In this document: positions 1 through 64,000 of the stretch, one piece after another
Layout: every line of letters begins with the position of its first letter
Numbering within the stretch: the first letter of the stretch is position 1
Assembly (NCBI GenBank): GCA_902765485.1
Contig: CACWZZ010000004.1
Span: forward strand, 32,461-96,460
Reading direction: 5' to 3'
Origin: an uncultured Bacteroidales bacterium
GTDB lineage: Bacteria; Bacteroidota; Bacteroidia; Bacteroidales; Paludibacteraceae
DNA: 64,000 bases
The notes under the pieces: generated by a model
What the model was told of the DNA's origin: nothing
What the model saw: only the letters and a program-made list of their open reading frames with translations
Database searches by the model: none
Program-made: the position numbers and the translations under genes

Positions 1-1622
1 GAACTATCCATAAGATTTACTCCGAAACCTTTCCAATAATAATCATCATAGCCTAAAAGTTCTACTACTGTTGGGAAAACGTCCATTTGGTATGCTTCGT
101 CATCACATTGCGCATTATGCGAAATAAATGGAGAGAAAATCACAAGCGGACAATAAGCGCCTTCTACGCCATAATTCAAGTTGTTTTCTTGGCAATAAGA
201 ATAGAATTTATCCCTTCTTTCCTTATGAAAAATGGTATGATCTCCTGTGATAAAAATAGTGGTACTATCCAACAATTGACGGCTAATCAAACTATCAATC
301 ATATATCCTAAATATCTGTCTGTCACATTGACGCATTTGATATATTTCGCCATCATTTCAGGCATATCTTCCGGCAATTCCAACAAAGAGGATCCCCCTG
401 CTCCAAATGGTTCGTGTGATGCAAGGGTTACAATTTGTATCATGTCATATCCTTTTTGAATGAAATAGGCTGCTTGCTTAAACGCATTTTCTTCACTAAT
501 AACAATTGTTGTATCATAGCCATAGGCAGGACTCATGCATTTTTGGTTCCAAACGTCAATAGGATGTGGCAAAAGCGTCGCTGCATGTTCCTTCGGAAGC
601 GATGGGTATTTGTTGAACGGATAGCTGAAACAAGCAGCTCCTCTGTCAATTGGCAGTACACCTGTATTAGCCATCATTTGTCCATCCGCTGAACTTCCGG
701 AATAGGTTTGTTTTCTTAGCTTGTGCGCCACAAATGAATGCTTTGTATTAATTAGGCGGTATGTGTTTGGCATAAATTCGGGTTGTACGACCCAGTTTTC
801 AAGACTTTCGAAAAGTACAAGGATTAGTTTCTTGTTGTTTTTGGAATAATGCTGTGAACCTTGTAGAGATTTCAAAATTGCCAATTCCTCCTCGGTAATA
901 ACGGGCTTATTTTCCGCTCCAAGGTACATTTCGTACATATCATCCAAAGCAAAGAAAGCCATGTGTAAAACCGAATAATCATAAAACGGAGCGGTTCCTG
1001 CCACCTCAAGGCGCGTGCTTTGGCTAAATGGTTTAGTAAAAACGAAGGATGGAGCGATCTTTCGAATCGGTTCGTGGTTCGCAAATACTTCGTATCGATA
1101 GAAGCTAAGATTGCTTGTGAAAGCCCAGAATAAGCAAGAGAAAGCAAATACAGATATACCGGTTACTAGGCTTCTTTCTTTGTATTGACGAAGCCAATAA
1201 ATCAACAAAGCCAGTAAAGCCGTCAGAACGAAAAACAAACAATCCTTCCATTCAATAAGGGAAAAAATACTACTGGTAAATCCCTTCAAATTGCCAGCCA
1301 TCATTAGGACGTAGCCATCAATAACTCCTTCATATACTCGATAATAAATGATATTCGCCCATATCCAGAAATCAACAAATAGAGACAGTCCGATTAACCA
1401 CCATTTGTTTCGGAAAAGGAAAACAAAACTGGCAAAGACAAGGGCAATAGACAATTTAGGCAGATAGAACGACCAGAAATAAAGCGGCGCTTTCCATAAC
1501 GAAGCAAACAATATACCATGACGCATATAATAATGCCCCATGCAGCATTTGAGAAAAATAGAGATTACAAGAAAAGCAAAAATGAGCCAATTTGCTTTGT
1601 TTTCTGATAGATACTTTTTCAT
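1..1622 (-). CDS. LTA synthase-like / sulfatase-fold envelope transferase (C-terminus cut by window edge)
   Basis: About 540 residues are visible, reading from an ATG at 1622 off the left edge. The N-terminus has about five hydrophobic helices (residues ~10-170), followed by a periplasmic alkaline-phosphatase-superfamily domain. The segment SGSSADGQMMANTG (~residue 310) sits where LtaS-type enzymes carry the Ser/Thr nucleophile, and GDHT (~460) matches the metal-binding Asp-His. The family transfers phosphoglycerol or phosphoethanolamine from lipids to envelope glycans or glycolipids, or acts as a sulfatase. Bacteroidetes do not make classical LTA, so the substrate is unknown. The gene is AT-richer than the genes to its right. 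A perfect 13-bp inverted repeat lies just upstream of the start codon. Confidence 0.85.
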   Translation of the reverse strand, partial: MKKYLSENKANWLIFAFLVISIFLKCCMGHYYMRHGILFASLWKAPLYFWSFYLPKLSIALVFASFVFLFRNKWWLIGLSLFVDFWIWANIIYYRVYEGVIDGYVLMMAGNLKGFTSSIFSLIEWKDCLFFVLTALLALLIYWLRQYKERSLVTGISVFAFSCLFWAFTSNLSFYRYEVFANHEPIRKIAPSFVFTKPFSQSTRLEVAGTAPFYDYSVLHMAFFALDDMYEMYLGAENKPVITEEELAILKSLQGSQHYSKNNKKLILVLFESLENWVVQPEFMPNTYRLINTKHSFVAHKLRKQTYSGSSADGQMMANTGVLPIDRGAACFSYPFNKYPSLPKEHAATLLPHPIDVWNQKCMSPAYGYDTTIVISEENAFKQAAYFIQKGYDMIQIVTLASHEPFGAGGSSLLELPEDMPEMMAKYIKCVNVTDRYLGYMIDSLISRQLLDSTTIFITGDHTIFHKERRDKFYSYCQENNLNYGVEGAYCPLVIFSPFISHNAQCDDEAYQMDVFPTVVELLGYDDYYWKGFGVNLMDS

Positions 1623-1624
1623 AT

Positions 1625-1663
1625 GATTGATAGTTATTAATCGTTTGGGCATAACTATCAATC
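1625..1663 (-). promoter_or_regulatory. Perfect inverted repeat abutting the start of the LTA-synthase-like gene
   Basis: The arms GATTGATAGTTAT (1625-1637) and ATAACTATCAATC (1651-1663) pair perfectly around a 13-nt loop. The proximal arm ends two bases before the ATG. In the mRNA this would occlude the ribosome-binding region, so a translational switch or an operator are both plausible. Further hairpins lie upstream at 1667-1696 (GCGATAA/TTATCGC) and 1745-1757 (GCACA/TGTGC). Confidence 0.5.
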
Positions 1664-1978
1664 GTGGCGATAAAAAAAGTACGAGTTTCTTATCGCGTAC
1701 CAAGGCAGTGTGACAAAGGAAGCCTTACCAAACTATAAAAAACTCGCACAGATTGTGCAAGCATCTATTACTAGTTTGGTGGCATACCTATAGATATGCT
1801 GCCTATATTATTTCTGGCATTTATTTCCTTTTAGTTGTCACACTTTTCGGTAAACGCGAAATAATAGTAATGCTTTGTTATTTAATTAGCGCAACGCCTT
1901 GCGCTTGTCTTTATATTTTATGTCATTTTCTCCTTTCCCTGAGTGCATGAAAGCACCGCTCGGAGAGGGACGAGTATT
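1664..1978. other. Gene-free, hairpin-rich leader region
   Basis: I see no convincing gene here. The stretch holds several short inverted repeats: GCGATAA/TTATCGC at 1667-1696, AAGGC/GCCTT near 1703-1727, GCACA/TGTGC at 1745-1757 and GCGCAA-CGCC-TTGCGC at about 1889-1904. If transcription starts at the minus-strand promoter at 2107-2138, this would be the long structured part of the mRNA leading to the LTA-synthase-like gene. No known riboswitch class was recognised. Confidence 0.4.
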
Positions 1979-2083
1979 TTATTTATTCTGTTCCAGGTAC
2001 TTTTCTATATCTTGTTCGGTAGGGAGTTGGAGACGGTATTTGCTGACAGCGTGCTTCAAAACAAAAAACCGTTCAAACGTCAT
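1979..2083 (-). CDS. Small 34-residue protein of unknown function
   Basis: A short reading frame starts at ATG 2083 about 20 nt downstream of a very good minus-strand promoter (2107-2138), so it is probably translated. The product is basic at the start and acidic at the end (…LPTEQDIEKYLEQNK), with no signal peptide or membrane segment. It could be a free small protein or a leader peptide for the gene that follows about 360 nt later on the same strand. I do not recognise the family. Confidence 0.45.
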   Translation of the reverse strand: MTFERFFVLKHAVSKYRLQLPTEQDIEKYLEQNK

Positions 2084-2106
2084 GGTGTGATGTACATTTC
2101 CGGCTG

Positions 2107-2138
2107 CAAAGGTACAACAAATTTTGCATATATGCAAA
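2107..2138 (-). promoter_or_regulatory. Promoter with palindromic -33 element
   Basis: On the minus strand, TACCTTTG (2114-2107) is the -7 box. The -33 element lies in the perfect palindrome TTTGCATATATGCAAA (2123-2138). It is divergent from the promoter at 2167-2197. Confidence 0.8.
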
Positions 2139-2166
2139 TTATTATTGAATAAATTTGCTACTTTAC

Positions 2167-2197
2167 TTGCATATTCCAGAAAAAAGCAGTAAATTTG
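2167..2197 (+). promoter_or_regulatory. Promoter of the SDR/S9 peptidase pair
   Basis: TTGCAT at 2167 and TAAATTTG at 2190 give the 23-nt start-to-start distance seen across the window. The spacer contains the recurrent AAAAAAGCAG string. Confidence 0.85.
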
Positions 2198-2221
2198 CAC
2201 GCAAATTTTAATTGAACCACG

Positions 2222-2998
2222 ATGAAGAATGACATTTTTGATTTGAGCGGACGGGTGGCACTGGTCACCGGCTGCTCCGGAGGATTAGGCGTGCAGATGG
2301 CTAAAGCCCTTGCAGCCAAAGGTAGCAAACTGGTTATTATCGCACGGCGGTATGAGAAACTGGTGGAAGTGAAAAACGAGATCGAGCAAGCCTTCAGCGT
2401 AGAGGTGCTGCCGATCCAATGCGACATTACGAGCACCGAAGCGGTGGAGAAAATGGTGGACGAAGCGCTCGCCCATTTCGGCAAGATCGATATTGTGGTC
2501 AACAATGCCGGTACAGGAGCAGTGGCACCCGCAGAGGACATCACCGATGCCCAGTTTGAAAACGAGATGCAGATTGACCTCTTCGGTTCGTTCCGCGTAG
2601 CGCGCGCAGTAGCGAAGAAGGCGATGATCCCGAATAAGTACGGACGTATCATCAATATCGCGTCCATGTACGGTCTGGTGGGCAACAAAATCGCGCCCGC
2701 TTCGCCGTATCACGCAGCCAAAGGCGGTGTGGTCAACATGACCCGTGCGCTGGCTGCCGAATGGGGCAAATACGGCATTACCGTCAATGCCATCTGTCCG
2801 GGCTATTTCATCACTCCGCTGACCAAAGAGACCTTGGAGAGCGACTATTTCGCCAACTATGCCAAGACCGTCATTCCTATGGAGCGCTACGGTCATGAGG
2901 GCGAACTGGACAGCGCCGTTTGTTTCCTCGCAGCGGACGCTTCGCGCTACGTCACCGGCGTGGCACTGCCCGTGGACGGAGGATATACGTGTGTGTAA
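2222..2998 (+). CDS. SDR family oxidoreductase
   Basis: This 258-residue classical short-chain dehydrogenase/reductase has a Rossmann nucleotide site TGCSGGLG (~16-23), NNAG (~90), a catalytic Ser in INIASMYG (~149) and YHAAK (Tyr ~163, Lys ~167). The length and motifs fit NAD(P)H-dependent alcohol/keto reductases such as gluconate 5-dehydrogenase or FabG-like enzymes. The substrate cannot be read from the sequence. It starts about 25 nt after its promoter and is followed 30 nt later by an S9 peptidase, probably in one transcript. Confidence 0.92.
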   Translation: MKNDIFDLSGRVALVTGCSGGLGVQMAKALAAKGSKLVIIARRYEKLVEVKNEIEQAFSVEVLPIQCDITSTEAVEKMVDEALAHFGKIDIVVNNAGTGAVAPAEDITDAQFENEMQIDLFGSFRVARAVAKKAMIPNKYGRIINIASMYGLVGNKIAPASPYHAAKGGVVNMTRALAAEWGKYGITVNAICPGYFITPLTKETLESDYFANYAKTVIPMERYGHEGELDSAVCFLAADASRYVTGVALPVDGGYTCV

Positions 2999-3028
2999 AA
3001 AAAGAGAAAAGAATATTATACCATTATT

Positions 3029-5191
3029 ATGAAAACCTGGAAGGTATTTATTATGGCAGCCGTGACAATCCTTGGCGCGAGTTGCGCGAAAGAGAATACA
3101 GCGGAGCAGAAAGCTCCGATCACGAAACCGCAGATCACCATTGAAGGCGGTCGTCTGACGCCCGAAGGACTGTGGGCGATGGGACGTATCGGCAGCGTCA
3201 AGAGCGACATCGAGACAGGTCTGCTGGCGTACACCGTGAGTTATTATTCCGTGGAGGAGAACCGCTCCACGACATGGATCCGCATCTGCAATCCGTTTGA
3301 GAACATGGCGGTAGTGGATGAGTTCGTCGGTTACGAACCGGCTTGGTTTGGCAACAGCGGTGCGCTCGCTTACCTCAAAGGCGGCAAACTCTTTATCCGC
3401 CGCGACAAAGAGGAAGTGGAAGTGGAAGGCGCAGAGGACATTGAGGGTTTCTTGCTCTCCCCTATGCGCGATAAGATCATTCTGGTCAAGCAGGTCAAGA
3501 CCGTTCCTTCGACCGTGGACAAATATCCGGATCTGCCGCTGGCAACGGGTCACATGCACGAGGATCTGATGTACAAACACTGGGACGAGTGGACAGAAAC
3601 CGCGCCGCAGCCGTTTGTGTATGAGCTGCAGACCGAATACTACGGCGAAGGCGAGCGGATGAAATCCGCCAAACTCGGCGAGGGTTTCAACATCCTCGAA
3701 GGCACCGCTTTCGAAAGTCCGATGAAGCCTTTCGGCGGTATCGAGCAGTTGGCTTGGAACCCGAACAACGAAGAGATTGCATACACCTGCCGCAAGAAGA
3801 CCGGACTGGATTACGCCGTTTCCACCAACAGCGACATATACCTATTTGATTTACGTACGCGCACGCATAAGGACATCACCGAGGAGAACAAAGGCTACGA
3901 CACCAACCCGTCCTATTCGCCGGACGGCAAGTGGATCGCTTGGCAATCCATGGAGCGCGACGGCTATGAGAGCGACGAGAACCGGCTGATGGTGCTCAAT
4001 ATGGAGACAGGCGAGAAGCGGTTCCTGAGTCGTTCCATGGACACCAACGTCGATGAATACAAATGGCTGGACGACACTTCGCTGGTCTTCACCGCCTGCA
4101 AACAAGCGACCGTGCAACTCTACCGCGTCACCCTCGACGGCTGGACATCCAAACTGACGGACGGTCAGTGGGATCTGGGACTGGGCGATGTGACGGACTA
4201 CCAAGCTTATCTGCTCGGTCACTCCATGCGTCAGGCGAACGAGATCTACCATCTGGACATCCGTGAATGGTTCCGCAAAGACCATGAGCAGATGGCGCAC
4301 ACGGAGATCTATTACGACCAGCCGTTTGACACGTACAACCAGCTTCTGGAGCAGCTGACCCACGAGAACGACAATATCTACAACCAGATCGAGCGTTCGA
4401 CCGTTGAGCCGCGATGGCAGAAGACCACGGACGGAAAAGACATGCTGACGTGGATCATTTATCCGCCGCATTTCGATCCCGCGAAGAAATATCCGACGAT
4501 CCTCTATTGCGAAGGCGGTCCGCAAAGTCCGGTGAGCCAGTTCTGGTCCTTCCGTTGGAACTTTATGATGATGTCCGCCGGCGACTATATCATTGTTGCG
4601 CCGAACAGACGCGGTCTGCCGGGATTCGGCTTGGCGTGGAACGAAGAGATCTCCGGCGACTACGGAGGTCAGTGCATGAAGGATTATTTCACGGCGATTG
4701 ACGAGTTCTGCAAGGAGCCGTATGTGGACAAAGACCATCTGGGCTGCGTGGGTGCTTCCTTCGGCGGTTTCAGCGTCTATTGGATTGCAGGTCACCACGA
4801 CGGACGGTTCAAAGCCTTCATCGCTCACGACGGAATCTTCAATCTGGAGATGCAATACTTGGAGACCGAAGAGAAATGGTTTGCCAACTGGGATATGGGC
4901 GGTGCATACTGGGAGAAAGACAACAAGATTGCCCAGCGCACGTTTGCCAACAGCCCGCATAAATTCGTAGATAAATGGGACACGCCGATCCTCTGTATCC
5001 ATGGCGAGAAAGACTACCGCATCTTAGCGAGCCAAGCGATGGCAGCCTTCGATGCCGCCAAGATGCGCGGCGTGCCTGCCGAACTCCTTATCTTCCCGGA
5101 CGAGAACCACTGGGTATTGAAACCCCAGAACGGCATCCTCTGGCAGCGCGAGTTCCGCAACTGGCTCGACAGATGGCTGAAGGAGAATTGA
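3029..5191 (+). CDS. S9 family prolyl oligopeptidase / dipeptidyl-peptidase-like lipoprotein
   Basis: This is a 720-residue exported serine peptidase. The N-terminus is a lipoprotein signal with the lipobox LGASC. Residues ~40-430 look like the beta-propeller of DPP-IV-type enzymes, and ~470-720 form the alpha/beta hydrolase domain. The catalytic triad is visible: Ser577 (GASFGG), Asp662 (HGEKD) and His694 (ENHW). It probably trims proline-containing peptides at the cell surface or in the periplasm. The TGA stop codon falls within a heptamer-repeat tract. Confidence 0.93.
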   Translation: MKTWKVFIMAAVTILGASCAKENTAEQKAPITKPQITIEGGRLTPEGLWAMGRIGSVKSDIETGLLAYTVSYYSVEENRSTTWIRICNPFENMAVVDEFVGYEPAWFGNSGALAYLKGGKLFIRRDKEEVEVEGAEDIEGFLLSPMRDKIILVKQVKTVPSTVDKYPDLPLATGHMHEDLMYKHWDEWTETAPQPFVYELQTEYYGEGERMKSAKLGEGFNILEGTAFESPMKPFGGIEQLAWNPNNEEIAYTCRKKTGLDYAVSTNSDIYLFDLRTRTHKDITEENKGYDTNPSYSPDGKWIAWQSMERDGYESDENRLMVLNMETGEKRFLSRSMDTNVDEYKWLDDTSLVFTACKQATVQLYRVTLDGWTSKLTDGQWDLGLGDVTDYQAYLLGHSMRQANEIYHLDIREWFRKDHEQMAHTEIYYDQPFDTYNQLLEQLTHENDNIYNQIERSTVEPRWQKTTDGKDMLTWIIYPPHFDPAKKYPTILYCEGGPQSPVSQFWSFRWNFMMMSAGDYIIVAPNRRGLPGFGLAWNEEISGDYGGQCMKDYFTAIDEFCKEPYVDKDHLGCVGASFGGFSVYWIAGHHDGRFKAFIAHDGIFNLEMQYLETEEKWFANWDMGGAYWEKDNKIAQRTFANSPHKFVDKWDTPILCIHGEKDYRILASQAMAAFDAAKMRGVPAELLIFPDENHWVLKPQNGILWQREFRNWLDRWLKEN

Positions 5192-5220
5192 GAATGGAGA
5201 ATTGAGAATGGAGAATTAAT
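5182..5220. repeat. Heptamer repeat, TGAGAAT/TGGAGAAT family
   Basis: Tandem GAGAATTGAGAATGGAGAAT-type units overlap the stop codon of the S9 peptidase gene and run into the intergenic space. The same family recurs near 7198, 13718, 24753 and 41545. Confidence 0.85.
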
Positions 5221-5222
5221 AG

Positions 5223-5260
5223 AAACAGACGGGCGGCACAATGTGTCGCCCGTTTGTTGT
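5223..5260. terminator. Bidirectional terminator
   Basis: GACGGGCGgCAC pairs with GTGtCGCCCGT and is flanked by A- and T-rich arms. It lies between the convergent S9 peptidase gene and the RelE/ParE-like toxin gene. Confidence 0.75.
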
Positions 5261-5303
5261 AAAATATTGTTTTGTTAGTTTGTTCCTTTGGTGTCAGCGG
5301 TGC

Positions 5304-5621
5304 TTAATTATGATAGAGCAAACTATGGCAGGCATCTACTACGTACGCCACCTGTTCACCTGTCTCTGCTATCGTATATATTTTGTACGCAAAATGAAAA
5401 TCCTCTGCAATAAACTCATGATACCCAGCATCAATCCATGCTTGCTTATAACGAGCCAATGGATAAATTGTAGCATATGTTTCTAACTCACGGATTGCTG
5501 CGTACAGACGCGATTTCTTTCGCTCAACGACCGCCTCATCCAAGGTCGGGTGTAGCGCCATAGAGATAGCATAAAACTCAGCTATCTGCACATGGACGCT
5601 GTTGTCAATTCTTACAATCAT
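5304..5621 (-). CDS. Type II toxin, RelE/ParE-like
   Basis: The 105-residue protein has the size and the alternating helix/strand pattern of RelE/ParE-superfamily toxins (YAAIRELETY…YKQAWIDAG…FAYKIYTIAE). Its ATG overlaps the stop of an upstream 52-residue protein as ATGA, the usual antitoxin-toxin coupling. ParE-type members poison gyrase and RelE-type members cleave ribosome-bound mRNA; the sequence alone does not say which applies. No disrupting mutation is visible, so the pair looks intact. Confidence 0.7.
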   Translation of the reverse strand: MIVRIDNSVHVQIAEFYAISMALHPTLDEAVVERKKSRLYAAIRELETYATIYPLARYKQAWIDAGYHEFIAEDFHFAYKIYTIAETGEQVAYVVDACHSLLYHN

Positions 5622-5776
5622 GCCTTCTTATGGTAAAAGTCATGTATTAGTTCTCCTATCCTTTTTTCGGACTCGTCCACCGACATACTATTCTTCTCCA
5701 ACTCCGAAAGAGTGATCATAGTAGGATAGCCCATTTGAGGCACGAAATTTTCATTAGCAGCAGTAGGTGTATTCAT
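5618..5776 (-). CDS. Antitoxin of the RelE/ParE-like pair
   Basis: This 52-residue protein (MNTPTAANEN…IHDFYHKKA) is encoded immediately upstream of, and overlapping by 4 nt, the toxin gene. It begins about 20 nt after a clear minus-strand promoter (5796-5827). Small, charged and cotranscribed, it is the expected partner that neutralises the toxin and usually represses the operon. I cannot assign its DNA-binding fold. Confidence 0.68.
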   Translation of the reverse strand: MNTPTAANENFVPQMGYPTMITLSELEKNSMSVDESEKRIGELIHDFYHKKA

Positions 5777-5795
5777 AATTTTTCAATTTTGCTCG

Positions 5796-5827
5796 CAAAA
5801 TTACATAAAATAATTGATATACGCAAA
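5796..5827 (-). promoter_or_regulatory. Promoter of the toxin-antitoxin pair
   Basis: TAATTTTG (minus strand, 5803-5796) is the -7 box and TTTGCGTAT (5827-5819) the -33 element. It lies back to back with the thioesterase promoter. Confidence 0.75.
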
Positions 5828-5853
5828 TAAATAGGAAGAAAAAGTCGTATAAC

Positions 5854-5884
5854 TTGCATAATTCAAAAAAAAGCAGTAACTTTG
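5854..5884 (+). promoter_or_regulatory. Promoter of the acyl-ACP thioesterase gene
   Basis: TTGCAT at 5854 and TAACTTTG at 5877 are 23 nt apart, with a spacer ending in AAAAAAGCAG. Confidence 0.88.
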
Positions 5885-5923
5885 CAGTCGTTTTGCAAAC
5901 GAGAGCAAAGGAGTTATAACAAG

Positions 5924-6667
5924 ATGAAATATAATCACGAATACGAGATTAAGTACCAGGAGGTGGACGGGGAGAAGAAGTTGCGGCTGTTCAACCTGGA
6001 GAACTACCTGCTGGAAGTGGCAGGGACAGTAGCGGACGATTTGGGATTCGGCATTGCGGCGTTGCACCCGCGGGGGCTGACATGGATTCTGACGAGGCTC
6101 TCCGTGGAGATGTATGAGCTGCCGACGCATTGCCAGAGAGTGCGGTTCGAGACATGGATCGAGAGCAACGCACACATGCTGAGCACACGTGATTTTAGGA
6201 TATATGCAAAGCCGTCAGAAATCAGCCATCAGCCGTCAGACGAGTGGATACTCATCGGGCAATGCAAGAGTGTCTGGGCTGTGCTGGACTTGGAGAAACG
6301 AGAGATCGTGAACCTCTTCGACGATCCGATGTTCGCGGATTGCGTGGACGGCGAAGTGATTGAGATGCCGCGCGTGCGCATGACCACGATCCCTGAGCCC
6401 ACCGGCTGCGAGACGCACAAAGTGGTCTATTCGGACATCGACTACAACGGGCATTGCAACTCCTGCCGATACCTGCAAGCCATGACCGACGCGTACCTGC
6501 CAAACTACTACGGCAAGACCGTGCGGCTGGACATCAATTATTCCAAAGAAGCCATGCTCGGCGAGAAGCTGCAGACATGCTACCTTCTGACGCCGGACGG
6601 CGTACAATACCAGCAGAAGAACGAAGCAGGAGAGACCTCTTGCTCCGCCAAAATAACAATACAATAA
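5924..6667 (+). CDS. Acyl-ACP thioesterase (FatA/FatB-like)
   Basis: The 247-residue double hot-dog enzyme hydrolyses acyl-ACP to release fatty acids. The N-terminal half carries VDGEKKLRLFNLENYLLEVAG and the C-terminal half DIDYNGHCNS, the Asp-Asn-His region of the family. The start at 5924 was chosen because an upstream in-frame ATG would lie within the promoter and because AAAGGAG precedes it. A heptamer-repeat insertion encodes PSEISHQPSD in the middle of the protein (6211-6241), between the two hot-dog repeats. Confidence 0.88.
   Translation: MKYNHEYEIKYQEVDGEKKLRLFNLENYLLEVAGTVADDLGFGIAALHPRGLTWILTRLSVEMYELPTHCQRVRFETWIESNAHMLSTRDFRIYAKPSEISHQPSDEWILIGQCKSVWAVLDLEKREIVNLFDDPMFADCVDGEVIEMPRVRMTTIPEPTGCETHKVVYSDIDYNGHCNSCRYLQAMTDAYLPNYYGKTVRLDINYSKEAMLGEKLQTCYLLTPDGVQYQQKNEAGETSCSAKITIQ
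6211..6241. repeat. Heptamer repeat CAGCCGT/CAGCCAT inside the thioesterase gene
   Basis: The in-frame units GCCGTCAGAAATCAGCCATC-type encode PSEISHQPSD. This family recurs in mutY, lptD, the FAH-like gene, porU and apbE, and between der and the FAH-like gene. Confidence 0.85.
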
Positions 6668-6668
6668 C

Positions 6669-6697
6669 CCCACCCGACCTCCCCTCAAGGGAGGAGA
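6669..6697. repeat. GC-rich hairpin element (CCCCACCC…CTCCCC…GGGAGG)
   Basis: This short element follows the thioesterase stop codon and contains CTCCCCTCAAGGGAG, which can fold. A homologous copy lies in reverse orientation at 59490-59547. Confidence 0.65.
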
Positions 6698-6712
6698 AAA
6701 AGATTCAAGATT

Positions 6713-7210
6713 ATGGATTCTTCAGAAAGTAACAATACCCTATTAAAGCGCCCGACGGAGCTGGAATGTGACGTCGTGCGGTTTCAGAACCAGAAGGATA
6801 AATGGATCGCTTTTGTCGGTCTGAAAGACGGTCGTCCGTATGAGATCTTCACCGGCTTGGCGGACGATGAGATGGGTATTGCGTTACCCAAATCGGTCAC
6901 CAAAGGCAAGATCATCAAAGTGGTCAAAGAGGATGGTTCGAAGCGCTATGACTTCCAGTTTGTCAACACCCGCGGGTTCAAGACGACCGTGGAGGGATTG
7001 AGTTATAAGTTCGACCGCGAGTTCTGGAACTATGCAAAACTCATCTCCGGCGTGCTGCGGTATGGCATGCCGATCGACCAAGTGGTCCACATGATCAGCG
7101 GTCTGCAGATGGACCAAGACTCGATCAATAACTGGACGACCGGCGTGGCGCGTGTGCTGAAGCGCTATATTCCCGGAGCGGAAGCGGAGGGGGAGGAAAT
7201 TGAGAATTGA
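6713..7210 (+). CDS. Stand-alone C-terminal-like domain of class II ribonucleotide reductase, lacking the zinc ribbon
   Basis: The 165 residues resemble the region near the C-terminus of adenosylcobalamin-dependent ribonucleoside-diphosphate reductases (RPTELECDVVRFQN…KWIAFVGL…GRPYEIFTG). In the full enzyme this region is followed by a Cys-rich tail. Here the protein ends soon after GVARVLKRYIPG and has no CxxC pairs, so the zinc ribbon is absent. The catalytic radical domain is also absent. It may be a regulatory or accessory subunit, or a relic. The stop codon lies in a TGAGAAT repeat. Confidence 0.7.
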   Translation: MDSSESNNTLLKRPTELECDVVRFQNQKDKWIAFVGLKDGRPYEIFTGLADDEMGIALPKSVTKGKIIKVVKEDGSKRYDFQFVNTRGFKTTVEGLSYKFDREFWNYAKLISGVLRYGMPIDQVVHMISGLQMDQDSINNWTTGVARVLKRYIPGAEAEGEEIEN

Positions 7211-7216
7211 GAGACG

Positions 7217-7242
7217 AAAAAAGCCCGCGGTTGCGGGCTTTT
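7217..7242. terminator. Bidirectional rho-independent terminator
   Basis: GCCCGC (7223-7228) pairs with GCGGGC (7233-7238), flanked by A6 on the left and T5 on the right. It separates the convergent reductase-like gene and rng. Confidence 0.9.
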
Positions 7243-7246
7243 TCTT

Positions 7247-8824
7247 TTACTTCTCTGCTTTGGCTGGAGCAGGTTCTTCTGTGTGCTTGAGACGGTTTCC
7301 TTTGGCATCAAAGAATCGCATCTCGAGCATTCCGAGCGCTTGATTTTCCATGATCTTCACGCCGTACTGGAGTTGCCACTGCATGCGCAGGGAGGCGAAC
7401 CAACCTTTGTTCACATAGGCATAGACGTACGGGTGTAGATGCAGTTTCAAACCCCTTCCATAGTGGGAAGACATGTGTGCACATGCTTCCGCTATCTGGT
7501 CGGTAAAGAGAATGGAAGACTGGATTTTTCCTTTGCCGCCACACGTGGGGCACACTTCCGTCACGTCCACTTCTACCGCCGGACGAACGCGCTGGCGAGT
7601 GATCTGCATCAGACCGAACTTGCTGAGCGGCAGCACGTTATGCTTCGCCCGGTCGCGTTCCATCAGCTTGCGCACATATTCATACAACTGCTGCTGGTGT
7701 CCCTTGTCATCCATGTCGATGAAATCGACGATGATGATACCTCCGATGTCTCGCAGACGAAGTTGGTGCACCAACTCATCCGCCGCCAACATATTGAATT
7801 GGAACGCATTCTGCTCCTGGTCCTCGAATAGTTTCTTGCTGCCCGAATTGACATCAATGGAGAATAGTGCTTCGGTTTTGTCGATGATGAGGTAGCCCCC
7901 ATGCTTAAAACCGACCGTTCTTCCGAGCCCCACCTTCATCTGGCGGGTAATGTCGAAATGATCAAAGATAGGTTTGTCGCCTTTGTAGAACTTAACGATT
8001 TTCTTGCTCTCCGGTGCGATGAGCGCCAAGTAATCGCAGACCTCTTGATAAATCTCCTCATCATTGATTTGAATGGAGGTGAAATCGGGGCTGAGCACAT
8101 CCCGGATAATACCGAGTGTTCGTCCCATTTCTTCGCTCACGAGACTCACCGGTTCTTTCTGCTGGAGCGTCTTGACCGTTTGAGTCCAGCGCTCCATGAG
8201 GAGCCGTAGTTCGCTGTCCAGTTCGGCGGCACGTTTATCTTCTGCTACAGTACGAATAATGATGCCGAAACCCGCAGGTTTGATCGATAGCATCAGTTGT
8301 TTCAGACGTTGGCGTTCTGCCTCGCGTTTAATTTTCTGGCTCACCATGACGCCGTCGGCAAAGGGAATGAGGACGATGTTTCTTCCGGCGATAGAGATCT
8401 CTGCGGTCAGACGCGGTCCTTTGGTGTTGATCGGTTCTTTGGAAACCTGAACCAGAATAGGATCGCCCACCTTGAGCACGTCGGCTATCTGTCCCTCTTT
8501 GCCCACTTCGGGTTGACGCGGTGTTTTGGTGACTACCGGCACACGGCGGCGGTCCGAAACGGCTTTGGTGACAAATGTCTGCAGCGTACGAAACTGTGAA
8601 CCTAAATCCAAATAGTGCAGAAAAGCTTCTTTCTCATGACCCACATCCACAAAAACCGCATTCAGCGCCGGCATGACTTTTTTCACTCGACCGTAATAGA
8701 TGTTTCCCACTGCGAAATTGTCTTGATTCCGTTTTTCGCGGGAGACCTCTTGCAGTCGGTCGTCCTCTGTCAGCGCGATAGCGATCTCTTGCGGCTGTAC
8801 GTCCACAATTAATTCGCTTTTCAT
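7247..8824 (-). CDS. rng: Ribonuclease E/G family endoribonuclease
   Basis: This 525-residue enzyme cleaves AU-rich single-stranded RNA and, in better-studied bacteria, matures rRNA 5' ends. An S1 domain (~40-130, GRVKKVMPALNAVFVDVG) is followed by the nuclease core with metal-binding Asp residues in FSIDVNSG (~330) and VDFIDM (~370), and the zinc-link CPTCGGKG (~433). The length fits RNase G more than RNase E, with no long disordered C-terminal scaffold. It lies downstream of HU and the small ribosomal-type gene, with a large hairpin in between. Confidence 0.95.
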   Translation of the reverse strand: MKSELIVDVQPQEIAIALTEDDRLQEVSREKRNQDNFAVGNIYYGRVKKVMPALNAVFVDVGHEKEAFLHYLDLGSQFRTLQTFVTKAVSDRRRVPVVTKTPRQPEVGKEGQIADVLKVGDPILVQVSKEPINTKGPRLTAEISIAGRNIVLIPFADGVMVSQKIKREAERQRLKQLMLSIKPAGFGIIIRTVAEDKRAAELDSELRLLMERWTQTVKTLQQKEPVSLVSEEMGRTLGIIRDVLSPDFTSIQINDEEIYQEVCDYLALIAPESKKIVKFYKGDKPIFDHFDITRQMKVGLGRTVGFKHGGYLIIDKTEALFSIDVNSGSKKLFEDQEQNAFQFNMLAADELVHQLRLRDIGGIIIVDFIDMDDKGHQQQLYEYVRKLMERDRAKHNVLPLSKFGLMQITRQRVRPAVEVDVTEVCPTCGGKGKIQSSILFTDQIAEACAHMSSHYGRGLKLHLHPYVYAYVNKGWFASLRMQWQLQYGVKIMENQALGMLEMRFFDAKGNRLKHTEEPAPAKAEK

Positions 8825-8853
8825 ACTAAATTAGGGTGTTTAAATAAAATAAA

Positions 8854-8904
8854 AGCCTTGTGGCAAACCGACCCACACCAGGGTCCGTTTAGCGCCACAA
8901 AGCT
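8854..8904 (-). terminator. Long imperfect hairpin with T-rich tail
   Basis: On the minus strand AGCTTTGTGGC pairs with GCCACAAGGCT, and internally AAACGGACCC with GGGTCGGTTT. A TTTTATTTTATT tail follows. It probably terminates the HU/small-protein transcript, or acts as an attenuator in front of rng. Confidence 0.65.
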
Positions 8905-8920
8905 GAATGACGATCGTCAA

Positions 8921-9010
8921 TTACTTATGCTTATGACGATTCTTACGCAGACGTTTTTTACGTTTGTGCGTGGACATCTTGTGTCTCTTATGCTTCTTTC
9001 CGTTAGGCAT
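8921..9010 (-). CDS. AURKAIP1/COX24-domain small basic ribosome-associated protein
   Basis: This 29-residue, extremely basic peptide (MPNGKKHKRHKMSTHKRKKR…NRHKHK) matches the small Bacteroidetes proteins annotated with the COX24 C-terminal / AURKAIP1 domain, the bacterial counterpart of a mitochondrial small-subunit component (mS38). It is likely a structural ribosomal protein binding rRNA. It lies 32 nt downstream of the HU gene on the same strand and is followed by a strong hairpin. Confidence 0.8.
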   Translation of the reverse strand: MPNGKKHKRHKMSTHKRKKRLRKNRHKHK

Positions 9011-9042
9011 AATTGTTTGATTTAAATATTGTTATACGAATG

Positions 9043-9333
9043 TTATTTTTTAATCTTCACGTCGCGTACCTGATCCTTGAACTCATTCGCGGGTTTAAAA
9101 TACGGAATCGAGTGCTCCGGTACTTCTACTGTGGATTTTGCACGGATGTTACGTGCTACTTTGGCTTTGCGGGTCTTCAGGGTAAAACTACCAAAACCGC
9201 GCAGGTAAACAGGCTCACCCTTGATCATCGAGCCTTTCAGATTGTCAATAACACCCTCTACGATCAAACCGATTGTACGTTTGTCATAACCGGTGCTAAT
9301 GGCGATTTCGTTGATTAATTCTGCTTTTGTCAT
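9043..9333 (-). CDS. HU/IHF family DNA-binding protein
   Basis: This 96-residue nucleoid protein starts MTKAELINEIA. The start at 9333 is set by the downstream position of the promoter (9390-9421); a longer frame would begin inside that promoter. The beta-arm segment GFGSFTLKTRKAKVARNI followed by the proline region VPEHSIPYFKP is the classic DNA-bending signature. It probably forms an HU-like dimer. It shares a compact divergent promoter region with mutY. Confidence 0.93.
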   Translation of the reverse strand: MTKAELINEIAISTGYDKRTIGLIVEGVIDNLKGSMIKGEPVYLRGFGSFTLKTRKAKVARNIRAKSTVEVPEHSIPYFKPANEFKDQVRDVKIKK

Positions 9334-9389
9334 ATTATGTTCGTTATATTTTTCCTGTCTTGCGGATCCAAAAAATCCGAAAAAGCGTG

Positions 9390-9421
9390 CAAAGGTACAC
9401 ATTTTTTTGGACATGTGCAAA
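9390..9421 (-). promoter_or_regulatory. Promoter of the HU gene
   Basis: TACCTTTG (9397-9390) lies with TTGCAC starting at 9420, 23 nt apart. It overlaps the divergent mutY promoter. Confidence 0.85.
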
Positions 9422-9437
9422 TTTTTTTGTATTTTTG
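9406..9437 (+). promoter_or_regulatory. Promoter of mutY
   Basis: TATTTTTG at 9430-9437 is the -7 box, preceded by TTTGGACATG at 9406. It is interleaved with the HU promoter on the other strand. Confidence 0.7.
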
Positions 9438-9451
9438 TGCCGATTTTTTCA

Positions 9452-9480
9452 AATTGTAAATGCTAAATGACCAAATTGTA
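9452..9480. repeat. Repeat AAATTGTAAATG/ACCAAATTGTA family
   Basis: Two imperfect units lie in the mutY leader. The same words recur after the phosphatase gene at 54313-54350 and, in reverse, inside the DUF2520 gene at 11175-11218. Confidence 0.7.
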
Positions 9481-9489
9481 ACTAAATTT

Positions 9490-10611
9490 ATGTCTAAACA
9501 GCTCATATATAGCCATTTATACGCCTGGTATGAAGTGAACCGCCGGAACCTGCCGTGGAGGGAAACGGAGGACCCTTACGCGATCTGGTTGAGCGAAATT
9601 ATTCTCCAGCAGACGCGGGTTGCGCAGGGGCTCGATTACTACCGCCGTTTTCTGGCGCGTTGGCGTACCGTGGAGGACCTGGCGGCAGCCGATGAAGCGG
9701 AGGTCTTGCGCGAATGGCAAGGCTTGGGTTACTACAGCCGGGCGCGAAACCTGCACAAAGCGGCGCAACAGATTGTTGAAAAGGCTTCGCCTGCAACGGG
9801 CGATAGCAGTCTTTTCCCGCGGACGTTTGAGGAAATCCGATCCTTGCCGGGCATAGGCGACTACACGGCAGGAGCGATTGCTTCGTTCGCGTACAACCTG
9901 CCCTATCCCGCCATGGACGGCAATGTATATCGCGTCGTGGCGCGGCTGCTGGACATAGACGAACCCTTCGACACTTCGGCGGGTAAGAAATTGTTCCACA
10001 AAGAGATAGAGAAACTGCTGGACCGCGAGAACCCGCGGCTCTTCAATTCAGCAATCATGGAGTTTGGTGCGCTCTACTGCACGCCCGTTTTAGGCGACGC
10101 ATGCGCAACCTGTCCTCTGTCCGAATTCTGCCTGGGTTATGCGCATGGGACCGCAGACTTACTGCCCGTCCGCAAACCGCGACCCAAAGTGCGCGACCGA
10201 TGGTTCGATTACCATATCTATTTGAAGCCGTCAGCCGTCAGCTTTCAGCCGTCAGAGGTTTATACCCTTATCCACCGTCGCGAGAATCCGAAAGACATCT
10301 GGTACCACCTCTATGAGTTTCCCTGCGAGGAACATGTTGGAGGACAGAATACAGAGGACAGAATACAGACTGATTCGGTCTATACTCTGTCAGCGAAGCG
10401 GTCTGTACTCTGTCAGCCGCAGGCGGTCTATGAATGTACCCACACCCTCTCCCACCAGCGTCTTCACGCGCGTTTTATTATTCATAAGGTGAATGAGTTA
10501 CCGCAGATAGAAGGCACGATAGCTATTCCTCTTTCGGCTTTGGATGAATATGCTTTTTCTCGATTAACGCTCCGAGCGCTTGATATACTGCTACCTTCTC
10601 TTCTGCGCTAA
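9490..10611 (+). CDS. mutY: A/G-specific adenine glycosylase
   Basis: MutY removes adenine mispaired with 8-oxoguanine. The catalytic Glu36 in SEIILQQTRV, the helix-hairpin-helix LPGIGDYTAG, the DGNVYRV Asp region and the iron-sulfur signature C-x6-C-x2-C-x5-C (CTPVLGDACATCPLSEFC) are all present, followed by a NUDIX-like 8-oxoG-recognition domain. The C-terminal domain carries two heptamer-repeat insertions (10226-10258 and 10341-10429) that lengthen it. The start at 9490 is preferred over an in-frame ATG at 9460 lying in a repeat. The 3' end overlaps the convergent DUF2520 gene by 89 nt. Confidence 0.93.
   Translation: MSKQLIYSHLYAWYEVNRRNLPWRETEDPYAIWLSEIILQQTRVAQGLDYYRRFLARWRTVEDLAAADEAEVLREWQGLGYYSRARNLHKAAQQIVEKASPATGDSSLFPRTFEEIRSLPGIGDYTAGAIASFAYNLPYPAMDGNVYRVVARLLDIDEPFDTSAGKKLFHKEIEKLLDRENPRLFNSAIMEFGALYCTPVLGDACATCPLSEFCLGYAHGTADLLPVRKPRPKVRDRWFDYHIYLKPSAVSFQPSEVYTLIHRRENPKDIWYHLYEFPCEEHVGGQNTEDRIQTDSVYTLSAKRSVLCQPQAVYECTHTLSHQRLHARFIIHKVNELPQIEGTIAIPLSALDEYAFSRLTLRALDILLPSLLR
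10226..10258. repeat. CAGCCGT heptamer repeat inside mutY
   Basis: Units of CAGCCGT/CAGCTTT in frame encode PSAVSFQPSEV between the iron-sulfur domain and the NUDIX-like domain. Confidence 0.85.
10341..10429. repeat. ACAGAAT/ACAGAGG heptamer repeat inside mutY
   Basis: Direct units (ACAGAAT-ACAGAGG-ACAGAAT-ACAGACT) are followed by an inverted, degenerate counterpart (TCTGTACTCTGTC), all read in frame within the C-terminal domain. Confidence 0.75.
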
Positions 10612-11326
10612 ATCCGTCTCCTTCTTTCGTACTTGGTACTTGTTTACTTAGTACTTCTATTTGGTGCCCCATCACCGCCTCATCGCCGCGCTGTGCAGGA
10701 CCGGTCTGTGCGTCCTTCGGAGCCATCTTATGCACTTTCGCAGCGGTATTGTCAATCAGCGGCAAGAGTGCCTCAAAAGGTATCTGGGTGTCTTTGAGTA
10801 TATCTGCGGCAATACGGTACATCAGGTTCGTGTAATTGTTCGCAAACACCCCCGCAATATGCAACCGCTCGCGGTCATGCTGGTTCGCTTCGTAGATGTG
10901 GCTCGTCAGAGTCTGAGCCAACGAATAGATCGCCGCAATGTCGTCTATGTTGCGTCCCGAAATGAAACAAGGGATTCCGCTCCAGTCGTCAATCAGCACA
11001 TCGCGGCTGAAGCTCTGGAAGAAATACAGGATTCCTGCGTGCGGTTTGTCCTCACCGAAAACGTCTATCGGCATCGTTCCGGAGGTATGCAAATGAAGGG
11101 CTTTGGGCGCGTGAATCACACTCACCACTTCCCGCAAAGCCTGATCCGCGATGGCGTAGATATACACATCAAAACCATTTACCATTTGGTCATTTACCAT
11201 TTGACCATTTACCTTTGGGGCTGTCAGCGGTCTTCCGTGTATGAGTTCGGTCTTGATTCCTTTTAGTTCAAAAGCGTGGTGCAGGTTCGTCCCCACGCTC
11301 CCTGCTCCTATGATAGCTATTTTCAT
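10523..11326 (-). CDS. Rossmann-like / DUF2520 domain protein
   Basis: This is a 267-residue putative NAD(P)-binding protein. The N-terminus IAIIGAGSVGTNL is a dinucleotide-binding loop, and the C-terminal half fits the helical DUF2520 domain (ERLHIAGVFANNYTNLMY…PLIDNTAAKV). The family resembles ketopantoate- and F420-dependent reductases, but its substrate is unknown. Two repeat insertions are visible: VNGQMVNDQMVNG near residue 40 and VLSKQVPSTKEGD near the C-terminus. It is translationally coupled (ATGA) to the upstream 166-residue gene, and its last 89 nt are antisense to mutY coding sequence. Confidence 0.8.
   Translation of the reverse strand: MKIAIIGAGSVGTNLHHAFELKGIKTELIHGRPLTAPKVNGQMVNDQMVNGFDVYIYAIADQALREVVSVIHAPKALHLHTSGTMPIDVFGEDKPHAGILYFFQSFSRDVLIDDWSGIPCFISGRNIDDIAAIYSLAQTLTSHIYEANQHDRERLHIAGVFANNYTNLMYRIAADILKDTQIPFEALLPLIDNTAAKVHKMAPKDAQTGPAQRGDEAVMGHQIEVLSKQVPSTKEGDGFSAEEKVAVYQALGALIEKKHIHPKPKEE
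10629..10665. repeat. GTACTTGGTACTT repeat inside the DUF2520 gene
   Basis: This is the reverse complement of the GTACCAAGTGACCAA family found in lptD at 16475-16507. It is translated as LSKQVPSTKE in frame. Confidence 0.7.
11175..11218. repeat. CATTTACCATTTGGT repeat inside the DUF2520 gene
   Basis: Alternating 7- and 8-nt units (CATTTAC, CATTTGGT, CATTTGAC) are translated as VNGQMVNDQMVNG. Confidence 0.8.
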
Positions 11327-11823
11327 GATTTGAGGGATTGAAGGATCATGGCACGAATGAAGGTGTTGAGCGTGAGGTATTGGCGGCGTTGCTCTTTCGC
11401 CGAATGATGGTTGTACTGCGGGTCCGTTTTAGGCAGTAACGGAGCCTGCGGATCAGGGGTTGTACGTTGCGCCAAGAAACGCTCTTCGAAAGCCGCCAGT
11501 TGCTCACGAAGTTCGAGCTGCTGCGCACGTTCCTCAGCGGGCATTGCGTCCAGTTCGACCTGGGTGTATTTGCCGGAACGGATCAGAAGGGTTGTCAGGC
11601 GGCTTGCTTCCGCAAAGGCATTGATATTGCGGAGTTCGGCTCCTTTGGGCGGTTTCTTCTTGTAGTCGCGGGGATTGAGGACTTCGTACGCCTCCTGTGC
11701 GCCGGTATTGAGGACTGCTCCATTGGAAGCGCGGTACTTCTTCTGGCGCATGATAGTGCCCTCCCTTCCGGAGAGTTTGCCAGAAATGTTCTGGGCAAGC
11801 GGATTTAATGTAACTTTAGCCAT
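11323..11823 (-). CDS. Conserved-looking hypothetical protein, 166 residues
   Basis: Not recognised with certainty. The protein is basic at the N-terminus (MAKVTLNPLAQNISGK…) and helical and charged later, with no signal peptide or membrane span. Its first 75 residues loosely parallel the 112-residue protein at 63308-63646 (M-x-KV…ISGK…Y…R…P…EL…FA), suggesting a shared Bacteroidales small-protein family. Its stop overlaps the start of the DUF2520 gene, so the two are probably one operon. Confidence 0.6.
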   Translation of the reverse strand: MAKVTLNPLAQNISGKLSGREGTIMRQKKYRASNGAVLNTGAQEAYEVLNPRDYKKKPPKGAELRNINAFAEASRLTTLLIRSGKYTQVELDAMPAEERAQQLELREQLAAFEERFLAQRTTPDPQAPLLPKTDPQYNHHSAKEQRRQYLTLNTFIRAMILQSLKS

Positions 11824-11862
11824 AGTTTGGTATAGTTATTGTTGTTAATAATTCGGTTCTTG

Positions 11863-11918
11863 ATCCGCCAAACTTGGCGGATACTGTTCTTGATTCTAAT
11901 CCGCCAAACTTGGCGGAT
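11863..11918. repeat. Two copies of palindrome ATCCGCCAAACTTGGCGGAT
   Basis: Identical 20-nt palindromes lie at 11863-11882 and 11899-11918, separated by a spacer with repeated GTTCTTGAT words. They could form hairpins or a protein-binding pair. Confidence 0.8.
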
Positions 11919-11960
11919 AGTTCTGTTCTTTTTCCCCTTATCGTGCCGGTGATGTCGTAC

Positions 11961-12008
11961 TAACGACCCACTAATCACCCACTAATCACCCACTAATCAC
12001 CCACTCAT
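11961..12008. repeat. 11-nt direct repeat CTAATCACCCA
   Basis: Three to four tandem units, the last degenerate (CTCATACACC), in non-coding DNA. Confidence 0.75.
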
Positions 12009-12126
12009 ACACCGATTTTAGACCGAAAATCCCCTGACGCGGGCCTGAGGCGAACCAGGCCGGGCTAGGATAAACCAGGTAGAGCTAAGGGAGGGTGATG
12101 ATATATAACGTCCGCAAGCGACGAGG

Positions 12127-12254
12127 TTATATAAGTTTGATAAAATCAACAATTTTAATGATCTCTACTTTGGGCCAGGGAATAGTTTTTAATGGATTGA
12201 AGTGCTTGTCATTCGTTACAGCAAGCAATTAGTATCAAGAACGATGAACCGCAT
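12127..12254 (-). pseudogene. PIN-domain toxin remnant with an internal deletion
   Basis: The first 12 codons, from an ATG at 12254, read MRFIVLDTNCLL, the canonical PIN N-terminus with the first catalytic Asp. A frame change then leads straight into VTNDKHFNPLKTIPWPKVEI and a helical tail ending at TAA 12127, the expected PIN C-terminus with the last acidic motif (TND). The roughly 90 middle residues are missing. The ATG overlaps the end of the upstream antitoxin gene, the usual coupling. The toxin is therefore dead while its partner is intact. Confidence 0.8.
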
Positions 12255-12465
12255 AGCGATAAGGAGTTCTCATTCGTTCATTCCCCCATTGCTCAATGGT
12301 CTGCTCGTTAATCGTACCATTCTCCCAGAGAGCATCAATCTGTCTCTGCGCTTTCTGAGCGAAATAGCGCGCGAGCATATTACGAAATTCGATGTAATCT
12401 CCTTCCGTCTGAATGCCCTTGATCAGATTGAGCACGTCTAATTGTGCCATTTGCGTGTAACTCAT
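12235..12465 (-). CDS. Antitoxin-type protein of the PIN toxin pair
   Basis: This 76-residue soluble protein (MSYTQMAQLDVLNLIKGIQTE…) starts at 12465, a short distance after a strong promoter (12492-12523). Its 3' end overlaps the start of the PIN toxin remnant in another frame, the layout of antitoxin-toxin operons. It has the N-terminal helices and the C-terminal partner-wrapping tail expected of such antitoxins. Because the toxin is truncated, the protein may be an orphan or may neutralise a related toxin elsewhere. Confidence 0.75.
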   Translation of the reverse strand: MSYTQMAQLDVLNLIKGIQTEGDYIEFRNMLARYFAQKAQRQIDALWENGTINEQTIEQWGNERMRTPYRYAVHRS

Positions 12466-12491
12466 ATTTCTTTCAAATTGATTTTGCGGTG

Positions 12492-12523
12492 CAAAATTAC
12501 AACAAATATTTGATATATGCAAG
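12492..12523 (-). promoter_or_regulatory. Promoter of the orphan antitoxin
   Basis: TAATTTTG (12499-12492) and TTGCAT starting at 12522 are 23 nt apart on the minus strand. Confidence 0.85.
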
Positions 12524-12550
12524 AAAAATCGTCCAAAGGGCGATTTTTCA

Positions 12551-12597
12551 TTGGTAATTGGTAATTGGTAACTGGTAATTGATAATTGGTTATTGGG
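12551..12597. repeat. Heptamer repeat TGGTAAT/TGATAAT
   Basis: About six units lie downstream of the M20 peptidase gene. The TAA stop codon of that gene (12590-12592) lies within the last TGGTTAT unit. Confidence 0.85.
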
Positions 12598-13987
12598 CGA
12601 AGGATTTGTAGAACTCGGAGACGGCGACGATGCCTTTTTGCCAGACTTCGAGGTCCATGGATTCGTTGGGGGAATGGATGGCATTCTGCTCCAAGCCGAA
12701 GCCCATGAGGATCGTTTTGCAACCGAGGATCTGTTCAAAGGCGGCTATGATAGGAATAGAGCCACCGCGGCGCGCCGCAAGCGGACGTTTGCCAAAGGCA
12801 ATCTCGAAACCTTTTTCGGCTGCTTTGTACGCGGGGATGTCGATTGGGCAGACATAGCCCTGACCGCCGTGCATCGGGGTGACAGTCAATCGAACTCCGT
12901 TCGGTTTGATGGTTTGAAGATAGTTTATAAACGCTTGAGAGATTTTCTCGTGATCCTGGTTCGCCACCAGACGGCAGGAGACTTTGGCAAAAGCCTTGGA
13001 CGGCAGAACCGTTTTGGAGCCCTCGCCGGTATAACCGCCCCAGATGCCGCAGATGTCAAAAGAGGGTCTGCAGGAGTTGCGTTCGAGGGTCGAATAACCC
13101 TTTTCTCCGAAGACATCATCGACATCAATCGCGGTGTTGTATTTTTCCTGCGAGAAAGGAATCTGCGCTATCATCGCACGCTCTTCTTCGGGGATCGGCA
13201 GGACATCGTCGTAGAAGCCGGGAATCGTTATTCTACCGTCCTTATCGACGATCTGCGCAAGCATTTCACAGAGTGCATTGACGGGATTTTTGACCGCTCC
13301 GCCAAAATGTCCGGAATGGAGGTCTCTGTTCGGTCCGTCCACTTCGATCTGCCAATACGCGAGACCGCGGAGTCCGGTGGTGATCGAAGGCGTCTCTTTG
13401 CCGATCATGGAGGTGTCGGAAACGAGGATGATGTCGGCTTTGAGCAGCTCTTTGTGTTCCTCCAAGAAGGCTTCAAGCGAAGGCGAACCGATCTCTTCTT
13501 CGCCCTCAAAAATGAACTTGACGTTGCAACGGAGTTGACCGGTTTTGACCATGTATTCAAAGGCTTTGGCTTGAATCATCGCCTGGCCTTTGTCATCATC
13601 CGCTCCGCGGGCATAGAGTCGTCCGTCGCGGATAGACGGTTCCCAAGGGTCGGAGAGCCACTGGTCGAGCGGTTCGACGGGCATGACGTCGTAGTGGGCG
13701 TAAACCAAAACCGTGGGTAATTGAGAATTGAGAGTTGAGAATTGAGAATTGAGAGTTGAGAATTGAGAATTATATTCGGCATAAACGAAGGGATTGCCGG
13801 CGGAAGGGAGAACTTCCGCTTTCTGGCAGCCGGCTTCGAGGAGGAGTTCACGCCAACGCTCGGCACAACGAACCATGTCCGCTTTGTGCTCCGCCTGGCA
13901 ACTGACCGAAGGGATGCGAATGAGCGACGCCCATTCGTCCATAAACCGCTCACGATGAGCGTCTATGTAATTTTCACATTTTTCCAT
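12590..13987 (-). CDS. M20 family metallo-dipeptidase
   Basis: This 465-residue di-zinc peptidase belongs to the M20 family. The metal ligands are recognisable: YAHYDVMPV (His), GADDDKGQ (bridging Asp), the catalytic and ligand Glu pair FEGEEEIGS, and the C-terminal His in NAIHSPNE. A dimerisation/lid domain lies between about 210 and 330. The start at 13987 fits the promoter at 14016-14046. A TGAGAAT-type repeat insertion (13718-13772) encodes NSQFSTLNSQFSTLNSQ near residue 75, immediately before the first zinc-binding strand. Confidence 0.92.
   Translation of the reverse strand: MEKCENYIDAHRERFMDEWASLIRIPSVSCQAEHKADMVRCAERWRELLLEAGCQKAEVLPSAGNPFVYAEYNSQFSTLNSQFSTLNSQLPTVLVYAHYDVMPVEPLDQWLSDPWEPSIRDGRLYARGADDDKGQAMIQAKAFEYMVKTGQLRCNVKFIFEGEEEIGSPSLEAFLEEHKELLKADIILVSDTSMIGKETPSITTGLRGLAYWQIEVDGPNRDLHSGHFGGAVKNPVNALCEMLAQIVDKDGRITIPGFYDDVLPIPEEERAMIAQIPFSQEKYNTAIDVDDVFGEKGYSTLERNSCRPSFDICGIWGGYTGEGSKTVLPSKAFAKVSCRLVANQDHEKISQAFINYLQTIKPNGVRLTVTPMHGGQGYVCPIDIPAYKAAEKGFEIAFGKRPLAARRGGSIPIIAAFEQILGCKTILMGFGLEQNAIHSPNESMDLEVWQKGIVAVSEFYKSFAQ
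13718..13772. repeat. TGAGAAT/TGAGAGT heptamer repeat inside the M20 peptidase gene
   Basis: About seven units are read in frame on the minus strand, giving the heptapeptide period NSQFSTL (21 nt = three heptamers). Confidence 0.9.
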
Positions 13988-14015
13988 TTTACTATTTTCA
14001 CATTTAATTTTTGTG

Positions 14016-14046
14016 CAAAGATACACTTTTTTTTGCATATATCAAA
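14016..14046 (-). promoter_or_regulatory. Promoter of the M20 peptidase gene
   Basis: TATCTTTG (14023-14016) with TTTGATATATGC as upstream element. It overlaps the divergent lptD promoter. Confidence 0.8.
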
Positions 14047-14063
14047 ATATTTTTGTATCTTTG
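14033..14063 (+). promoter_or_regulatory. Promoter of lptD
   Basis: TTGCAT at 14033 and TATCTTTG at 14056, 23 nt apart. Confidence 0.85.
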
Positions 14064-14111
14064 CGCCCGATTTTATTTTGCGGTATTGTGCACATACGCG
14101 TACGCAGGCAT

Positions 14112-16979
14112 ATGATAGTGCTGCTGATGGCTATTATTTGGATGGCATCGCAAGCGGCGGAACCGACAGACAGTCTGGCGGTAGATAGTATTCAGCCGTC
14201 AGCTGTCAGCCGTCAGCCGTCAGACAGTATTCAGCCGTCAGCTGTCAGCCGTCAGCCGGCAGATAGTATTCAGCCGTCAGCTGTCAGCCATCAGCCGGCA
14301 GATAGTATTCAGCCCAAGAAAGAGAGCGAACTCAAAGCGCCGGTGCACTACCAATCGAAGGACTCGATGATTATGATGGGCAACGGAACGGCTTATCTGC
14401 ACGGACAGGGTGAGTTGAAATACGAATCGATGGAACTGACGTCCGATTTCATCCGCATGAACATCGACTCCAGCCTTATTTACGCGCACGGCGTGTATGA
14501 TACGCTTTACGAAGAATGGCGCGGCAAGCCGGTTTTCAAAGACGGCAAAGAGAGTTACGAAACGAACGAGATCACCTATAATATCAAGACGCAGAAGGGT
14601 TACATCCGGCATGTGGTGACCCAGCAGGGCGAAGGCTATATTATTGCGGACAAGACCAAGAAAATGAATGGCAACGAGATGATGTTGGGCGGCGGACAAT
14701 ACACCACTTGCGACAATCATGACCATCCGCATTTCTACATGAAGCTGACGAAAGCGAAAGTGAAACCGGGTGAGTACATTGCTGCGGGTCCGTCTTATCT
14801 GGTGGTGGGCGATGTGCCGTTGCCGATCGCGCTACCGTTCGGTTTCTTCCCCTTCACGAACAGCTATTCGAGCGGTCTGATCATGCCGAACTTCGGCGAC
14901 GACTACTCGCGCGGCTTGTATCTGCAAGGTCTGGGATACTATTTCGCGATATGCGACTACCTCGATCTGGAGGTGAAAGGCGATATCTACAGCCGCGGCA
15001 CATGGGCGGTTTCGGCGACGAGCAGATACCTGTGGAGGTACCATTTCTCGGGTAGTTTGAGTATCAATTACCGCAACGATGTGACGAGCGAACAAGGCAT
15101 GCCGGACTATTCGGCGTCAAGGAACTTCAGCGTGCAATGGAACCACAGCCAGGACTCGAAAGCGAATCCGTACAGCACTTTTTCGGCGAGCGTCAATTTC
15201 TCGACGAGCGGTTACGACCGGAGTAACATCAACAGTTATTACAACCCGAATCTCTATTCGACGAACACGAAGAGCAGTACGATCAACTACACCCAGCGTT
15301 TTCCGGACAGCCCGTGGACGCTGAGCATGAGCGCGAGTCTGACGCAACGGACGAGCGACTCGACGATCAGTCTGACCGCTCCGCAGTTCACGGTCAACAT
15401 GAGCAGCCAATACCCCTTCAAACTTTGGCGGCAGGCGACGCTCAAACGCAAAGGCAAGGTGGCAGGCAAAGAGAAATGGTACGAGAAAATCAGCATGAGC
15501 TACTCGATGAACGGAAAAATCCAAGGCAACAGCATCAAAGAGAAAGAGTTTTTCCACTCCAATTTCTTCCGCGACTGGCAGACGGGCATCAACCATTCGC
15601 TGCCGATCAAAGCGAGCTTTATGTTGTTCAAATACTTGTCCGTTTCGCCGCATATCAACCTGCGCGACAGGATGTATTTCACCCGTGTGGACCAACGATG
15701 GGACGACGAGGCGCAAGCGGTGGCAAGGGACACGACCAACGGATTTTTCAATGTGTTTGATTTCGACGTGGGACTCAGCCTGAGCACGAAGTTATACGGA
15801 TTCTACACGCCGCTGAAGAGACTTTTCCCGCACAGCAAAGTGGAGAAATTCCGCCATGTGGTGACCCCCACTCTCTCTATCTCGTACCACCCTGATTTCG
15901 GAACATCGTTCTGGGGTTACCACGGCAGTTACGAAGAGCCGATCTATGCGGGCGTGGACTCGATCACGGGGCGTAAGATACAGAAAGTGGACGACATGGG
16001 CAATCCGATTTTCCAGCACAGGGTGTATTCGGCTTATTCGCAAGGCAACGCTCCGCGAGGAATGGCAGCGACGCTCAATTTCGGCGTGGCAAACAACCTG
16101 GAGGTCAAAGTGGTGAACACCAAAGACACGACGGGCAAACAGCCGTACAAAGTGATCAGTCTGATTGATAATTTCTCGGTCAACGGCGGCTATAACTTCG
16201 CGGCGGACAGTATGAACTGGAGCAATTTCTCGGTGAACCTGCGATTGAAATTCCCGAAGCTAAACAACTACTCGCTCAACCTGAACACTTCGCTGGATCC
16301 GTATATGTACCAGTTGAACGCCGCCGGTAACCCGGTGCGCACCAACAAACAGTACTGGCACAACGGGCGCTTCCCGCACTGGAGCGGTTTCAGTTGGAAC
16401 TTCAGCTACACCTTCAACAACCAGACGCTCAAGAAATGGAAAGCGGCGATAGACAAACGGAGGGGTGAAAGAGAAGTACCAAGTGACCAAGTACCAAGTG
16501 ACCAAGGGGAGACGCTGGAGCCCATTGAGAAAGGCAGCGACGGCATGGACAAAGGTGCCAAACGGGAGAGCAAGAAAGAGTCCGAAGTGGACGACGGCTA
16601 TGTGCGGACCGAGTTCCCATGGAGCCTGTCGATCAACTATTCGCTGGCATATGCCCCCGGAAGCGAGTTCGATTACGAGAAGATGTATTACAAGATGAAA
16701 TGGCGTAACTCATTGAGCCTCAGCGGCAACATCGGACTCGGCAAGGGGTGGAAAGTGAGCGCCAACATGACGTATAATTTCGACTACATGAAGGTGACGA
16801 GTTGTACCTTCAATATCAGCCGAGACCTGCATTGCTGGAACATGACCGCCAGCATCAACCCGATCGGACCATTCAAGAGTTATACGTTCCATATCGGCGT
16901 GAATGCGTCGATCTTGAGCGACCTGAAATATGACAAAAATAGTAATCAATCAACCAATAGTAGAGTAACATGGTGGTAG
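14112..16979 (+). CDS. lptD: LPS-assembly outer membrane protein LptD
   Basis: At about 955 residues, this protein should complete LPS transport at the outer membrane. After a signal peptide (MIVLLMAIIWMASQAA) and a low-complexity tract comes the OstA-like beta-taco domain (~75-230: YLHGQGELKYESMELTSDF…), then a long beta-barrel rich in alternating aromatic strands. Start 14112 is the first ATG after the promoter. Two repeat families have expanded in frame: a 39-nt higher-order repeat giving DSIQPSAVSRQPA three times right after the signal peptide, and PSDQVPSDQ at 16475-16507. Its end overlaps slyD by 10 nt. Confidence 0.9.
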   Translation: MIVLLMAIIWMASQAAEPTDSLAVDSIQPSAVSRQPSDSIQPSAVSRQPADSIQPSAVSHQPADSIQPKKESELKAPVHYQSKDSMIMMGNGTAYLHGQGELKYESMELTSDFIRMNIDSSLIYAHGVYDTLYEEWRGKPVFKDGKESYETNEITYNIKTQKGYIRHVVTQQGEGYIIADKTKKMNGNEMMLGGGQYTTCDNHDHPHFYMKLTKAKVKPGEYIAAGPSYLVVGDVPLPIALPFGFFPFTNSYSSGLIMPNFGDDYSRGLYLQGLGYYFAICDYLDLEVKGDIYSRGTWAVSATSRYLWRYHFSGSLSINYRNDVTSEQGMPDYSASRNFSVQWNHSQDSKANPYSTFSASVNFSTSGYDRSNINSYYNPNLYSTNTKSSTINYTQRFPDSPWTLSMSASLTQRTSDSTISLTAPQFTVNMSSQYPFKLWRQATLKRKGKVAGKEKWYEKISMSYSMNGKIQGNSIKEKEFFHSNFFRDWQTGINHSLPIKASFMLFKYLSVSPHINLRDRMYFTRVDQRWDDEAQAVARDTTNGFFNVFDFDVGLSLSTKLYGFYTPLKRLFPHSKVEKFRHVVTPTLSISYHPDFGTSFWGYHGSYEEPIYAGVDSITGRKIQKVDDMGNPIFQHRVYSAYSQGNAPRGMAATLNFGVANNLEVKVVNTKDTTGKQPYKVISLIDNFSVNGGYNFAADSMNWSNFSVNLRLKFPKLNNYSLNLNTSLDPYMYQLNAAGNPVRTNKQYWHNGRFPHWSGFSWNFSYTFNNQTLKKWKAAIDKRRGEREVPSDQVPSDQGETLEPIEKGSDGMDKGAKRESKKESEVDDGYVRTEFPWSLSINYSLAYAPGSEFDYEKMYYKMKWRNSLSLSGNIGLGKGWKVSANMTYNFDYMKVTSCTFNISRDLHCWNMTASINPIGPFKSYTFHIGVNASILSDLKYDKNSNQSTNSRVTWW
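14185..14313. repeat. 39-nt higher-order repeat built from CAGCCGT heptamers in lptD
   Basis: Three near-identical 39-nt units each encode DSIQPSAVS(R/H)QP(S/A), and each contains several CAGCCGT/CAGCTGT heptamers. The tract lies between the signal peptide and the OstA domain. Confidence 0.92.
16475..16507. repeat. GTACCAAGTGACCAA repeat inside lptD
   Basis: Alternating 7- and 8-nt units, repeated twice, encode VPSDQVPSDQ in an apparent extracellular or periplasmic loop. Confidence 0.85.
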
Positions 16980-17557
16980 AAAAATTAAAAGTAGTGACCG
17001 CGACGTATGAGCTGTATATCAACGGCGAAGGCGGTAAAGAAGAGTTAATGGAAAAAGCGACGGAGGAGACTCCGCTAGTGTGGTGCCACGGAGAAGGAAT
17101 GATGCTGCCGGCTTTCGAAGCCCGGATGGAGGGCAAAGCGGAAGGCGAGAGTTTCGATTTCGTGCTGGAATCCAAAGACGCCTATGGCGAGTATATTCAG
17201 GAAGGTCTGATGGATCTGCCGAAGAATATGTTCTTCAACGGCGACGGCGAGTTTGACTCCGAGCGCGTGTATGTGGGTGCGATCGTGCCGATGAACACCA
17301 CGGACGGACAAGTGGTCAAAGCGCAGGTATGCGAGATCACAGACGACCAAGTGACGATCGACCTGAACCATCCTTATGCCGGAGAGGATCTGCATTTCAA
17401 GGGCAAGATCATTTCTATCCGCGACGTGACGGAAGGTGAGTTGCAAGCCATCCGCCATCCGCGTCATGGTTGCGGAGGTTGCGGCGGCGGATGCCATAAA
17501 GGCAAAGACGGCGATTGCGAAGGATGCGGAGAAGGCGGTTGCGGAGGATGCGAATAA
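16970..17557 (+). CDS. slyD: SlyD-type FKBP peptidyl-prolyl isomerase
   Basis: This 195-residue FKBP has an inserted flap domain, the SlyD architecture of cytosolic chaperone/isomerases that also handle nickel. The FKBP core is at ~1-70 and ~120-150, the insert-in-flap at ~75-120, and the C-terminal ~35 residues are a Gly/Cys/His-rich metal-binding tail (HGCGGCGGGCHKGKDGDCEGC…). It overlaps the end of lptD by 10 nt and precedes der, so it is probably cotranscribed. Confidence 0.92.
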   Translation: MVVEKLKVVTATYELYINGEGGKEELMEKATEETPLVWCHGEGMMLPAFEARMEGKAEGESFDFVLESKDAYGEYIQEGLMDLPKNMFFNGDGEFDSERVYVGAIVPMNTTDGQVVKAQVCEITDDQVTIDLNHPYAGEDLHFKGKIISIRDVTEGELQAIRHPRHGCGGCGGGCHKGKDGDCEGCGEGGCGGCE

Positions 17558-17626
17558 CAAACAGGAATCCCGACGAGGTCTCGACGAGGTCTCGTGATTA
17601 AGAAATATAAAACAACATAATAAACT

Positions 17627-18943
17627 ATGGCAAATATTGTAGCGATAGTGGGTCGTCCCAATGTCGGGAAATCGACCCTGTTTAACCGCTTGACGGGTAC
17701 CCGTCGGGCGATAGTGATGAATACAGCCGGTACGACTCGTGACCGCCAGTACGGCAAAGCCGAATGGTGCGGACGGGAGTTCAGCGTGATCGACACCGGA
17801 GGATGGGTGGTCAACAGCGATGACACCTTCGAGAGCGAGATCAACCGACAAGTGGACCTTGCTATCCGCGAAGCGGACGTAGTGCTGCTGGTGGTCGATG
17901 TGAACGAAGGTGTGACCGAGTTTGACATGGAGGTGGCGCACCTGCTGCGGCAGGCGAAGAAACCGACCATTCTGGCGGTCAACAAAGTGGACACGTTTGA
18001 GAACCAATACGGAGCGGCGGAGTTCTACAAACTCGGTCTCGGTGAACCGTTTATCGTCAGCGCAGAGAACGGTCTGGGAACCGGTGATCTGCTGGACGAA
18101 GTAGTAGGACGTTTCCGCAAGGAAGACGACTCGGACGAGGAGCTCGAAGAGTTACCGCGTTTCGCCATCGTGGGACGACCCAATGCCGGCAAATCGAGTA
18201 TCCTGAATGCCTTCATCGGCGAGGATCGGACGATCGTAACCGATATTCCCGGCACAACGCGCGACTCGATCTACACGCGGTACAACAAGTTCGGCAAGGA
18301 CTTCTACCTCGTGGACACCGCCGGTATTCGCAAGAAAGCGAAAGTGACGGAAGACCAAGAGTATTACTCGGTCGTTCGTTCGATCCGCGCGATAGAAAAC
18401 AGCGACGTGTGTATCCTCATGATCGACGCGACGCGAGGTATCGAGGCACAAGATCTGAATATCTATTCGCTCATTCAAAAAAACAAAAAAGGGCTGGTCG
18501 TTTGTATCAACAAATGGGACTTGGTGGAGAGCAAGACGAACGCAGATATCAAGGCGTACGAGAGTGCCATCCGCGAACGCATTGCGCCGTTTACCGACTT
18601 CCCGATCATCTTCACATCGGCACTCACCAAACAACGGATCTTCAAGGTGATCGAGACGGCGATCCATGTGTATGAAAACAAGAATAAGAAAGTGCCAACT
18701 GCGCAGCTGAACGAGAAATTCCTGCCGCTCATCGAGAACTATCCGCCGCCCGCATGGAAAGGCAAATATATCAAGATCAAATATTGTACCCAGCTGCCGA
18801 ACACCCAAATTCCGACATTCGTGTTCTTCGCGAACCTGCCGCAGTACGTCAAAGAACCGTATCGCCGGTTCCTGGAGAACAAACTGCGCGAATGGTGGGA
18901 CTTTACGGGCACACCGGTGCAGCTGTTTATCAGGGCGAAATAG
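17627..18943 (+). CDS. der: Ribosome biogenesis GTPase Der (EngA)
   Basis: The 438-residue double GTPase acts in 50S assembly. The first G domain has [12 protein letters not shown] and NKVD. The second has [12 protein letters not shown] and NKWD. A C-terminal KH-like domain (~350-438) follows. All motifs and the length match the family and nothing looks damaged. The gene is followed by a heptamer-repeat tract. Confidence 0.97.
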
Positions 18944-18945
18944 TC

Positions 18946-19021
18946 GTCAGATATCAGCCGTCAGCCATCAGCCGTCAGATATCAGCCGTCAGCCATCAGC
19001 CGTCAGCCGTCAGAGGTCAGA
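18946..19021. repeat. CAGCCGT/CAGCCAT heptamer tract between der and the FAH-like gene
   Basis: About ten heptamers with ATCAGCC/GTCAGCC variants lie in non-coding DNA, immediately before the next promoter. This is the longest non-coding tract of the family in the window. Confidence 0.9.
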
Positions 19022-19055
19022 TATTAAGAAAAAGTTTAACTTTTTACTTAATTTC

Positions 19056-19086
19056 TTGCATATATAAAAAAAAAGTAGTAATTTTG
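19056..19086 (+). promoter_or_regulatory. Promoter of the FAH-porU operon
   Basis: TTGCAT at 19056 and TAATTTTG at 19079, with a poly-A spacer ending in AGTAG. Confidence 0.87.
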
Positions 19087-19105
19087 CCGCGCATTTTGTG
19101 GTGCT

Positions 19106-19636
19106 ATGAAGATTATAGGTTTTGTATATGACGAAAGAGAGCCCCGGATGGTGCTCAAAGGCGACAGTTGTCTGCTGAACGGTCGCAAGCCATTCTTCAT
19201 GCCCGAAGGTGCGACGGAGATAGGAGCGACCGAATGTGTCATTCTGCGCGTCAGCCGTCTGGGCAAAGAGATTGCCCCGCGGTTCGCAGAGCGGTACTAT
19301 GACGCAGTAGCACCCGGAGTGGATTTCGTTGACCTGAGCGCCTTGCGAGCTGCCCGAGCGTCAGGCAAGCCTTGGACACAAGCCATCGCCTTTGACTACT
19401 CGCTGGCGATAGGAGAGATGGTGGAAAGCCGTCAGTTATCAGCCGTCAGCCATCAAATGTCAGAATATGTTCTTTCGCCGGAAGAGGCGATTGCAGAGGC
19501 GAGCAAGACGATGACGATTCGGCAAGGCGACCTGATTTATATCCAGAAGAAGCAAGCCCCGCGAACGGTACAAAAAGAAGAAGTGATCCGAGTCGAGATA
19601 GACGGCGAAGAAAAACTATACTGTAAGATCAAATGA
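19106..19636 (+). CDS. Fumarylacetoacetate-hydrolase-like protein
   Basis: This 176-residue protein resembles a shortened FAH-family fold (FFMPEGATEIGATECVILRVSRLGKEI…). In Porphyromonas a FAH-family gene precedes porU in the same order, which supports the call. The enzymatic function is unproven and some catalytic-fold segments appear absent at this length. A heptamer insertion gives ESRQLSAVSHQMSEY near residue 112 (19436-19464). Its TGA overlaps the porU ATG. Confidence 0.65.
   Translation: MKIIGFVYDEREPRMVLKGDSCLLNGRKPFFMPEGATEIGATECVILRVSRLGKEIAPRFAERYYDAVAPGVDFVDLSALRAARASGKPWTQAIAFDYSLAIGEMVESRQLSAVSHQMSEYVLSPEEAIAEASKTMTIRQGDLIYIQKKQAPRTVQKEEVIRVEIDGEEKLYCKIK
19436..19464. repeat. 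CAGCCGT heptamers inside the FAH-like gene
   Basis: In-frame units encode SRQLSAVSHQMS. Confidence 0.8.
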
Positions 19637-22600
19637 GAAAACTATTCACCATATTGCTTTTGGCGCTATGTCTGCCTATGATCGCAGGCATCCATACGTA
19701 TGTCAACACCTCTGTGCTGAACGATGGTCATTGGGTGAAGATACGCGTGAGCGAAAGCGGTGTGTGCCGCATGAGTTTCGATGAACTGCGCGGAGCAGGC
19801 ATCGACCCGGAGAAGGTGCAAGTCTTCGGTTACGGCGGTGCGCAGAAAGAGCAGGATTTTACCCAGCCGAACATAGACGATCTGCCGCATGTGCCGATTT
19901 ACAAGGGTGCGAACTATATTCTCTTCTATGCCCAAGGTCCGATCAGCTGGAAGTACAACGCTTCGCTCAACCGTTTCACCCACACCCGGAACACCTATTC
20001 CAACTACGGCTACTATTTCCTGACGGACAGCTATGAGCCGTCATCCGTCAGCCATCAGCCGTCAGCCATCAGCGGGACGCCGACAGACATCACTCGCTAT
20101 CCGTTCTATCAGGTGCATGACAGAGACACGGTTAACCTCATTGACCGCACGGGAGTCTCCGGCGGCGGCAGGACATTCTACGGCGAGCAGTTCAATGCCG
20201 GACAAAAACAGACTTTCAGTTTCACGACTCCCAATGCCGTTGAGGGGCAAAGCTGCAACGTGTATATAGACCTGGCGGCAAATGCGCCGACCACTTCCTC
20301 TTTCATGGCTACCGTCAATAATGTTTCTTCCAAGTCGGTCTCTGTTCCCGCGCTGCGCGACCACTACGATTTCGGCAGAGAGGGAACGATCAGCATGACC
20401 TGTACACAAGCGGCGGACAAACAGCAGATCCAGTTGCAATTCAATAGTGCCAACTCCGCAGCCCTGGGATGGCTCAATTATATTGAGATCACCACCCTCT
20501 CGTCGCTCGTCATGACCGGCGACTACATGCCTGTGCGCACTACGAGCAATTATAAGTCTTCCACGCCTGTGCGTTTCCATTTAGCCAATGCCCCCGATGC
20601 AACCCAAGTATGGGATGTGACGGATCTCGGCGGTATTTATCCGGTGGAAGTGACATACGCCAACGGCGAAGCGATCTGGACCGGTTCACAAGCAGACGGG
20701 GTGCATGAGTATATTGCGTTCAATCCCAATGGTTCGCGTTTCATCTCGGCGCAAGTAATAGGCGAAGTGGCGCACCAGAACCTGCACGGACTGAGCGATA
20801 TTGACTATGTGATTATTTGCCCGGAGGGCTATGAGGCGGTGTCAGAAGACTTAGCCAAGGCTCACGAGGCGAAAGAAGGCATCACTTGGGCGGTAGTAAC
20901 CGACCAACAGGTCTATAATGAGTTCTCCTCCGGCACGCCGGACGCTTCTGCCTATCGATGGCTGATGAAGATGCTGTACGACCGCGCTAACAGCGGCGTC
21001 GGACAAAAACCGCGCTGGCTGCTGCTCATGGGACACGGCTCTTTCGACAACAGAAACATACTGAAAAAGACTTCCGGTACCAAGCTGCTGCTGACCTATC
21101 AGGCGCGCAACTCGCTCAATGAGGTGAACGCCTTTGCCTCCGATGATTATTTCGGATGGCTGGATGACAGCGACGGCATTGACAGTTATGGCAACTGGTC
21201 CGACCGTCTTGCCCGCATGGACATCGGCGTGGGGCGTCTGCCTTTCGAGTCGGTTGCGGAGGCACGCACAACGGTGGACAAACTGATCCGCTATATCCGC
21301 AACGAGCAGACCGGCAAATGGAAGAACCAGTTGGTTTATCTGGCGGATGACGGCGAGAACGGCACTCACACCCGCACATCGGAAGAGAGCGCCGAACGAG
21401 TGCGGATCAAAAATCCCGATTTCGTCGTGCATAAGATATTCCTCGACGCTTATCCGCAAGAGGTGAACGCTTCCGGCGAGAGTTACCCGTTGGCGAAGAA
21501 CCGCGTGCTGAACTTGCTCAAGAGCGGAGCACTCTTCTTCGACTACTCCGGCCACGGCGGCTATAATGCCATTACCAACGAGTCCATCCTCAACCAGAAG
21601 GATATCGAACAGATGTCCAATAAGAACCATGCATTCTGGTTCTTCGCGACCTGCAATTTCGGGCAATGCGACGGCGGTAAACGCTGCGCGTCCGAGACCG
21701 CTTTACTGAATCCCACCGGCGGCGCGATCGGTGTTCTCGCCGCAACACGTACGGTCTATGCAGACCGGAATATCAAACTCAACCGCTCAGTCTGCGATAC
21801 ACTCTTCGGTCACGCCAATATCTTCCGGTATGAGATGACGCTGGGCGAAGCAATCGCTATCGGCAAGAACACTTGCGAAGCCACAGACGAGAACCGCTTG
21901 GCGTATGTTCTGCTGGGCGATCCCGCTATGCGGCTCAACTACCCCACTACTTATCAGGTTCAGACCACCACATCGGTGGACACCCTCAATGCACTCAGCG
22001 TGCAACATATCGAAGGTCAGATCATAGACGAAGACAGCCTTACGGTCACCGATTTCAACGGCAAAGTGGATATCACCATTTACGACAAGATGCAGTCTAT
22101 CCCGACGAGGGACAACGATAATGTGGGCGGCGATCCGGAAGTGGTGGCATATAATGACTATCCCAATACGATCTTCTCCGGCGTGACGGATGTCAAGAAC
22201 GGGTTATTCAACTATACCTTCATGGTGCCCAAAGACATCCGCTATAACTATGGCAACGGACGTATTGTTTATTACGCCCGCACGACCGATTCGCTGGAGA
22301 CGATGGAGGCTGTGGGACATTTCCATGACTTCGTCATCGGAGGAACGGGTTCTATTCTGGCAACAGACACCACGGGACCCGAAATGACGATCTATCTCAA
22401 CACTCCTGTCTTCCGCGATGGTGACAAGACCTACGCTACGCCTCGGTTCTTTGCCGAACTGGAAGACGAGCATGGCATCAACACCGCCGGAGCAGGTATC
22501 GGGCATGACCTCATGCTCATCATCGATAATAATCCCAAGCAGATCTATAGCCTGAATGAGTATTTCACAGCAGCAAATAACAGTTACCAGAAGGGGCAAG

Positions 22601-23007
22601 TCTCCTATCTGATGGAGGCATTGCCGGACGGACAGCATAGTTTGACTTTCCGCGCATGGGATCTGCTGAACAACAGCACGACCAAGAGCCTCAATTTCAT
22701 TGTGGATGCGTCTCTTGATCCGTCGATCTGCTCCGTGACCACCTATCCCAACCCTGTAAACGCAGAGGGTATCGTCAATCTGGTGGTCAACTACGACCAG
22801 CCGGATGAGCTGATCCAAACGGAGCTATACCTATATAATATCAACGGACGGCTGGTTTATTCCCACACCCAAGACAATCCGGATGCAGTATCCATCAACC
22901 TGCCCTCCCTCGGTTTGCAACCGGGCATCTATGTATATCAAATACGTATTAAATCCGCCTCGAGCCGCTATAGCGCAAACTCGGGCAAAATCATCGTAAC
23001 TAAATAA
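19633..23007 (+). CDS. porU: Type IX secretion sortase PorU
   Basis: This 1124-residue C25 (gingipain-fold) protease is the surface sortase that cuts C-terminal signals from type IX cargo and attaches the product to A-LPS. It has a signal peptide (MRKLFTILLLALCLPMIAG). The catalytic dyad is probably His641 (SGHGG) and Cys674 (ATCNFG); another His, 468, lies in MGHGSF. It carries its own type-A sorting domain at the end (TTYPNPVNAEG…GIYVYQI…GKIIVTK). A heptamer insertion at 20036-20074 encodes PSSVSHQPSAIS near residue 140. It is coupled to the FAH-like gene and followed by porV. Confidence 0.95.
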   Translation: MRKLFTILLLALCLPMIAGIHTYVNTSVLNDGHWVKIRVSESGVCRMSFDELRGAGIDPEKVQVFGYGGAQKEQDFTQPNIDDLPHVPIYKGANYILFYAQGPISWKYNASLNRFTHTRNTYSNYGYYFLTDSYEPSSVSHQPSAISGTPTDITRYPFYQVHDRDTVNLIDRTGVSGGGRTFYGEQFNAGQKQTFSFTTPNAVEGQSCNVYIDLAANAPTTSSFMATVNNVSSKSVSVPALRDHYDFGREGTISMTCTQAADKQQIQLQFNSANSAALGWLNYIEITTLSSLVMTGDYMPVRTTSNYKSSTPVRFHLANAPDATQVWDVTDLGGIYPVEVTYANGEAIWTGSQADGVHEYIAFNPNGSRFISAQVIGEVAHQNLHGLSDIDYVIICPEGYEAVSEDLAKAHEAKEGITWAVVTDQQVYNEFSSGTPDASAYRWLMKMLYDRANSGVGQKPRWLLLMGHGSFDNRNILKKTSGTKLLLTYQARNSLNEVNAFASDDYFGWLDDSDGIDSYGNWSDRLARMDIGVGRLPFESVAEARTTVDKLIRYIRNEQTGKWKNQLVYLADDGENGTHTRTSEESAERVRIKNPDFVVHKIFLDAYPQEVNASGESYPLAKNRVLNLLKSGALFFDYSGHGGYNAITNESILNQKDIEQMSNKNHAFWFFATCNFGQCDGGKRCASETALLNPTGGAIGVLAATRTVYADRNIKLNRSVCDTLFGHANIFRYEMTLGEAIAIGKNTCEATDENRLAYVLLGDPAMRLNYPTTYQVQTTTSVDTLNALSVQHIEGQIIDEDSLTVTDFNGKVDITIYDKMQSIPTRDNDNVGGDPEVVAYNDYPNTIFSGVTDVKNGLFNYTFMVPKDIRYNYGNGRIVYYARTTDSLETMEAVGHFHDFVIGGTGSILATDTTGPEMTIYLNTPVFRDGDKTYATPRFFAELEDEHGINTAGAGIGHDLMLIIDNNPKQIYSLNEYFTAANNSYQKGQVSYLMEALPDGQHSLTFRAWDLLNNSTTKSLNFIVDASLDPSICSVTTYPNPVNAEGIVNLVVNYDQPDELIQTELYLYNINGRLVYSHTQDNPDAVSINLPSLGLQPGIYVYQIRIKSASSRYSANSGKIIVTK
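20036..20074. repeat. CAGCCGT/CAGCCAT heptamers inside porU
   Basis: In-frame units encode PSSVSHQPSAIS in the N-terminal domain of the sortase. Confidence 0.88.
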
Positions 23008-23032
23008 TTGATAATAGATAATTGAATTGCCT
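22998..23032. repeat. TTGATAAT-type repeat between porU and porV
   Basis: Short units (AATTGATAATAGATAATTG) directly follow the porU stop codon. Confidence 0.6.
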
Positions 23033-23097
23033 ATGAAGCATATCGCAAAATGATTTGAATGAAGTAAGAAAAAATTATAAAACAACAAATACAAACA

Positions 23098-24279
23098 ATG
23101 AAAAAAATCTTAGTTTCTTTTGCAGCCTTGTGCTGCGTATTAACAATGCGAGCAGAGGCTCCGGCAGCCGATGTTATGAACCCGCTAATCACCTCCATGC
23201 CGTCGCTGTCTATTGCGCCGGACGCGCGTGCAGCCGGTCTCGGTGACATCGGTGTGGCAACTGAAGCAGACTTCAACTCCCAGTACTGGAACCCGGCTAA
23301 GTACGCCTATATGTACTCCAAGGGTGGTATCACCGCCAACTACACGCCGTGGTTGCGTAAACTGGTGGGCGATATTGATCTTGCTTACCTCGCCGGATTC
23401 TATAACTTCGGTGACCTCGGTGGCGGTATCGGTGCTTCGTTCACTTATTTCTCTATGGGTGATGTAACCCTGACGGGCGACGGCGGTTCTACACTGGGTA
23501 CCGTTCGTCCGAACGAATGGGCACTCGACCTCAGCTACTTCCGCAAACTGCATGAGTATGTATCCATGTCTGTAGCCGTTCGTTTCCTCTATTCCGACCT
23601 CAATAATGGTCAGAATGTGTCCATGTCCGGCGGCTCTGAACTTCATCCGGCTTGGACGATGGCAGCAGACATTGCTCTTTACTATCGTCAGCCGATTGAG
23701 TTGCCGATGGGCGAGAGCCATTTCTCCCTCGGTTTTAGTCTGAAGAACCTCGGTGGTAAGATGACGTATGACTCTATTACCTCCAATTTTATCCCGGCTT
23801 CGATGAATATCGGTGTGGGTTATGAGTTGCCACTCAACAAGTACAACTTCCTGACCTTCAACGTAGAGGCAAACAAGATGTTGGTACCGAGCCGCTACTC
23901 TAAGTTCGCAGACCAGTCGGACGGACGTTATAGCCAGCAGGCATACTCCGACCTCACTTCTCCGAAGGGTTGGTTCCAGTCCTTTGCAGACGCTCCGGGC
24001 GGCGCGAGAGAGGAGTTCCAGGAGGTACGCTGGGGCGCAGGTATCGAGTATTCGTACGACAAGAAATTCTTTGCCCGCGTGGGTTACAGTTATGAGAACT
24101 ATTACAAAGGTAACCGTAACTATGTCACCTTCGGTGCCGGATTCCACCTCTCGATCGTATCGCTGGACGTAGCATACTGCGTTGGTCTTGCACCGTCTAA
24201 CCCGCTCGACCAGACCATGCGTTTCACCCTCGGCTTCGACCTCTACGGTATCAAAGACCTGGTGAATAACAAGAAATAA
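23098..24279 (+). CDS. porV: Type IX secretion outer membrane protein PorV (LptO)
   Basis: This 393-residue FadL-like beta-barrel shuttles type IX substrates to the sortase PorU. It has a signal peptide (MKKILVSFAALCCVLTMRAEA) and the characteristic start of the mature protein (SLSIAPDARAAGLGDIGVATEADFNSQYWNPAKYAY). It follows porU, as in Porphyromonas gingivalis, and precedes ispF by 6 nt. The protein appears complete. Confidence 0.95.
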   Translation: MKKILVSFAALCCVLTMRAEAPAADVMNPLITSMPSLSIAPDARAAGLGDIGVATEADFNSQYWNPAKYAYMYSKGGITANYTPWLRKLVGDIDLAYLAGFYNFGDLGGGIGASFTYFSMGDVTLTGDGGSTLGTVRPNEWALDLSYFRKLHEYVSMSVAVRFLYSDLNNGQNVSMSGGSELHPAWTMAADIALYYRQPIELPMGESHFSLGFSLKNLGGKMTYDSITSNFIPASMNIGVGYELPLNKYNFLTFNVEANKMLVPSRYSKFADQSDGRYSQQAYSDLTSPKGWFQSFADAPGGAREEFQEVRWGAGIEYSYDKKFFARVGYSYENYYKGNRNYVTFGAGFHLSIVSLDVAYCVGLAPSNPLDQTMRFTLGFDLYGIKDLVNNKK

Positions 24280-24285
24280 TCCTCC

Positions 24286-24756
24286 ATGCGAATTGGTTTT
24301 GGATATGATGTACATCAATTTTCCCCTGACCGCAAACTGTGGTTAGGGGGAATTGAGGTACCGTCCGACAAAGGACTGCTCGGTCATTCGGATGCCGATG
24401 TGGTCATCCATGCGCTATGCGATGCACTTCTCGGAGCCGCCGCTATGCGCGATATAGGATATCATTTCCCGGATACGAAAGGCAATGAGTACGAAGGGAT
24501 CGATTCGAAGATTCTGCTCCGGCGTGTGATGGCAATGCTCCGCGAAGCGGGATACGAGTTCGGCAACTGCGACATCACCATTGCTGCGCAAGCACCCAAA
24601 CTGAATCCGTATATTGATGCGATGCAGGCTTGTCTGGCGGAAGTGATGGGCGTAGAGCCTAATCAAGTGAGCCTCAAGGCTACCACCACAGAGCATTTGG
24701 GTTTTGTAGGACGCGAAGAAGGCATTGCCGCTTATGCGGTAGCTCTGATTAATTGA
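24286..24756 (+). CDS. ispF: 2-C-methyl-D-erythritol 2,4-cyclodiphosphate synthase
   Basis: The 156-residue trimeric zinc enzyme of the non-mevalonate isoprenoid pathway begins RIGFGYDVHQF (metal-binding Asp and His) and contains GHSDADVVIHALCDALLG and the TTTEHLGFVGREEGI region. It is intact. The TGA stop codon is the first unit of a TGAGAAT repeat tract. Confidence 0.97.
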   Translation: MRIGFGYDVHQFSPDRKLWLGGIEVPSDKGLLGHSDADVVIHALCDALLGAAAMRDIGYHFPDTKGNEYEGIDSKILLRRVMAMLREAGYEFGNCDITIAAQAPKLNPYIDAMQACLAEVMGVEPNQVSLKATTTEHLGFVGREEGIAAYAVALIN

Positions 24757-24810
24757 GAATTGAGAATGGAGAATTGAGAATTGAGAATAGAGAATGGAGA
24801 ATTGAAAGAT
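24753..24810. repeat. TGAGAAT heptamer tract after ispF
   Basis: About eight units with TGGAGAAT and TAGAGAAT variants fill the whole ispF to next-gene interval. Confidence 0.9.
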
Positions 24811-25135
24811 GAAAGGATTATTACTGACCATATCGCTTTCGTTGCTGACCGACCTTTTCCAGCTCGGCGGTGCTCCTCATGTGGAGTATCAGGACAGCGT
24901 CTATGAGCGCATCGCGCTGACAGACAGTACTTCGCTGGAGGTGTATCGCTGCCAGGACTCCACCCTTGTCGTCTTCACTGCCTGCGCGCCCCAGTGTTCC
25001 TCGTGCGCGCGTGTATATAATAAGGAGTGGCAGCTTATTCGTACTGTCACCCCTCCATTCACATCTATCTTTCCCCTTGCCACCATTGAGAATGGCAAGA
25101 TCATCTGGAAGAATAATGATTCCTGGGAATACTAA
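24809..25135 (+). CDS. Small exported cysteine-containing protein, unknown
   Basis: The 108 residues begin with a hydrophobic leader (MKGLLLTISLSLLTDLF) and carry a cysteine cluster CAPQCSSCARVY around residue 65, suggestive of disulfides or metal binding. No family is recognised. It lies directly after the heptamer tract downstream of ispF and ends just before the convergent sufE. Confidence 0.55.
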   Translation: MKGLLLTISLSLLTDLFQLGGAPHVEYQDSVYERIALTDSTSLEVYRCQDSTLVVFTACAPQCSSCARVYNKEWQLIRTVTPPFTSIFPLATIENGKIIWKNNDSWEY

Positions 25136-25146
25136 TCCCTAAACAC

Positions 25147-25569
25147 TCATCCCTCACTCAAGGCTAAAGCATACAGCTTCAGCTGTTTGAGCATGGCAGC
25201 AACGCCGTTCGAGCGCGTCGGGCTCAGGTGCTCACGCAGACCGATACGGTCAATGAAATAGAGGTCTGCCTTAGCAATCTCCTCCGGTGTATGACCGCTC
25301 AACACATGAATGAGCATGGCTACCATACCGCGCACCAAGAGTGCATCGGATTCGCCGTTGATGATCATCTTGCCGTCCTCCATCCGCGCAGTGAACCACA
25401 CTTGGGACTGGCACCCGTCGATTAAGTTCTGCGGCGTCTTGTCCTCTTCCGGGAAAGGATTTTTCTTCAGCTCTTGGGCATAATCTGCGATCATCTGGTA
25501 TCGATCCATCCAGTCGTCAAATGCCTCAAACTCCTCAATGATTTCGTCTTGTATTTCGTTGATACTCAT
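25147..25569 (-). CDS. sufE: SufE family sulfur acceptor
   Basis: The 140-residue protein accepts persulfide from the cysteine desulfurase SufS for Fe-S cluster assembly. The active-site Cys is in LIDGCQSQVWF (~50), the family hallmark. It is the last gene of a minus-strand run DUF349-ftsE-aroK-sufE, each overlapping the next by 4-8 nt. Confidence 0.95.
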   Translation of the reverse strand: MSINEIQDEIIEEFEAFDDWMDRYQMIADYAQELKKNPFPEEDKTPQNLIDGCQSQVWFTARMEDGKMIINGESDALLVRGMVAMLIHVLSGHTPEEIAKADLYFIDRIGLREHLSPTRSNGVAAMLKQLKLYALALSEG

Positions 25570-26108
25570 TTCTTTATAAACTCATATAGTTCTTCTGCGA
25601 TGCGTTCGTCCGAGTGCTCGTCGCATATATCCACATCCAATATATGATTCGCTCGCGCGTAGAACGGTTCGCGGGCTTCCAACTGCGGTGCGATAAAGGA
25701 CAGCAACTCTTCTTCCGTCCGTCCTTGTAACACAGGACGTTCGCTTAAGTCCGTCAAACTCAACCGTTTCGCCAGATGTTCGGGTTTCCAGCGGATATAA
25801 ATGCTGGTGCCTAACTCGCGCAGGCACTCCATGTTGTCTTCCCAGCACGGATAGCCGCCGCCCGTGGCGTAGATGATTTTGTCGAACGGCACTTGATCCG
25901 CCAGATCTTCCACAACGTATTTCTCCTTTTTGCGGAAATCCTCTATTCCGTACGTACGGATATAGTCGGCGGTAGAGAGACCGTGAATCTCTTTGAACGC
26001 TTCGTCCAAATCCACAAAATGCCAGCCGAGTTTCTCAGCCAGCATCCGTCCGGCGGTCGTTTTGCCCGCTCCCATGTACCCCACTAAATAAATCGGAAGT
26101 TCCATCAC
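25566..26108 (-). CDS. aroK: Shikimate kinase
   Basis: The 180-residue NMP-kinase-fold enzyme phosphorylates shikimate in chorismate synthesis. It has a Walker A motif GYMGAGKTT, the shikimate-binding DLDEAFKE and GGGYPCW, and the lid LSERPVL. The start may be 26108 or the next codon. It overlaps both neighbours, so expression is coupled with ftsE and sufE. Confidence 0.95.
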   Translation of the reverse strand: MMELPIYLVGYMGAGKTTAGRMLAEKLGWHFVDLDEAFKEIHGLSTADYIRTYGIEDFRKKEKYVVEDLADQVPFDKIIYATGGGYPCWEDNMECLRELGTSIYIRWKPEHLAKRLSLTDLSERPVLQGRTEEELLSFIAPQLEAREPFYARANHILDVDICDEHSDERIAEELYEFIKK

Positions 26109-26767
26109 TCTTTGATCATTCCTTCGGCGAAGTAGAGTTTTCGTCCTACGTATTGCTCAGGCCAATGCACATTATGCGTACTCATCAGCACGGTAATTCC
26201 TGCTTGCGAGATCGCGTAGAGCAGATCCATGATTTCCCGTCCGGTCTCGGAGTCCAAGTTTCCCGTCGGTTCGTCCGCCAAGATCATCTCCGGCGAATTG
26301 AGTAGCGCGCGGGCAATGACCACACGCTGTTGCTCTCCACCCGATAGTTCGTACGGTTTCTTATACGCTTTGGTCTCCATGCCCACTTGCTCCAGAACTT
26401 CGCGCACATGATTTTTCATCAGCGTCTTGTCTTTCCATCCCGTAGCGCCCAGCACAAAGAGCAGGTTTTCTTCAACAGACCGGTCGGTCAGCAGTTTGTA
26501 GTCCTGGAAGATGATGCCTAATCGCCGACGGAGATACGGCAGTTTACGGCGTTTGATAGTGCGCATGTCGTAGTCCAACACGCGCGCTTCGCCGGCGCTA
26601 ATAGGCAGCGCGCCGTAGATCGTCTTCATCAGACTCGACTTGCCGCTACCCACTTTGCCCAACAGGTAAATCATCTCGCCGCTGCGGACGCTCAGGTTCA
26701 CGTCGTGCAGCACGATCTGGTCCGCCTGACGAATCTCTACGCCTTTGTATGCCAATAACTCATCCAT
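26105..26767 (-). CDS. ftsE: Cell-division ABC transporter ATP-binding protein FtsE
   Basis: This 220-residue ABC ATPase has a Walker [10 protein letters not shown], a Q-loop in IIFQDYKLL, the signature LSGGEQQ, Walker [13 protein letters not shown] and a switch His in STHN. The sequence between Walker A and the signature fits FtsE, which with FtsX controls peptidoglycan hydrolases at the septum. No ftsX is adjacent; in Bacteroidetes the two genes are often apart. Confidence 0.92.
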
Positions 26768-28043
26768 TATTCTCCGCGTCCATTTGTTGCTCGATCTCGG
26801 CTAAGCGTGCTTTGAGTTCCTCGATTTTCTTGCGCATGTCGTCCACGATCTTGTTGGCGCCTTTGCTCTTGGCGGTAAAGAAGAGGATGTTATTCTCCGC
26901 CGTCTTGATCTCTTGCACCAGTTTGTCGCGCAACTTACGCAGGTTTCCACCACCGGCAGTGATACGCTCTATGCGCTGTTTGCGGCGCTCTTCGCGCGCT
27001 TGCTCACGAGCCGCCTGACGCTCCAAGTATTCTTTGTGACGCTGTTCGCGGATCTTACGCTGTTCGCGCAGTTCACGGAAGAACTCTTTCTTGGTTTGGT
27101 AGAAACGGTCACACTCAGCGCGGAAAGCATCGTAGATAGATTGATTTTGCTTCTTTGGAGCAAAACCGATCTTGCGCCATTCGGCTTGCAATTCCTGCAC
27201 TTTCGCCGTTGCCTCTTCCCATTCTTTGACGCTCATCGGCACGCCGTTCACGATAGGCTCCATGATCTCCTTCATGCGGTCTATGATCGCTTGCTTTTTC
27301 TCGAGGTTCTCCTGCTCTTTGCGGTGCAACTCGTCGAAATAAGCCTGATGCTTCTTGTTGATGATGGTGGAGGCAGCTTTGAACCGCTCCCAGAGTCCCT
27401 CGCGCAGCTCACGCGCCACAGGACCTATCTCCGCCCATTCGTCGTGCAGTTGCTGCAACATGCGGCTGGCTTCCACGATATTCTCGTTCTGCTGCAGTTT
27501 CTCCGCAGCCTCACAGAGAAGGGTCTTCAACTCCAGATTCTTCTTGAAATCCAGATCCCGCAACTCGATGTTGATTTTCACGAGGTCATAGAATTGCTCC
27601 TGCAACTGCTGATAAGCCTTGCGGATCTCTTGCAGTTTGTCGGCAGCCACAGCTCCGGTAGCTTTCCATTCAGCCTGCAGCTCCTTCATCCGCTGGATGT
27701 TGGGCATGACGCCGTCCGCCGTAGCAGCATCTACCAACTGCTTCATCTCGTCCAAGATAGCCTGTTTCTTCTTCAGGTTCTCCGCCTGCTCTTTCGCCTG
27801 CGCAGCAGCTACCTCAGCCTTACGGGCTTTGTACTCGGCTAACAGAGCTTTGAATTGCTCCTCGTCTTTTCCCGTCTCCGGTAACTCGGCGCCGGCTTCC
27901 GCATCTGTCTCCGTTACTTCCTCCGCAGCTACCGAATAAAACTGCGTTTTCAGGTGATCCACTTGATCTTTTATTGCAGCCACATCCTCTGTTTCGAGCA
28001 GATGCCGCAACTCCTCAATAATTTCTTGTCTTGTGCTTGCCAT
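26760..28043 (-). CDS. DUF349 domain coiled-coil protein
   Basis: The 427-residue cytoplasmic protein consists almost wholly of charged helices, with repeated DUF349 units (W-x-x-x-G-E/P-V…LW-x-x-F-x-A patterns such as EWAEIGPVARELREGLWERFKAA and AEWRKIGFAPKKQNQSIYDAFR). Its function is unknown. It opens the operon with ftsE, aroK and sufE and has a textbook promoter at 28069-28100. Confidence 0.9.
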   Translation of the reverse strand: MASTRQEIIEELRHLLETEDVAAIKDQVDHLKTQFYSVAAEEVTETDAEAGAELPETGKDEEQFKALLAEYKARKAEVAAAQAKEQAENLKKKQAILDEMKQLVDAATADGVMPNIQRMKELQAEWKATGAVAADKLQEIRKAYQQLQEQFYDLVKINIELRDLDFKKNLELKTLLCEAAEKLQQNENIVEASRMLQQLHDEWAEIGPVARELREGLWERFKAASTIINKKHQAYFDELHRKEQENLEKKQAIIDRMKEIMEPIVNGVPMSVKEWEEATAKVQELQAEWRKIGFAPKKQNQSIYDAFRAECDRFYQTKKEFFRELREQRKIREQRHKEYLERQAAREQAREERRKQRIERITAGGGNLRKLRDKLVQEIKTAENNILFFTAKSKGANKIVDDMRKKIEELKARLAEIEQQMDAENNG

Positions 28044-28068
28044 AGATGTTATACATTATTTGCGCCTG

Positions 28069-28100
28069 CAAAGTTACTGCTTTTTTCTGGAATATGCAAG
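28069..28100 (-). promoter_or_regulatory. Promoter of the DUF349-ftsE-aroK-sufE operon
   Basis: TAACTTTG (28076-28069) and TTGCAT starting at 28099. The 17-nt spacer is identical to that of the promoter at 2167. Confidence 0.9.
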
Positions 28101-28205
28101 TATTTAATAATTTTTTACTAAATTAATCGTTCGAGCGAAGCGAGATAAGACGTATTTGCGTCATTTTACCCCCAAAATTTATGCAAGAATAGTATGTGCA
28201 CTCTG

Positions 28206-28278
28206 TATCAAAATTTGCAAAAATCATAAATTCTTTCTGATATATTTGTATATATCAAAATTTATTACTAATTTTGCA
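28206..28278 (+). repeat. 73-bp direct repeat (copy 1) carrying a promoter
   Basis: It matches 30598-30670 with one mismatch (T/C in TTGTATAT versus TTGCATAT). It includes a -7 box TAATTTTG (28269-28276) and an upstream element at 28245, and drives the WYL gene. Confidence 0.93.
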
Positions 28279-28296
28279 AGCCAAAAGAAAAACACA

Positions 28297-29286
28297 ATGC
28301 CGATAACCAAACAAAAACTCATACGACATTATGCTTTAGACCGCTGTTTGAGAAATCAGACACGGCGGTATTATATTGAGGATCTGCTATTGGAGTGTAA
28401 CAAGGCATTAGAGGCAAAAGATTGCCCCTCCATCAGTTTGCGGACCATCAAAAATGACCTGAATGAGTTTGAAACACTGTACAATACGGTTATCGCCCAT
28501 AATCCCGATAGTCACGGGCGTGTCTATTACCGCTACGAAGATCCGAAATTCAGTTTGCAACAATCGGTTTTATCGGACGATGAGGTAGCCAAACTGAAAG
28601 ATACGCTTCTGATGCTTAGTCGCTTCAAGGGCCTTCCGCAATTTGAGTGGATGACCGAGCTGGTAACGAAGATTGAAGCAAAACTGAATCTCAATGCGCA
28701 TACCGAATCGGTTATTGGTTTTGAGGCGAACGAGTATCTGCAAGGCTTGGAATATCTCGAACCGCTATTTGACTATATCAGTAATCAGCAGACAATAGAT
28801 ATTTCTTATCATCCGTACGACAAACCTGCTTTCGTTTGTACGATTCATCCGTATTATATCAAACAACACAACTCGCGGTGGTTCTTGCTTGCGATGAACA
28901 ACCAAACGCAGAAGATCATGCTTCTGGCGTTAGACCGGATACAGGAGATACACCTTTCTACTATCGCGTACGTACCCACGGAAATAGATTTCGCTGAGTA
29001 TTTTGATGATGTAATCGGAGTGACTATTCCGCAGGACACAGAACCGGAACATATACAGCTTCGTTTCTCACCTCATCGTCTGCCTTATGTGCTCTCAAAG
29101 CCTTTGCATCACTCGCAGAAGATCAAAGACAAAGAGCAAGGCATTATTGAGATAACCGTCATTCCAAACCGCGAATTGGAAGCGCAACTTCTTTGGTTCG
29201 GAGATGATGTCGAAGTGCTGCAACCGGAAACACTCCGCCAGCAAATAGCCGAAAAGATAGCAAAAATGCATGATTTATACAAATAA
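28297..29286 (+). CDS. WYL domain transcriptional regulator
   Basis: The 329-residue protein has an N-terminal winged-helix-like region (KQKLIRHYALDRCLRNQ…) and a WYL ligand-sensing domain in the middle (~135-220: YISNQQTIDISYHPYD…HPYYIKQHNSRWFLLAMN) followed by a WCX-like tail. WYL proteins often bind nucleotides or nucleic acid and regulate phage-defence loci, which fits the island context. Start 28297 was chosen because the promoter -7 box lies at 28269-28276. Confidence 0.9.
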   Translation: MPITKQKLIRHYALDRCLRNQTRRYYIEDLLLECNKALEAKDCPSISLRTIKNDLNEFETLYNTVIAHNPDSHGRVYYRYEDPKFSLQQSVLSDDEVAKLKDTLLMLSRFKGLPQFEWMTELVTKIEAKLNLNAHTESVIGFEANEYLQGLEYLEPLFDYISNQQTIDISYHPYDKPAFVCTIHPYYIKQHNSRWFLLAMNNQTQKIMLLALDRIQEIHLSTIAYVPTEIDFAEYFDDVIGVTIPQDTEPEHIQLRFSPHRLPYVLSKPLHHSQKIKDKEQGIIEITVIPNRELEAQLLWFGDDVEVLQPETLRQQIAEKIAKMHDLYK

Positions 29287-29311
29287 AGTACCTTAAAATA
29301 TCCATAATTAT

Positions 29312-30451
29312 ATGGCAGATATAGAGAAAATATCATCTTCTTTCCTTCCACAGGAATACCCTCATTGGCGCGACGAAATCATTTCCCTTATAGAACGTTC
29401 CAAACTGCAAGCCGTTCTCAATGTCAATAAAGAGATGCTTGCGCTCTATTGGAAGATCGGAAGTGACATTCTGCTCAAGCAAAAAGAGTTGGGATGGGGA
29501 GCACAAGTCATTAAGCAATTATCAAATGACTTACACCATCGTTTCCCAAATGATGACGGATACTCAGAGCGAAATCTGAAATACATGCGTCAATTTGCAG
29601 CAGAATATCCCGATTTCCCATTTGTGCAAGTCCCGCTTGCACAATTAGAAGGGGACGAATTTTGGCAAGTCGCGCTTGCCGAAAATGAAAACACACCAAT
29701 TTTGCAAGTGCCGCTTGCAAAATTAGAGAAAGATGGTGAAATATTTGTGCAAGTGCCGCTTGCACAAATTACTTGGTATCATCATATATCGTTACTGCCT
29801 AAGGTCAAATCGCTCCCTGAACGCGCGTTTTATATAATGGAAACAGCTGCCCAGGGATGGAGTCGCGATGTGATGTTGGCTAATGTGGCTGCCGGCTACA
29901 AGAATGCTAAAGGCAAAGCGATAACCAATTTCTGCGGCACGCTGCCTCCTGTTGATTCCGATTTTGCGCGATACGCGTTCAAAGATCCATATTCTTTTGG
30001 GTTCTTGGGCACACAAGAGTTAAAGAACGAGCGTGCTATCGAGGACAAACTGACAGAACATGTGGTTGAATTCCTAATGGAAATGGGACGCGGTTTTGCG
30101 TTTGTAGGAAGACAATATCGCATTATGGTAGATGGCGATGAATATAAGATGGATTTGTTGATGTATCATCTCAAAATGCATAGATATGTAGTTATTGAAT
30201 TAAAAGCGGTAGAGTTTATTCCCGAGTTCGTTAGTAAACTGAATTTCTATATCTCTGCCGTAGATGAATATATCAAAACACCGCAAGACAATCCCACTAT
30301 TGGTTTGCTGCTTTGTCCGACCAAAAGCAATGAGAAAGTACGGTTCTCGCTCCGTGGCTTTAGCCAACCGATGGGTGTCGCGGAATATGAGATTAAGCAA
30401 CTTATTGAAGAGGTCCAATCCGCCCTTCCTTCGATAGAAGATAAAGACTAA
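29312..30451 (+). CDS. DUF1016 (YhcG-type) PDDEXK nuclease-domain protein
   Basis: This 379-residue protein of the DUF1016 family has an N-terminal helical domain (~20-110) and a C-terminal restriction-endonuclease-like fold with YKMDLLMYH…YVVIELK, the D-(x)n-E-x-K catalytic set (~270-295). Family members occur in defence and mobile contexts and probably cut DNA. Four copies of FVQVPLAQ-type peptide lie between residues ~104 and 155 and are encoded by palindromes. It follows the WYL gene by 25 nt and is probably in the same transcript. Confidence 0.88.
   Translation: MADIEKISSSFLPQEYPHWRDEIISLIERSKLQAVLNVNKEMLALYWKIGSDILLKQKELGWGAQVIKQLSNDLHHRFPNDDGYSERNLKYMRQFAAEYPDFPFVQVPLAQLEGDEFWQVALAENENTPILQVPLAKLEKDGEIFVQVPLAQITWYHHISLLPKVKSLPERAFYIMETAAQGWSRDVMLANVAAGYKNAKGKAITNFCGTLPPVDSDFARYAFKDPYSFGFLGTQELKNERAIEDKLTEHVVEFLMEMGRGFAFVGRQYRIMVDGDEYKMDLLMYHLKMHRYVVIELKAVEFIPEFVSKLNFYISAVDEYIKTPQDNPTIGLLLCPTKSNEKVRFSLRGFSQPMGVAEYEIKQLIEEVQSALPSIEDKD
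29621..29769. repeat. Four palindromic hairpin repeats within the DUF1016 coding sequence
   Basis: Each copy reads NNGCAAG-loop5-CTTGCNN. Stems: 29622-29630/29636-29644 (TTGTGCAAG), 29661-29669/29675-29683 (GGCAAG core), 29700-29708/29714-29722 (TTTTGCAAG) and 29743-29753/29759-29769 (ATTTGTGCAAG). The arms differ between copies but remain complementary. Confidence 0.88.
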
Positions 30452-30510
30452 ATGCACGATTTATATTCGTAGTGCAAATAGGTTGCACCACAACGCAGTA
30501 GTTTGTAGCC

Positions 30511-30571
30511 AAATAATCCAGAAAAATGTATCAAAATTCATAAATCTGCATTCAAAGTGCAGATTTTTTTT
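30511..30571 (+). terminator. Terminator-like repeat (copy 1) after DUF1016
   Basis: AAATCTGCA (30542-30550) pairs with TGCAGATTT (30558-30566) and is followed by T8. The surrounding ~60 nt recur at 31170-31229. Confidence 0.8.
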
Positions 30572-30597
30572 GTATGAAGATCCTCTGCCCGTCTCTC

Positions 30598-30670
30598 TAT
30601 CAAAATTTGCAAAAATCATAAATTCTTTCTGATATATTTGCATATATCAAAATTTATTACTAATTTTGCA
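30598..30670 (+). repeat. 73-bp direct repeat (copy 2) carrying a promoter
   Basis: The second copy of the repeat at 28206-28278. Its TAATTTTG (30661-30668) starts transcription of the nucleotidyltransferase gene. Confidence 0.93.
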
Positions 30671-30683
30671 GCGCAAAATCATT

Positions 30684-31004
30684 ATGACACAGAATAACAA
30701 CATAGTAGAGCAAATCAAAACCCTTGGAAAGCAGGTTCTTCCTAAGGGCAGCCATTTGTTGTTATATGGTTCCCGCGCGCGAGGCGATAACCGCCCCGAT
30801 TCTGACTGGGATTTGTTGGTATTGCTGAACCGTCAACAGAATGTAAATGCAGATTTCGCCAACATTTCTTACCCGCTGATGGAACTTGGTTTTGATTTAG
30901 GGCAGTACTTTAGTGTTCATACCTATTCACAAGAAGAATGGAATAGCATGAACTTTATGCCGTTTTATAAGAATGTCGAACACGATAAAATTCAATTAGT
31001 ATGA
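30684..31004 (+). CDS. MNT-type minimal nucleotidyltransferase (antitoxin of a HEPN pair)
   Basis: The 106-residue pol-beta-superfamily nucleotidyltransferase has GSRARGD…DSDWDLLV, the nucleotide-binding GS and the two catalytic acidic residues. Proteins of this size precede a HEPN RNase toxin and inactivate it by nucleotide transfer. The gene ends in ATGA with the start of a HEPN-type frame, but that partner is deleted (31001-31074). The start at 30684 follows the promoter; an in-frame earlier ATG would be inside it. Confidence 0.87.
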   Translation: MTQNNNIVEQIKTLGKQVLPKGSHLLLYGSRARGDNRPDSDWDLLVLLNRQQNVNADFANISYPLMELGFDLGQYFSVHTYSQEEWNSMNFMPFYKNVEHDKIQLV

Positions 31005-31074
31005 GTCTAACACGGCTCCACGCATTGAACAAACGAAGCAATTTATAGATAAGATATTGGGTCTTATACAATAG
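31001..31074 (+). pseudogene. HEPN toxin remnant with an internal deletion
   Basis: The start MSLT, coupled by ATGA to the nucleotidyltransferase gene, matches the usual N-terminus of Bacteroidetes HEPN partners. After a few codons the reading frame changes to RIEQTKQFIDKILGLIQ-stop (31021-31074), which looks like the C-terminal helix of the same family. Roughly 100 codons with the RNase motif (R-x4-6-H) are missing. The antitoxin-like partner is intact. Confidence 0.68.
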
Positions 31075-31270
31075 TCCCCGTCACTTACTGACGTGAAACA
31101 GGAGTGCTGACACTGACAGCGTAAAAAAGCGGTGACATAAACAAGATATAAACAATGTAGTACTTTTGTAAATAATCCGGAAAGTGTATCAAAATTTATA
31201 AATCTGCATTCAATGTGCAGATTTTTTTGTCTATTGTCTTACTACTTTTGTCTAAAAATCTTTGATTATA
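31075..31270. other. Short gene-free interval
   Basis: No gene is seen between the HEPN remnant and the caspase promoter. It contains only the second terminator-like repeat (31170-31229). Confidence 0.6.
31170..31229 (+). terminator. Terminator-like repeat (copy 2)
   Basis: AAATCTGCA (31200-31208) and TGCAGATTT (31216-31224) plus T-run. It is homologous to 30511-30571, including the flanking AAATAATCC…GTATCAAAATT words. Confidence 0.8.
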
Positions 31271-31302
31271 TTTGCATATGTCAGAAAAAAGTTGTACCTT
31301 TG
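31271..31302 (+). promoter_or_regulatory. Promoter of the caspase-sigma operon
   Basis: TTGCAT at 31272 and TACCTTTG at 31295, spacer with AGAAAAAAG. Confidence 0.88.
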
Positions 31303-31356
31303 CACGCAAATGGCAAAAGAGATAGGTTTTAAGATTCTAAACTTTTAGCATCGGTC

Positions 31357-32262
31357 ATGCAATTATCCAAATTTTGTTTACATATTTTTGTTTTGGGTAT
31401 TATATTGATGAGTAATAGCCTATTTGCCTTTTCTGAATCCAGAGCACTACTAGTTGGTATTTCGCAGTATTCAAAATATAAAAATAGTCAATGGAATGAT
31501 ATCAATGGAGCTAACGATATTCGGATTCTCAAAACGATTATGCAATCAAAGGGGTTTTCTATTGACACGCTTGTTAATGCAACTGCGACAGCGGCTAATA
31601 TTCGTCAAGCATTTGAAACGTTAACCATGACTTGCAAGCCTAATGATACTATTTATATCCATTTATCAGGTCATGGACAACCGTATGAAGATATAAATGG
31701 AGACGAACAAGACGGATGGGATGAGTCCTTTGTTCCTATTGATGCTTCGATGTACTATCGCAAAGGTATTTACGAAGGAGACAAACACATTTTAGATGAT
31801 GAGTTAAATGCATTCTTTAACAAGATAAGAGAGAAAATCGGACAAAAAGGCATGTTATTGGTTGTGATAGATGCTTGTCATTCGGGAACAATGTCGCGGG
31901 AAGAAAATGATGCACCTTTTGATGATGATGCACCTGTGCGAGGAACTTATATTGGATTTTCAGAAGACAAGATCTTCCGTCCTATCCGAGAACAAGAAAC
32001 ATCATACCATTATGTGTTGCAATCAAACAAAAACATGTCTCCGATTATCGTTCTCGAAGCCTGTCAAGCGTGGCAACAAAACACAGAAGTGCAGATTGAT
32101 GGAATATATTATGGTCCATTGAGTTATGCATTATATAAGGAACTCAAAAATAAGTCTTTCAAACAAGTGATACAAAATATCAATGCGGTGGGAGAAACCA
32201 TGCAACGTGTATTACCTAATTGGAGAAAGCAACATATTGTAGTAGAAACAAGCATAAAATGA
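31357..32262 (+). CDS. Exported caspase-family (C14) cysteine protease
   Basis: The 301-residue protein has an N-terminal signal peptide (FCLHIFVLGIILMSNSLFAFS) and one caspase-fold domain. The catalytic dyad is visible: His106 in YIHLSGHGQ and Cys174 in VIDACHSGT. A Ca2+-type acidic stretch DINGDEQDGWDE lies between them. It is probably periplasmic or outer-membrane facing. Its TGA overlaps the ATG of the sigma-factor gene, so protease and sigma are made together. It is the first gene of the caspase/sigma/anti-sigma/CHAT cluster. Confidence 0.9.
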   Translation: MQLSKFCLHIFVLGIILMSNSLFAFSESRALLVGISQYSKYKNSQWNDINGANDIRILKTIMQSKGFSIDTLVNATATAANIRQAFETLTMTCKPNDTIYIHLSGHGQPYEDINGDEQDGWDESFVPIDASMYYRKGIYEGDKHILDDELNAFFNKIREKIGQKGMLLVVIDACHSGTMSREENDAPFDDDAPVRGTYIGFSEDKIFRPIREQETSYHYVLQSNKNMSPIIVLEACQAWQQNTEVQIDGIYYGPLSYALYKELKNKSFKQVIQNINAVGETMQRVLPNWRKQHIVVETSIK

Positions 32263-32867
32263 AACTTAATTCAATCCATAGTATAACATCTTCCGAGCTT
32301 AATGCTTTCTTTGAAGAAAATAGACAACGGACATTATGCTATCTTGAATCACGTTTCCCTGTATTGCAGGAAGATGATATTGAGGATATATTTCAGGATT
32401 CCTCAATAGCCCTTTTTCTCAAAATACAGAATAACGAATTATTGGATTTGACCAGTTCATTATATACTTTTTTCCTCTCAATCTGTATCAATCAAGCACG
32501 CAATAAAGTAAATCGTACTCATCCGACCTATTTGTTATCGGATAATATAACCGATTCGGACTTTGAGCCTATTCGAAACGACAAACTGGAAGAGTTGGAA
32601 AATTTAGTTGGTTATGATATAGCGGAAGAACAAACAAATCAAGAATATCTTAATTGGATAGAACAACAAGTCCGGGAAGGAGTGCGACAGATGAAACCTC
32701 CTTGCAATCAAATCCTTTGGAGTTTCTATTGGGATGGTTTAAGCCATCGGACTATAGCGGATATGTTTGGTATGAAGAGCGAAGATGTAAGCAAAACACA
32801 AGCCAATAGATGCAAACATAAGTTTAGTGATTTTATAAAGAAAGTGATAGCGTCCTATGAAAGATAA
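32259..32867 (+). CDS. ECF-type RNA polymerase sigma factor
   Basis: The 202-residue sigma-70-family protein has region 2 at ~35-90 (LQEDDIEDIFQDSSIALFLKI, the acidic core-binding helix) and region 4 at ~145-200 (MKPPCNQILWSFYWDGLSHRTIADMFGMKSEDV, a helix-turn-helix). Start 32259 overlaps the caspase stop (ATGA). It is followed with an 11-nt overlap by a single-span membrane protein, the layout of sigma/anti-sigma pairs. Region 4 is slightly atypical but complete. Confidence 0.88.
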   Translation: MKLNSIHSITSSELNAFFEENRQRTLCYLESRFPVLQEDDIEDIFQDSSIALFLKIQNNELLDLTSSLYTFFLSICINQARNKVNRTHPTYLLSDNITDSDFEPIRNDKLEELENLVGYDIAEEQTNQEYLNWIEQQVREGVRQMKPPCNQILWSFYWDGLSHRTIADMFGMKSEDVSKTQANRCKHKFSDFIKKVIASYER

Positions 32868-33543
32868 TAACATATATAATGAGCAAATAGACCGATTTCT
32901 CAAGGGACAGATGTCCACAGAGGAAGAACAGCAGTTCAAGACGGAGATAGGACAGAATCCGGAATTGAAGCAGCAAGTGCGTGAGCATTTGTATCTTATT
33001 CGTGGTATCAAGCAAGTTAAGAGTCAAGAAGAGAAGAGTCTTATTCAAAACAACCAACATGCTCAAAAAATCATTCCACTTAGACGAAATTGGATTAGAA
33101 TTACCGGTATTGCCGCATCTATAGCTGTTATAATGGTTCTTACCGGCATTGAAGGAAGTCGTCTCTATTACCAACACGAGATACGTCAATTTGCTTATAA
33201 CGCATCGGTTGGTGTAATGACTGATTTTGCAGCAGCATCACGCGGTACAATGGACGAAGAAACAAAGGCTCGTCTTACCGATTTATTTACAAATGCCCAA
33301 GAAGGAAAAGATTTGCCGGAAACTATTGCAGAATTATCCCAATTATATGCTTTGACGAAGAATGACTATGTAGAAATAGAGGATGATTATGCATATCAAA
33401 TAGGTTGGTTTCTCGCTGTAGCATACATAAACAATAGAGATTATGAAAAATCCTTAGATATAATTAGAACTTTAGACAGTGAATATCCTGATAATGAAGA
33501 TATTAAAAGCATTCAAAAACAACTAGTTAAATTTTTGAAATAA
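32857..33543 (+). CDS. Single-pass membrane protein, putative anti-sigma factor
   Basis: The 228-residue protein has a cytoplasmic ~78-residue N-terminus (IDRFLKGQMSTEEEQQFKTEIGQNPELKQQVREH, like Bacteroidetes anti-sigma N-termini), one membrane helix (~80-98, ITGIAASIAVIMVLTG) and a ~130-residue exterior domain of helices resembling a TPR (WFLAVAYINNRDYEKSLDIIRTL). It overlaps the sigma gene by 11 nt. The anti-sigma role is inferred from position and topology, since no named anti-sigma motif was identified. Confidence 0.72.
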   Translation: MKDNNIYNEQIDRFLKGQMSTEEEQQFKTEIGQNPELKQQVREHLYLIRGIKQVKSQEEKSLIQNNQHAQKIIPLRRNWIRITGIAASIAVIMVLTGIEGSRLYYQHEIRQFAYNASVGVMTDFAAASRGTMDEETKARLTDLFTNAQEGKDLPETIAELSQLYALTKNDYVEIEDDYAYQIGWFLAVAYINNRDYEKSLDIIRTLDSEYPDNEDIKSIQKQLVKFLK

Positions 33544-33587
33544 GCAATAAACTAGTGAAAATTTTTGTATTTTTTTTGTATCTGAAA

Positions 33588-33620
33588 ATTTCCATATATA
33601 AATAAAAAGTTGTAATTTTG
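33588..33620 (+). promoter_or_regulatory. Promoter of the small-ORF/CHAT operon
   Basis: TAATTTTG at 33613-33620, with a weaker upstream element (TTCCATATATA). It suggests the CHAT gene has its own transcript. Confidence 0.65.
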
Positions 33621-33661
33621 CACCGTTTTTTATTTTTCAAAAACTCAAAATTAAAATAAGT

Positions 33662-33979
33662 ATGATTACAAAAATTTATTTCGAATATATCGGGACATCA
33701 CATTACGATGTTAATGGTGTTTTAATAAATACAACATATCATTTTGTTGCCTATCCAGCAGAGCAGACTGATGGTATCATTGGGAATAACTTAAATATGC
33801 GCCTTTCTAATCAAGAAGGAACTAAGACCAAAAAAATGATTGAAAACCAGATTACGTGGGCTTTTGAAGATTATGGTAGAAAAGTGCAATCTATAACTTT
33901 TGATGACAAATATAAAGGTTGTGAGTATAATACCTTAATCCATTCCGACTTTACTTGTATAATAGACTATACATACTAA
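33662..33979 (+). CDS. Hypothetical protein, 105 residues, in the CHAT operon
   Basis: Not recognised. It is a soluble-looking protein with beta-rich character (KIYFEYIGTSHYDVNGVLINTTYHFVAYP), no signal peptide and no membrane segment. It starts about 40 nt after a promoter and overlaps the CHAT gene by 25 nt, so the two are translationally coupled. It could be a substrate, activator or inhibitor of the CHAT protease. Confidence 0.6.
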   Translation: MITKIYFEYIGTSHYDVNGVLINTTYHFVAYPAEQTDGIIGNNLNMRLSNQEGTKTKKMIENQITWAFEDYGRKVQSITFDDKYKGCEYNTLIHSDFTCIIDYTY

Positions 33980-36762
33980 AAATACCAATAAGAAGAATAT
34001 TTCTATTGCTACTTTACTGCGCATTACCATTTTCATGGCTATGTGCTAATTCTTTGTCTCATTATAAAAAAATAATTGAACAATCAGAAAGATTATATGG
34101 AGAGGGCGATATTTATTCTTGCTTAAGAATATCAGAAAATGCGCTTTCTGAGTTAAGAAAATCTGCCGACACCATATCTAATACATACGTGCGCTTACTG
34201 CACAACAGTTCTATTTGTCACTATAAGTTAAAGCAATACGAATTTGCTTTAAATGAAATACAACGTTGCAATTCCATTAGGCAACTCATTTTAAAGCCGA
34301 CCGATGAAAGATATATACATAGTTTATTGGTAGAAGCAGAGATTTTATCAAGAATAAATAGAATTAACCAACGTGATAGCCTATTAAATTTAATTTTAGA
34401 AAGGACTTACAATATTCCTCGACTTTATTATTGGATTAAGGCAAAACAAGTGTATTTGTTATATAAGAACAACGAATTTGGAGAAGCAATATTCTATGGT
34501 GTAGAGGCAATTCTTAATTATCAAAAGCAAATATCATTAGCCAAATCTAAAAATGAGGTTAAAAAATATTCTGAAATACTATCAGATGATATATTGGATA
34601 TAAATATTACTATAGCTAATAGTTACGATAAAATAGGGGATTTTACAAATGCAATTAAATGGACTAATCAAGTTGTGGAATATAAACAAAATACTCTTCA
34701 TATGTCGGATGTTGATTGTCTAACGGAATATCACAATCTTGCACAATTTTATAATTCTATAGGCAATTGTGAGATTGCCAAAAATTATGGAGCGTATGTC
34801 ATTAGCGAGAGACAAAAGCGAAGAAATGCTGAATACGCAAGAACTTCTCATGTATTAGCATCTATATATGCTCATTGTGGAAAAATGGATACTGCAATAT
34901 ACTATGCTCAATCCTCTTTGAACGTAAAGGAAAAAGTAATTGGCAAAGATACATATAGTTATACGCAGACATTAAGCAATCTTGCTATATATTATGCAGC
35001 AATCGGAGATTATAGCAAGGCATTAACTCATTCTAAAGAAGCATACTCATACTTGAAAAATAATAAATTTCAATATGCAGTAGAGCTACAACATATTGCA
35101 TCAATTTATAACAGATTAGACTGCGATTCCGCAGTTTTTTATAGAAAGATGTGTGCAAATGCGTTTCGTGTAGAGACCTTTAAAGCATTACATAATTTAA
35201 CATATAAGCAACGTCAAACATATATAATGAATTTGCAACCAAGAATAAGAACATTGATTTGGTATCCACAAAATGAGTATATAAACAGCAAAGAATATAA
35301 TAGGACTTCATATGACATTGCTATACTATTAAATAGTGCATGTGTCGGTATAGAAAATAAATTAGCAGAATTTATCAAACATAACAAAGATTCTGCCCAA
35401 TTAGCAAAATACAACAAATGGAAAACTATGCAACAATTATCATCTTCCCCCGTTGATGAATATAGGATTGATTTATTTGAGCACGAATTACTTAATTTGC
35501 TTCAACAAGAGAAAAACGATCATCTCACTTATATAAATATAACACATGAACTAGTTAAACATAATTTGAAACAAGATGAAATAGGAGTTGAAATTACATA
35601 TGGCGATATTGATACTACATACATCGCTCTCATTCTCCGCAAGGACTGGGATGCTCCGAAATGTGTGATCTTAGGTAGCGAAGCAGAGTTAGACTCTATG
35701 TCATACCCCAAATTACAGCAAGCCGTTTGGCAGGCTATTATTGATTCGGCTCAAATTAAAGAAGGAGAGAATATTTATTTTTCTCCGGATGGTATCTTCT
35801 ATAATATGCCTATTGAGTATCTACCAACGGCTGACGGACGAAACATGTCAGACAAATACAATATGTTCCGCGTATCATCCACGCGTGAGTTATGTTATCG
35901 GGACACGGCAAATACATATTCTACAGCTGTATTGTATGGTGGTCTTAAATATGATGCAACACCACAAAAACTAATAGCACAAAATTCTTCAACAAGAGGA
36001 TGGGAAGAGAGTATCCATGAATCTGTTTTATCCCAATGGCGCGCAGATGATAGAGCCAAATACAATTATTTGCCCTATACACTCATGGAAGTGGATTCTA
36101 TTTCGCAGACTATTGGAAATGCTATACAAGTCACGACTTATACGGACAAAGAAGGAAGTGAAGAATCTTTCAAATCACTATCAGGTCATTCTCCATCTAT
36201 CTTGCACATAGCTACTCATGGCTACTACATCACTCCGACTAAAGCAGAAATGATGTCAAAGGAAAATTTGTATCGTTATGGTCTAACCGCTATGGATGAT
36301 AGACCAAGCGTCATAGATTATTCCATGGAGCGGACAGGTTTGCTTATGGCAGGAGCACAACACACATTGCGGGGCGACTCTATTTTACAAGCAGCAGAAG
36401 ATGGTATCTTGTCTGCCAAAGAAATCAGTCATTTAGATTTGAGCAATACTGATTTGGTGGTTTTGTCTGCATGCCAAACGGCACTTGGTGATATAACGAA
36501 TGACGGCGTTGCCGGATTGCAACGTGGTTTCAAGATTGCCGGAGTCAAGTCTGTTTTGATGAGCCTTTGGAAAGTGGATGATGCCGCTACCTATTTATTG
36601 ATGAAACAATTCTATAAATCGTTATTTGCTGGAAAAAACAAACAGCAAGCATTGAGAGATGCGCAGAATTATCTACGTTCATACATGGTCGGTAATGAAC
36701 GTCCATATAACGATATTCATTATTGGGGCGCATTTATATTATTAGACGCCATAGAAAATTAG
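33955..36762 (+). CDS. Exported TPR-CHAT protease
   Basis: The 935-residue protein starts at a TTG codon inside the preceding gene. It has a hydrophobic export signal (FLLLLYCALPFSWLCANS, ~16-33), tetratricopeptide repeats (~35-440, e.g. YHNLAQFYNSIGNCEIAKNY, TLSNLAIYYAAIGDYSKAL) and a C-terminal CHAT caspase-like domain (~600-935). The catalytic pair is His755 (HIATHG) and Cys840 (LSACQTALGD). CHAT proteins are separase/caspase-clan proteases; one paired with CRISPR III-E cleaves an inhibitor of an ECF sigma factor. Here an ECF sigma and a membrane anti-sigma-like protein lie just upstream. Confidence 0.92.
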   Translation: MYNRLYILKIPIRRIFLLLLYCALPFSWLCANSLSHYKKIIEQSERLYGEGDIYSCLRISENALSELRKSADTISNTYVRLLHNSSICHYKLKQYEFALNEIQRCNSIRQLILKPTDERYIHSLLVEAEILSRINRINQRDSLLNLILERTYNIPRLYYWIKAKQVYLLYKNNEFGEAIFYGVEAILNYQKQISLAKSKNEVKKYSEILSDDILDINITIANSYDKIGDFTNAIKWTNQVVEYKQNTLHMSDVDCLTEYHNLAQFYNSIGNCEIAKNYGAYVISERQKRRNAEYARTSHVLASIYAHCGKMDTAIYYAQSSLNVKEKVIGKDTYSYTQTLSNLAIYYAAIGDYSKALTHSKEAYSYLKNNKFQYAVELQHIASIYNRLDCDSAVFYRKMCANAFRVETFKALHNLTYKQRQTYIMNLQPRIRTLIWYPQNEYINSKEYNRTSYDIAILLNSACVGIENKLAEFIKHNKDSAQLAKYNKWKTMQQLSSSPVDEYRIDLFEHELLNLLQQEKNDHLTYINITHELVKHNLKQDEIGVEITYGDIDTTYIALILRKDWDAPKCVILGSEAELDSMSYPKLQQAVWQAIIDSAQIKEGENIYFSPDGIFYNMPIEYLPTADGRNMSDKYNMFRVSSTRELCYRDTANTYSTAVLYGGLKYDATPQKLIAQNSSTRGWEESIHESVLSQWRADDRAKYNYLPYTLMEVDSISQTIGNAIQVTTYTDKEGSEESFKSLSGHSPSILHIATHGYYITPTKAEMMSKENLYRYGLTAMDDRPSVIDYSMERTGLLMAGAQHTLRGDSILQAAEDGILSAKEISHLDLSNTDLVVLSACQTALGDITNDGVAGLQRGFKIAGVKSVLMSLWKVDDAATYLLMKQFYKSLFAGKNKQQALRDAQNYLRSYMVGNERPYNDIHYWGAFILLDAIEN

Positions 36763-36787
36763 CACTGTAAATCAATGGATTATAGGC

Positions 36788-36824
36788 AAAAGAAGAGAAA
36801 ATAAAAAAATCTCTTCTTTTTTTT
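36788..36824. terminator. Terminator after the CHAT gene
   Basis: AAAAGAAGAGA (36788-36798) pairs with TCTCTTCTTTT (36810-36820), followed by T-rich DNA. Confidence 0.85.
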
Positions 36825-36915
36825 GTTTACCTTTATGGTTGTAATGTTATAGAAGAGTGTAAGGCTCCAAAAACTTACGCAACAAATAGTGTATAACATT
36901 AAAATCATAATCCGT

Positions 36916-38976
36916 ATGGAAACAGCAACTATTAAAAAACTCAATGAAGAACAACAAGTAGCATTTGATCTTGTTCGGGATACAAACCGCAGTTTCTTCC
37001 TTACAGGAAAAGCCGGAACTGGTAAGACTACTTTTGTCAAGTATATTCAGGAGACTCTGACAGACAAACGTTTTGTAATAGTAGCTCCAACCGGTTTGGC
37101 TGCTATTACCGCCGGAGGACAGACTATCCATTCTTTCTTTGGATTGCCTCTTGATCCTATTGCGCCCGATGCAGAATTTGAAATGTTTAATATCAATTAT
37201 GAGAAGCAATGCCTTCTTCAGAAAGTAGATACTATCATTATGGATGAGGTATCAATGGTTAAATGTGATATTGTAGATGCTATCGATTCTATTTTGCGGC
37301 ATGTTATGAAGAACTCAATGCCTTTCGGCGGAAAACAAGTCATCTTTATTGGTGACTTGTACCAATTGGATCCTATTGTAGATACTAATGATGAAGGGTT
37401 GAGAAAATTTTACCATCACTATTACAATACAACCATTCCTTATTTCTTTAAAGCCAGGGTATTTCAATCATATTTATTGCCGTCTATTGAGTTTTCCAAG
37501 GTTTATCGTCAGAAAGACAAGGAATTTCTGCAAATGCTTGAGCATATACGCATCGGGAAATATGTAAAGGAAGAAATTGATAAAATAAATATATCAAGTA
37601 TGGGAAATTTATTAATAGAAGGTCTCGATACAAAAGAAAATAAAGATTTGGTACTCACTCCGTTTAACAAGAAAGCCGACAATATCAATTACATTGAGTT
37701 GGAAAAAATCCCGAATCAGTCATACACGTATATTGGAAAACTTGAAGGGGATTTTAACCGAAAGAATTTCCCGGCTCCTTATGAACTGACATTGAAAGAA
37801 GGCGCACAGGTGATGTTCTGTCGTAATGATGCAAACCATCAATGGGTAAATGGGACATTAGGTGTTGTCTCTTCGTTGTCCGAAAATTCTGTATCAGTCA
37901 TGGTAGATGGAGAGGATATTGAAGTGGCAAAAGAAACATGGGAGGCTGTAAAGTATGTCTTTAATGAGGAAACGCAAAAATTGGATAAAGAAGTTATAGG
38001 TACATATACCCAATACCCCTTGAAACTGGCTTGGGCTATTACTATTCATAAAAGCCAAGGTCTGACATTTGACCATGTGACATTGGATCCTAATGGAATA
38101 TTTTCACCGGGTCAGTTATATGTGGCGTTGAGTAGAGTTCGTTCATTGGAAGGGTTAACACTTGTTAACCGTGTTTACCGGAATTATATTTATGTGAAAC
38201 AAGACATAAATACATTTATGATGCAATACAGCAATTTGAGTGCTATTCAAAATGACATTATTCTGCAAAAGTCTGTTACCGAGGCAATTACAAAGTACGA
38301 TTATGATGCAGCGGCTTCTTATCTGTTGAGACAAGTTCTTTCGGCGGTCAATGATAGCAACATTGATAAAGCATGGCATGGCGCTTGTCAGATGATGTCC
38401 GTGTTGTACAATCTTGATACTTTCTCAATGCAGGAAACTACAGAATGGTTGTCCGGAGATGATGAGAAAACGTTATTTCTCAATACTATTATAGCCATCT
38501 GCAATCGGAAATATGACTTTGCTATTGCGCTGGCGGAAAGAGGTTGCAATCTTAATATTAACTCTGATTTTGATTATCTTAAATGTATCGCTTTGTTTAT
38601 GAATAGCAACTATGATGAAGCTGAACTTGCATTGACAGAGTGGAAGAATAAACTGAAAGAACACAACAGAGTATTGGATGACAGATACTATTATCTATTA
38701 GCTTGGATCAATAAGAAACAGGGAAAACCATACATATCTGCTACTCAGCATGTAATCCGTCATACTCCTCGTTATATAGCACCTCTGCTTTTCTTGAAGG
38801 AAAGCATGAATGAAGCCGGGCTTATACTGGAAACTGGAGATGATAACTCACGTTTGGTCGATGCGTTTAATCAATCAGCCACAAGTCAAGAGTTCCAAAA
38901 CGCATGGAAAGATGCTACTTCCGAAGAACGTGCAACTCTAATTCTTGCTGTTTTAGATTATCCTTATGAACAATAA
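36916..38976 (+). CDS. PIF1/RecD-like DNA helicase with helical C-terminus
   Basis: The 686-residue superfamily 1 helicase has Walker A GKAGTGKT (31-38), Walker B IIMDEVSMV, the GD-Q motif FIGDLYQLDPI, and the late motifs TIHKSQGLTFDHV and YVALSRVRS, as in the PIF1/RecD2 group. Residues ~400-686 are a helical, TPR-like extension of unknown role. It is separated from the CHAT gene by a terminator, so it is probably not in the same transcript. Start 36916 (METATIKK) is taken as the first sensible ATG. Similar helicases are frequent in defence islands. Confidence 0.9.
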   Translation: METATIKKLNEEQQVAFDLVRDTNRSFFLTGKAGTGKTTFVKYIQETLTDKRFVIVAPTGLAAITAGGQTIHSFFGLPLDPIAPDAEFEMFNINYEKQCLLQKVDTIIMDEVSMVKCDIVDAIDSILRHVMKNSMPFGGKQVIFIGDLYQLDPIVDTNDEGLRKFYHHYYNTTIPYFFKARVFQSYLLPSIEFSKVYRQKDKEFLQMLEHIRIGKYVKEEIDKINISSMGNLLIEGLDTKENKDLVLTPFNKKADNINYIELEKIPNQSYTYIGKLEGDFNRKNFPAPYELTLKEGAQVMFCRNDANHQWVNGTLGVVSSLSENSVSVMVDGEDIEVAKETWEAVKYVFNEETQKLDKEVIGTYTQYPLKLAWAITIHKSQGLTFDHVTLDPNGIFSPGQLYVALSRVRSLEGLTLVNRVYRNYIYVKQDINTFMMQYSNLSAIQNDIILQKSVTEAITKYDYDAAASYLLRQVLSAVNDSNIDKAWHGACQMMSVLYNLDTFSMQETTEWLSGDDEKTLFLNTIIAICNRKYDFAIALAERGCNLNINSDFDYLKCIALFMNSNYDEAELALTEWKNKLKEHNRVLDDRYYYLLAWINKKQGKPYISATQHVIRHTPRYIAPLLFLKESMNEAGLILETGDDNSRLVDAFNQSATSQEFQNAWKDATSEERATLILAVLDYPYEQ

Positions 38977-39014
38977 AACAAATCAACATAATTAACAATT
39001 TAATTCTTATCATT

Positions 39015-39518
39015 ATGAAACCTATTATTAAAAACATCTTAGCTGGTTTTGCCGGCTCGTTAGTATCTATTGCCCTTTTTATTGGTGTCATATGGTGTAT
39101 TGACAAATTTCAAGAACACCAAGAAGAAAAAGACAAACTACCTCTCAATGAAAAGGTGCTTGCATATCTGGATAAACATAATATTCCATATGAAGAGGTG
39201 GACACATTTACATACGTATTCACCTATAATGACGATAAATATTTTTACTTATATGATCCCGAGGATCCAGAGTATATGTTGATAATGTCATCATGGGCTA
39301 TAGAGAATACTAATTATCATGCATTACTTGAAACCGCTAATGAATTACAATGGAAGAAAAAGTTCATTAAGATAAGAGTAGATGATAATCGTATAGTATT
39401 TACGATAGAGCAATTGGTGAACGCTCAAGCAGAAATAGATGAGGCTCTTACTCGATGGCTAAAGGTATTAAACTCAACAGCCTTGGAATTTGCTATAAGA
39501 ACGGACATTCAACGTTAG
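39015..39518 (+). CDS. Membrane-anchored protein with a YbjN-like domain, unknown
   Basis: The 167 residues start with an N-terminal membrane helix (ILAGFAGSLVSIALFIGVIWCI) and continue into a soluble alpha/beta domain (VLAYLDKHNIPYEEVDTFTYVFTYNDDKYFYLYD…). The soluble part resembles the YbjN-type sensory/chaperone fold. The function is unknown. It lies 38 nt after the helicase gene and may be cotranscribed with it and the next small gene. Confidence 0.5.
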   Translation: MKPIIKNILAGFAGSLVSIALFIGVIWCIDKFQEHQEEKDKLPLNEKVLAYLDKHNIPYEEVDTFTYVFTYNDDKYFYLYDPEDPEYMLIMSSWAIENTNYHALLETANELQWKKKFIKIRVDDNRIVFTIEQLVNAQAEIDEALTRWLKVLNSTALEFAIRTDIQR

Positions 39519-39542
39519 TTTAATTTAAAACAAATTGTTATC

Positions 39543-39764
39543 ATGTATCTCAAATTTTTTATCTTTATATACATTGTATTTTGCATCATCTTCTTTATAT
39601 GGCTGGAAAATAAGGCTTCTGAGGATGAATCTCCAAATAAATTGACTTGGGGCGATATATTCAAGATTTTACTTCGCACTCTTGTAGTCGGCTTTTTTGC
39701 TACGGCTCTAATATCTGCCATTTTATACCCTATATTTGCAGGCGTATTTGGCGTGGATTATTAA
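39543..39764 (+). CDS. Small two-span membrane protein, unknown
   Basis: The 73 residues contain two hydrophobic helices (FFIFIYIVFCIIFFIWL and TLVVGFFATALISAILYPIF) around a charged loop. It is immediately downstream of the YbjN-like gene. No family is recognised. It resembles small membrane effectors or holin-like proteins in size only. Confidence 0.5.
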   Translation: MYLKFFIFIYIVFCIIFFIWLENKASEDESPNKLTWGDIFKILLRTLVVGFFATALISAILYPIFAGVFGVDY

Positions 39765-40289
39765 CAATTCATCTTATTACTGTTAAACATTTTTTGTTCT
39801 GACCGTTTTGACCTTTTTGACCGTTTCACCCCCCAAAACGGTCAATCCGGTCAATTCGGTCATGTCATTTTTTTTGCCACTTTTGCCAGTTTTGCCATGT
39901 CAAATTTCTTTCTTTGCCGAACGCGACGTTGGTTGTTCTTGTATATTCTTAGTCTTCTGTTATCCATCACCGAACTATTGCCTACCCATCTCGACTCAAT
40001 GTCGGTTCAATTGCCGCCAAATCTTAAAAATCGGAAACTTTTGAGGGACGAAAAAGGGCGATTTTAGGGCTTCTATCGTCTCGTATCTGTCTCGTAGGTG
40101 TTTCGTATGCAAGTCGTATGCAGGTAGTATGGGACAGAATCTTAATAATCGGCAATTAGGCAAGAGGGAACCACAGATTTCGGAACAAACCACAATCTTC
40201 GGAAAAAGTGGAAAAACGTCACAAAGGGCATGAAAGATAAGTACAAGTTTTCTTAAAAAAATATTTTGGGAAAAATTATCGCTAAAAAA
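39765..40289. other. Gene-free stretch at the right edge of the AT-rich island
   Basis: No supported gene. It contains degenerate direct words (TTTTGACC, GGTCAATCCGGTCAATTC, TTTTGCCA) near 39800-39900 and others (GTCTCGTA, TCGTATGCA) near 40078-40125. Composition is mixed. This may be decayed DNA at an insertion boundary. Confidence 0.5.
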
Positions 40290-40321
40290 TTTGCGTATAT
40301 GCAATTTTTGTTGTATCTTTG
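40290..40321 (+). promoter_or_regulatory. Promoter of the small HTH-like gene and outer membrane proteins
   Basis: TTGCGTATATGC (from 40291) and TATCTTTG (40314-40321), 23 nt apart. Confidence 0.83.
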
Positions 40322-40416
40322 CACAAAATTTGGGAAACTATGCCCAAAACGGATGCTAAATTGGCATGAGAGACAAGGATAATTAACATTACAAACACTA
40401 TAAAAAACAATTAATT

Positions 40417-40656
40417 ATGCGTACAACATTCAATCGCCTTCGTGCAGTAAAAGACAGTCTTCCACATGGTACAATGGACGCCATCGCCGCTGAATTGGGA
40501 TTAACCGGAGATGAGGTAAGAGCTTATTTCAACGGAGAAGGAACCGCAGATTACCACATGGAGGCAGGTCCTGACGGCGGTATTGTTGATTTCACCAACA
40601 CTCGCATTCTGGAGGTTGCCCTGCGCAAAGCATGGGAGGTTCAGAATGCTTTATAA
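40417..40656 (+). CDS. Small helix-turn-helix-like protein
   Basis: The 79 residues FNRLRAVKDSLPHGTMDAIAAELGLTGDEVRAYFNGEG look like a compact DNA-binding helix-turn-helix. Related short proteins are common in Bacteroidales. A regulatory role is inferred only. It follows a good promoter after about 95 nt. Its last 25 nt overlap the first-choice start of the next gene, and its TAA lies at the edge of a TGAGGAT-type repeat. Confidence 0.6.
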   Translation: MRTTFNRLRAVKDSLPHGTMDAIAAELGLTGDEVRAYFNGEGTADYHMEAGPDGGIVDFTNTRILEVALRKAWEVQNAL

Positions 40657-41546
40657 TTGAGGATTGCCAATTGAAAATTGACAATTTCAGAAAGGTGATT
40701 GCTCTGGTGTTATGCATCGGAGCATTACCTATTGTATTTAACGCGAGCGCGCACGAGGAGGAAGCCGTCAGCCAGGTCACACCTGCGTCTGCCGTCAGTT
40801 ATTTATGGGACGAGTACAAGAAACCCGTGAAGCTGACGTACGGCGCACAAGCGAAAATACAAACCACATATCTATGGCGTGGGTTATACGCCGGAGGACC
40901 GAACCTGCAAGCCTCGGCTAATGTGGGTTACGGTGGTCTGTACGTCGATTTGTGGTGGAACATAGGCACGTTCGACTGGCGGTTTAACTCCTTCGAGCCG
41001 GAGGTGGATCTGACGCTCGGTTTTGACCGATGGGGACTGAATGCGTTTGTGCTCTTTATCCATAATTTCAACTGTCCGTTCTTTGATTTCAGCAATGACC
41101 CGTACATAGGCAACAGGCTGGAAGTGGATGTGAGTTACACGCTGAGTCCTAAGATCCCGCTTAAGATATTGTGGGCAAGCCGCGTAGCCGCCGCAGACAG
41201 TTATGTCAACGACGCCGGCGACACCATCCGGGCGTTCTCCAGCTATCTGGAACTCAGTTACAACCACCATTTCCCGTACGGAATCAGCCTCTACGGCGCG
41301 GTGGGAATGACACCATGGAAGAGTGTTTATACCAACTATGTCCACAATGCCGGAGTGGTGAACGTCGAAGTGCGGTTGCGCAAAGACTGGTCGCTGAGCG
41401 AACGATGCGGTATGATGCTGCAAGGGCAGGTCACCATCAACCCCACTATGCTCGCAGCCGACCACCAAAGCGCACAGTGGCAACCCTATACGCCGTATGC
41501 ACAGACGGTGAACGCCAATCTCACCGTGGGAGTGTATTTGAAGTAA
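40632..41546 (+). CDS. Outer membrane protein with TorF-like YLWRG motif (paralogue 1)
   Basis: A putative beta-barrel of up to 304 residues. The start is uncertain: from 40632 the first codons read through a repeat tract (IIEDCQLKIDN), and a later GTG near the hydrophobic signal (VIALVLCIGALPIVFNASA) is equally possible. The mature part begins YGAQAKIQTTYLWRGLYAGG and contains VGMTPWKSVYTNY. Both motifs are shared with the next gene, indicating tandem duplication. The family resembles porins annotated TorF. Confidence 0.72.
   Translation: MGGSECFIIEDCQLKIDNFRKVIALVLCIGALPIVFNASAHEEEAVSQVTPASAVSYLWDEYKKPVKLTYGAQAKIQTTYLWRGLYAGGPNLQASANVGYGGLYVDLWWNIGTFDWRFNSFEPEVDLTLGFDRWGLNAFVLFIHNFNCPFFDFSNDPYIGNRLEVDVSYTLSPKIPLKILWASRVAAADSYVNDAGDTIRAFSSYLELSYNHHFPYGISLYGAVGMTPWKSVYTNYVHNAGVVNVEVRLRKDWSLSERCGMMLQGQVTINPTMLAADHQSAQWQPYTPYAQTVNANLTVGVYLK
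40651..40690. repeat. TAATTGAGGATTGCC/AATTGAAAATTGAC repeat
   Basis: Degenerate heptamer units cover the end of the HTH gene and the putative start of the outer membrane protein gene. Confidence 0.6.
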
Positions 41547-41592
41547 TTGAGAATTGAGAATTGATAATTGATAATTGATAATTAATAATTAA
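41545..41592. repeat. TGAGAAT/TGATAAT heptamer tract between the two outer membrane protein genes
   Basis: About six units fill the intergenic interval, directly after the TAA stop. Confidence 0.88.
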
Positions 41593-41598
41593 AAGAAA

Positions 41599-42471
41599 AT
41601 GAAAAAGGTATTGGTATTGGCAGCCGCAATAGTGGCTGTAGTGATGTCTGCGAAAGCAGAAGTAGAGTTCGCTTACGACGCAGGAGCTGAGGTTGTGAGC
41701 AGTTATATCTGGCGTGGCCAGTACAACGGCGGTCTGAGTCTTCAGCCGGAAGCGTTGGTCGGTTTTAACGCCGCGGACGAGAAAGTTCAGTTCCGTATCG
41801 GCGCATGGGGAAGTATCGGTGCTTCCGATTGGAAATTCCGCAAAGGTCTGCCTAATCCCGACGCAAACGACATGAACCCGAACACGTATTTCGTGCCGGA
41901 AGTGGATCTCGAGGCAAGCCTGCAGTTATGGGGTCTGACCTTGGGTGCAACCCATTATTACTATTTCGGCGGCACGCCGTTCTTCAGCGGTCTGGAGGAC
42001 GATGGAGGAAGCCAGACAGAGGTTCAGATCGGTTACAACTTCGGCGAACTGACCAAAGCCGGTCTCTATTTCAACTGGTACTCGATGGTAGCCGGAAACG
42101 ACTGCTATTATGTGACCGACGCCAACACCGGCGACGAAGTAGCCCGCCGCGCATGGAGTTCGTATTTCGAGATTGGTTATGACTACACTTTCGAATCCAT
42201 CGATCTGACGATCGGCGCTGTGGTTGGTATGACCCCGTGGAAGAGTCTCTACACCGATTATGAGGGCGGTTTTGCAGTCAACAACATCGCGCTGCGAATC
42301 GGTAAGACATGGAATGTCAACGATGTATGTGACATCGAGTTGTTCGGTCTGGGCAGCGTCAACACGTACGGCATCAACAAAGACAATTGCTTCGTCAGCG
42401 AAGCCGGTGATTACAAACTTGGCGGCGTACAGAAGCTGAATGGTACAATTGGTCTCGGCTTCTGGTTTTGA
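41599..42471 (+). CDS. Outer membrane protein with TorF-like YIWRG motif (paralogue 2)
   Basis: The 290-residue barrel protein has signal peptide MKKVLVLAAAIVAVVMSAKA. SSYIWRGQYNGGLSLQPEALVGF and VGMTPWKSLYTDY correspond to TYLWRGLYAGG and VGMTPWKSVYTNY in the preceding gene. The protein ends in a typical aromatic C-terminus (GLGFWF), favouring BAM-mediated insertion. The function may be a porin; the substrate is unknown. Its TGA is directly followed by the GGTGAAA repeat that starts apbE. Confidence 0.8.
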   Translation: MKKVLVLAAAIVAVVMSAKAEVEFAYDAGAEVVSSYIWRGQYNGGLSLQPEALVGFNAADEKVQFRIGAWGSIGASDWKFRKGLPNPDANDMNPNTYFVPEVDLEASLQLWGLTLGATHYYYFGGTPFFSGLEDDGGSQTEVQIGYNFGELTKAGLYFNWYSMVAGNDCYYVTDANTGDEVARRAWSSYFEIGYDYTFESIDLTIGAVVGMTPWKSLYTDYEGGFAVNNIALRIGKTWNVNDVCDIELFGLGSVNTYGINKDNCFVSEAGDYKLGGVQKLNGTIGLGFWF

Positions 42472-42472
42472 A

Positions 42473-42502
42473 AGGTGAAAGGTGAAAGGTGAAAGTTGAA
42501 AG
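42473..42502. repeat. GGTGAAA heptamer tract creating the apbE start
   Basis: Four units GGTGAAA/AGTTGAAAGG. One GTG (42489) within them is the probable start codon of apbE. Confidence 0.85.
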
Positions 42503-43523
42503 GCGACATATTATCAGTGCACTGCTGGGCGTCGGCCTGGCAGCGCTGCTGATTTGGGGAGTCGGAGAGAAGGACGGAAGTGAAAGGACGGAGGCTTATT
42601 ACCGCAACGAGGGTAAGATCTTCGGGACCTATTACAACATCCGTTACGAGGCAGAGGCAGACCTGCATGACAGCATCAAAGCGGCACTTCAGGCGTTTGA
42701 CAACAGCTTGAGTATGTTCAATCCCCACTCCGTTCTCTCCGCTATCAACGCGAACCGCGACACCACGACAGACGCGCTTTTCGAAACGATGTGGGCAGAA
42801 GCAACCGAGGTCTATGCGCTCTCCGGAGGCGCTTTTGACATCACCGTAGCACCGCTGGTAAAAGCCTTTGGCTTTGGTCGCAAAAGCGATCAGCTGTCAG
42901 CCATCAGCCCTCAGACGATAGACAGTATCCGTCAATTCGTCGGGTTCGACAAAGTGGAGTTGGTGGATCACCATGTCTATAAATCCGACCGACGCGTGCA
43001 GATCGACGGCGGAGCCGTAGCCAAAGGACAAGCCTGCGACGTGATTGCAGGGCTGCTATACGAACACGGATGCACCAATTATCTGGTGGACATAGGCGGC
43101 GAAGTAGTAGCGCGAGGGGTGAACGACAAAGGCGAGGCTTGGCGAATAGGCATCACCAAACCCAACCTCAATAACGAAGGTGCACAAGAGGAATTGCAAG
43201 AGATTCTGGCGGTAAGCGACATCCACATGGCTACCTCCGGCAATTATCGCAATTTCTACTATGCCGGCGAAGAGCGCCGCAGCCACACGATCGATCCGCG
43301 CACGGGTTACCCTGTACAACACTCGTTATTGAGCGCAACGGTCGTCAGTTCATCCTGCATGAGAGCTGACGCACTTGCTACCGCTTGTATGGTACTCGGC
43401 GACGAAGAAGCACTCGACATGATCGAACGGGCGCAAGACGCTGCATGCTACCTGATCGTCGCAAAAAAAGACAGTTTGACGGTCATTACTTCCTCAAAAT
43501 GGGAGAAAATGATAGCAAAATAA
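42489..43523 (+). CDS. apbE: FAD:protein FMN transferase ApbE
   Basis: The 344-residue enzyme attaches FMN covalently to Thr residues of Na+-pumping NADH dehydrogenase and Rnf subunits. The N-terminal hydrophobic segment ISALLGVGLAALLIWGV is a signal or anchor. Family motifs GTYYNIRY, SMFNPHSVLSAIN, GAFDITVAPLV, QIDGGAVAKG, and the metal/FAD region DALATACMVLG are present. The GTG start lies in a GGTGAAA repeat. A CAGCTGT/CAGCCAT insertion gives SDQLSAISPQ near residue 140. Confidence 0.93.
   Translation: MKVERRHIISALLGVGLAALLIWGVGEKDGSERTEAYYRNEGKIFGTYYNIRYEAEADLHDSIKAALQAFDNSLSMFNPHSVLSAINANRDTTTDALFETMWAEATEVYALSGGAFDITVAPLVKAFGFGRKSDQLSAISPQTIDSIRQFVGFDKVELVDHHVYKSDRRVQIDGGAVAKGQACDVIAGLLYEHGCTNYLVDIGGEVVARGVNDKGEAWRIGITKPNLNNEGAQEELQEILAVSDIHMATSGNYRNFYYAGEERRSHTIDPRTGYPVQHSLLSATVVSSSCMRADALATACMVLGDEEALDMIERAQDAACYLIVAKKDSLTVITSSKWEKMIAK
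42890..42916. repeat. CAGCTGT/CAGCCAT heptamers inside apbE
   Basis: In-frame units encode DQLSAISPQ. Confidence 0.75.
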
Positions 43524-43532
43524 AGATTTCTC

Positions 43533-43563
43533 TTGCATAATTCAAAAAAATGTCGTACCTTTG
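43533..43563 (+). promoter_or_regulatory. Promoter of bamD-rpoZ-coaBC
   Basis: TTGCAT at 43533 and TACCTTTG at 43556. The -7 box lies only 19 nt before the bamD ATG. Confidence 0.9.
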
Positions 43564-43581
43564 CGGGCTAAATTTGGCGGA

Positions 43582-44385
43582 ATGCGCGAAAAAGGATTGA
43601 TCATATTGCTTGTTATGGTGGTGCTCACGAGTTGCGGCGAGTACCAGAAACTGCTGAAATCCCGCGACCCGGAGGAGAAATACCAAGCGGCGCTACGGTA
43701 TTTCAACAACAAGCAGTATGTCAAATCCCAAACGCTGCTGGACGACGTGTCGGCATACTACAAAGGAACCGAGCGGTCGGAAGATATTCTGGCATACCTT
43801 GCGCGCAGTTATATGGGTCAGAAAGCCTATGAGTCTGCAACGGATTACTACCAGGCTTACGTCCGCAACTACCCGAAGGGTAAATATGCCACAGAGGCGT
43901 ATTTTCAGGTCGGTCACTGCCAGTATCTGGATTCGCCGGACGCCCGTCTGGATCAAGCTATCACCCGCAAAGCGATAGATGCGTTCACGCTCTTTGTGGA
44001 GCTTTATCCGGAGAGTCCCTATGCGGAACAAGCCTACCGCGAGATGAGCGAGTTATACGACAAATTGGCGCTCAAGGAACTAAAGAGTGCGCAACTGTAT
44101 TACAACCTCGGAACCTATTTAGGCAACAATTATCTGAGTTGCGAGATCGTAGCAAAGAATGCATTGAAGGACTATCCCAGCAATGCCTATCAGGAGGATT
44201 TCAGTTGGCTCATTCTGCAAGCCAAATACCAGCAGATGGTGAACTCTTTTGAGGACAAGAAGTTGGAACGCGCCAGAGACGCACAAGATGAATACTACAA
44301 TTTCATCACCGAGTATCCCAACTCCAAGCACCGCAAAGACGCCGACAAGATGCTCGTACAAATCAAGAAAACAACGAAAGAATAA
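43582..44385 (+). CDS. bamD: Outer membrane assembly lipoprotein BamD
   Basis: The 267-residue TPR lipoprotein of the BAM complex has lipobox VVLTSC followed by GEYQKLLKSRDPEEKY, and five TPR units (e.g. YFNNKQYVKSQTLLDDVSAYYKGT, YPKGKYATEAYFQVGHCQYLDS). Start 43582 (ATG) is chosen because an in-frame TTG at 43561 lies inside the -7 box. Synteny with rpoZ and coaBC is usual in Bacteroidetes. Confidence 0.93.
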   Translation: MREKGLIILLVMVVLTSCGEYQKLLKSRDPEEKYQAALRYFNNKQYVKSQTLLDDVSAYYKGTERSEDILAYLARSYMGQKAYESATDYYQAYVRNYPKGKYATEAYFQVGHCQYLDSPDARLDQAITRKAIDAFTLFVELYPESPYAEQAYREMSELYDKLALKELKSAQLYYNLGTYLGNNYLSCEIVAKNALKDYPSNAYQEDFSWLILQAKYQQMVNSFEDKKLERARDAQDEYYNFITEYPNSKHRKDADKMLVQIKKTTKE

Positions 44386-44389
44386 AGAT

Positions 44390-44722
44390 ATGGACTACAA
44401 GAATTCAAAAGCTCCGAGAAACACGGTCACTCGGGACATCAACCTGCTCATGGAGCCGGTGGGAAACATCTATGAGACCGTAGCTATTATTGCCAAACGT
44501 GCTAATCAGATCAGCATGGGCATCAAACGCGAGTTGGACTCCAAACTGCAGGATTTCTCGATTCCGCAGGACAACTTGGAGGAGACGTTTGAGAACCGTG
44601 AGCAAATCGAGATCAGCCGCCAGTACGAGCGCCTGCCGAAGCCGACTTTGATGGCTACCCAGGAGTTCATCGACGGCGAACTGGTTTATCGTTCCGGCAA
44701 CCGCGATGAGGCTTTGCGGTAA
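44390..44722 (+). CDS. rpoZ: RNA polymerase omega subunit (RpoZ/Rpb6-like)
   Basis: The 110-residue protein resembles the Bacteroidetes omega family: RDINLLMEPVGNIYETVAIIAKRANQI… with the conserved ALVVAKRA-like helix. It assists folding of the beta' subunit. Start 44390 lies just after bamD and its end overlaps coaBC by 17 nt, so the three form an operon. Confidence 0.9.
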   Translation: MDYKNSKAPRNTVTRDINLLMEPVGNIYETVAIIAKRANQISMGIKRELDSKLQDFSIPQDNLEETFENREQIEISRQYERLPKPTLMATQEFIDGELVYRSGNRDEALR

Positions 44723-45917
44723 GCACATATTAGTTGGCATCAGCGGCGGCATCGCGGCATATAAGATCCCTGAACTGATCCGTTCGCTGGTCAAAGCCGG
44801 AGCGGAAGTGCGGGTGGCGACGACCCGGAATGCCCTGCAATTTGTAACAGAATTAACCCTGCAGACCGTTTCCGGCAGCAGGGTTTATTCGGATGTCTTT
44901 GCCGCCATCAACGAACACTCCACCGAGCATATTTCCCTGCCGGATTGGTGCGACGCGATGATCGTTGCGCCCGCTACCGCCAATGTGATCGGAAAGATGG
45001 CAGCCGGTATAGCCGACGATGCACTCACCACGACCATCTGTTCTTGCGTCGCACGCAAACCCATCTTGGTTGCGCCTGCAATGAACGACAAGATGTGGGA
45101 GAGTCCCGCCACCCGACAAGCGATCGCAACGATCCGCGGATGGGAGAAAGTGCGGGTGATCGAACCGGCAGAAGGTCCGCTGGCTTGCGGAACGAGCGGC
45201 AAAGGACGCATGCCTGAGATAGAGGAACTGCAAGAAGCACTCGAATACATCCTTGCGCCGCAAGACATGGCGGGAAAGAAAATCCTCATCACCGCCGGCG
45301 GTACACAAGAGAAGATCGACCCCGTCCGGTTTATCAGCAATTACTCCACCGGCAAGATGGGAATGGCTCTGGCGCACGAGTGTGCGCGGAGAGGAGCTGA
45401 AGTGACGCTCGTGTGCGGCGATGTATCCGCTCCGCTATACAATCCGTTCGGAGCCATCCGAAGGATCGATGCCCTCTCGGCAGAAGCGATGCACCAAGCC
45501 TGCATGGCTGAATGGGATCACATGGACGGTGCGATACTTTGCGCCGCTGTAGCAGATTTCACTCCGGCTACTCCGGCAACGGAGAAAATCAAGAAACAAC
45601 CCGGACAGACGGAAATGCATCTGGAGCTGCGCACTACTCCGGACATTGCCCGCGCATTAGGCGAGAGCAAGCACGCCGGACAAAAACTAATTGGCTTTGC
45701 GCTGGAAACCGAGCATGAAAAAGAAAATGCGCTCCGCAAATTGGAGCGCAAAAAGATGGATGGTATTGTCCTCAACTCGCTGCGCGATGCAGGAGCCGGA
45801 TTTGGAACAGACACCAACCGCGTAACCATCATAAACAGCGACAACAAAGAAGCCGAACTGCCATTGCTCAGCAAAGCGGATGTCGCCGCTCACATCATCG
45901 ACACCTTTTTTACTTAA
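44706..45917 (+). CDS. coaBC: Bifunctional phosphopantothenoylcysteine decarboxylase / phosphopantothenate-cysteine ligase
   Basis: The 403-residue coenzyme A enzyme has a CoaC flavodoxin-like domain (~1-185) with GISGGIAAYK, the catalytic His in NEHSTEHISL, PAMNDKMW and the Cys-lid GPLACGTSGKGRM. The CoaB domain (~185-403) contains ITAGGTQEKIDPVRFISNYSTGKMG. All key motifs are present. Its end overlaps the convergent DUF3276 gene by 8 nt. Confidence 0.96.
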   Translation: MRLCGKHILVGISGGIAAYKIPELIRSLVKAGAEVRVATTRNALQFVTELTLQTVSGSRVYSDVFAAINEHSTEHISLPDWCDAMIVAPATANVIGKMAAGIADDALTTTICSCVARKPILVAPAMNDKMWESPATRQAIATIRGWEKVRVIEPAEGPLACGTSGKGRMPEIEELQEALEYILAPQDMAGKKILITAGGTQEKIDPVRFISNYSTGKMGMALAHECARRGAEVTLVCGDVSAPLYNPFGAIRRIDALSAEAMHQACMAEWDHMDGAILCAAVADFTPATPATEKIKKQPGQTEMHLELRTTPDIARALGESKHAGQKLIGFALETEHEKENALRKLERKKMDGIVLNSLRDAGAGFGTDTNRVTIINSDNKEAELPLLSKADVAAHIIDTFFT

Positions 45918-46278
45918 AGATTCCGAAAAAACCTTTGCGTTTGGGCTCTTCTCCCTCGGCTTCCGGTTCTGCAGTCTCTTCCGGTGTGTACTCCGGACGG
46001 GCTTCGATCTCGCCCAACTGGCTCTGCACGTATGCGATCACATCCTGCAGACCTTCGGTAAAGTGAGCAAAGTCTTCCTTGTAGAGGAAAAGTTTATGTT
46101 TCTCGAAAGAAGGCACTTCTTCTCCTTCTGCCTGACGGCGCTTACTCTCCGTAATAGAGAGGTAGAGGTCGTTGTTACGCGCCTTGCGTACATCTAAGTA
46201 GTAGATACGTTTTCCGGCTTTGATTGAACGGCTGTAAACTATCTCCTGTTCACGTCTTTCTTCTTGATTTTTCTCCAT
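45910..46278 (-). CDS. DUF3276 / PUR-family nucleic-acid-binding protein
   Basis: The 122-residue protein (VYSRSIKAGKRIYYLDVRKARNNDLYLSITESKRR…) fits the bacterial PUR-alpha fold, which binds single-stranded nucleic acid. It has an acidic C-terminal tail with a basic aromatic end (KRKGFFGIFK). Start 46278 is dictated by the promoter at 46308-46339. It is very common and conserved in Bacteroidetes, though its cellular role is unclear. Confidence 0.9.
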   Translation of the reverse strand: MEKNQEERREQEIVYSRSIKAGKRIYYLDVRKARNNDLYLSITESKRRQAEGEEVPSFEKHKLFLYKEDFAHFTEGLQDVIAYVQSQLGEIEARPEYTPEETAEPEAEGEEPKRKGFFGIFK

Positions 46279-46307
46279 TTTCTCCTTATTTGTTAGAAAA
46301 ACTGCGG

Positions 46308-46339
46308 CAAAGGTACGATTTTTTTTGCACATGTGCAAA
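46308..46339 (-). promoter_or_regulatory. Promoter of the DUF3276 gene, sharing a palindromic -33 element
   Basis: TACCTTTG (46315-46308). The upstream element is the perfect palindrome TTTGCACATGTGCAAA (46324-46339), also used by nusB in the other direction. Confidence 0.88.
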
Positions 46340-46355
46340 TTTTTTTGTAACTTTG
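46324..46355 (+). promoter_or_regulatory. Promoter of nusB
   Basis: TTGCAC at 46325 and TAACTTTG at 46348, 23 nt apart, sharing the palindrome with the divergent gene. Confidence 0.88.
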
Positions 46356-46371
46356 CGCAAAATTTTTGGGT

Positions 46372-47325
46372 ATGATTAATAGAACTATGGTGCGAACACG
46401 AGTTGTCCAGACGTTGTTCGCGTATTACAAGGACACAGACAAGACGCTACTTACTGCCCGCAAAGAGCTGAATAAAAGTTTTGCGGACACGTATGATTTA
46501 TACTTTACGCTGCTGGATTTCGCGAACGAATTGACGGCATACGCGCAGCGTGAGTTGGAGGGGCAGATTGCGCGCGCACGCGCTACGCACTCTTCATGGG
46601 CGCCCAACAGACGGTTCGTACAAAACAGACTGGCGCAACAACTATTTGATAATCGCGCGCTGCGCAGGCGCATGCAGGAGCAGCAACTGAGTTGGGACAG
46701 CGGCATGCCGGCTGTGGCGGACATCTATCGCAAACTGACCGAGAGCGATTTCTACCGCCAATACATGGCTGCAGAGACTTGCAGTTATGCGGATGACAAG
46801 CGCCTCTGGAGGCAGATTTACCAATATCTGATGACCGAAAACGATGTGCTCTACGACGCGCTGGAGGAGATGGAGTTAGTGCTGGACAAAACCAACTGGG
46901 CGGTGGACGCCGACGTTGTGATCAGTTATATTATCAAGACCATCAAGCGTTTCAATGAATCCAGCACGCCCGACACGCCGCTGCTGGAGATGTTTGACAG
47001 CGAGGATGAAGTGAAGTTCGCCTCTACCCTGCTGGAGAAAGCTATTAAGGGTCATGAGCAGTTTGAGCAGTTGATCAATTCGCACCTCAAAGGATGGGAC
47101 GCAGACCGCATCGCGTACATGGATCGCATCATTATTGAGACCGCTCTGGCGGAGATTACGGAATTTGAGGATATCGCGCTGACCGTCTCCTTGAACGAAT
47201 ATATCGAGTTGGCAAAGTACTACTCGGGCGACAAAAACTATATGTTTATCAACGGCATCTTGACCGAGATTCTGCGCGACATGAAAAATGACGGATCGCT
47301 ATTCAAAGCGCTCGGCGTCAAATGA
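46372..47325 (+). CDS. nusB: Transcription antitermination factor NusB (long Bacteroidetes form)
   Basis: The 317 residues are about twice the E. coli length. The N-terminal half is a Bacteroidetes-specific extension starting MINRTMVRTRVVQTLFAYYKD, and the NusB core is C-terminal (~200-317: WDADRIAYMDRIIIETALAEI…LNEYIELAKYYSGDKNYMFINGIL). It acts in rRNA antitermination with NusE. The gene is followed by yajC. Confidence 0.92.
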   Translation: MINRTMVRTRVVQTLFAYYKDTDKTLLTARKELNKSFADTYDLYFTLLDFANELTAYAQRELEGQIARARATHSSWAPNRRFVQNRLAQQLFDNRALRRRMQEQQLSWDSGMPAVADIYRKLTESDFYRQYMAAETCSYADDKRLWRQIYQYLMTENDVLYDALEEMELVLDKTNWAVDADVVISYIIKTIKRFNESSTPDTPLLEMFDSEDEVKFASTLLEKAIKGHEQFEQLINSHLKGWDADRIAYMDRIIIETALAEITEFEDIALTVSLNEYIELAKYYSGDKNYMFINGILTEILRDMKNDGSLFKALGVK

Positions 47326-47357
47326 GAGAATTATTAACAAAAAAATAACAAATAAGT

Positions 47358-47699
47358 ATGTTGAATTTAATTTTCCTGCAGGCCGTTGAAGGCGCTGCAA
47401 CCCAAGGTAGCCAATGGAGTTTCTGGATCATGATGATCCTGATTTTCGTCGTATTCTATTTCTTTATGATTCGTCCGCAGACGAAGAAGCAGAAAGAGTT
47501 GCAAGCACAACGCGAGGCGATGAAAAAAGGCGATAAGGTAGTAACCGCCGGTGGTATTTACGGCGAGATCAAAGAGGTACAAGACACCACTTTTATCATC
47601 ACCATCGCGAAAGACGTTACCATCAAAGTAAGCAAAGACAGCGTCTTCGCCGACGCTACGGACGCTGCGCAGGCTGTAGCCAAAGACGAGAAGAAATAA
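47358..47699 (+). CDS. yajC: Preprotein translocase subunit YajC
   Basis: The 113-residue single-span protein associates with SecDF. It has a membrane helix FWIMMILIFVVFYFFMI followed by RPQTKKQKELQ and a small beta domain (GDKVVTAGGIYGEIKEV). It is upstream of the YbbR-like gene. Confidence 0.94.
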   Translation: MLNLIFLQAVEGAATQGSQWSFWIMMILIFVVFYFFMIRPQTKKQKELQAQREAMKKGDKVVTAGGIYGEIKEVQDTTFIITIAKDVTIKVSKDSVFADATDAAQAVAKDEKK

Positions 47700-47714
47700 A
47701 GAGCCTGAATCGAG

Positions 47715-48629
47715 GTGAAGAGGGATATACTCACATTTCTTTTGTTTGTCGTATTGGCGGCAGTGATCTGGTATGGTCATGCCATGCAATCGGTGCGCAA
47801 CACCCGCGTACCGGTGAAGATCCAATACACCGGCAAGCCGGGAAATATAGGTTTGGGAGATCCCGGACTGCCGGACACCGTGATGATCGAAGTGCGCGAC
47901 GCGGGTGCGCGGCTGAACACATACCATCGTGAGCCGCTGCATCTGACCATTGACCTGAGGCAGTATATACATGGCGAGAAAGGTACGATACATGTGCCTT
48001 CGGACGCGTTGCGACGCAGCATCAGCGATATTTTGCAAGGAACCAGCCGCCTCATTGACACCAAGCCGGAGGAGATCAGTTGCCCCTATTTCACGGAGCA
48101 GGAGAAGACCGTGGTAGTAGCGATGGCAGGTGAGATTCACCCTGCGCAGGAATTTCAGATGGTGGGCAAACCGATACTGAGCCGCAAGACCGTCAAAATC
48201 TACGGAAGTGACAAAACAATCGCCCATATCGACACCATCTACACCCAAACACAACAATTAACGGATGTGACCGACACGCTGGACGTACGTCTGGCGCTGG
48301 ACATACCCAAGGGCGTGCGCGCAGAGACCGACAGCATTGATATGCGTGTTATCACCGAGCGGTTCACCGAGAAGAAATTCATCATTCCTCTGCACGTTAT
48401 CGGCGTGCCGGAAGGCGTACACCTGCGGCTTTTCCCGAACGAAGTGGAAGTGAGTGTGCGCGTGGGGATGAGCCATTTCGCCCAAGTGCAGGCTTCGGAT
48501 ATCAAGGCGGTTTGCCACTACAGCAAAGAAAGGACAGACAAACTGGATGTTGATTTGCGGTATTCCAACCCTCTTATTACATCCGCATGGGCATACCCGG
48601 GCGTGGTGGAATTTATGGTAGAGCAATAA
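47715..48629 (+). CDS. YbbR-like domain protein
   Basis: The 304-residue protein starts at GTG 47715, with an N-terminal membrane helix (ILTFLLFVVLAAVIWYG) and two or three YbbR repeats (e.g. VPVKIQYTGKPGNIGL, FIIPLHVIGVPEGVHLRLFPNEVEVSV). In Firmicutes such proteins regulate the c-di-AMP cyclase DacA; here the role is unknown. Its TAA overlaps the ATG of the next gene by one base. Confidence 0.88.
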   Translation: MKRDILTFLLFVVLAAVIWYGHAMQSVRNTRVPVKIQYTGKPGNIGLGDPGLPDTVMIEVRDAGARLNTYHREPLHLTIDLRQYIHGEKGTIHVPSDALRRSISDILQGTSRLIDTKPEEISCPYFTEQEKTVVVAMAGEIHPAQEFQMVGKPILSRKTVKIYGSDKTIAHIDTIYTQTQQLTDVTDTLDVRLALDIPKGVRAETDSIDMRVITERFTEKKFIIPLHVIGVPEGVHLRLFPNEVEVSVRVGMSHFAQVQASDIKAVCHYSKERTDKLDVDLRYSNPLITSAWAYPGVVEFMVEQ

Positions 48630-49768
48630 TGAAAAACGAGAAAAAAATTCAAATGGTTGATCTCCATACGCAGTATTTGCGCATCAAAGAAGAGATCGAC
48701 GCAGGCATACAAGAGGTGATTGAAACCACCGCTTTTGTCAAAGGTCAGAAAGTGACAGATTTTCAGAACCATCTGGAGCAGTACACCGGAGCAAAACATG
48801 TTATCCCTGTGGGTAACGGGACGGATGCATTGCAAATTGCTCTCATGGGTCTGGGGCTGAAGCCGGGCGACGAAGTGATCACTCCGACTTTCACATTCAT
48901 TGCAACCGCAGAGGTCGTCGCTCTATTGGGTCTCACGCCGGTAGTGGTGGATGTAGAATGGGAGACGATGAACATGGCCATTGAGTCCGTTCGCCGCGCC
49001 ATCACTCCGCGCACCAAAGCGATCGTACCCGTTCATCTGTTCGGTCAGTGCGCCGACATGGAGCCGCTCATGGCGCTTGCCAAAGAGCATCAGCTCTTCG
49101 TGGTAGAAGATGCATGTCAGGCGATCGGAGCGAAATACACGTTCTCTAACGGCGAGACCAAGCAGGCAGGTACAATAGGCAACATCGGTTGCACCTCTTT
49201 CTTCCCTTCCAAGAACCTCGGCTGCTACGGCGACGGAGGCGCGATCTTCACCAACGACGATGAGTTGGCTGCCAAGATGCGCGCTATTGCGAACCATGGT
49301 ATGGTCGTTCGTTACCACCATGACATGATCGGCGTCAACAGCCGTCTGGATAGTATTCAGGCTGCCGTGCTGGATGCCAAGTTACCCCATCTGGATGAGT
49401 ATATCGCGGCTCGTCAGCGCGCAGCGGCTTATTATGACCGCGCTTTTGCCGGCTGCGAGCAGTTGCTCATCCCGGGACGTCAACCCCACTCTACGCATGT
49501 CTTCCACCAATACACGCTACGCGTAGTGGGCGCAGACAGAGACGCCTTGCGCGAAGGACTCGCAGAACGCGGTATTCCGGCAATGATCTATTATCCTGTT
49601 CCTTTGCATCAACAGAAAGCGTACCTCAACCCGCGATACAAAGACGGAGATTTCCCTGTCGCTGAGAAATTAGCCTCCTGCGTGCTCTCGCTGCCAATGC
49701 ATACCGAGCTGGACGAGGAGCAATTGGAATATATCACCTCTGCTGTATTAGAATTATGCAAAAAGTAG
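48629..49768 (+). CDS. DegT/DnrJ/EryC1/StrS family PLP-dependent aminotransferase
   Basis: The 379-residue sugar aminotransferase makes amino sugars for cell-surface polysaccharide. Recognisable are VPVGNGTDALQIAL, TPTFTFIATAEVV, VEDACQAIGA and the PLP Lys in SFFPSKNLGCYGDGG. No other sugar-biosynthesis genes are adjacent, so the product is unknown. It overlaps rpoN by 13 nt. Confidence 0.93.
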   Translation: MKNEKKIQMVDLHTQYLRIKEEIDAGIQEVIETTAFVKGQKVTDFQNHLEQYTGAKHVIPVGNGTDALQIALMGLGLKPGDEVITPTFTFIATAEVVALLGLTPVVVDVEWETMNMAIESVRRAITPRTKAIVPVHLFGQCADMEPLMALAKEHQLFVVEDACQAIGAKYTFSNGETKQAGTIGNIGCTSFFPSKNLGCYGDGGAIFTNDDELAAKMRAIANHGMVVRYHHDMIGVNSRLDSIQAAVLDAKLPHLDEYIAARQRAAAYYDRAFAGCEQLLIPGRQPHSTHVFHQYTLRVVGADRDALREGLAERGIPAMIYYPVPLHQQKAYLNPRYKDGDFPVAEKLASCVLSLPMHTELDEEQLEYITSAVLELCKK

Positions 49769-51267
49769 GTCTTCAACAAACATTAACCCAAACGACCAAG
49801 TTGTCTCCCACGCAGATCCAAGTGATCCGCATGTTGGAGTTGCCGTCTATTGAGTTGGTGCAACGGATCAATGAAGAGTTGCAGGAAAACCCGGCATTGG
49901 AGGAAGGGCGCGATGAGACAGAGAGACAAGAAGGAGCAGATAACTACGAGGAATTCGACGAGAGTTATATGCCCGAAGACGGCTATGAAGAAGGCCGTGA
50001 GCGCGACCCGCTGCAAAACGATGAGTTCAACTACGAGCAGTATGTATCCGACGACGAGACGCCGAGTTATATGTTGCAACCCCAATACGGACCTGCGGAC
50101 GATGACAAACGGGAGGTGCCTATCATCGGCGGAAGCAGTCTGATTGAGGAACTGAAATCGCAGATTTACCTGACCCAAATGACCAAGCCGCAGCGCCACA
50201 TCGCCAAATGGGTGTTGGGCAATATAGACGACGACGGATACCTGCGTCGCACGACAGAGCAGTTGGTGGACGATATTATGTTCCAAGAGCAGATCTCCGT
50301 CACGGACGCAGAGATGGAGGACATCGTGCGCCAGATCAAGCAGTTTGACCCTCCCGGCATTGCCTCGGCGAACTTGCAGGAGTGTCTGTTGCGGCAGTTG
50401 GAGGTCAAGCGCGAAGAGGCTCCCTCGGAGAGTATAGATCTGGCATACCGGATTCTCAGCCAGCATTTCGAGAGTTTCTCCAAGCACCATTTCGATAAGA
50501 TCATCCAGCGGCTGGAGTGCACCGAAGAAGCCTTCCAAGCTGCGGTGCAGGAGATCGTTCATCTGAACCAAAAACCCGCCAATGCCTTCACCGGCAATGT
50601 CTATGAGACCCAGCGGGAGACCATCATACCCGATTTCACGATCGAGGAGCGCGATGAAGAGCTGTACGTAGTGCTCAACACCGGCGATATACCGGAGTTG
50701 CACGTCAGCCGCGAATACTCCAATATGCTGGAGGAATACAGCAAAATGCCCAATACCAAAGAGACGCGTCAGGCTACTTCGTTCATTCGCCAGCGGCTGA
50801 ACTCCGCGCAGTGGTTTATCGATGCCATCAAGCAGCGCAACGAGACGCTGATGAAGACCATGACCGCTATCCTGAAGGCGCAATATGAGTTCTTCCTGGA
50901 CGGCGAAGAGACCAGCCTCAAGCCTATGGTGCTACAGGACATTGCGGACAAAACGGGTTATGACGTGTCCACGATCTCGCGCGTAAGTAACAGCAAGTAT
51001 GTGCAGACGCGGTTCGGGATCTATCCGCTCAAATATTTCTTCTCCGAATCCATGACGAATGCTGAGGGAGACGAGGTCTCCACTCGCGAGATCAAGAAGA
51101 TCCTGCAAGAGTTAGTGGACGGGGAGAACAAACAAAAGCCGTTGACCGACGAGCAGTTAGTCACAGCTATGGAAGAACATGGCTACCCTATCGCGCGACG
51201 CACGATCGCCAAATACAGAGACCAACTGGGTATTCCTGTAGCCCGGCTGAGAAAGAGTATTCTATGA
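49756..51267 (+). CDS. rpoN: RNA polymerase sigma-54 factor
   Basis: The 503-residue sigma-54 has the Gln/Leu-rich region I (LQQTLTQTTKLSPTQIQVIRMLELPS), an acidic region II, the core-binding domain, the HTH (DIADKTGYDVSTISRVSNSKYVQT) and the RpoN box ARRTIAKYRD. The motifs are complete. It requires AAA+ activators, none of which is in this window. Confidence 0.97.
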   Translation: MQKVGLQQTLTQTTKLSPTQIQVIRMLELPSIELVQRINEELQENPALEEGRDETERQEGADNYEEFDESYMPEDGYEEGRERDPLQNDEFNYEQYVSDDETPSYMLQPQYGPADDDKREVPIIGGSSLIEELKSQIYLTQMTKPQRHIAKWVLGNIDDDGYLRRTTEQLVDDIMFQEQISVTDAEMEDIVRQIKQFDPPGIASANLQECLLRQLEVKREEAPSESIDLAYRILSQHFESFSKHHFDKIIQRLECTEEAFQAAVQEIVHLNQKPANAFTGNVYETQRETIIPDFTIEERDEELYVVLNTGDIPELHVSREYSNMLEEYSKMPNTKETRQATSFIRQRLNSAQWFIDAIKQRNETLMKTMTAILKAQYEFFLDGEETSLKPMVLQDIADKTGYDVSTISRVSNSKYVQTRFGIYPLKYFFSESMTNAEGDEVSTREIKKILQELVDGENKQKPLTDEQLVTAMEEHGYPIARRTIAKYRDQLGIPVARLRKSIL

Positions 51268-51902
51268 ATCGTTTCCTCGACATAGTAGCTAAAGCATTGA
51301 GTATCATACTCTACCCGCTCTTTGTCCCCACGTACGGCATGGGACTTTTCTGCTATGCGCACGGCATTCATGTAGCGCCGCTCAACGGAATTTGGATAGC
51401 AGTAGCTATCTTGGGGACATTTGTCTTCACCTGTGCGCTCCCCATCACCGCTATATGGGTGATGATGAAGCGGGGGATCGTCAAAGACCTGCAAATAGAG
51501 AACCCGAACGAGCGCACCATGCCTTACATCTATTCGGCATTGGGGTTTGCTTTCTGGAGCTATTTTCTGGTATCGATCCTGCATGCACCGTTATTCCTCT
51601 CGTTCATTGCGATTGGCGCCACAGCAGCAATTGCGATAGTAGCGCTGATCAATCGCAGATGGAAGATCAGCGCGCATCTCACCGGTTTTGGAGGTCTGGT
51701 GGGCGGTATATTCGCCTATTGCCTCGGTATTGGCGCTATTCCCACATGGGGCACAATAGGTATATGGGCAGGACTTTCCTTATTATTGATGTGGGCGCGC
51801 CTGCGCTTGAACGCACACACGCCCGCACAGGTGTCCGCAGGATGGCTGATGGGGCTGTTCTGGACCGCTGTTCCTTATTGCATCTATTCGTATGTGGCAT
51901 AA
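51264..51902 (+). CDS. PAP2-like multi-span membrane protein
   Basis: The 212 residues form about six membrane helices. The last part (WKISAHLTGFGGLVGG…RLRLNAHTPAQVSAGW) resembles the two His-containing motifs of PAP2 phosphatases, but the first Arg/Lys motif is not obvious, so phosphatase activity is uncertain. It overlaps rpoN by 4 nt and the next gene by 11 nt. Confidence 0.65.
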   Translation: MNRFLDIVAKALSIILYPLFVPTYGMGLFCYAHGIHVAPLNGIWIAVAILGTFVFTCALPITAIWVMMKRGIVKDLQIENPNERTMPYIYSALGFAFWSYFLVSILHAPLFLSFIAIGATAAIAIVALINRRWKISAHLTGFGGLVGGIFAYCLGIGAIPTWGTIGIWAGLSLLLMWARLRLNAHTPAQVSAGWLMGLFWTAVPYCIYSYVA

Positions 51903-52884
51903 TTTCCGGACATCTATCCTATTCTTTTGCTTGGTTTTAAGCCTTGGCATCCAAGCACAGACGCTGAGTCCCGAAGCGCAAATCTCGCTGCTGACCTGTG
52001 CGCCGGGGAAAGAGCTGTACGCGCGCTACGGACATACCGCCATTCGCGTGCTGGACGAACCGAACGAAATAGACATCGTCTTCAACTATGGTATCTTTGA
52101 TTTCAACACCGACCATTTCTATTGGAAGTTCGTTCGCGGCGAGACATGGTACGAGTTGGGCGCAACGCCTTACTATTGGTTTATGCGCGAGTACAAGCGG
52201 GAGAAACGCCCGGTCTATGAACAAGTGCTGAATCTCAGCCCGGAACAACAGAACCTCTTATGGGACAAACTCGTGGAGAACTACGAGCCGGAGAACCGCA
52301 AATACCTCTATAATTTCGTCTTCGACAACTGCGCTACACGCCCATACCAACTTATAATAAGTGTATTAGGAGATTCTATCGTCTCGGATTATGACGGCTA
52401 TACCTGTCAGACATACCGTGATTTTATTAGTCACTATACAGGACAACACACATGGGCAAATGCAGGAATCAACCTGTTGTTTGGTCCCAAAGCCGACCGG
52501 CCTATGACAAACGGACAGCGGCTTTTCCTCCCCGAAGAACTAATGTATTATATTCAGTATGCTCACTCTTTGGACGGCATCCGCTTGATAAAACATAGTG
52601 ACATTGGTCCCTTCAAGGTTATCCACACGCCGTGGTATGCCACTTGGGAACTCGGTCTGGTGCTATATTTCCTTGCTGTGTTGGCAATGAGTATAATAGA
52701 CCGGATTCGCGGAAAATGGAGTTGGTGGGTGGAGCTTGCCGCAGGTATTCCCTACCTTGTATTACTATTGATTGTAACATTTCTTACATTCTTTTCCTGC
52801 CATCCTTTGGTAGGTTTTGGGTGGAGACTGTTTATTATTCCTTTGACACATTTATGCGCAAGATTTATCTATATATTACGTTGA
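51892..52884 (+). CDS. Lnb-like (DUF4105) lipoprotein N-acyltransferase
   Basis: The 330-residue protein has a signal peptide, a periplasmic domain and C-terminal membrane helices. Key segments are CAPGKELYARYGHTAIRV, with a candidate catalytic His, and FVFDNCATRP, with a candidate Cys. DUF4105 proteins were assigned as Lnb, the Bacteroidetes enzyme that N-acylates lipoproteins in place of Lnt. The assignment to this function is by family resemblance. Confidence 0.82.
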   Translation: MWHNFRTSILFFCLVLSLGIQAQTLSPEAQISLLTCAPGKELYARYGHTAIRVLDEPNEIDIVFNYGIFDFNTDHFYWKFVRGETWYELGATPYYWFMREYKREKRPVYEQVLNLSPEQQNLLWDKLVENYEPENRKYLYNFVFDNCATRPYQLIISVLGDSIVSDYDGYTCQTYRDFISHYTGQHTWANAGINLLFGPKADRPMTNGQRLFLPEELMYYIQYAHSLDGIRLIKHSDIGPFKVIHTPWYATWELGLVLYFLAVLAMSIIDRIRGKWSWWVELAAGIPYLVLLLIVTFLTFFSCHPLVGFGWRLFIIPLTHLCARFIYILR

Positions 52885-54317
52885 TCTTCAGTCTGTTTGC
52901 TTCATTTACCTTCGCGGCGCCGCGTCTGACGGTGGTGGCGGTAGTAGATGGTATGACGGCGGAGAACCTCACGCTGCTGCGTCCTTACTGGCAGCAAGGC
53001 GGATTGCGGACGCTGAGCGAAGAAGCGTTTCAGACCACAGTGACCTATCCGCATCTTGTCTATGGCGGCGACGAGACGACCGCTACCCTAATGACGGGTG
53101 TTACGCCGGACAGACATGGTTATTCGATGGACACCTATTTTCTCAGGCGCGACCGGAACACGCATCCTATGCTGGAAGACGCGACGACGCACGGTATAGG
53201 GACACCGCTGCATCTCTCCCCGCGTGCCCTCCTCGCACAGACGATCACAGACCGAATGAGACTCAACTATCCGAACGCCAAAATATACGCCGTGGGGATC
53301 ACACCGCAGACCAGTATCTTACTTGCCGGACATACCGCCAATGCCTGCTGCTGGATAGAGCCGGAGAGCCAGCAATGGGTGGCGACGGCGGCGTATAGCG
53401 AAGGACTGACCACAGCTGCTTTTGAGCAAAACAAATCGAACCGCATTGCTACGCTCGCAGCGCGCCAATGGACGCCTCGCATGGATATACTGACGTACTC
53501 TGCGCCGACTCCGCAAGAGAAAAAGAAAGGATTCGCCTATACCGTCAGCGATGTACTGCTGCGTTCGCCGGAAGCCAATACGCTGGTAATCGAACTGACA
53601 CTGGCGATCCAACAGACGGAGAAACTGGGAACGGACGCTACGCCGGACTTGATCATGCTGCAACTCAACACCCTCTCCCCCGAGGCGGAGACAGACCAGA
53701 TCGCCAGCGCAGAACAAGAAGATATGTACCTGCGGCTGAACCAAGATCTGGGATTCCTGATGGAGCAGTTGAACCGCCGTATTGGCAGAGAGAACTACCA
53801 GATTCTCGTGGTGGGCAGACCTGTTTTAGGCACTTCCGCCCAGACGCTGAGCGACATTCACATGCCGGTTCAGCTCTTTAATGCCGACCGCGCGGCGGCT
53901 CTTACGGGCACGTACCTCATGGCACTATACGGTCACGAGCGATGGGTGGACGGCGCTTACGGGCAATCCATCTATCTGAACCGCACGCTCATTGAGCAAA
54001 AGCGGCTCTCGCTGGAGACCATCCAGCGGCAAGTAGCCAATTTCCTGATGGATTTTGAGGGCGTGCAGATTGCTATGCCGGGACACGAAGCGTTCCATTA
54101 CCCCGTATTGGGCGCCACGCTCAACAAGCGGTTTACCGGCGACGTGGTCTTTATGCTGCAGCCCGGATGGAGACTCATGCAGGACGAGAAAAAGGCGGTG
54201 GACCATGTGATTGACGACAACCCCGCTTCGCCCTTGCTCTTCTGGACGGGTACCCTGCGTCCTATGCCGCAAGGGCAATTAGACGCTACGGACGTTGCGG
54301 ATCTTATTTTCAAATGA
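52854..54317 (+). CDS. Alkaline phosphatase superfamily protein (PafA/nucleotide pyrophosphatase-like)
   Basis: The 487-residue exported protein has signal peptide MRKIYLYITLIFSLFASFTFA, the metal-binding VVAVVDGM and a Thr nucleophile in ATLMTGVTPDRHGYSMD. The C-terminal half is less conserved and the second metal-site motif is not clear, so activity is unproven. The start at 52854 was chosen by its signal peptide; it overlaps the upstream gene by 31 nt. The stop lies at the edge of an ACCAAATTGTAAATG repeat. Confidence 0.8.
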   Translation: MRKIYLYITLIFSLFASFTFAAPRLTVVAVVDGMTAENLTLLRPYWQQGGLRTLSEEAFQTTVTYPHLVYGGDETTATLMTGVTPDRHGYSMDTYFLRRDRNTHPMLEDATTHGIGTPLHLSPRALLAQTITDRMRLNYPNAKIYAVGITPQTSILLAGHTANACCWIEPESQQWVATAAYSEGLTTAAFEQNKSNRIATLAARQWTPRMDILTYSAPTPQEKKKGFAYTVSDVLLRSPEANTLVIELTLAIQQTEKLGTDATPDLIMLQLNTLSPEAETDQIASAEQEDMYLRLNQDLGFLMEQLNRRIGRENYQILVVGRPVLGTSAQTLSDIHMPVQLFNADRAAALTGTYLMALYGHERWVDGAYGQSIYLNRTLIEQKRLSLETIQRQVANFLMDFEGVQIAMPGHEAFHYPVLGATLNKRFTGDVVFMLQPGWRLMQDEKKAVDHVIDDNPASPLLFWTGTLRPMPQGQLDATDVADLIFK

Positions 54318-54350
54318 CCAAATTGTAAATGATTAAATTGTAAATGATAT
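54313..54350. repeat. ACCAAATTGTAAATGATTAAATTG repeat
   Basis: Two units fill the interval between the phosphatase and DUF4494 genes. The same family as at 9452 and 11175. Confidence 0.75.
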
Positions 54351-54765
54351 GATTTTTCACGAGATTAAAGTTCATTATGACCGCCAGACGGGAGAAGATA
54401 ATCCCGGTAAGGCAAAAGAAGTTTATTTGATAGAAGGCGCTGTTAGCTTTGCCGATGCGGAAAACTGCCTGATGGAGGAGATCAAGCCGTTCGTCTTCGG
54501 CGACTGCGAGGTGCAAAACTGCAAACGCAGCCAGTATTTTGAGGTCTTTCCGAACGAAGGCGGCGAGTTCTGGTACAAAGCGCGCGTTGAAATGATCACC
54601 ATTGACGGCGATAAAGAGACGCGCAAGAATGTATCGGTGCTTGTACAAGCCAGTACGCTGGACGACGCTGTTTTTGCGCTCAAACAGGCGCTCCAGTCCT
54701 ATGACTGCGAGCTCATCTCGATCGCCAAAACGCCTATTATGGACATCCTTCACGCCGTGCACTAA
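54349..54765 (+). CDS. DUF4494 domain protein
   Basis: The 138-residue protein (IFHEIKVHYDRQTGEDNPGKAKEVYLIEGAVSFADAE…) fits the Bacteroidales DUF4494 family, small beta-rich cytoplasmic proteins of unknown function. Its TAA overlaps the ATG of the acyltransferase by one base, so it is the first gene of a lipid operon. Confidence 0.82.
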   Translation: MIFHEIKVHYDRQTGEDNPGKAKEVYLIEGAVSFADAENCLMEEIKPFVFGDCEVQNCKRSQYFEVFPNEGGEFWYKARVEMITIDGDKETRKNVSVLVQASTLDDAVFALKQALQSYDCELISIAKTPIMDILHAVH

Positions 54766-55604
54766 TGCCGCTGCAGTTTGACATACGGGCTATACTCAGG
54801 AGCAAAGCGCCCAAAGCGCACGTGCCGGATTTTCTGGTCCGCTACTTGGAGCGTATTGTGCATGTGGACCAGATGAATGCCTTCCTGCGCAAACACCAGA
54901 CCGAGCGGAACTACGATTTCATCCGTCTCGTTTTGGACGAAGAGTTGTGCTGCTCGGCTTCCATTGACGGAACAGAGAACATCCCTTCGGACGGCAAGCC
55001 GGTCATTTTCGTCTCCAACCACCCTCTCGGCGGGCTGGACGGAATGATCATTGCCCAAATGATCCATGAGAGCCGTTCCGAAAAGCGGGAGTTGAAAGTG
55101 ATCGTCAACGAACTGCTCATGTACATGAAGCCTCTGGCGGGCTTATGGGCGCCCGTCAGCAAAACAGGCATGCTCAGCAAAGAGCAAGTTGTCCGCCAGA
55201 AAGAAATGTGGGAGAGCGAGACCGATGTGCTCACCTTCCCTGCCGGAGCTTGCAGCCGTCTCCAACGCATTGACGGCAAATGGCAGATCCGGGATCTGGA
55301 ATGGCAGAAGAACTTCGTCCAATGCGCGCGCGAATATAAACGGAATATAGTACCTATCTATTTCGAGGGGCAGAACAGCCGGTTCTTCTATGTCCTGGCG
55401 CTCCTGCGCAAGATCCTGCATATTAAACTGAATATAGAGATGTTATACCTCGTGGACGAGATGTATGGCGCGCATGGCAAGCATTTCAAAGTGCATGTCC
55501 TGCCGCCTATCCCCTACTCCACCTTTGACTCATCCAAAACGCCCAAACAATGGGCACAATATGTTAAATCAATTGTCTATGCAACCAATAATCCCACCCG
55601 TTGA
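54765..55604 (+). CDS. glsA: PlsC-type O-acyltransferase, probably GlsA
   Basis: The 279-residue acyltransferase has the NHPLGGLDG (H-x4-D) motif (~residue 86) and the FPAGACSR substrate-binding motif. In Bacteroides glsB-glsA pairs make glycine lipids, GlsA adding the O-linked acyl chain. The adjacent GNAT-type gene fits GlsB, so the gene pair rather than the protein alone supports the name. The gene order here (O- then N-acyltransferase) would be the reverse of glsB-glsA. Confidence 0.75.
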   Translation: MPLQFDIRAILRSKAPKAHVPDFLVRYLERIVHVDQMNAFLRKHQTERNYDFIRLVLDEELCCSASIDGTENIPSDGKPVIFVSNHPLGGLDGMIIAQMIHESRSEKRELKVIVNELLMYMKPLAGLWAPVSKTGMLSKEQVVRQKEMWESETDVLTFPAGACSRLQRIDGKWQIRDLEWQKNFVQCAREYKRNIVPIYFEGQNSRFFYVLALLRKILHIKLNIEMLYLVDEMYGAHGKHFKVHVLPPIPYSTFDSSKTPKQWAQYVKSIVYATNNPTR

Positions 55605-56520
55605 AACCGCTCTTTTGGAGAAAGAGCTGAAGGGGCATCTACTTCGTCCGTCTAACAAAGCGGACAACTTGATTTATGACATCACGGCGCACGAGTGCCC
55701 GAACGTGATGCGCGAGATAGCACGCCTGCGCGAGATCAGTTATCGCGACGGCGGAGGAGCTACCGGCTTGGAGATGGACATGGATGATATGGACACTATG
55801 CCCAAACCCTATCACCAACTCATCGTCTGGGACCCTGCGAACCGCCAGATCATTGGCGGCTACCGCTATCTCATGGGACGCGACGTCGTGATGAAGGCGA
55901 ACGAGAAAGGTGAATTGCAACCCTATATCACCTCCGCCCACCTCTTCCACTATTCCGAGCGGTTCATCCGCGAATATCTGCCTAATACGATTGAGTTCGG
56001 ACGAGCTTTCGTGCAGCCGATGTACCAGAAACGCGAGATGGGCGTGAAAGCGCTCTTTGCACTGGATAACATCTGGGACGGCATCGGAGCGGTCATGCAT
56101 AATAACCCCGATATACGGTGGATGATAGGCAAAGTGACGATCTACCCGGATTACAATGAGACCGCGCGCGAACTGATCTATAACTACCTCCAGCGCTTCC
56201 ACAAGGGCGAAGAAGGACTGATTGCGCCGTATAAATCCGTAGCTATCCGGACGCTCGAAAACACACCGTTTACCGGTACAGACCCGCAGGAGAACTACCA
56301 TATTCTCCAGCACGCCGTGCGCGAACAAGGAACGGTCATTCCGCCTATGTTCTCCGCCTACCTCAACATCACGAACGACCTGCAGTTCTTCGGCAATGCC
56401 ATCAACGACGAGCTCGCAAACGTGTATGAGACCGGCATCATGGTCGATCTGAATGCCGTGTACGAGGAGAAGAAAGAACGATATATCACCCCTTACGTAA
56501 ACTGGCTGAACGCACAATGA
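55579..56520 (+). CDS. glsB: GNAT-like N-acyltransferase, probably GlsB
   Basis: The 313-residue protein is of the OlsB/hemolysin-like acyltransferase group (REIARLREISYRDGGGATGLEMDMD…HQLIVWDPANRQIIGGYRYLMG…ERFIREYLPNTIEFGRAFV). It is likely to N-acylate an amino acid to form glycine or related lipids with the preceding acyltransferase. Its start is uncertain: ATG 55579 or 55561, both inside the end of glsA. It ends ATGA with the PLPBP-HAD gene. Confidence 0.72.
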   Translation: MQPIIPPVETALLEKELKGHLLRPSNKADNLIYDITAHECPNVMREIARLREISYRDGGGATGLEMDMDDMDTMPKPYHQLIVWDPANRQIIGGYRYLMGRDVVMKANEKGELQPYITSAHLFHYSERFIREYLPNTIEFGRAFVQPMYQKREMGVKALFALDNIWDGIGAVMHNNPDIRWMIGKVTIYPDYNETARELIYNYLQRFHKGEEGLIAPYKSVAIRTLENTPFTGTDPQENYHILQHAVREQGTVIPPMFSAYLNITNDLQFFGNAINDELANVYETGIMVDLNAVYEEKKERYITPYVNWLNAQ

Positions 56521-57893
56521 GTATAGCAGAAAATATAAGGAACGTGCGCGCGCATATACCCGCGGGCGTCACGCTCGTGTGCGTGAGTAAGTTTCAGCCG
56601 GTGGAGTCCATTCGCGAAGCATACAATGCCGGCGAACGGCATTTCGGCGAAAGCCGCGTGCAGGAACTGAAGGTCAAACTCCCCCAACTGCCGGCGGACA
56701 TTCACTGGCATTTCATCGGACACCTGCAGACCAATAAAGTGCGGGAACTACTTCGCCTTTTTTACACCGAAGGACAAACCTCTACCCGGCAACTGCTCAT
56801 CCACTCCGTGGATTCGCTCAAACTGCTGCAGGCGATCGACGCTGAAGCCGCCAAACTCGGCATTACCCAAGATGTCCTGCTCGAAGTGCACATAGCCCGC
56901 GAAGAGAGTAAAACGGGGTTTTTGCCTGATACTATCGGGTCAGTTCTAGACAATACAGCTGCAACCTTGCGCCATGTACGCCTCTGCGGCTTAATGACCA
57001 TGGCGACAAATACCGAGGACGAAACAGAGATTCGCCGCTGCTTTACCGAGGTGCACCGGCTTTGGAAAGACATGCCGATCTATAGCGCCGGAATGAGCGA
57101 TGATTTCGAGATAGCAATCGCCTGCGGCGCGAACATGGTACGCATCGGATCCTCTATCTTCGGCGAACGCCCTGCGCTCTCGCTGAATGCTAAATGGCCT
57201 AAGCGTCCTATGCCGAAAGCGGTCTTCTTCGACCAAGACGGTATTCTCTATAACTCCATGCCTTTCCACGCAGAAGCCTGGGTATGGGCGATGAACAAAC
57301 ACGGGCTTCCTTATTCACCCGAAGAATGTTATCGCAACGAAGGACGAACCGGCACAGGAGTCATCAAAGAATACTATCAGCGCATCTATGGCAAGGAAGC
57401 CACGCCGGAACTTGTCCAAACTATTTATACAGACAAAACCGCCCATTTCACGGAAATGACAGGAGGTTTTCCGGGTACTATCCCGGGCGTGAGCGAAGTG
57501 CTCCGTTACCTCCGTTCGCAGGGCGTGGAATGTTGGGTAGTGACCGGCTCCGGTCAGCGAAACCTCATCGGGCATCTCAATGACACGTTTGACCATGCCT
57601 TCACAGGGATCATTTCCTCTTTTGATGTCCAGCACGGCAAGCCGGATCCCGAGCCATACCTCAAGGCATGGACCCGCTCCGGGTTCAAGAAAGAAGAATG
57701 TATGGTGGTGGAGAATGCGCCTCTCGGTGTACGCGCAGCAAAAGCCGCAGAACTGTTCACTTGTGCGGTCAACACCGGTCCGCTGCCGGACTCGGATCTG
57801 GCGGCAGAAGGAGCAGACCGAATCTTCCCGGATATGCAGGCACTACTGGAATGGCTTATTTCGCTTTCGGATACGAATGGTAATGATAGATAG
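56517..57893 (+). CDS. Fusion: YggS-type PLP homeostasis protein + HAD hydrolase
   Basis: The 458-residue protein is an in-frame fusion. Residues 1-~231 are a complete YggS/PLPBP protein (PLP Lys in VCVSKFQPV, IHWHFIGHLQTNKVR, LCGLMTMATNT, FEIAIACGANMVRIGSSIFGER). Residues ~232-458 are a beta-phosphoglucomutase-type HAD hydrolase (VFFDQDGILYNS nucleophile, VTGSGQ, GKPDPEPY, VVENAPLGV). An in-frame ATG at residue 232 could allow separate HAD translation. The HAD may act on a phospho-sugar or on PLP-related phosphate; the link is unproven. Confidence 0.92.
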   Translation: MSIAENIRNVRAHIPAGVTLVCVSKFQPVESIREAYNAGERHFGESRVQELKVKLPQLPADIHWHFIGHLQTNKVRELLRLFYTEGQTSTRQLLIHSVDSLKLLQAIDAEAAKLGITQDVLLEVHIAREESKTGFLPDTIGSVLDNTAATLRHVRLCGLMTMATNTEDETEIRRCFTEVHRLWKDMPIYSAGMSDDFEIAIACGANMVRIGSSIFGERPALSLNAKWPKRPMPKAVFFDQDGILYNSMPFHAEAWVWAMNKHGLPYSPEECYRNEGRTGTGVIKEYYQRIYGKEATPELVQTIYTDKTAHFTEMTGGFPGTIPGVSEVLRYLRSQGVECWVVTGSGQRNLIGHLNDTFDHAFTGIISSFDVQHGKPDPEPYLKAWTRSGFKKEECMVVENAPLGVRAAKAAELFTCAVNTGPLPDSDLAAEGADRIFPDMQALLEWLISLSDTNGNDR

Positions 57894-58734
57894 CGCTCGG
57901 TCCCATCTCTACCGTCATATAGGACTGACCTTGCTCTTTATCTTTCGTCGCATCCAGCACCAGATAGTTTACCCCCTTGAAAAGCACCGACTGGCGCGCG
58001 TGCTGGTGTCCGCACCAGACGAACTCTACGCCGTATTGGGAGAAGAGCGAAGCTAATTCGTAGGTCTCTTCGATCCCCCAGTTGGAGGTGTGTCCCTGCG
58101 AACCGTCTAATTTCCAGAAATGCGTGTGGGTGAAGACGATAATACGGCGGTAGCCGGCATTGGCTTTTTTCGCCAAGAGGTCTCGCAACCACTGCATCTG
58201 CTTTGTTCCTAAGGTTCCATCCGCGCTGTCCAGACAGATGAAAAGCTCCAGTTTCTTTCCTCCGTTGTTGGTGTCAAACCAATACGTGCCGGTATTATAA
58301 TAGGAGCGGTAAATAGACCATTGTTTGAAATACAGGTCATGGTTGCCCGGCGCGATATAGAGCGGTCCGTTTGCCAGCGAGAGAATACTGTCGGCACAAG
58401 GATAATTCTTCTGCGCATCAATCAGGTCTCCCAGATGCAATGCAATCTTCGGAGCCGCAGCACTATTGTACTGGTCGATGAAATAATCCAGATTCCGGTG
58501 CGCCTTGCGCGTGACATGACTGTCCGAACAAACATAGATCGTATATTCGTCCGATCCCATGTCTTCGTGCATCTCTCCTATTTCGTCATTATAAGCGATG
58601 GACTGCTCAAAACGAGTGTTCACCACTTCGCCGTTGGGCGAGAACATACCCGCCATGTCGAGCGTAGCGTCTTCATTCTTGCATGCCATTAAAACACATG
58701 CCGCGATGCCTATATAGAGTAATTGTTTTTTCAT
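57856..58734 (-). CDS. Metallophosphoesterase lipoprotein
   Basis: The 292-residue calcineurin-like phosphoesterase has lipobox CVLMAC. Metal-binding motifs are VCSDSH, LGDLIDA, PGNHDLY, THTHFW and WCGHQHARQ, all intact. It probably hydrolyses a periplasmic or surface phosphoester. Its last 38 nt overlap the 3' end of the PLPBP-HAD gene. Confidence 0.92.
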   Translation of the reverse strand: MKKQLLYIGIAACVLMACKNEDATLDMAGMFSPNGEVVNTRFEQSIAYNDEIGEMHEDMGSDEYTIYVCSDSHVTRKAHRNLDYFIDQYNSAAAPKIALHLGDLIDAQKNYPCADSILSLANGPLYIAPGNHDLYFKQWSIYRSYYNTGTYWFDTNNGGKKLELFICLDSADGTLGTKQMQWLRDLLAKKANAGYRRIIVFTHTHFWKLDGSQGHTSNWGIEETYELASLFSQYGVEFVWCGHQHARQSVLFKGVNYLVLDATKDKEQGQSYMTVEMGPSAIYHYHSYPKAK

Positions 58735-58755
58735 CTTTTATCCTCCTTTTTCGTA

Positions 58756-59469
58756 CTAAAACCTATATGTGAATCCTGTGCGGAAGGTAGCTCCGTAGAA
58801 CTCTGCGTTCAGATGGAACATACCTGTGGGTTTGCATTGCGCGCCGAAATTGAGCCGCCAGTGCTCATTGACGTCGTACCATGCGCCGACGTGGAACAGC
58901 AACTGCCACATTCGCTCCATCTGGTAGTCGTCCACATTGGAGATCATAAAGGACAAGTTCCAGTTATTATTCTGCGGACGGCAGAAGACCTCCACGCGGT
59001 AGAGCATATTAAAGGGCTCGACCATATAACTGTCGTTCGAATGCCAGTCGCGGTTCCAGTCATTCAGCACACGGCCGAAGACGCCCAGCGTGACGGAGAC
59101 ATAGTCCATCCGGTAGCCGACTCCCAGAGCCGCAGTTATATCGCTCATCCGGTTTCGGGCGATCGCGCGGTAATAAATATCCGTCTCAATGAACATCTCT
59201 CCTACCGGCAGTTCGAATTTGGGTCGGAACTGCAACACGCCGGAATAGACATTCGCCGTAGAGAGTTGCACCTTCGCCTCCATCTCGAAATGGGGATTGA
59301 ACGGCAGTAACGCCTGCATGTCTAAATTGCCGTGGTGTCCCCAGACGGTATTATAACTATACTCGCCCATAGCGGTCAGGCTGTAGCGTCTGTCGCCGAA
59401 ACCCGGCTGGTTAGCGCCCCAAGCCAGCAAGGGGCACATAATGAACAATAGAACAATAATTTTCTTCAT
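58756..59469 (-). CDS. Outer membrane beta-barrel-like protein, unknown
   Basis: The 237-residue protein has signal peptide MKKIIVLLFIMCPLLAWG and an alternating aromatic beta-strand pattern ending in FTYRF, typical of outer membrane barrels. The family is not recognised. It precedes the metallophosphoesterase gene by about 21 nt on the same strand. Confidence 0.65.
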   Translation of the reverse strand: MKKIIVLLFIMCPLLAWGANQPGFGDRRYSLTAMGEYSYNTVWGHHGNLDMQALLPFNPHFEMEAKVQLSTANVYSGVLQFRPKFELPVGEMFIETDIYYRAIARNRMSDITAALGVGYRMDYVSVTLGVFGRVLNDWNRDWHSNDSYMVEPFNMLYRVEVFCRPQNNNWNLSFMISNVDDYQMERMWQLLFHVGAWYDVNEHWRLNFGAQCKPTGMFHLNAEFYGATFRTGFTYRF

Positions 59470-59489
59470 TCCTATTTTAACTATTAAAT

Positions 59490-59547
59490 CCCTTCTCCCT
59501 TCCCCCTCCTTCCCCCTCCCTACGGGGGAGGGTCGGGGTGGGGCTAC
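59490..59547. repeat. GC-rich hairpin element, second copy
   Basis: Reads CCTCCTTCCCCCTCCCTACG…GGGGGAGGGTCGGGGTGGGG. In reverse complement it matches the element at 6669-6697. It lies just after the mutS2 stop codon and probably folds into a terminator-like hairpin. Confidence 0.65.
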
Positions 59548-61880
59548 AACTTTACTACGGTCAGTCCTGCTCCGCCGTGGTTCACATCTCCGTCGTCGAA
59601 CTCAATAGGCACTTGTCCCCGTTTGCGACGCCGGCGGTTCAGGTCGCCCAGGTAATCGCGTGTGAGCTGTTTGAGCGCACCTGTTCCGGTACCATGAAGG
59701 ATGGTCACTTCTCCTGCTCCCACCATCAGCGCATCGTCCATATAGGCGATCAAGGCTTCGGTCGCTTCGTCCACCCGCATTCCGCGCAAGTCCAGCGTGC
59801 GCTCGAACTTCACCTTGCGGGCATGCGCAATTGAGACGCTGGACGAAGCAGCGGGAGTAGCGCTTGCCTCGGGCATTTCGCCTTTCAGCACACGCAGGTC
59901 ACGCAGGTCTCGCAGCACTTTGGGCGTCTTGGTTGCCGGAGCTGCCGGTTCACCTTTGGGGGCCTTCGGGCTCTTCGTCTTGGGAGCCGCCACTTGCGTC
60001 TTCATCTTCTCCACCCTCGCGCGAGCCGCCTTGGTCTTCTCTTTCTCCGCCTTGGCTTCTTTGATCTCGCGGATCGTCCGCTCTATGGTCGCATTGGATT
60101 GCTGTAACAAGGCTTCGGCTTGTTGCCGCGCTTCCTCCAAGATCTCTTTCTTCTGCTGCTTGACGCCCGCCAGCCGCTCTTCGTATTCCGCTATCTTCGC
60201 TTCCAACTCTTTCTCGCGCTGGCGAATCTGCTGCCGCTTGCGCTCCCAATAACGCTTGTCGCGCGCTATGTCCTGCAACTGGCGGTCGTAATCGATGTGC
60301 TCTTCGCCCACCAAGTCTGTTGCGTATTGGATAATATCCTCGCCTAATCCGGTCTGCCGTGCAATCTCGATAGCAAAACTGCTACCGGCTTGTCCGATGG
60401 ATAGTTGGAAGAGCGGACGCATGGCTCCGCGGTCGTATAACATCGCGCCGTTCACCACACCCGGGGTCTCTTCGGCGAAATGCTTGAGGTTGGTGTAGTG
60501 GGTGGTGATCACTCCGAAGACATGGCGGCTGACCAACTCGCGCAAGATAGCTTCCGCTATCGCGCCGCCGATCAGCGGCTCGGTGCCGGTTCCCATCTCG
60601 TCTATCAGCAACAGAGTGCGGTCGTCGGCGTTGCGCAGGAAATGCTTCATGTTTCGCAAATGCGACGAATAGGTGGACAGCTCGTCCTGGATTGATTGCT
60701 CGTCGCCGATGTCTATCATCAGCCGGTCAAAGACCCCTGCCCTGCTCTGCTCCGCCACCGGCACCAAGAGACCGCATTGCAGCATATATTGCAGCAAAGC
60801 GACGGTCTTGAGGCAGACCGATTTACCGCCGGCGTTCGGTCCGCTGATGACCAGCACATGGTTCTCGCTTGCCTGCAAACGGATCGAGAGCGGCACAACG
60901 GTCTTGCCTTGCGGCGTATAATGGAGCCACAGCACAGGATGGCGCGCTTCCGACCAATCCAGCAGCGGTTCGTTCAACACCTCCGGACGGATGGCTTTCA
61001 GGCTCTCCGCCAGCGAAGCTTTGGCATTTAGGAAATCGACCTCCGCCAACATCTGCTGGGAAGCCAGAATGAGATGGGTATTGGGTCGCAACTCATCGGT
61101 CACGGCTTGCAGTATGCGAATCCGTTCGCGCCGCTCCGCACTCTCCAATTCGCGGATATGATTGTTGGCGTCCACCACTTGTTGCGGCTCTATATAGACC
61201 GTTTTGCCGGTAGCCGATTCGTCGTGCACAATACCGCCGATCTTGCGTTTGTAGCCCGGCGAGACAGGGATCACCAGTCGCCCCTCGCGGATCGTCGGAG
61301 CCGCGTCGGCTTCCACGAACCCGTCCGCTTTGGCTTGCCGCAGGATGGACTGCAATGTTCGTCCCACGGACCCTTGCAGGTTGGTGATCTCGCGCCGGAT
61401 ACGTGCCAGCTCGGGCGAAGCGCTGTCCGCCAACCGACCATAGCGGTCCAAGACGCGGTTGATCGTCTTCACCAGCGAGCCCAGGATTCCCTGCGCTTCG
61501 CTAGTGCCTAATGATCTCAAGAGCGAATAGCGCTGCTCGTCCAGCGAAGCAAAGAAAGTCTCCAGTTCGGCTGCGTACGAGACCGAATGGCGCAGGGCGT
61601 CCAGTTCGGCTTCGTCGAGGAAGAGTCCCTCGATTCGGATTCGGGCTATGCCCTCGCGCACATCGTGGATCTCTCCGCGCGGGAAAGTCAACATCGGGTC
61701 TGCGTGCGCCGCACGCATCTGGTCGGTCAGCAATAAAAGACGGCTTACCGTCTCGTACTCCGTCTCCATCTGCATCGCCTCCACGCGCTCGCGTCCCAGC
61801 GGCGAACTGCATCGCTGCATCAACTCCGCGCGGATGACCGTAAAATCTATTTTCTGCTCTATGTTATTCGGATAAATCAT
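59544..61880 (-). CDS. mutS2: Endonuclease MutS2
   Basis: The 778-residue MutS-family ATPase removes recombination intermediates or stalled ribosomes depending on species. It has a lever/clamp domain, Walker A GPNAGGKS, Walker B LLIDEMGTGTEP, a coiled-coil hinge (~510-590) and a C-terminal Smr nuclease domain (LDLRGMRVDEATEALIAYMD…HGTGTGALK). A low-complexity Lys/Pro/Ala linker (~640-690) precedes the Smr. Start 61880 is chosen because it overlaps the DUF721 stop as ATGA; an ATG 15 nt upstream is possible. Confidence 0.95.
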   Translation of the reverse strand: MIYPNNIEQKIDFTVIRAELMQRCSSPLGRERVEAMQMETEYETVSRLLLLTDQMRAAHADPMLTFPRGEIHDVREGIARIRIEGLFLDEAELDALRHSVSYAAELETFFASLDEQRYSLLRSLGTSEAQGILGSLVKTINRVLDRYGRLADSASPELARIRREITNLQGSVGRTLQSILRQAKADGFVEADAAPTIREGRLVIPVSPGYKRKIGGIVHDESATGKTVYIEPQQVVDANNHIRELESAERRERIRILQAVTDELRPNTHLILASQQMLAEVDFLNAKASLAESLKAIRPEVLNEPLLDWSEARHPVLWLHYTPQGKTVVPLSIRLQASENHVLVISGPNAGGKSVCLKTVALLQYMLQCGLLVPVAEQSRAGVFDRLMIDIGDEQSIQDELSTYSSHLRNMKHFLRNADDRTLLLIDEMGTGTEPLIGGAIAEAILRELVSRHVFGVITTHYTNLKHFAEETPGVVNGAMLYDRGAMRPLFQLSIGQAGSSFAIEIARQTGLGEDIIQYATDLVGEEHIDYDRQLQDIARDKRYWERKRQQIRQREKELEAKIAEYEERLAGVKQQKKEILEEARQQAEALLQQSNATIERTIREIKEAKAEKEKTKAARARVEKMKTQVAAPKTKSPKAPKGEPAAPATKTPKVLRDLRDLRVLKGEMPEASATPAASSSVSIAHARKVKFERTLDLRGMRVDEATEALIAYMDDALMVGAGEVTILHGTGTGALKQLTRDYLGDLNRRRRKRGQVPIEFDDGDVNHGGAGLTVVKL

Positions 61881-62170
61881 CCCAAAATTCTGCAATCTTT
61901 TATTACCTCCGCTCCGACGGCTTCGTTCAGCTTGCGAACCAGTTCGAACCGGTTCTCAAACAGCTGCGTCTTGAGTGCCGCCGAGTTGACGCGCACGATC
62001 AGCATACCGTCTTTGACCTCTACGGAGCGGGTCAGTTTGGTTACTATATCCCCCATCACTTGGGGCCACACCTCCTCCACCTGCACTTCCAGCACAGATT
62101 GCTCCAGTCCGCTCTCGCGCAAATAAGCCACCAGCGCGTCCGTCAACGATGAAGAACTTTCACTTTTCAC
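61877..62170 (-). CDS. DUF721 (DciA-like) protein
   Basis: The 97-residue protein starts at GTG 62170. It fits DUF721/DciA-like proteins (LTDALVAYLRESGLEQSVLEVQVEEVWPQVMGDIV…LIVRVNSAALKTQLFENR), which in some bacteria load the replicative helicase. The GTG start lies in a GTGAAA repeat, and the gene overlaps both neighbours. Confidence 0.85.
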   Translation of the reverse strand: MKSESSSSLTDALVAYLRESGLEQSVLEVQVEEVWPQVMGDIVTKLTRSVEVKDGMLIVRVNSAALKTQLFENRFELVRKLNEAVGAEVIKDCRILG

Positions 62171-62179
62171 CTTTCACCT
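62158..62179. repeat. GGTGAAA heptamers at the glucosaminidase/DUF721 junction
   Basis: Minus-strand units GGTGAAA-GGTGAAA-AGTGAAA provide both the TGA stop of the glucosaminidase gene and the GTG start of the DUF721 gene. Confidence 0.8.
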
Positions 62180-63209
62180 TATTCAGGTAGATCTGCTGGC
62201 GTGTACGAAAGACGCGCAGCTCCGGCGCAAAGCCGTTCAGTTTCTGCACTTGCGCCATCTGGATTCCCTCGCGCTGGCAAATCATCCAAAGGCTCTCTCC
62301 CGGGTGGACCCACATGATACTTTTCTCTTGGGGTACCCGTTTCTTCTTGGCGCTCATAAAAACGCGGTCACCGACCGCCAACTCTCGCCCCAGCGCGTCG
62401 TTCCATTCGCGCAAGGCGCGTTCGCGCACGTTCAGGCGAAAAGCAATGTTCGCGTACGTGTCGCCTTCGCGCGCGGTCACGTACGACACGCCGTTGCATT
62501 TATGGGAAGGGTGCTGGAGCAGAAACAGTTTCTTCTCGTTCCGTGCGCTAAGCGGCTCCTCGTACGGCGGCTCCGGGTCATGCGTGATAATAGCGATCGG
62601 AGCTGTGCCATGGATGACCGTGGCTTTCGTCTTTCCACTTTCGCCTTTGTGCGGCTCCGTCGCGGGCTTTCTATCATCTGCTTTTTCCGGCTCTGCCGCG
62701 GTCTTTTGCCCTTCCAGATCGTAGAGTTGGTAATCCTCGATCAGCTTGATCAGCTTCGGGGCGTAGTTCTTGTCCGTAGCATAGCCGCAGGCTTTGAGGC
62801 GGTGTGCCCAGCCTTCGTAGTCCTCTATTGCTATCTCGAAGCAGGTAGCGTACCGCGGACGTTGCAGGAACAGCGCGTGGTCTTTGAAACTCTCCGCCGC
62901 GTCACCGTACTGACGGAAACACTCGCCTTTGCTGTCGTCGTCATGGTAATACACCCCTCCGAGCCATTCGTTGGTGCATTTGATGCCGAAATGGTTATTG
63001 GCGTTCACCGCCAGTTCGCTACTACCCGCAGAGGACTCCAGCAGGGCTTGCGCCATGATGATTGAAGCCGGAATGCCGTACTCCGCTTGGTTCTGGAGCG
63101 CAGTAGCTTTCCATTGCTCGATATACGCCAAATAAGCCGGGTTCAGTTTCTGTGCCGCCATGCTCAAAGAGAGCAGGATTGCAGTCAAAATAAGTGTTGC
63201 TTTCTTCAT
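62160..63209 (-). CDS. Exported glucosaminidase with LysM-like domains
   Basis: The 349-residue enzyme has signal peptide MKKATLILTAILLSLSMAAQ, a FlgJ/Mannosyl-glycoprotein-glucosaminidase-type domain (~20-165; catalytic Glu in AQALLESSAGSS, NNHFGIKC) and two LysM-type modules in the C-terminal part (SYVTAREGDTYANIAFRLNV, SIMWVHPGESLWMICQREGI). It cuts peptidoglycan glycan strands. It has its own promoter at 63238-63268. Confidence 0.93.
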   Translation of the reverse strand: MKKATLILTAILLSLSMAAQKLNPAYLAYIEQWKATALQNQAEYGIPASIIMAQALLESSAGSSELAVNANNHFGIKCTNEWLGGVYYHDDDSKGECFRQYGDAAESFKDHALFLQRPRYATCFEIAIEDYEGWAHRLKACGYATDKNYAPKLIKLIEDYQLYDLEGQKTAAEPEKADDRKPATEPHKGESGKTKATVIHGTAPIAIITHDPEPPYEEPLSARNEKKLFLLQHPSHKCNGVSYVTAREGDTYANIAFRLNVRERALREWNDALGRELAVGDRVFMSAKKKRVPQEKSIMWVHPGESLWMICQREGIQMAQVQKLNGFAPELRVFRTRQQIYLNKVKGEK

Positions 63210-63237
63210 CGTTTTTATCTATAAACCTTTGCGCCTG

Positions 63238-63268
63238 CAAAGGTACTGCTTTTTTTTGAGATATGCAA
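63238..63268 (-). promoter_or_regulatory. Promoter of the glucosaminidase-DUF721-mutS2 operon
   Basis: TACCTTTG (63245-63238) and TTGCAT starting at 63268, with spacer AAAAAAGCAG. Confidence 0.88.
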
Positions 63269-63307
63269 AAAAAATCGCCCCGAAGGACGATTTTTCCAAT
63301 TTTGCGA

Positions 63308-63646
63308 TTAGCCGTTGTGGGCGGCATCGTACTCCTGACCGCAGATGAGCCAGAGGTACTCACGCATGGTCTTGGCACCGCCTGCGGTGTCTTTCTGCGC
63401 AAGGAAGGCTTGCTGGTCGGCAACGATCTTGGTCAGATCGGCGCGGCGTGCGGTGACCATCGCTGCCACTCCGGCGAAACGCTCACGCGCTTTCAGCTCC
63501 TTGGTGGACGGCTGGGTGCTGCGCTCGCCGTGGACGGACGTGTACTTCAGTCCGGTGGCTTTCATGTAATTGTAAATCGTGCGAAATTTCTTCGCAATCT
63601 TGCCCGAGATGTGGTCAATCGGGTCCAAAAATACTACTTTTCCCAT
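63308..63646 (-). CDS. Small basic hypothetical protein, 112 residues
   Basis: The protein (MGKVVFLDPIDHISGKIAKKFRTIYNYMKATG…) is basic and helical without a signal peptide. Its start resembles the 166-residue protein at 11323-11823. Start 63646 was chosen as the ATG giving this conserved-looking N-terminus. The family is not recognised. It lies downstream of the small lipoprotein-type gene on the same strand. Confidence 0.65.
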   Translation of the reverse strand: MGKVVFLDPIDHISGKIAKKFRTIYNYMKATGLKYTSVHGERSTQPSTKELKARERFAGVAAMVTARRADLTKIVADQQAFLAQKDTAGGAKTMREYLWLICGQEYDAAHNG

Positions 63647-63702
63647 AGTTAAAATTTTGTTTAATTTGTGTAATTTGTGAACTAATAATTTTCTTTCAAA
63701 GA

Positions 63703-63903
63703 TCAGAGCTTCTTGGAGGCATCGTAGGTCTCGACCGTTTTGCTTTGGATGACGACAGACGTGTCGCCTTTCTGCCATGCCTCGCTTCGGGTCGTGATCG
63801 TCCGCGTCACGTTGCAGGAACTCAGTCCCAGCGAAGCCGCAAGTGCCGTCAGTGCCGCTATCAGAACCGAAACGATTACTTTAAGGATTTGCCTTTTCGT
63901 TAT
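63703..63903 (-). CDS. Small lipoprotein with apparent ATA start codon
   Basis: A 66-residue product TKRQILKVIVSVLIAALTALAA…LGLSSC…VTRTITTRSEAWQKGDTSVVIQSKT resembles short Bacteroidales lipoproteins. It has a signal helix and lipobox (LSSC). The frame begins at ATA 63903, three bases after the upstream TAA, with GGAGGAT before it. No ATG, GTG or TTG fits in frame. Either ATA is used, or a point change (or sequence error) has altered ATG. Confidence 0.6.
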   Translation of the reverse strand: MTKRQILKVIVSVLIAALTALAASLGLSSCNVTRTITTRSEAWQKGDTSVVIQSKTVETYDASKKL

Positions 63904-63906
63904 AAC

Positions 63907-64000
63907 TTATCCTCCGAACTCCGGTTTTACGTACTTCTGCGCAACGGTGTACGCAAAGAGAGAGGTGTATTTCTTCTGCGCCTTAAAGGCGGTTTCCAGC
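63907..64000 (-). CDS. Partial CDS, C-terminus only
   Basis: The last 30 residues (LETAFKAQKKYTSLFAYTVAQKYVKPEFGG) of a protein that begins beyond the right edge. No family can be named. It is followed after 3 nt by the small lipoprotein frame, so probably in one operon. Confidence 0.6.
   Translation of the reverse strand, partial: LETAFKAQKKYTSLFAYTVAQKYVKPEFGG

Follow-up and report, generated by a model that had tools for sequence, protein, structure and literature searches.

The window analysed here, a stretch of 64,000 nucleotides from an uncultured bacterium of the order Bacteroidales, carries a run of five genes on its forward strand. A metacaspase-type caspase of 301 residues with an export-type signal (CASP, 31357..32262) is followed by an ECF sigma factor (SIG, 32259..32867), to which it is coupled by an ATGA motif, and by a single-pass membrane anti-sigma-like protein (ANTI, 32857..33543), whose frame overlaps that of SIG by 11 nt. 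The gene of a 105-aa protein without family match comes next (33662..33979), and its frame is overlapped by 25 nt by that of an exported TPR-CHAT protease with a TTG start (33955..36762; protease domain, residues 587-929, at 35713..36741). The frames, the ATGA coupling and the 11-nt overlap agree with the original prediction for this locus. A PIF1-like helicase (36889..38976, same strand), the sequence neighbour of TPR-CHAT, marks the site and lies outside the proposed switch.

A promoter-like element of the TTTG...TAnnTTTG type is found 5' of the caspase operon (31271..31304, + strand). The 105-aa gene and CHAT have such an element of their own (33589..33622, + strand, 2 mismatches). The motif occurs nine times in the window at ≤3 mismatches (mean of 0 in shuffles), and we take it to be of the housekeeping type. 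Position 31271, where the originally delimited region begins, is the start of one such copy. A sigma-specific promoter was sought and not found, the window motif being a common promoter type. A TTG-N17-24-TAnnTTT pattern, present upstream of the caspase in 11 of 57 cases and in 6% of shuffles, is uninformative about SIG.

CASP matches PF00656 with 61.9 bits (cut-off, 21.4), and metacaspases top its matches to solved chains, the closest being Metacaspase-1 (4f6o, E 1.1e-14). In an alignment of 48 gene sets (the window and 47 of 80 caspase-anchored loci), the dyad His106/Cys174, located where it had been predicted, is kept in 47 rows for His (one gap) and in all 48 for Cys. Together with the C14 match, it assigns CASP to the metacaspase-type C14 proteases. 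Asp54 (47/48, one gap) and Asp172 (48/48) are also conserved and presumably correspond to the metacaspase S1 pocket. Searches queried with the caspase gave no phage record at E 1e-10 and, among plasmids at E 1e-15, two partial matches only, below 37% identity. SIG is assigned to the ECF group by the sigma70-ECF model TIGR02937 (48.1 bits; cut-off, 42.9), which all 22 members of sigma set A1 match at E 0.001. A specific kinship with the sigma factor of CRISPR type III-E systems was considered and is not claimed. The corresponding model, NF041236, ranks second for SIG, yet its score of 32.2 bits (cut-off, 100) is on a par with that of the general Bacteroidetes model TIGR02985 (32.0), and it is absent from the 25 families matched by most members of set A1.

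The TPR-CHAT protein is identified by PF12770 (183.1 bits; cut-off, 24) and TPR_12 (65.7 bits). Its dyad, His755/Cys840, also lies at the predicted positions, each residue being kept in 47 of 48 rows (one gap). Asp876 (47/48, one gap) may be the counterpart of the separase P1 Asp; sequence searches with the CHAT protease domain reached neither separase nor Csx29. Pfam matches up to E 1 comprise CHAT, TPR-type and RPN7 only, with no SAVED domain found. Signal-like N-termini are predicted for CASP in 41 and for CHAT in 43 of the 48 sets, as expected for two exported proteases, and for SIG in none.

ANTI is predicted to consist of an N-terminal cytoplasmic domain, a transmembrane segment (residues 82-99, 33100..33153; mean hydropathy 1.97) and a periplasmic TPR-like domain. 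By the positive-inside rule the N-terminus is inside in 47 of 48 ANTI proteins, 3 of the 48 having signal-like N-termini, which contradicts the earlier proposal that the anti-sigma domain faces outward. ANTI has the layout of a membrane anti-sigma factor, being a single-pass, N-in protein encoded next to the sigma gene. At E 0.01, 15 of 42 aligned ANTI members match the anti-sigma family NF052375 (best E 5.7e-6), the window protein itself scoring far below the cut-off (E 0.052). The pairing with the sigma factor holds as predicted, and in one genome (L051) SIG and ANTI are naturally fused.

Between the transmembrane segment and the TPR-like domain, ANTI has an invariant basic residue (47 Arg and 1 Lys in 48), which in the window is Arg129; Arg129-Gly130 (33241..33246) is a candidate cut site. 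With an order-wide set added, the residue is found in 85 of 88 rows, the other three being alignment-shifted by one. This aligned column was used in place of a looser Arg pattern, whose presence in 40/40 order-wide loci is likely due to chance and was set aside. The residue is equally kept in loci without CHAT in view (16 of 18 aligned, two shifted by one), and its role may therefore be a structural one. As far as the accessible text of the sources goes, metacaspases take Arg or Lys at P1 and separase takes Arg (PMC4357240), and CHAT has been likened to separase (PMC9729208). In the accessible text, however, the TPR-CHAT of type III-E systems does not cut after Arg: the cut is placed after L407 (PMC9729208) or at aa 427-429 (PMC10028731), which counts against CHAT cleavage at the basic residue of ANTI.

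CASP, SIG, ANTI and CHAT form a real Bacteroidales module. Among the caspase-anchored loci, i.e. the best 80 of 317 relatives, all four genes lie within 8 kb in 51, and CASP, SIG and ANTI are collinear on one strand in 48. Twenty-nine of the 80 loci were left out of the 48-set alignment as a gene was missing in view; four were skipped though all genes were present (L095, L099 and L106, truncated CHAT; L134, short ANTI). Two loci are represented twice (L140 = L218; L110 = L037). In the locus survey, 30 places were inspected and 28 stretches taken with wider flanks. The five-gene order is repeated in two close relatives, L063 (where CHAT ends at the contig end) and L064, the only loci in which homologues of the 105-aa protein were seen (29 and 26% identical, respectively). 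Thus, of the five genes expected to co-occur in Bacteroidales, four do so and the 105-aa gene is a local member. Order-wide, CHAT is carried by 65 of 67 ANTI-bearing genomes versus 39 of 131 others (p 5e-22), including families other than that of the window, whereas no ANTI–caspase association appears at the genome level (p 1.0). In 40 order-wide ANTI locus stretches, fetched out of the places listed and including the short contigs L181, L184 and L199, CHAT is in view in 22 and a caspase in two. The two proteases are therefore not the inseparable pair that had been supposed: ANTI tracks CHAT. Named strains with the module include Bacteroides oleiciplenus YIT 12058, whose locus (L107) has all four genes, and Parabacteroides distasonis NM39_I3. 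The module is found in many Bacteroidales, with record titles that often refer to rumen and gut.

CASP–SIG–ANTI is inherited as a block, and TPR-CHAT is swapped at the same site. When the 48 sets are compared pair by pair, the identities of CASP, SIG and the two parts of ANTI correlate with one another (Pearson 0.73-0.91, Spearman 0.41-0.64); the same four correlate with the CHAT parts at Pearson 0.25-0.44 and Spearman 0.08-0.16. Of the 15 locus pairs that are closest, 12 have TPR parts less than 50% identical, and in 11 of these 12 the DNA still matches on both flanks; it should be noted that these are counts of non-independent locus pairs. Eight CHAT allele groups occur among 13 loci beside the PIF1-like helicase. 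In the window, the exchanged stretch (33445..35618, + strand) covers the end of ANTI, the 105-aa gene and the TPR part of CHAT. Compared with L063 and L064, the 105-aa gene and TPR part are 26-29% identical and the protease domain 93-96% (96% in L064); the exchange begins at about 33445 against L064 and at 33548 against L063. Since many loci come from metagenome assemblies, some apparent swaps could be chimeras, but swaps are seen repeatedly, in numerous assemblies, and the reading frames of the exchanged genes are open. The exchange of TPR-CHAT beside a constant CASP–SIG–ANTI block is new here.

No co-variation beyond shared ancestry was found between the periplasmic part of ANTI and CHAT (partial r -0.02, p 0.70, for the TPR part; 0.01, p 0.44, for the protease domain). 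Small partial correlations link CHAT to cytoplasmic parts (SIG–TPR 0.10, p 0.001; ANTI N-part–TPR 0.08, p 0.008; SIG–protease domain 0.10, p 0.031). A sensor-switch model does not predict them. An effect in the last 35 ANTI residues (Mann-Whitney p 0.046, uncorrected, non-independent pairs) fits an exchange breakpoint there.

On balance, we favour with modest confidence a protease-gated sigma switch that spans the membrane and has an exchangeable sensor, and whose binding, cleavage and stimulus we infer. At rest, ANTI would hold the ECF sigma factor at the inner membrane face, as suggested by its position, coupling and topology, by the family match of its homologues and by the natural fusion. 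The exported TPR-CHAT would sense a periplasmic signal through its fast-changing TPR part and cut ANTI at the invariant basic residue, either directly or through activation of the exported caspase where one exists. The genome also encodes an RseP-family site-2 protease (TIGR00054, above cut-off, G000:C2), which may then complete sigma release. Keeping the CASP–SIG–ANTI block while swapping TPR-CHAT and its cargo could serve to connect one output to different inputs.

Alternatively, the proteases may act downstream of the sigma factor: SIG–ANTI would sense stress itself and induce caspase and TPR-CHAT as periplasmic killing or defence effectors, CHAT diversity reflecting an arms race over effectors. 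In many loci CHAT is indeed the next gene after ANTI, in the same orientation, the cassettes carry AbiH, SIR2-like and PADLOC candidate families as cargo, and the defence-type genes WYL and YhcG adjoin the window module. However, the window promoters are of a common type with no evident specificity for the sigma factor, ANTI retains a basic residue in its periplasmic linker, and published CHAT and Lon systems, in the accessible text, put the protease upstream of the anti-sigma factor (PMC10028731, PMC11417357). We consider this reading unlikely. A cascade in which CHAT never touches ANTI, but activates a caspase that alone cuts it, on the pattern reported for a SAVED-CHAT to PCaspase cascade, seems less probable still. 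It would account for the inheritance of the caspase with sigma–ANTI (Pearson 0.91 with SIG, 0.84 with the ANTI periplasmic part) while CHAT is swapped, and for the match between the Arg/Lys preference of metacaspases (PMC4357240, accessible text) and the basic residue. On the other hand, most order-wide ANTI loci have no caspase in view, and CHAT would have to act without one there. That the proteases and sigma–ANTI share only a recombination hotspot, with no joint function, is very improbable: the helicase-side stretch also takes unrelated cargo and related helicases occur in four genomes whose fetched stretch lacks the module, but ANTI and CHAT co-occur in other families and CASP, SIG and ANTI keep their order and strand.

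The favoured switch would work like RseA/DegS or Craspase, yet outside CRISPR III-E. Cas1 was not found in the genome (82.8% complete) and Rfam gave no match in the window at the gathering threshold; within these searches, the locus is indeed without CRISPR. A caspase step is reportedly part of a SAVED-CHAT to PCaspase cascade in a type III-B system. The following comparisons draw on the accessible parts of the sources. Type III-E systems (Csx29, Csx30, CASP-sigma; PMC10028731) share a TPR-CHAT, an ECF-sigma inhibitor and a co-encoded sigma factor. Here, in contrast, no Cas1 was found and NF041236 stays below its cut-off, which places the locus outside type III-E; the proteases have export-type signals, the inhibitor sits in the membrane and its outer part is TPR-like, a basic residue stands in place of the Csx30 site, a caspase is added and CHAT alleles are exchanged. 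CalpL/CalpT/CalpS shares the triad of protease, anti-sigma and ECF sigma with release by cleavage, but uses a Lon-type protease and a SAVED sensor for cyclic tetra-adenylate (PMC11417357). In the SAVED-CHAT system, too, a CHAT protease feeds into a cascade of proteolysis, with a SAVED sensor and cyclic nucleotide where TPR and export signals are found here (PMC11229360). RseA/DegS/RseP proteolysis shares a membrane anti-sigma factor, a first cut from outside and an available site-2 protease (PMC10028731; PMC10202637), whereas the proposed first-cut protease here is a module-encoded, swappable caspase-clan cysteine protease. CHAT lies beside an ECF sigma factor in ECF54 neighbourhoods, which are described as controlled without anti-sigma (PMC8999054), and a caspase does so in EACC2 loci, for which the accessible text mentions no membrane anti-sigma (PMC8195603).

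More tentatively, and rather as a possibility than as an expectation, the locus may be a polymorphic receptor: allelic periplasmic TPR-CHAT sensors, passed from strain to strain in cassettes that often include a partner or defence gene, would plug into a constant CASP–SIG–ANTI output through cleavage at a single invariant basic residue. Separase- and metacaspase-type proteases would then make up a modular signalling system, immune-like or for recognition, with CRISPR III-E as one cytoplasmic offshoot. The CHAT–sigma circuits in the literature compared here are CRISPR-linked, and the Bacteroidales module is a CRISPR-free version that offers a testable candidate cut site. What is exchanged in this circuit is the protease; this would account for the coupling of a single transcription switch to many inputs, and the module may show where Craspase-like outputs came from.

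All five genes of the locus were found at the places given to them in the original prediction. The gene of the metacaspase-type caspase (CASP, 31357-32262; PF00656 well above cut-off) is joined by an ATGA overlap to that of the ECF sigma factor (SIG, 32259-32867; ECF sigma model above cut-off), which shares 11 nt with the gene of the single-pass membrane, anti-sigma-like protein (ANTI, 32857-33543). A promoter-like element (33589-33622) lies in the gap between ANTI and a gene of 105 codons (33662-33979), itself followed by the TPR-CHAT protease gene (CHAT, 33955-36762; PF12770 well above cut-off). The window copy of ANTI has no family match above any cut-off; among aligned family members, 15 of 42 hit the NCBIfam anti-sigma model NF052375 (E 0.01). 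The outer part of ANTI, after the membrane segment, is TPR-like, with TPR_19 matched in 9 of 20 members (E 0.01) and TPR chains among the structure matches. Sigma and ANTI homologues are fused in one 448-aa open frame in another Bacteroidales family (L051, 3146-4492).

Within 48 gene sets, a simple hydropathy rule called signal-like N-termini in 41 CASP and 43 CHAT proteins, as against none of the SIG and 3 of the ANTI proteins, in agreement with the predicted export of both proteases. Positive charge is higher before than after the ANTI membrane segment in 47 of 48 cases, which places the N-terminus inside and the TPR-like part outside. The anti-sigma domain had been proposed to face outward; this orientation has to be reversed. 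Thus, the exported proteases could reach only the outer part of ANTI. Both catalytic dyads are conserved (CASP: His 47/48 with one gap, Cys 48/48; CHAT: His 47/48 and Cys 47/48, one gap).

A search anchored on SIG, run across 101 related genomes, gave 30 places in 24 of them; CASP, ANTI or CHAT repeatedly adjoin SIG in many of the 28 stretches retrieved with wider flanks. A second survey used a caspase profile made from sigma-adjacent caspases, so that its counts describe that caspase subfamily: within 8 kb of CASP in the best 80 of 317 loci, SIG was present in 56, ANTI in 58, CHAT in 61 and all four genes in 51. The order CASP-SIG-ANTI on one strand was seen in 48 of these 80 loci; no SIG, ANTI or CHAT was seen in 15, several of them on contigs ending nearby. 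The anticipated co-occurrence of five genes in Bacteroidales therefore held for four of them and failed for the 105-codon gene, homologues of which were found only in L063 and L064, the two nearest relatives of the window locus. The genus sample of 151 genomes has CASP in 25 (E 1e-20); as read off the tables, 19 of the 27 caspase genes lie within about 8 kb of a CHAT gene. Among 198 genomes sampled across the order, ANTI was detected in 67 (E 1e-12), CHAT in 104 (E 1e-10) and CASP in 18 (E 1e-40). Of the 67 genomes with ANTI, 65 also carry CHAT, versus 39 of the 131 lacking ANTI (Fisher p 5e-22). Order-wide, ANTI and CASP are not associated (6/67 versus 12/131, p 1.0), and CASP and CHAT only weakly (CHAT in 15/18 CASP-bearing versus 89/180 other genomes, p 0.006). 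The 40 ANTI loci retrieved order-wide have SIG in view in 35, CHAT in 22 and CASP in 2. These counts suggest a core made up of sigma–ANTI–TPR-CHAT, with the caspase as an extra component linked to this core in certain lineages.

Several features of the surroundings can be mentioned. An 86-nt direct repeat (94%; 28201-28286 and 30593-30678), with a promoter-like core inside, brackets most of the genes for a WYL regulator and a YhcG/DUF1016 nuclease, and a 48-nt repeat (94%; 30523-30570 and 31181-31228) brackets the gene of a nucleotidyltransferase immediately upstream of the module. With genes flanked in this way, the region may consist of exchangeable units. Within the nuclease gene, a 25-nt repeat occurs four times, 39 to 45 nt apart (29620-29767), and encodes VQVPLAQ-like peptides. 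Arrays of 7-nt units (AATTGAG, TCAGCCG) recur across the window, for example at 13719-13771, 14179-14314 and 18945-19021. The genome of the window also has a second locus (L061, G000:C5:45000-62000), with one more caspase, of 555 aa, and two CHAT genes; no match to the sigma model was obtained there.

Comparison of the window with L063 and L064 points to the part of the module that changes. CASP is 98 and 96% identical, respectively, and SIG 98 and 99%. Identity in ANTI is 85 and 84% over the first 100 residues and 75 and 47% over the last 68, and falls to 29 and 26% in the 105-residue protein and to 27 and 28% in the TPR part of CHAT, before the protease domain. The latter is again 93 and 96% identical, the L063 value covering 129 residues only, where L063 ends. 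At the DNA level, the match breaks off at 33444 against L064 and at 33547 against L063, and is regained at 35619.

This TPR-CHAT exchange is general among the loci. In the set of 48 loci, CASP, SIG and the two parts of ANTI have pairwise identities that follow one another (Pearson 0.73-0.91, Spearman 0.41-0.64), as against only 0.25-0.44 and 0.08-0.16 between these proteins and the CHAT parts. Of 58 pairs with SIG more than 60% identical, the CHAT protease domain is below 50% in 35 and above 60% in 23. TPR parts are less than 50% identical in 12 of the 15 closest pairs (SIG >85%); DNA matches to the left and to the right of the exchanged stretch in 11 of these 12, and to the left only in L123-L141. 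The extent varies: the whole CHAT gene is exchanged in some pairs, and the TPR part is swapped with the protease domain retained in L082-L087, as in the window. Extra cassette genes also vary, with AbiH (L080, L086), SIR2-like (L096, L111), trypsin-like (L123, L124), DUF3800 (L077), DUF2971 (L065) and additional TPR proteins (L065, L070, L091). AbiH-family genes directly follow CHAT alleles of different groups in L080 (14553-15491) and L086 (14661-15566); AbiH is linked to phage abortive infection. Pfam finds a trypsin-like protease gene near sigma–ANTI in L123 and L124, and L141 has a gene of equal length at this position, so that the switch in these loci may receive input from one more protease.

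A PIF1-like helicase gene lies downstream of the module in the window and several relatives. CHAT is found within 3 kb of it on the same strand in 14 entries from 13 loci (L140 = L218), which fall into 8 groups at 50% identity. As the helicases themselves range widely, only close pairs prove the same site. The helicases of L074, L077 and L080 are 91-94% identical and their CHATs 27-28%; conversely, the CHATs of L074 and L079 are 98% identical and their helicases 80%, a pattern of exchange and not of drift. In 4 further genomes, the helicase is 45-49% identical to that of the window and the module is absent from the stretch retrieved, which reaches only ~4 kb upstream in 2 of them.

The outer part of ANTI offers a lead on a candidate cleavage site. 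In 48 sequences a basic residue (47 Arg, 1 Lys) 22-30 residues past the membrane segment occupies its top-conserved column, on a par with one Trp, and is followed by Gly (41), Ser (5), Asp (1) or Ala (1). Adding 40 order-wide sequences gives 84 R and 1 K among 88 in the aligned column; in the other three, L187, L200 and L211, direct reading shows an Arg one position off. Published work describes cleavage after Arg/Lys by metacaspases and after Arg by separase (PMC4357240), and a similarity of CHAT to separase (PMC9729208), which would make this residue a natural candidate. Against this role, it is equally conserved in loci without CHAT in view and, according to PMC9729208, the Asp that reads Arg in separase is replaced in the studied CRISPR III-E TPR-CHAT.

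Earlier papers already place CHAT beside ECF54 sigmas, proposed there to work without an anti-sigma (PMC8999054), and describe EACC2 loci in which caspases occur with ECF sigmas (PMC8195603). In the open-access papers searched, there was no report of a module of caspase, sigma, anti-sigma and CHAT in Bacteroidales, nor of the exchange of its CHAT. The module differs from CRISPR III-E (Cas1 was not found and the III-E sigma model is far below cut-off) and from SAVED-CHAT, as it has no SAVED domain. In its way of working, it may be likened to RseA/DegS, Craspase and CalpL/T/S: ANTI would inhibit the sigma factor, and CHAT and/or the caspase would cut ANTI. An RseP-family protein is encoded in the same genome. 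CHAT and the ANTI outer part show no partial correlation (-0.02 for the TPR part, p 0.70; 0.01 for the protease domain, p 0.44), which counts against a dedicated CHAT–ANTI interface; small ones link SIG to the TPR part (0.10, p 0.001) and the protease domain (0.10, p 0.031), and the ANTI N-part to the TPR part (0.08, p 0.008). A cascade in which CHAT acts on the caspase and the caspase on ANTI is a possible alternative, as the caspase is closely co-inherited with sigma–ANTI, but among the 22 ANTI loci of the order-wide set that have CHAT in view, only 2 show the caspase. In the protease-gated switch, the TPR part would act in sensing, a stimulus and an output being presumed likewise. Given a variable TPR part, a constant dyad and an otherwise conserved circuit, the best reading of the module is a protease-gated sigma switch with TPR-CHAT as its sensor protease.
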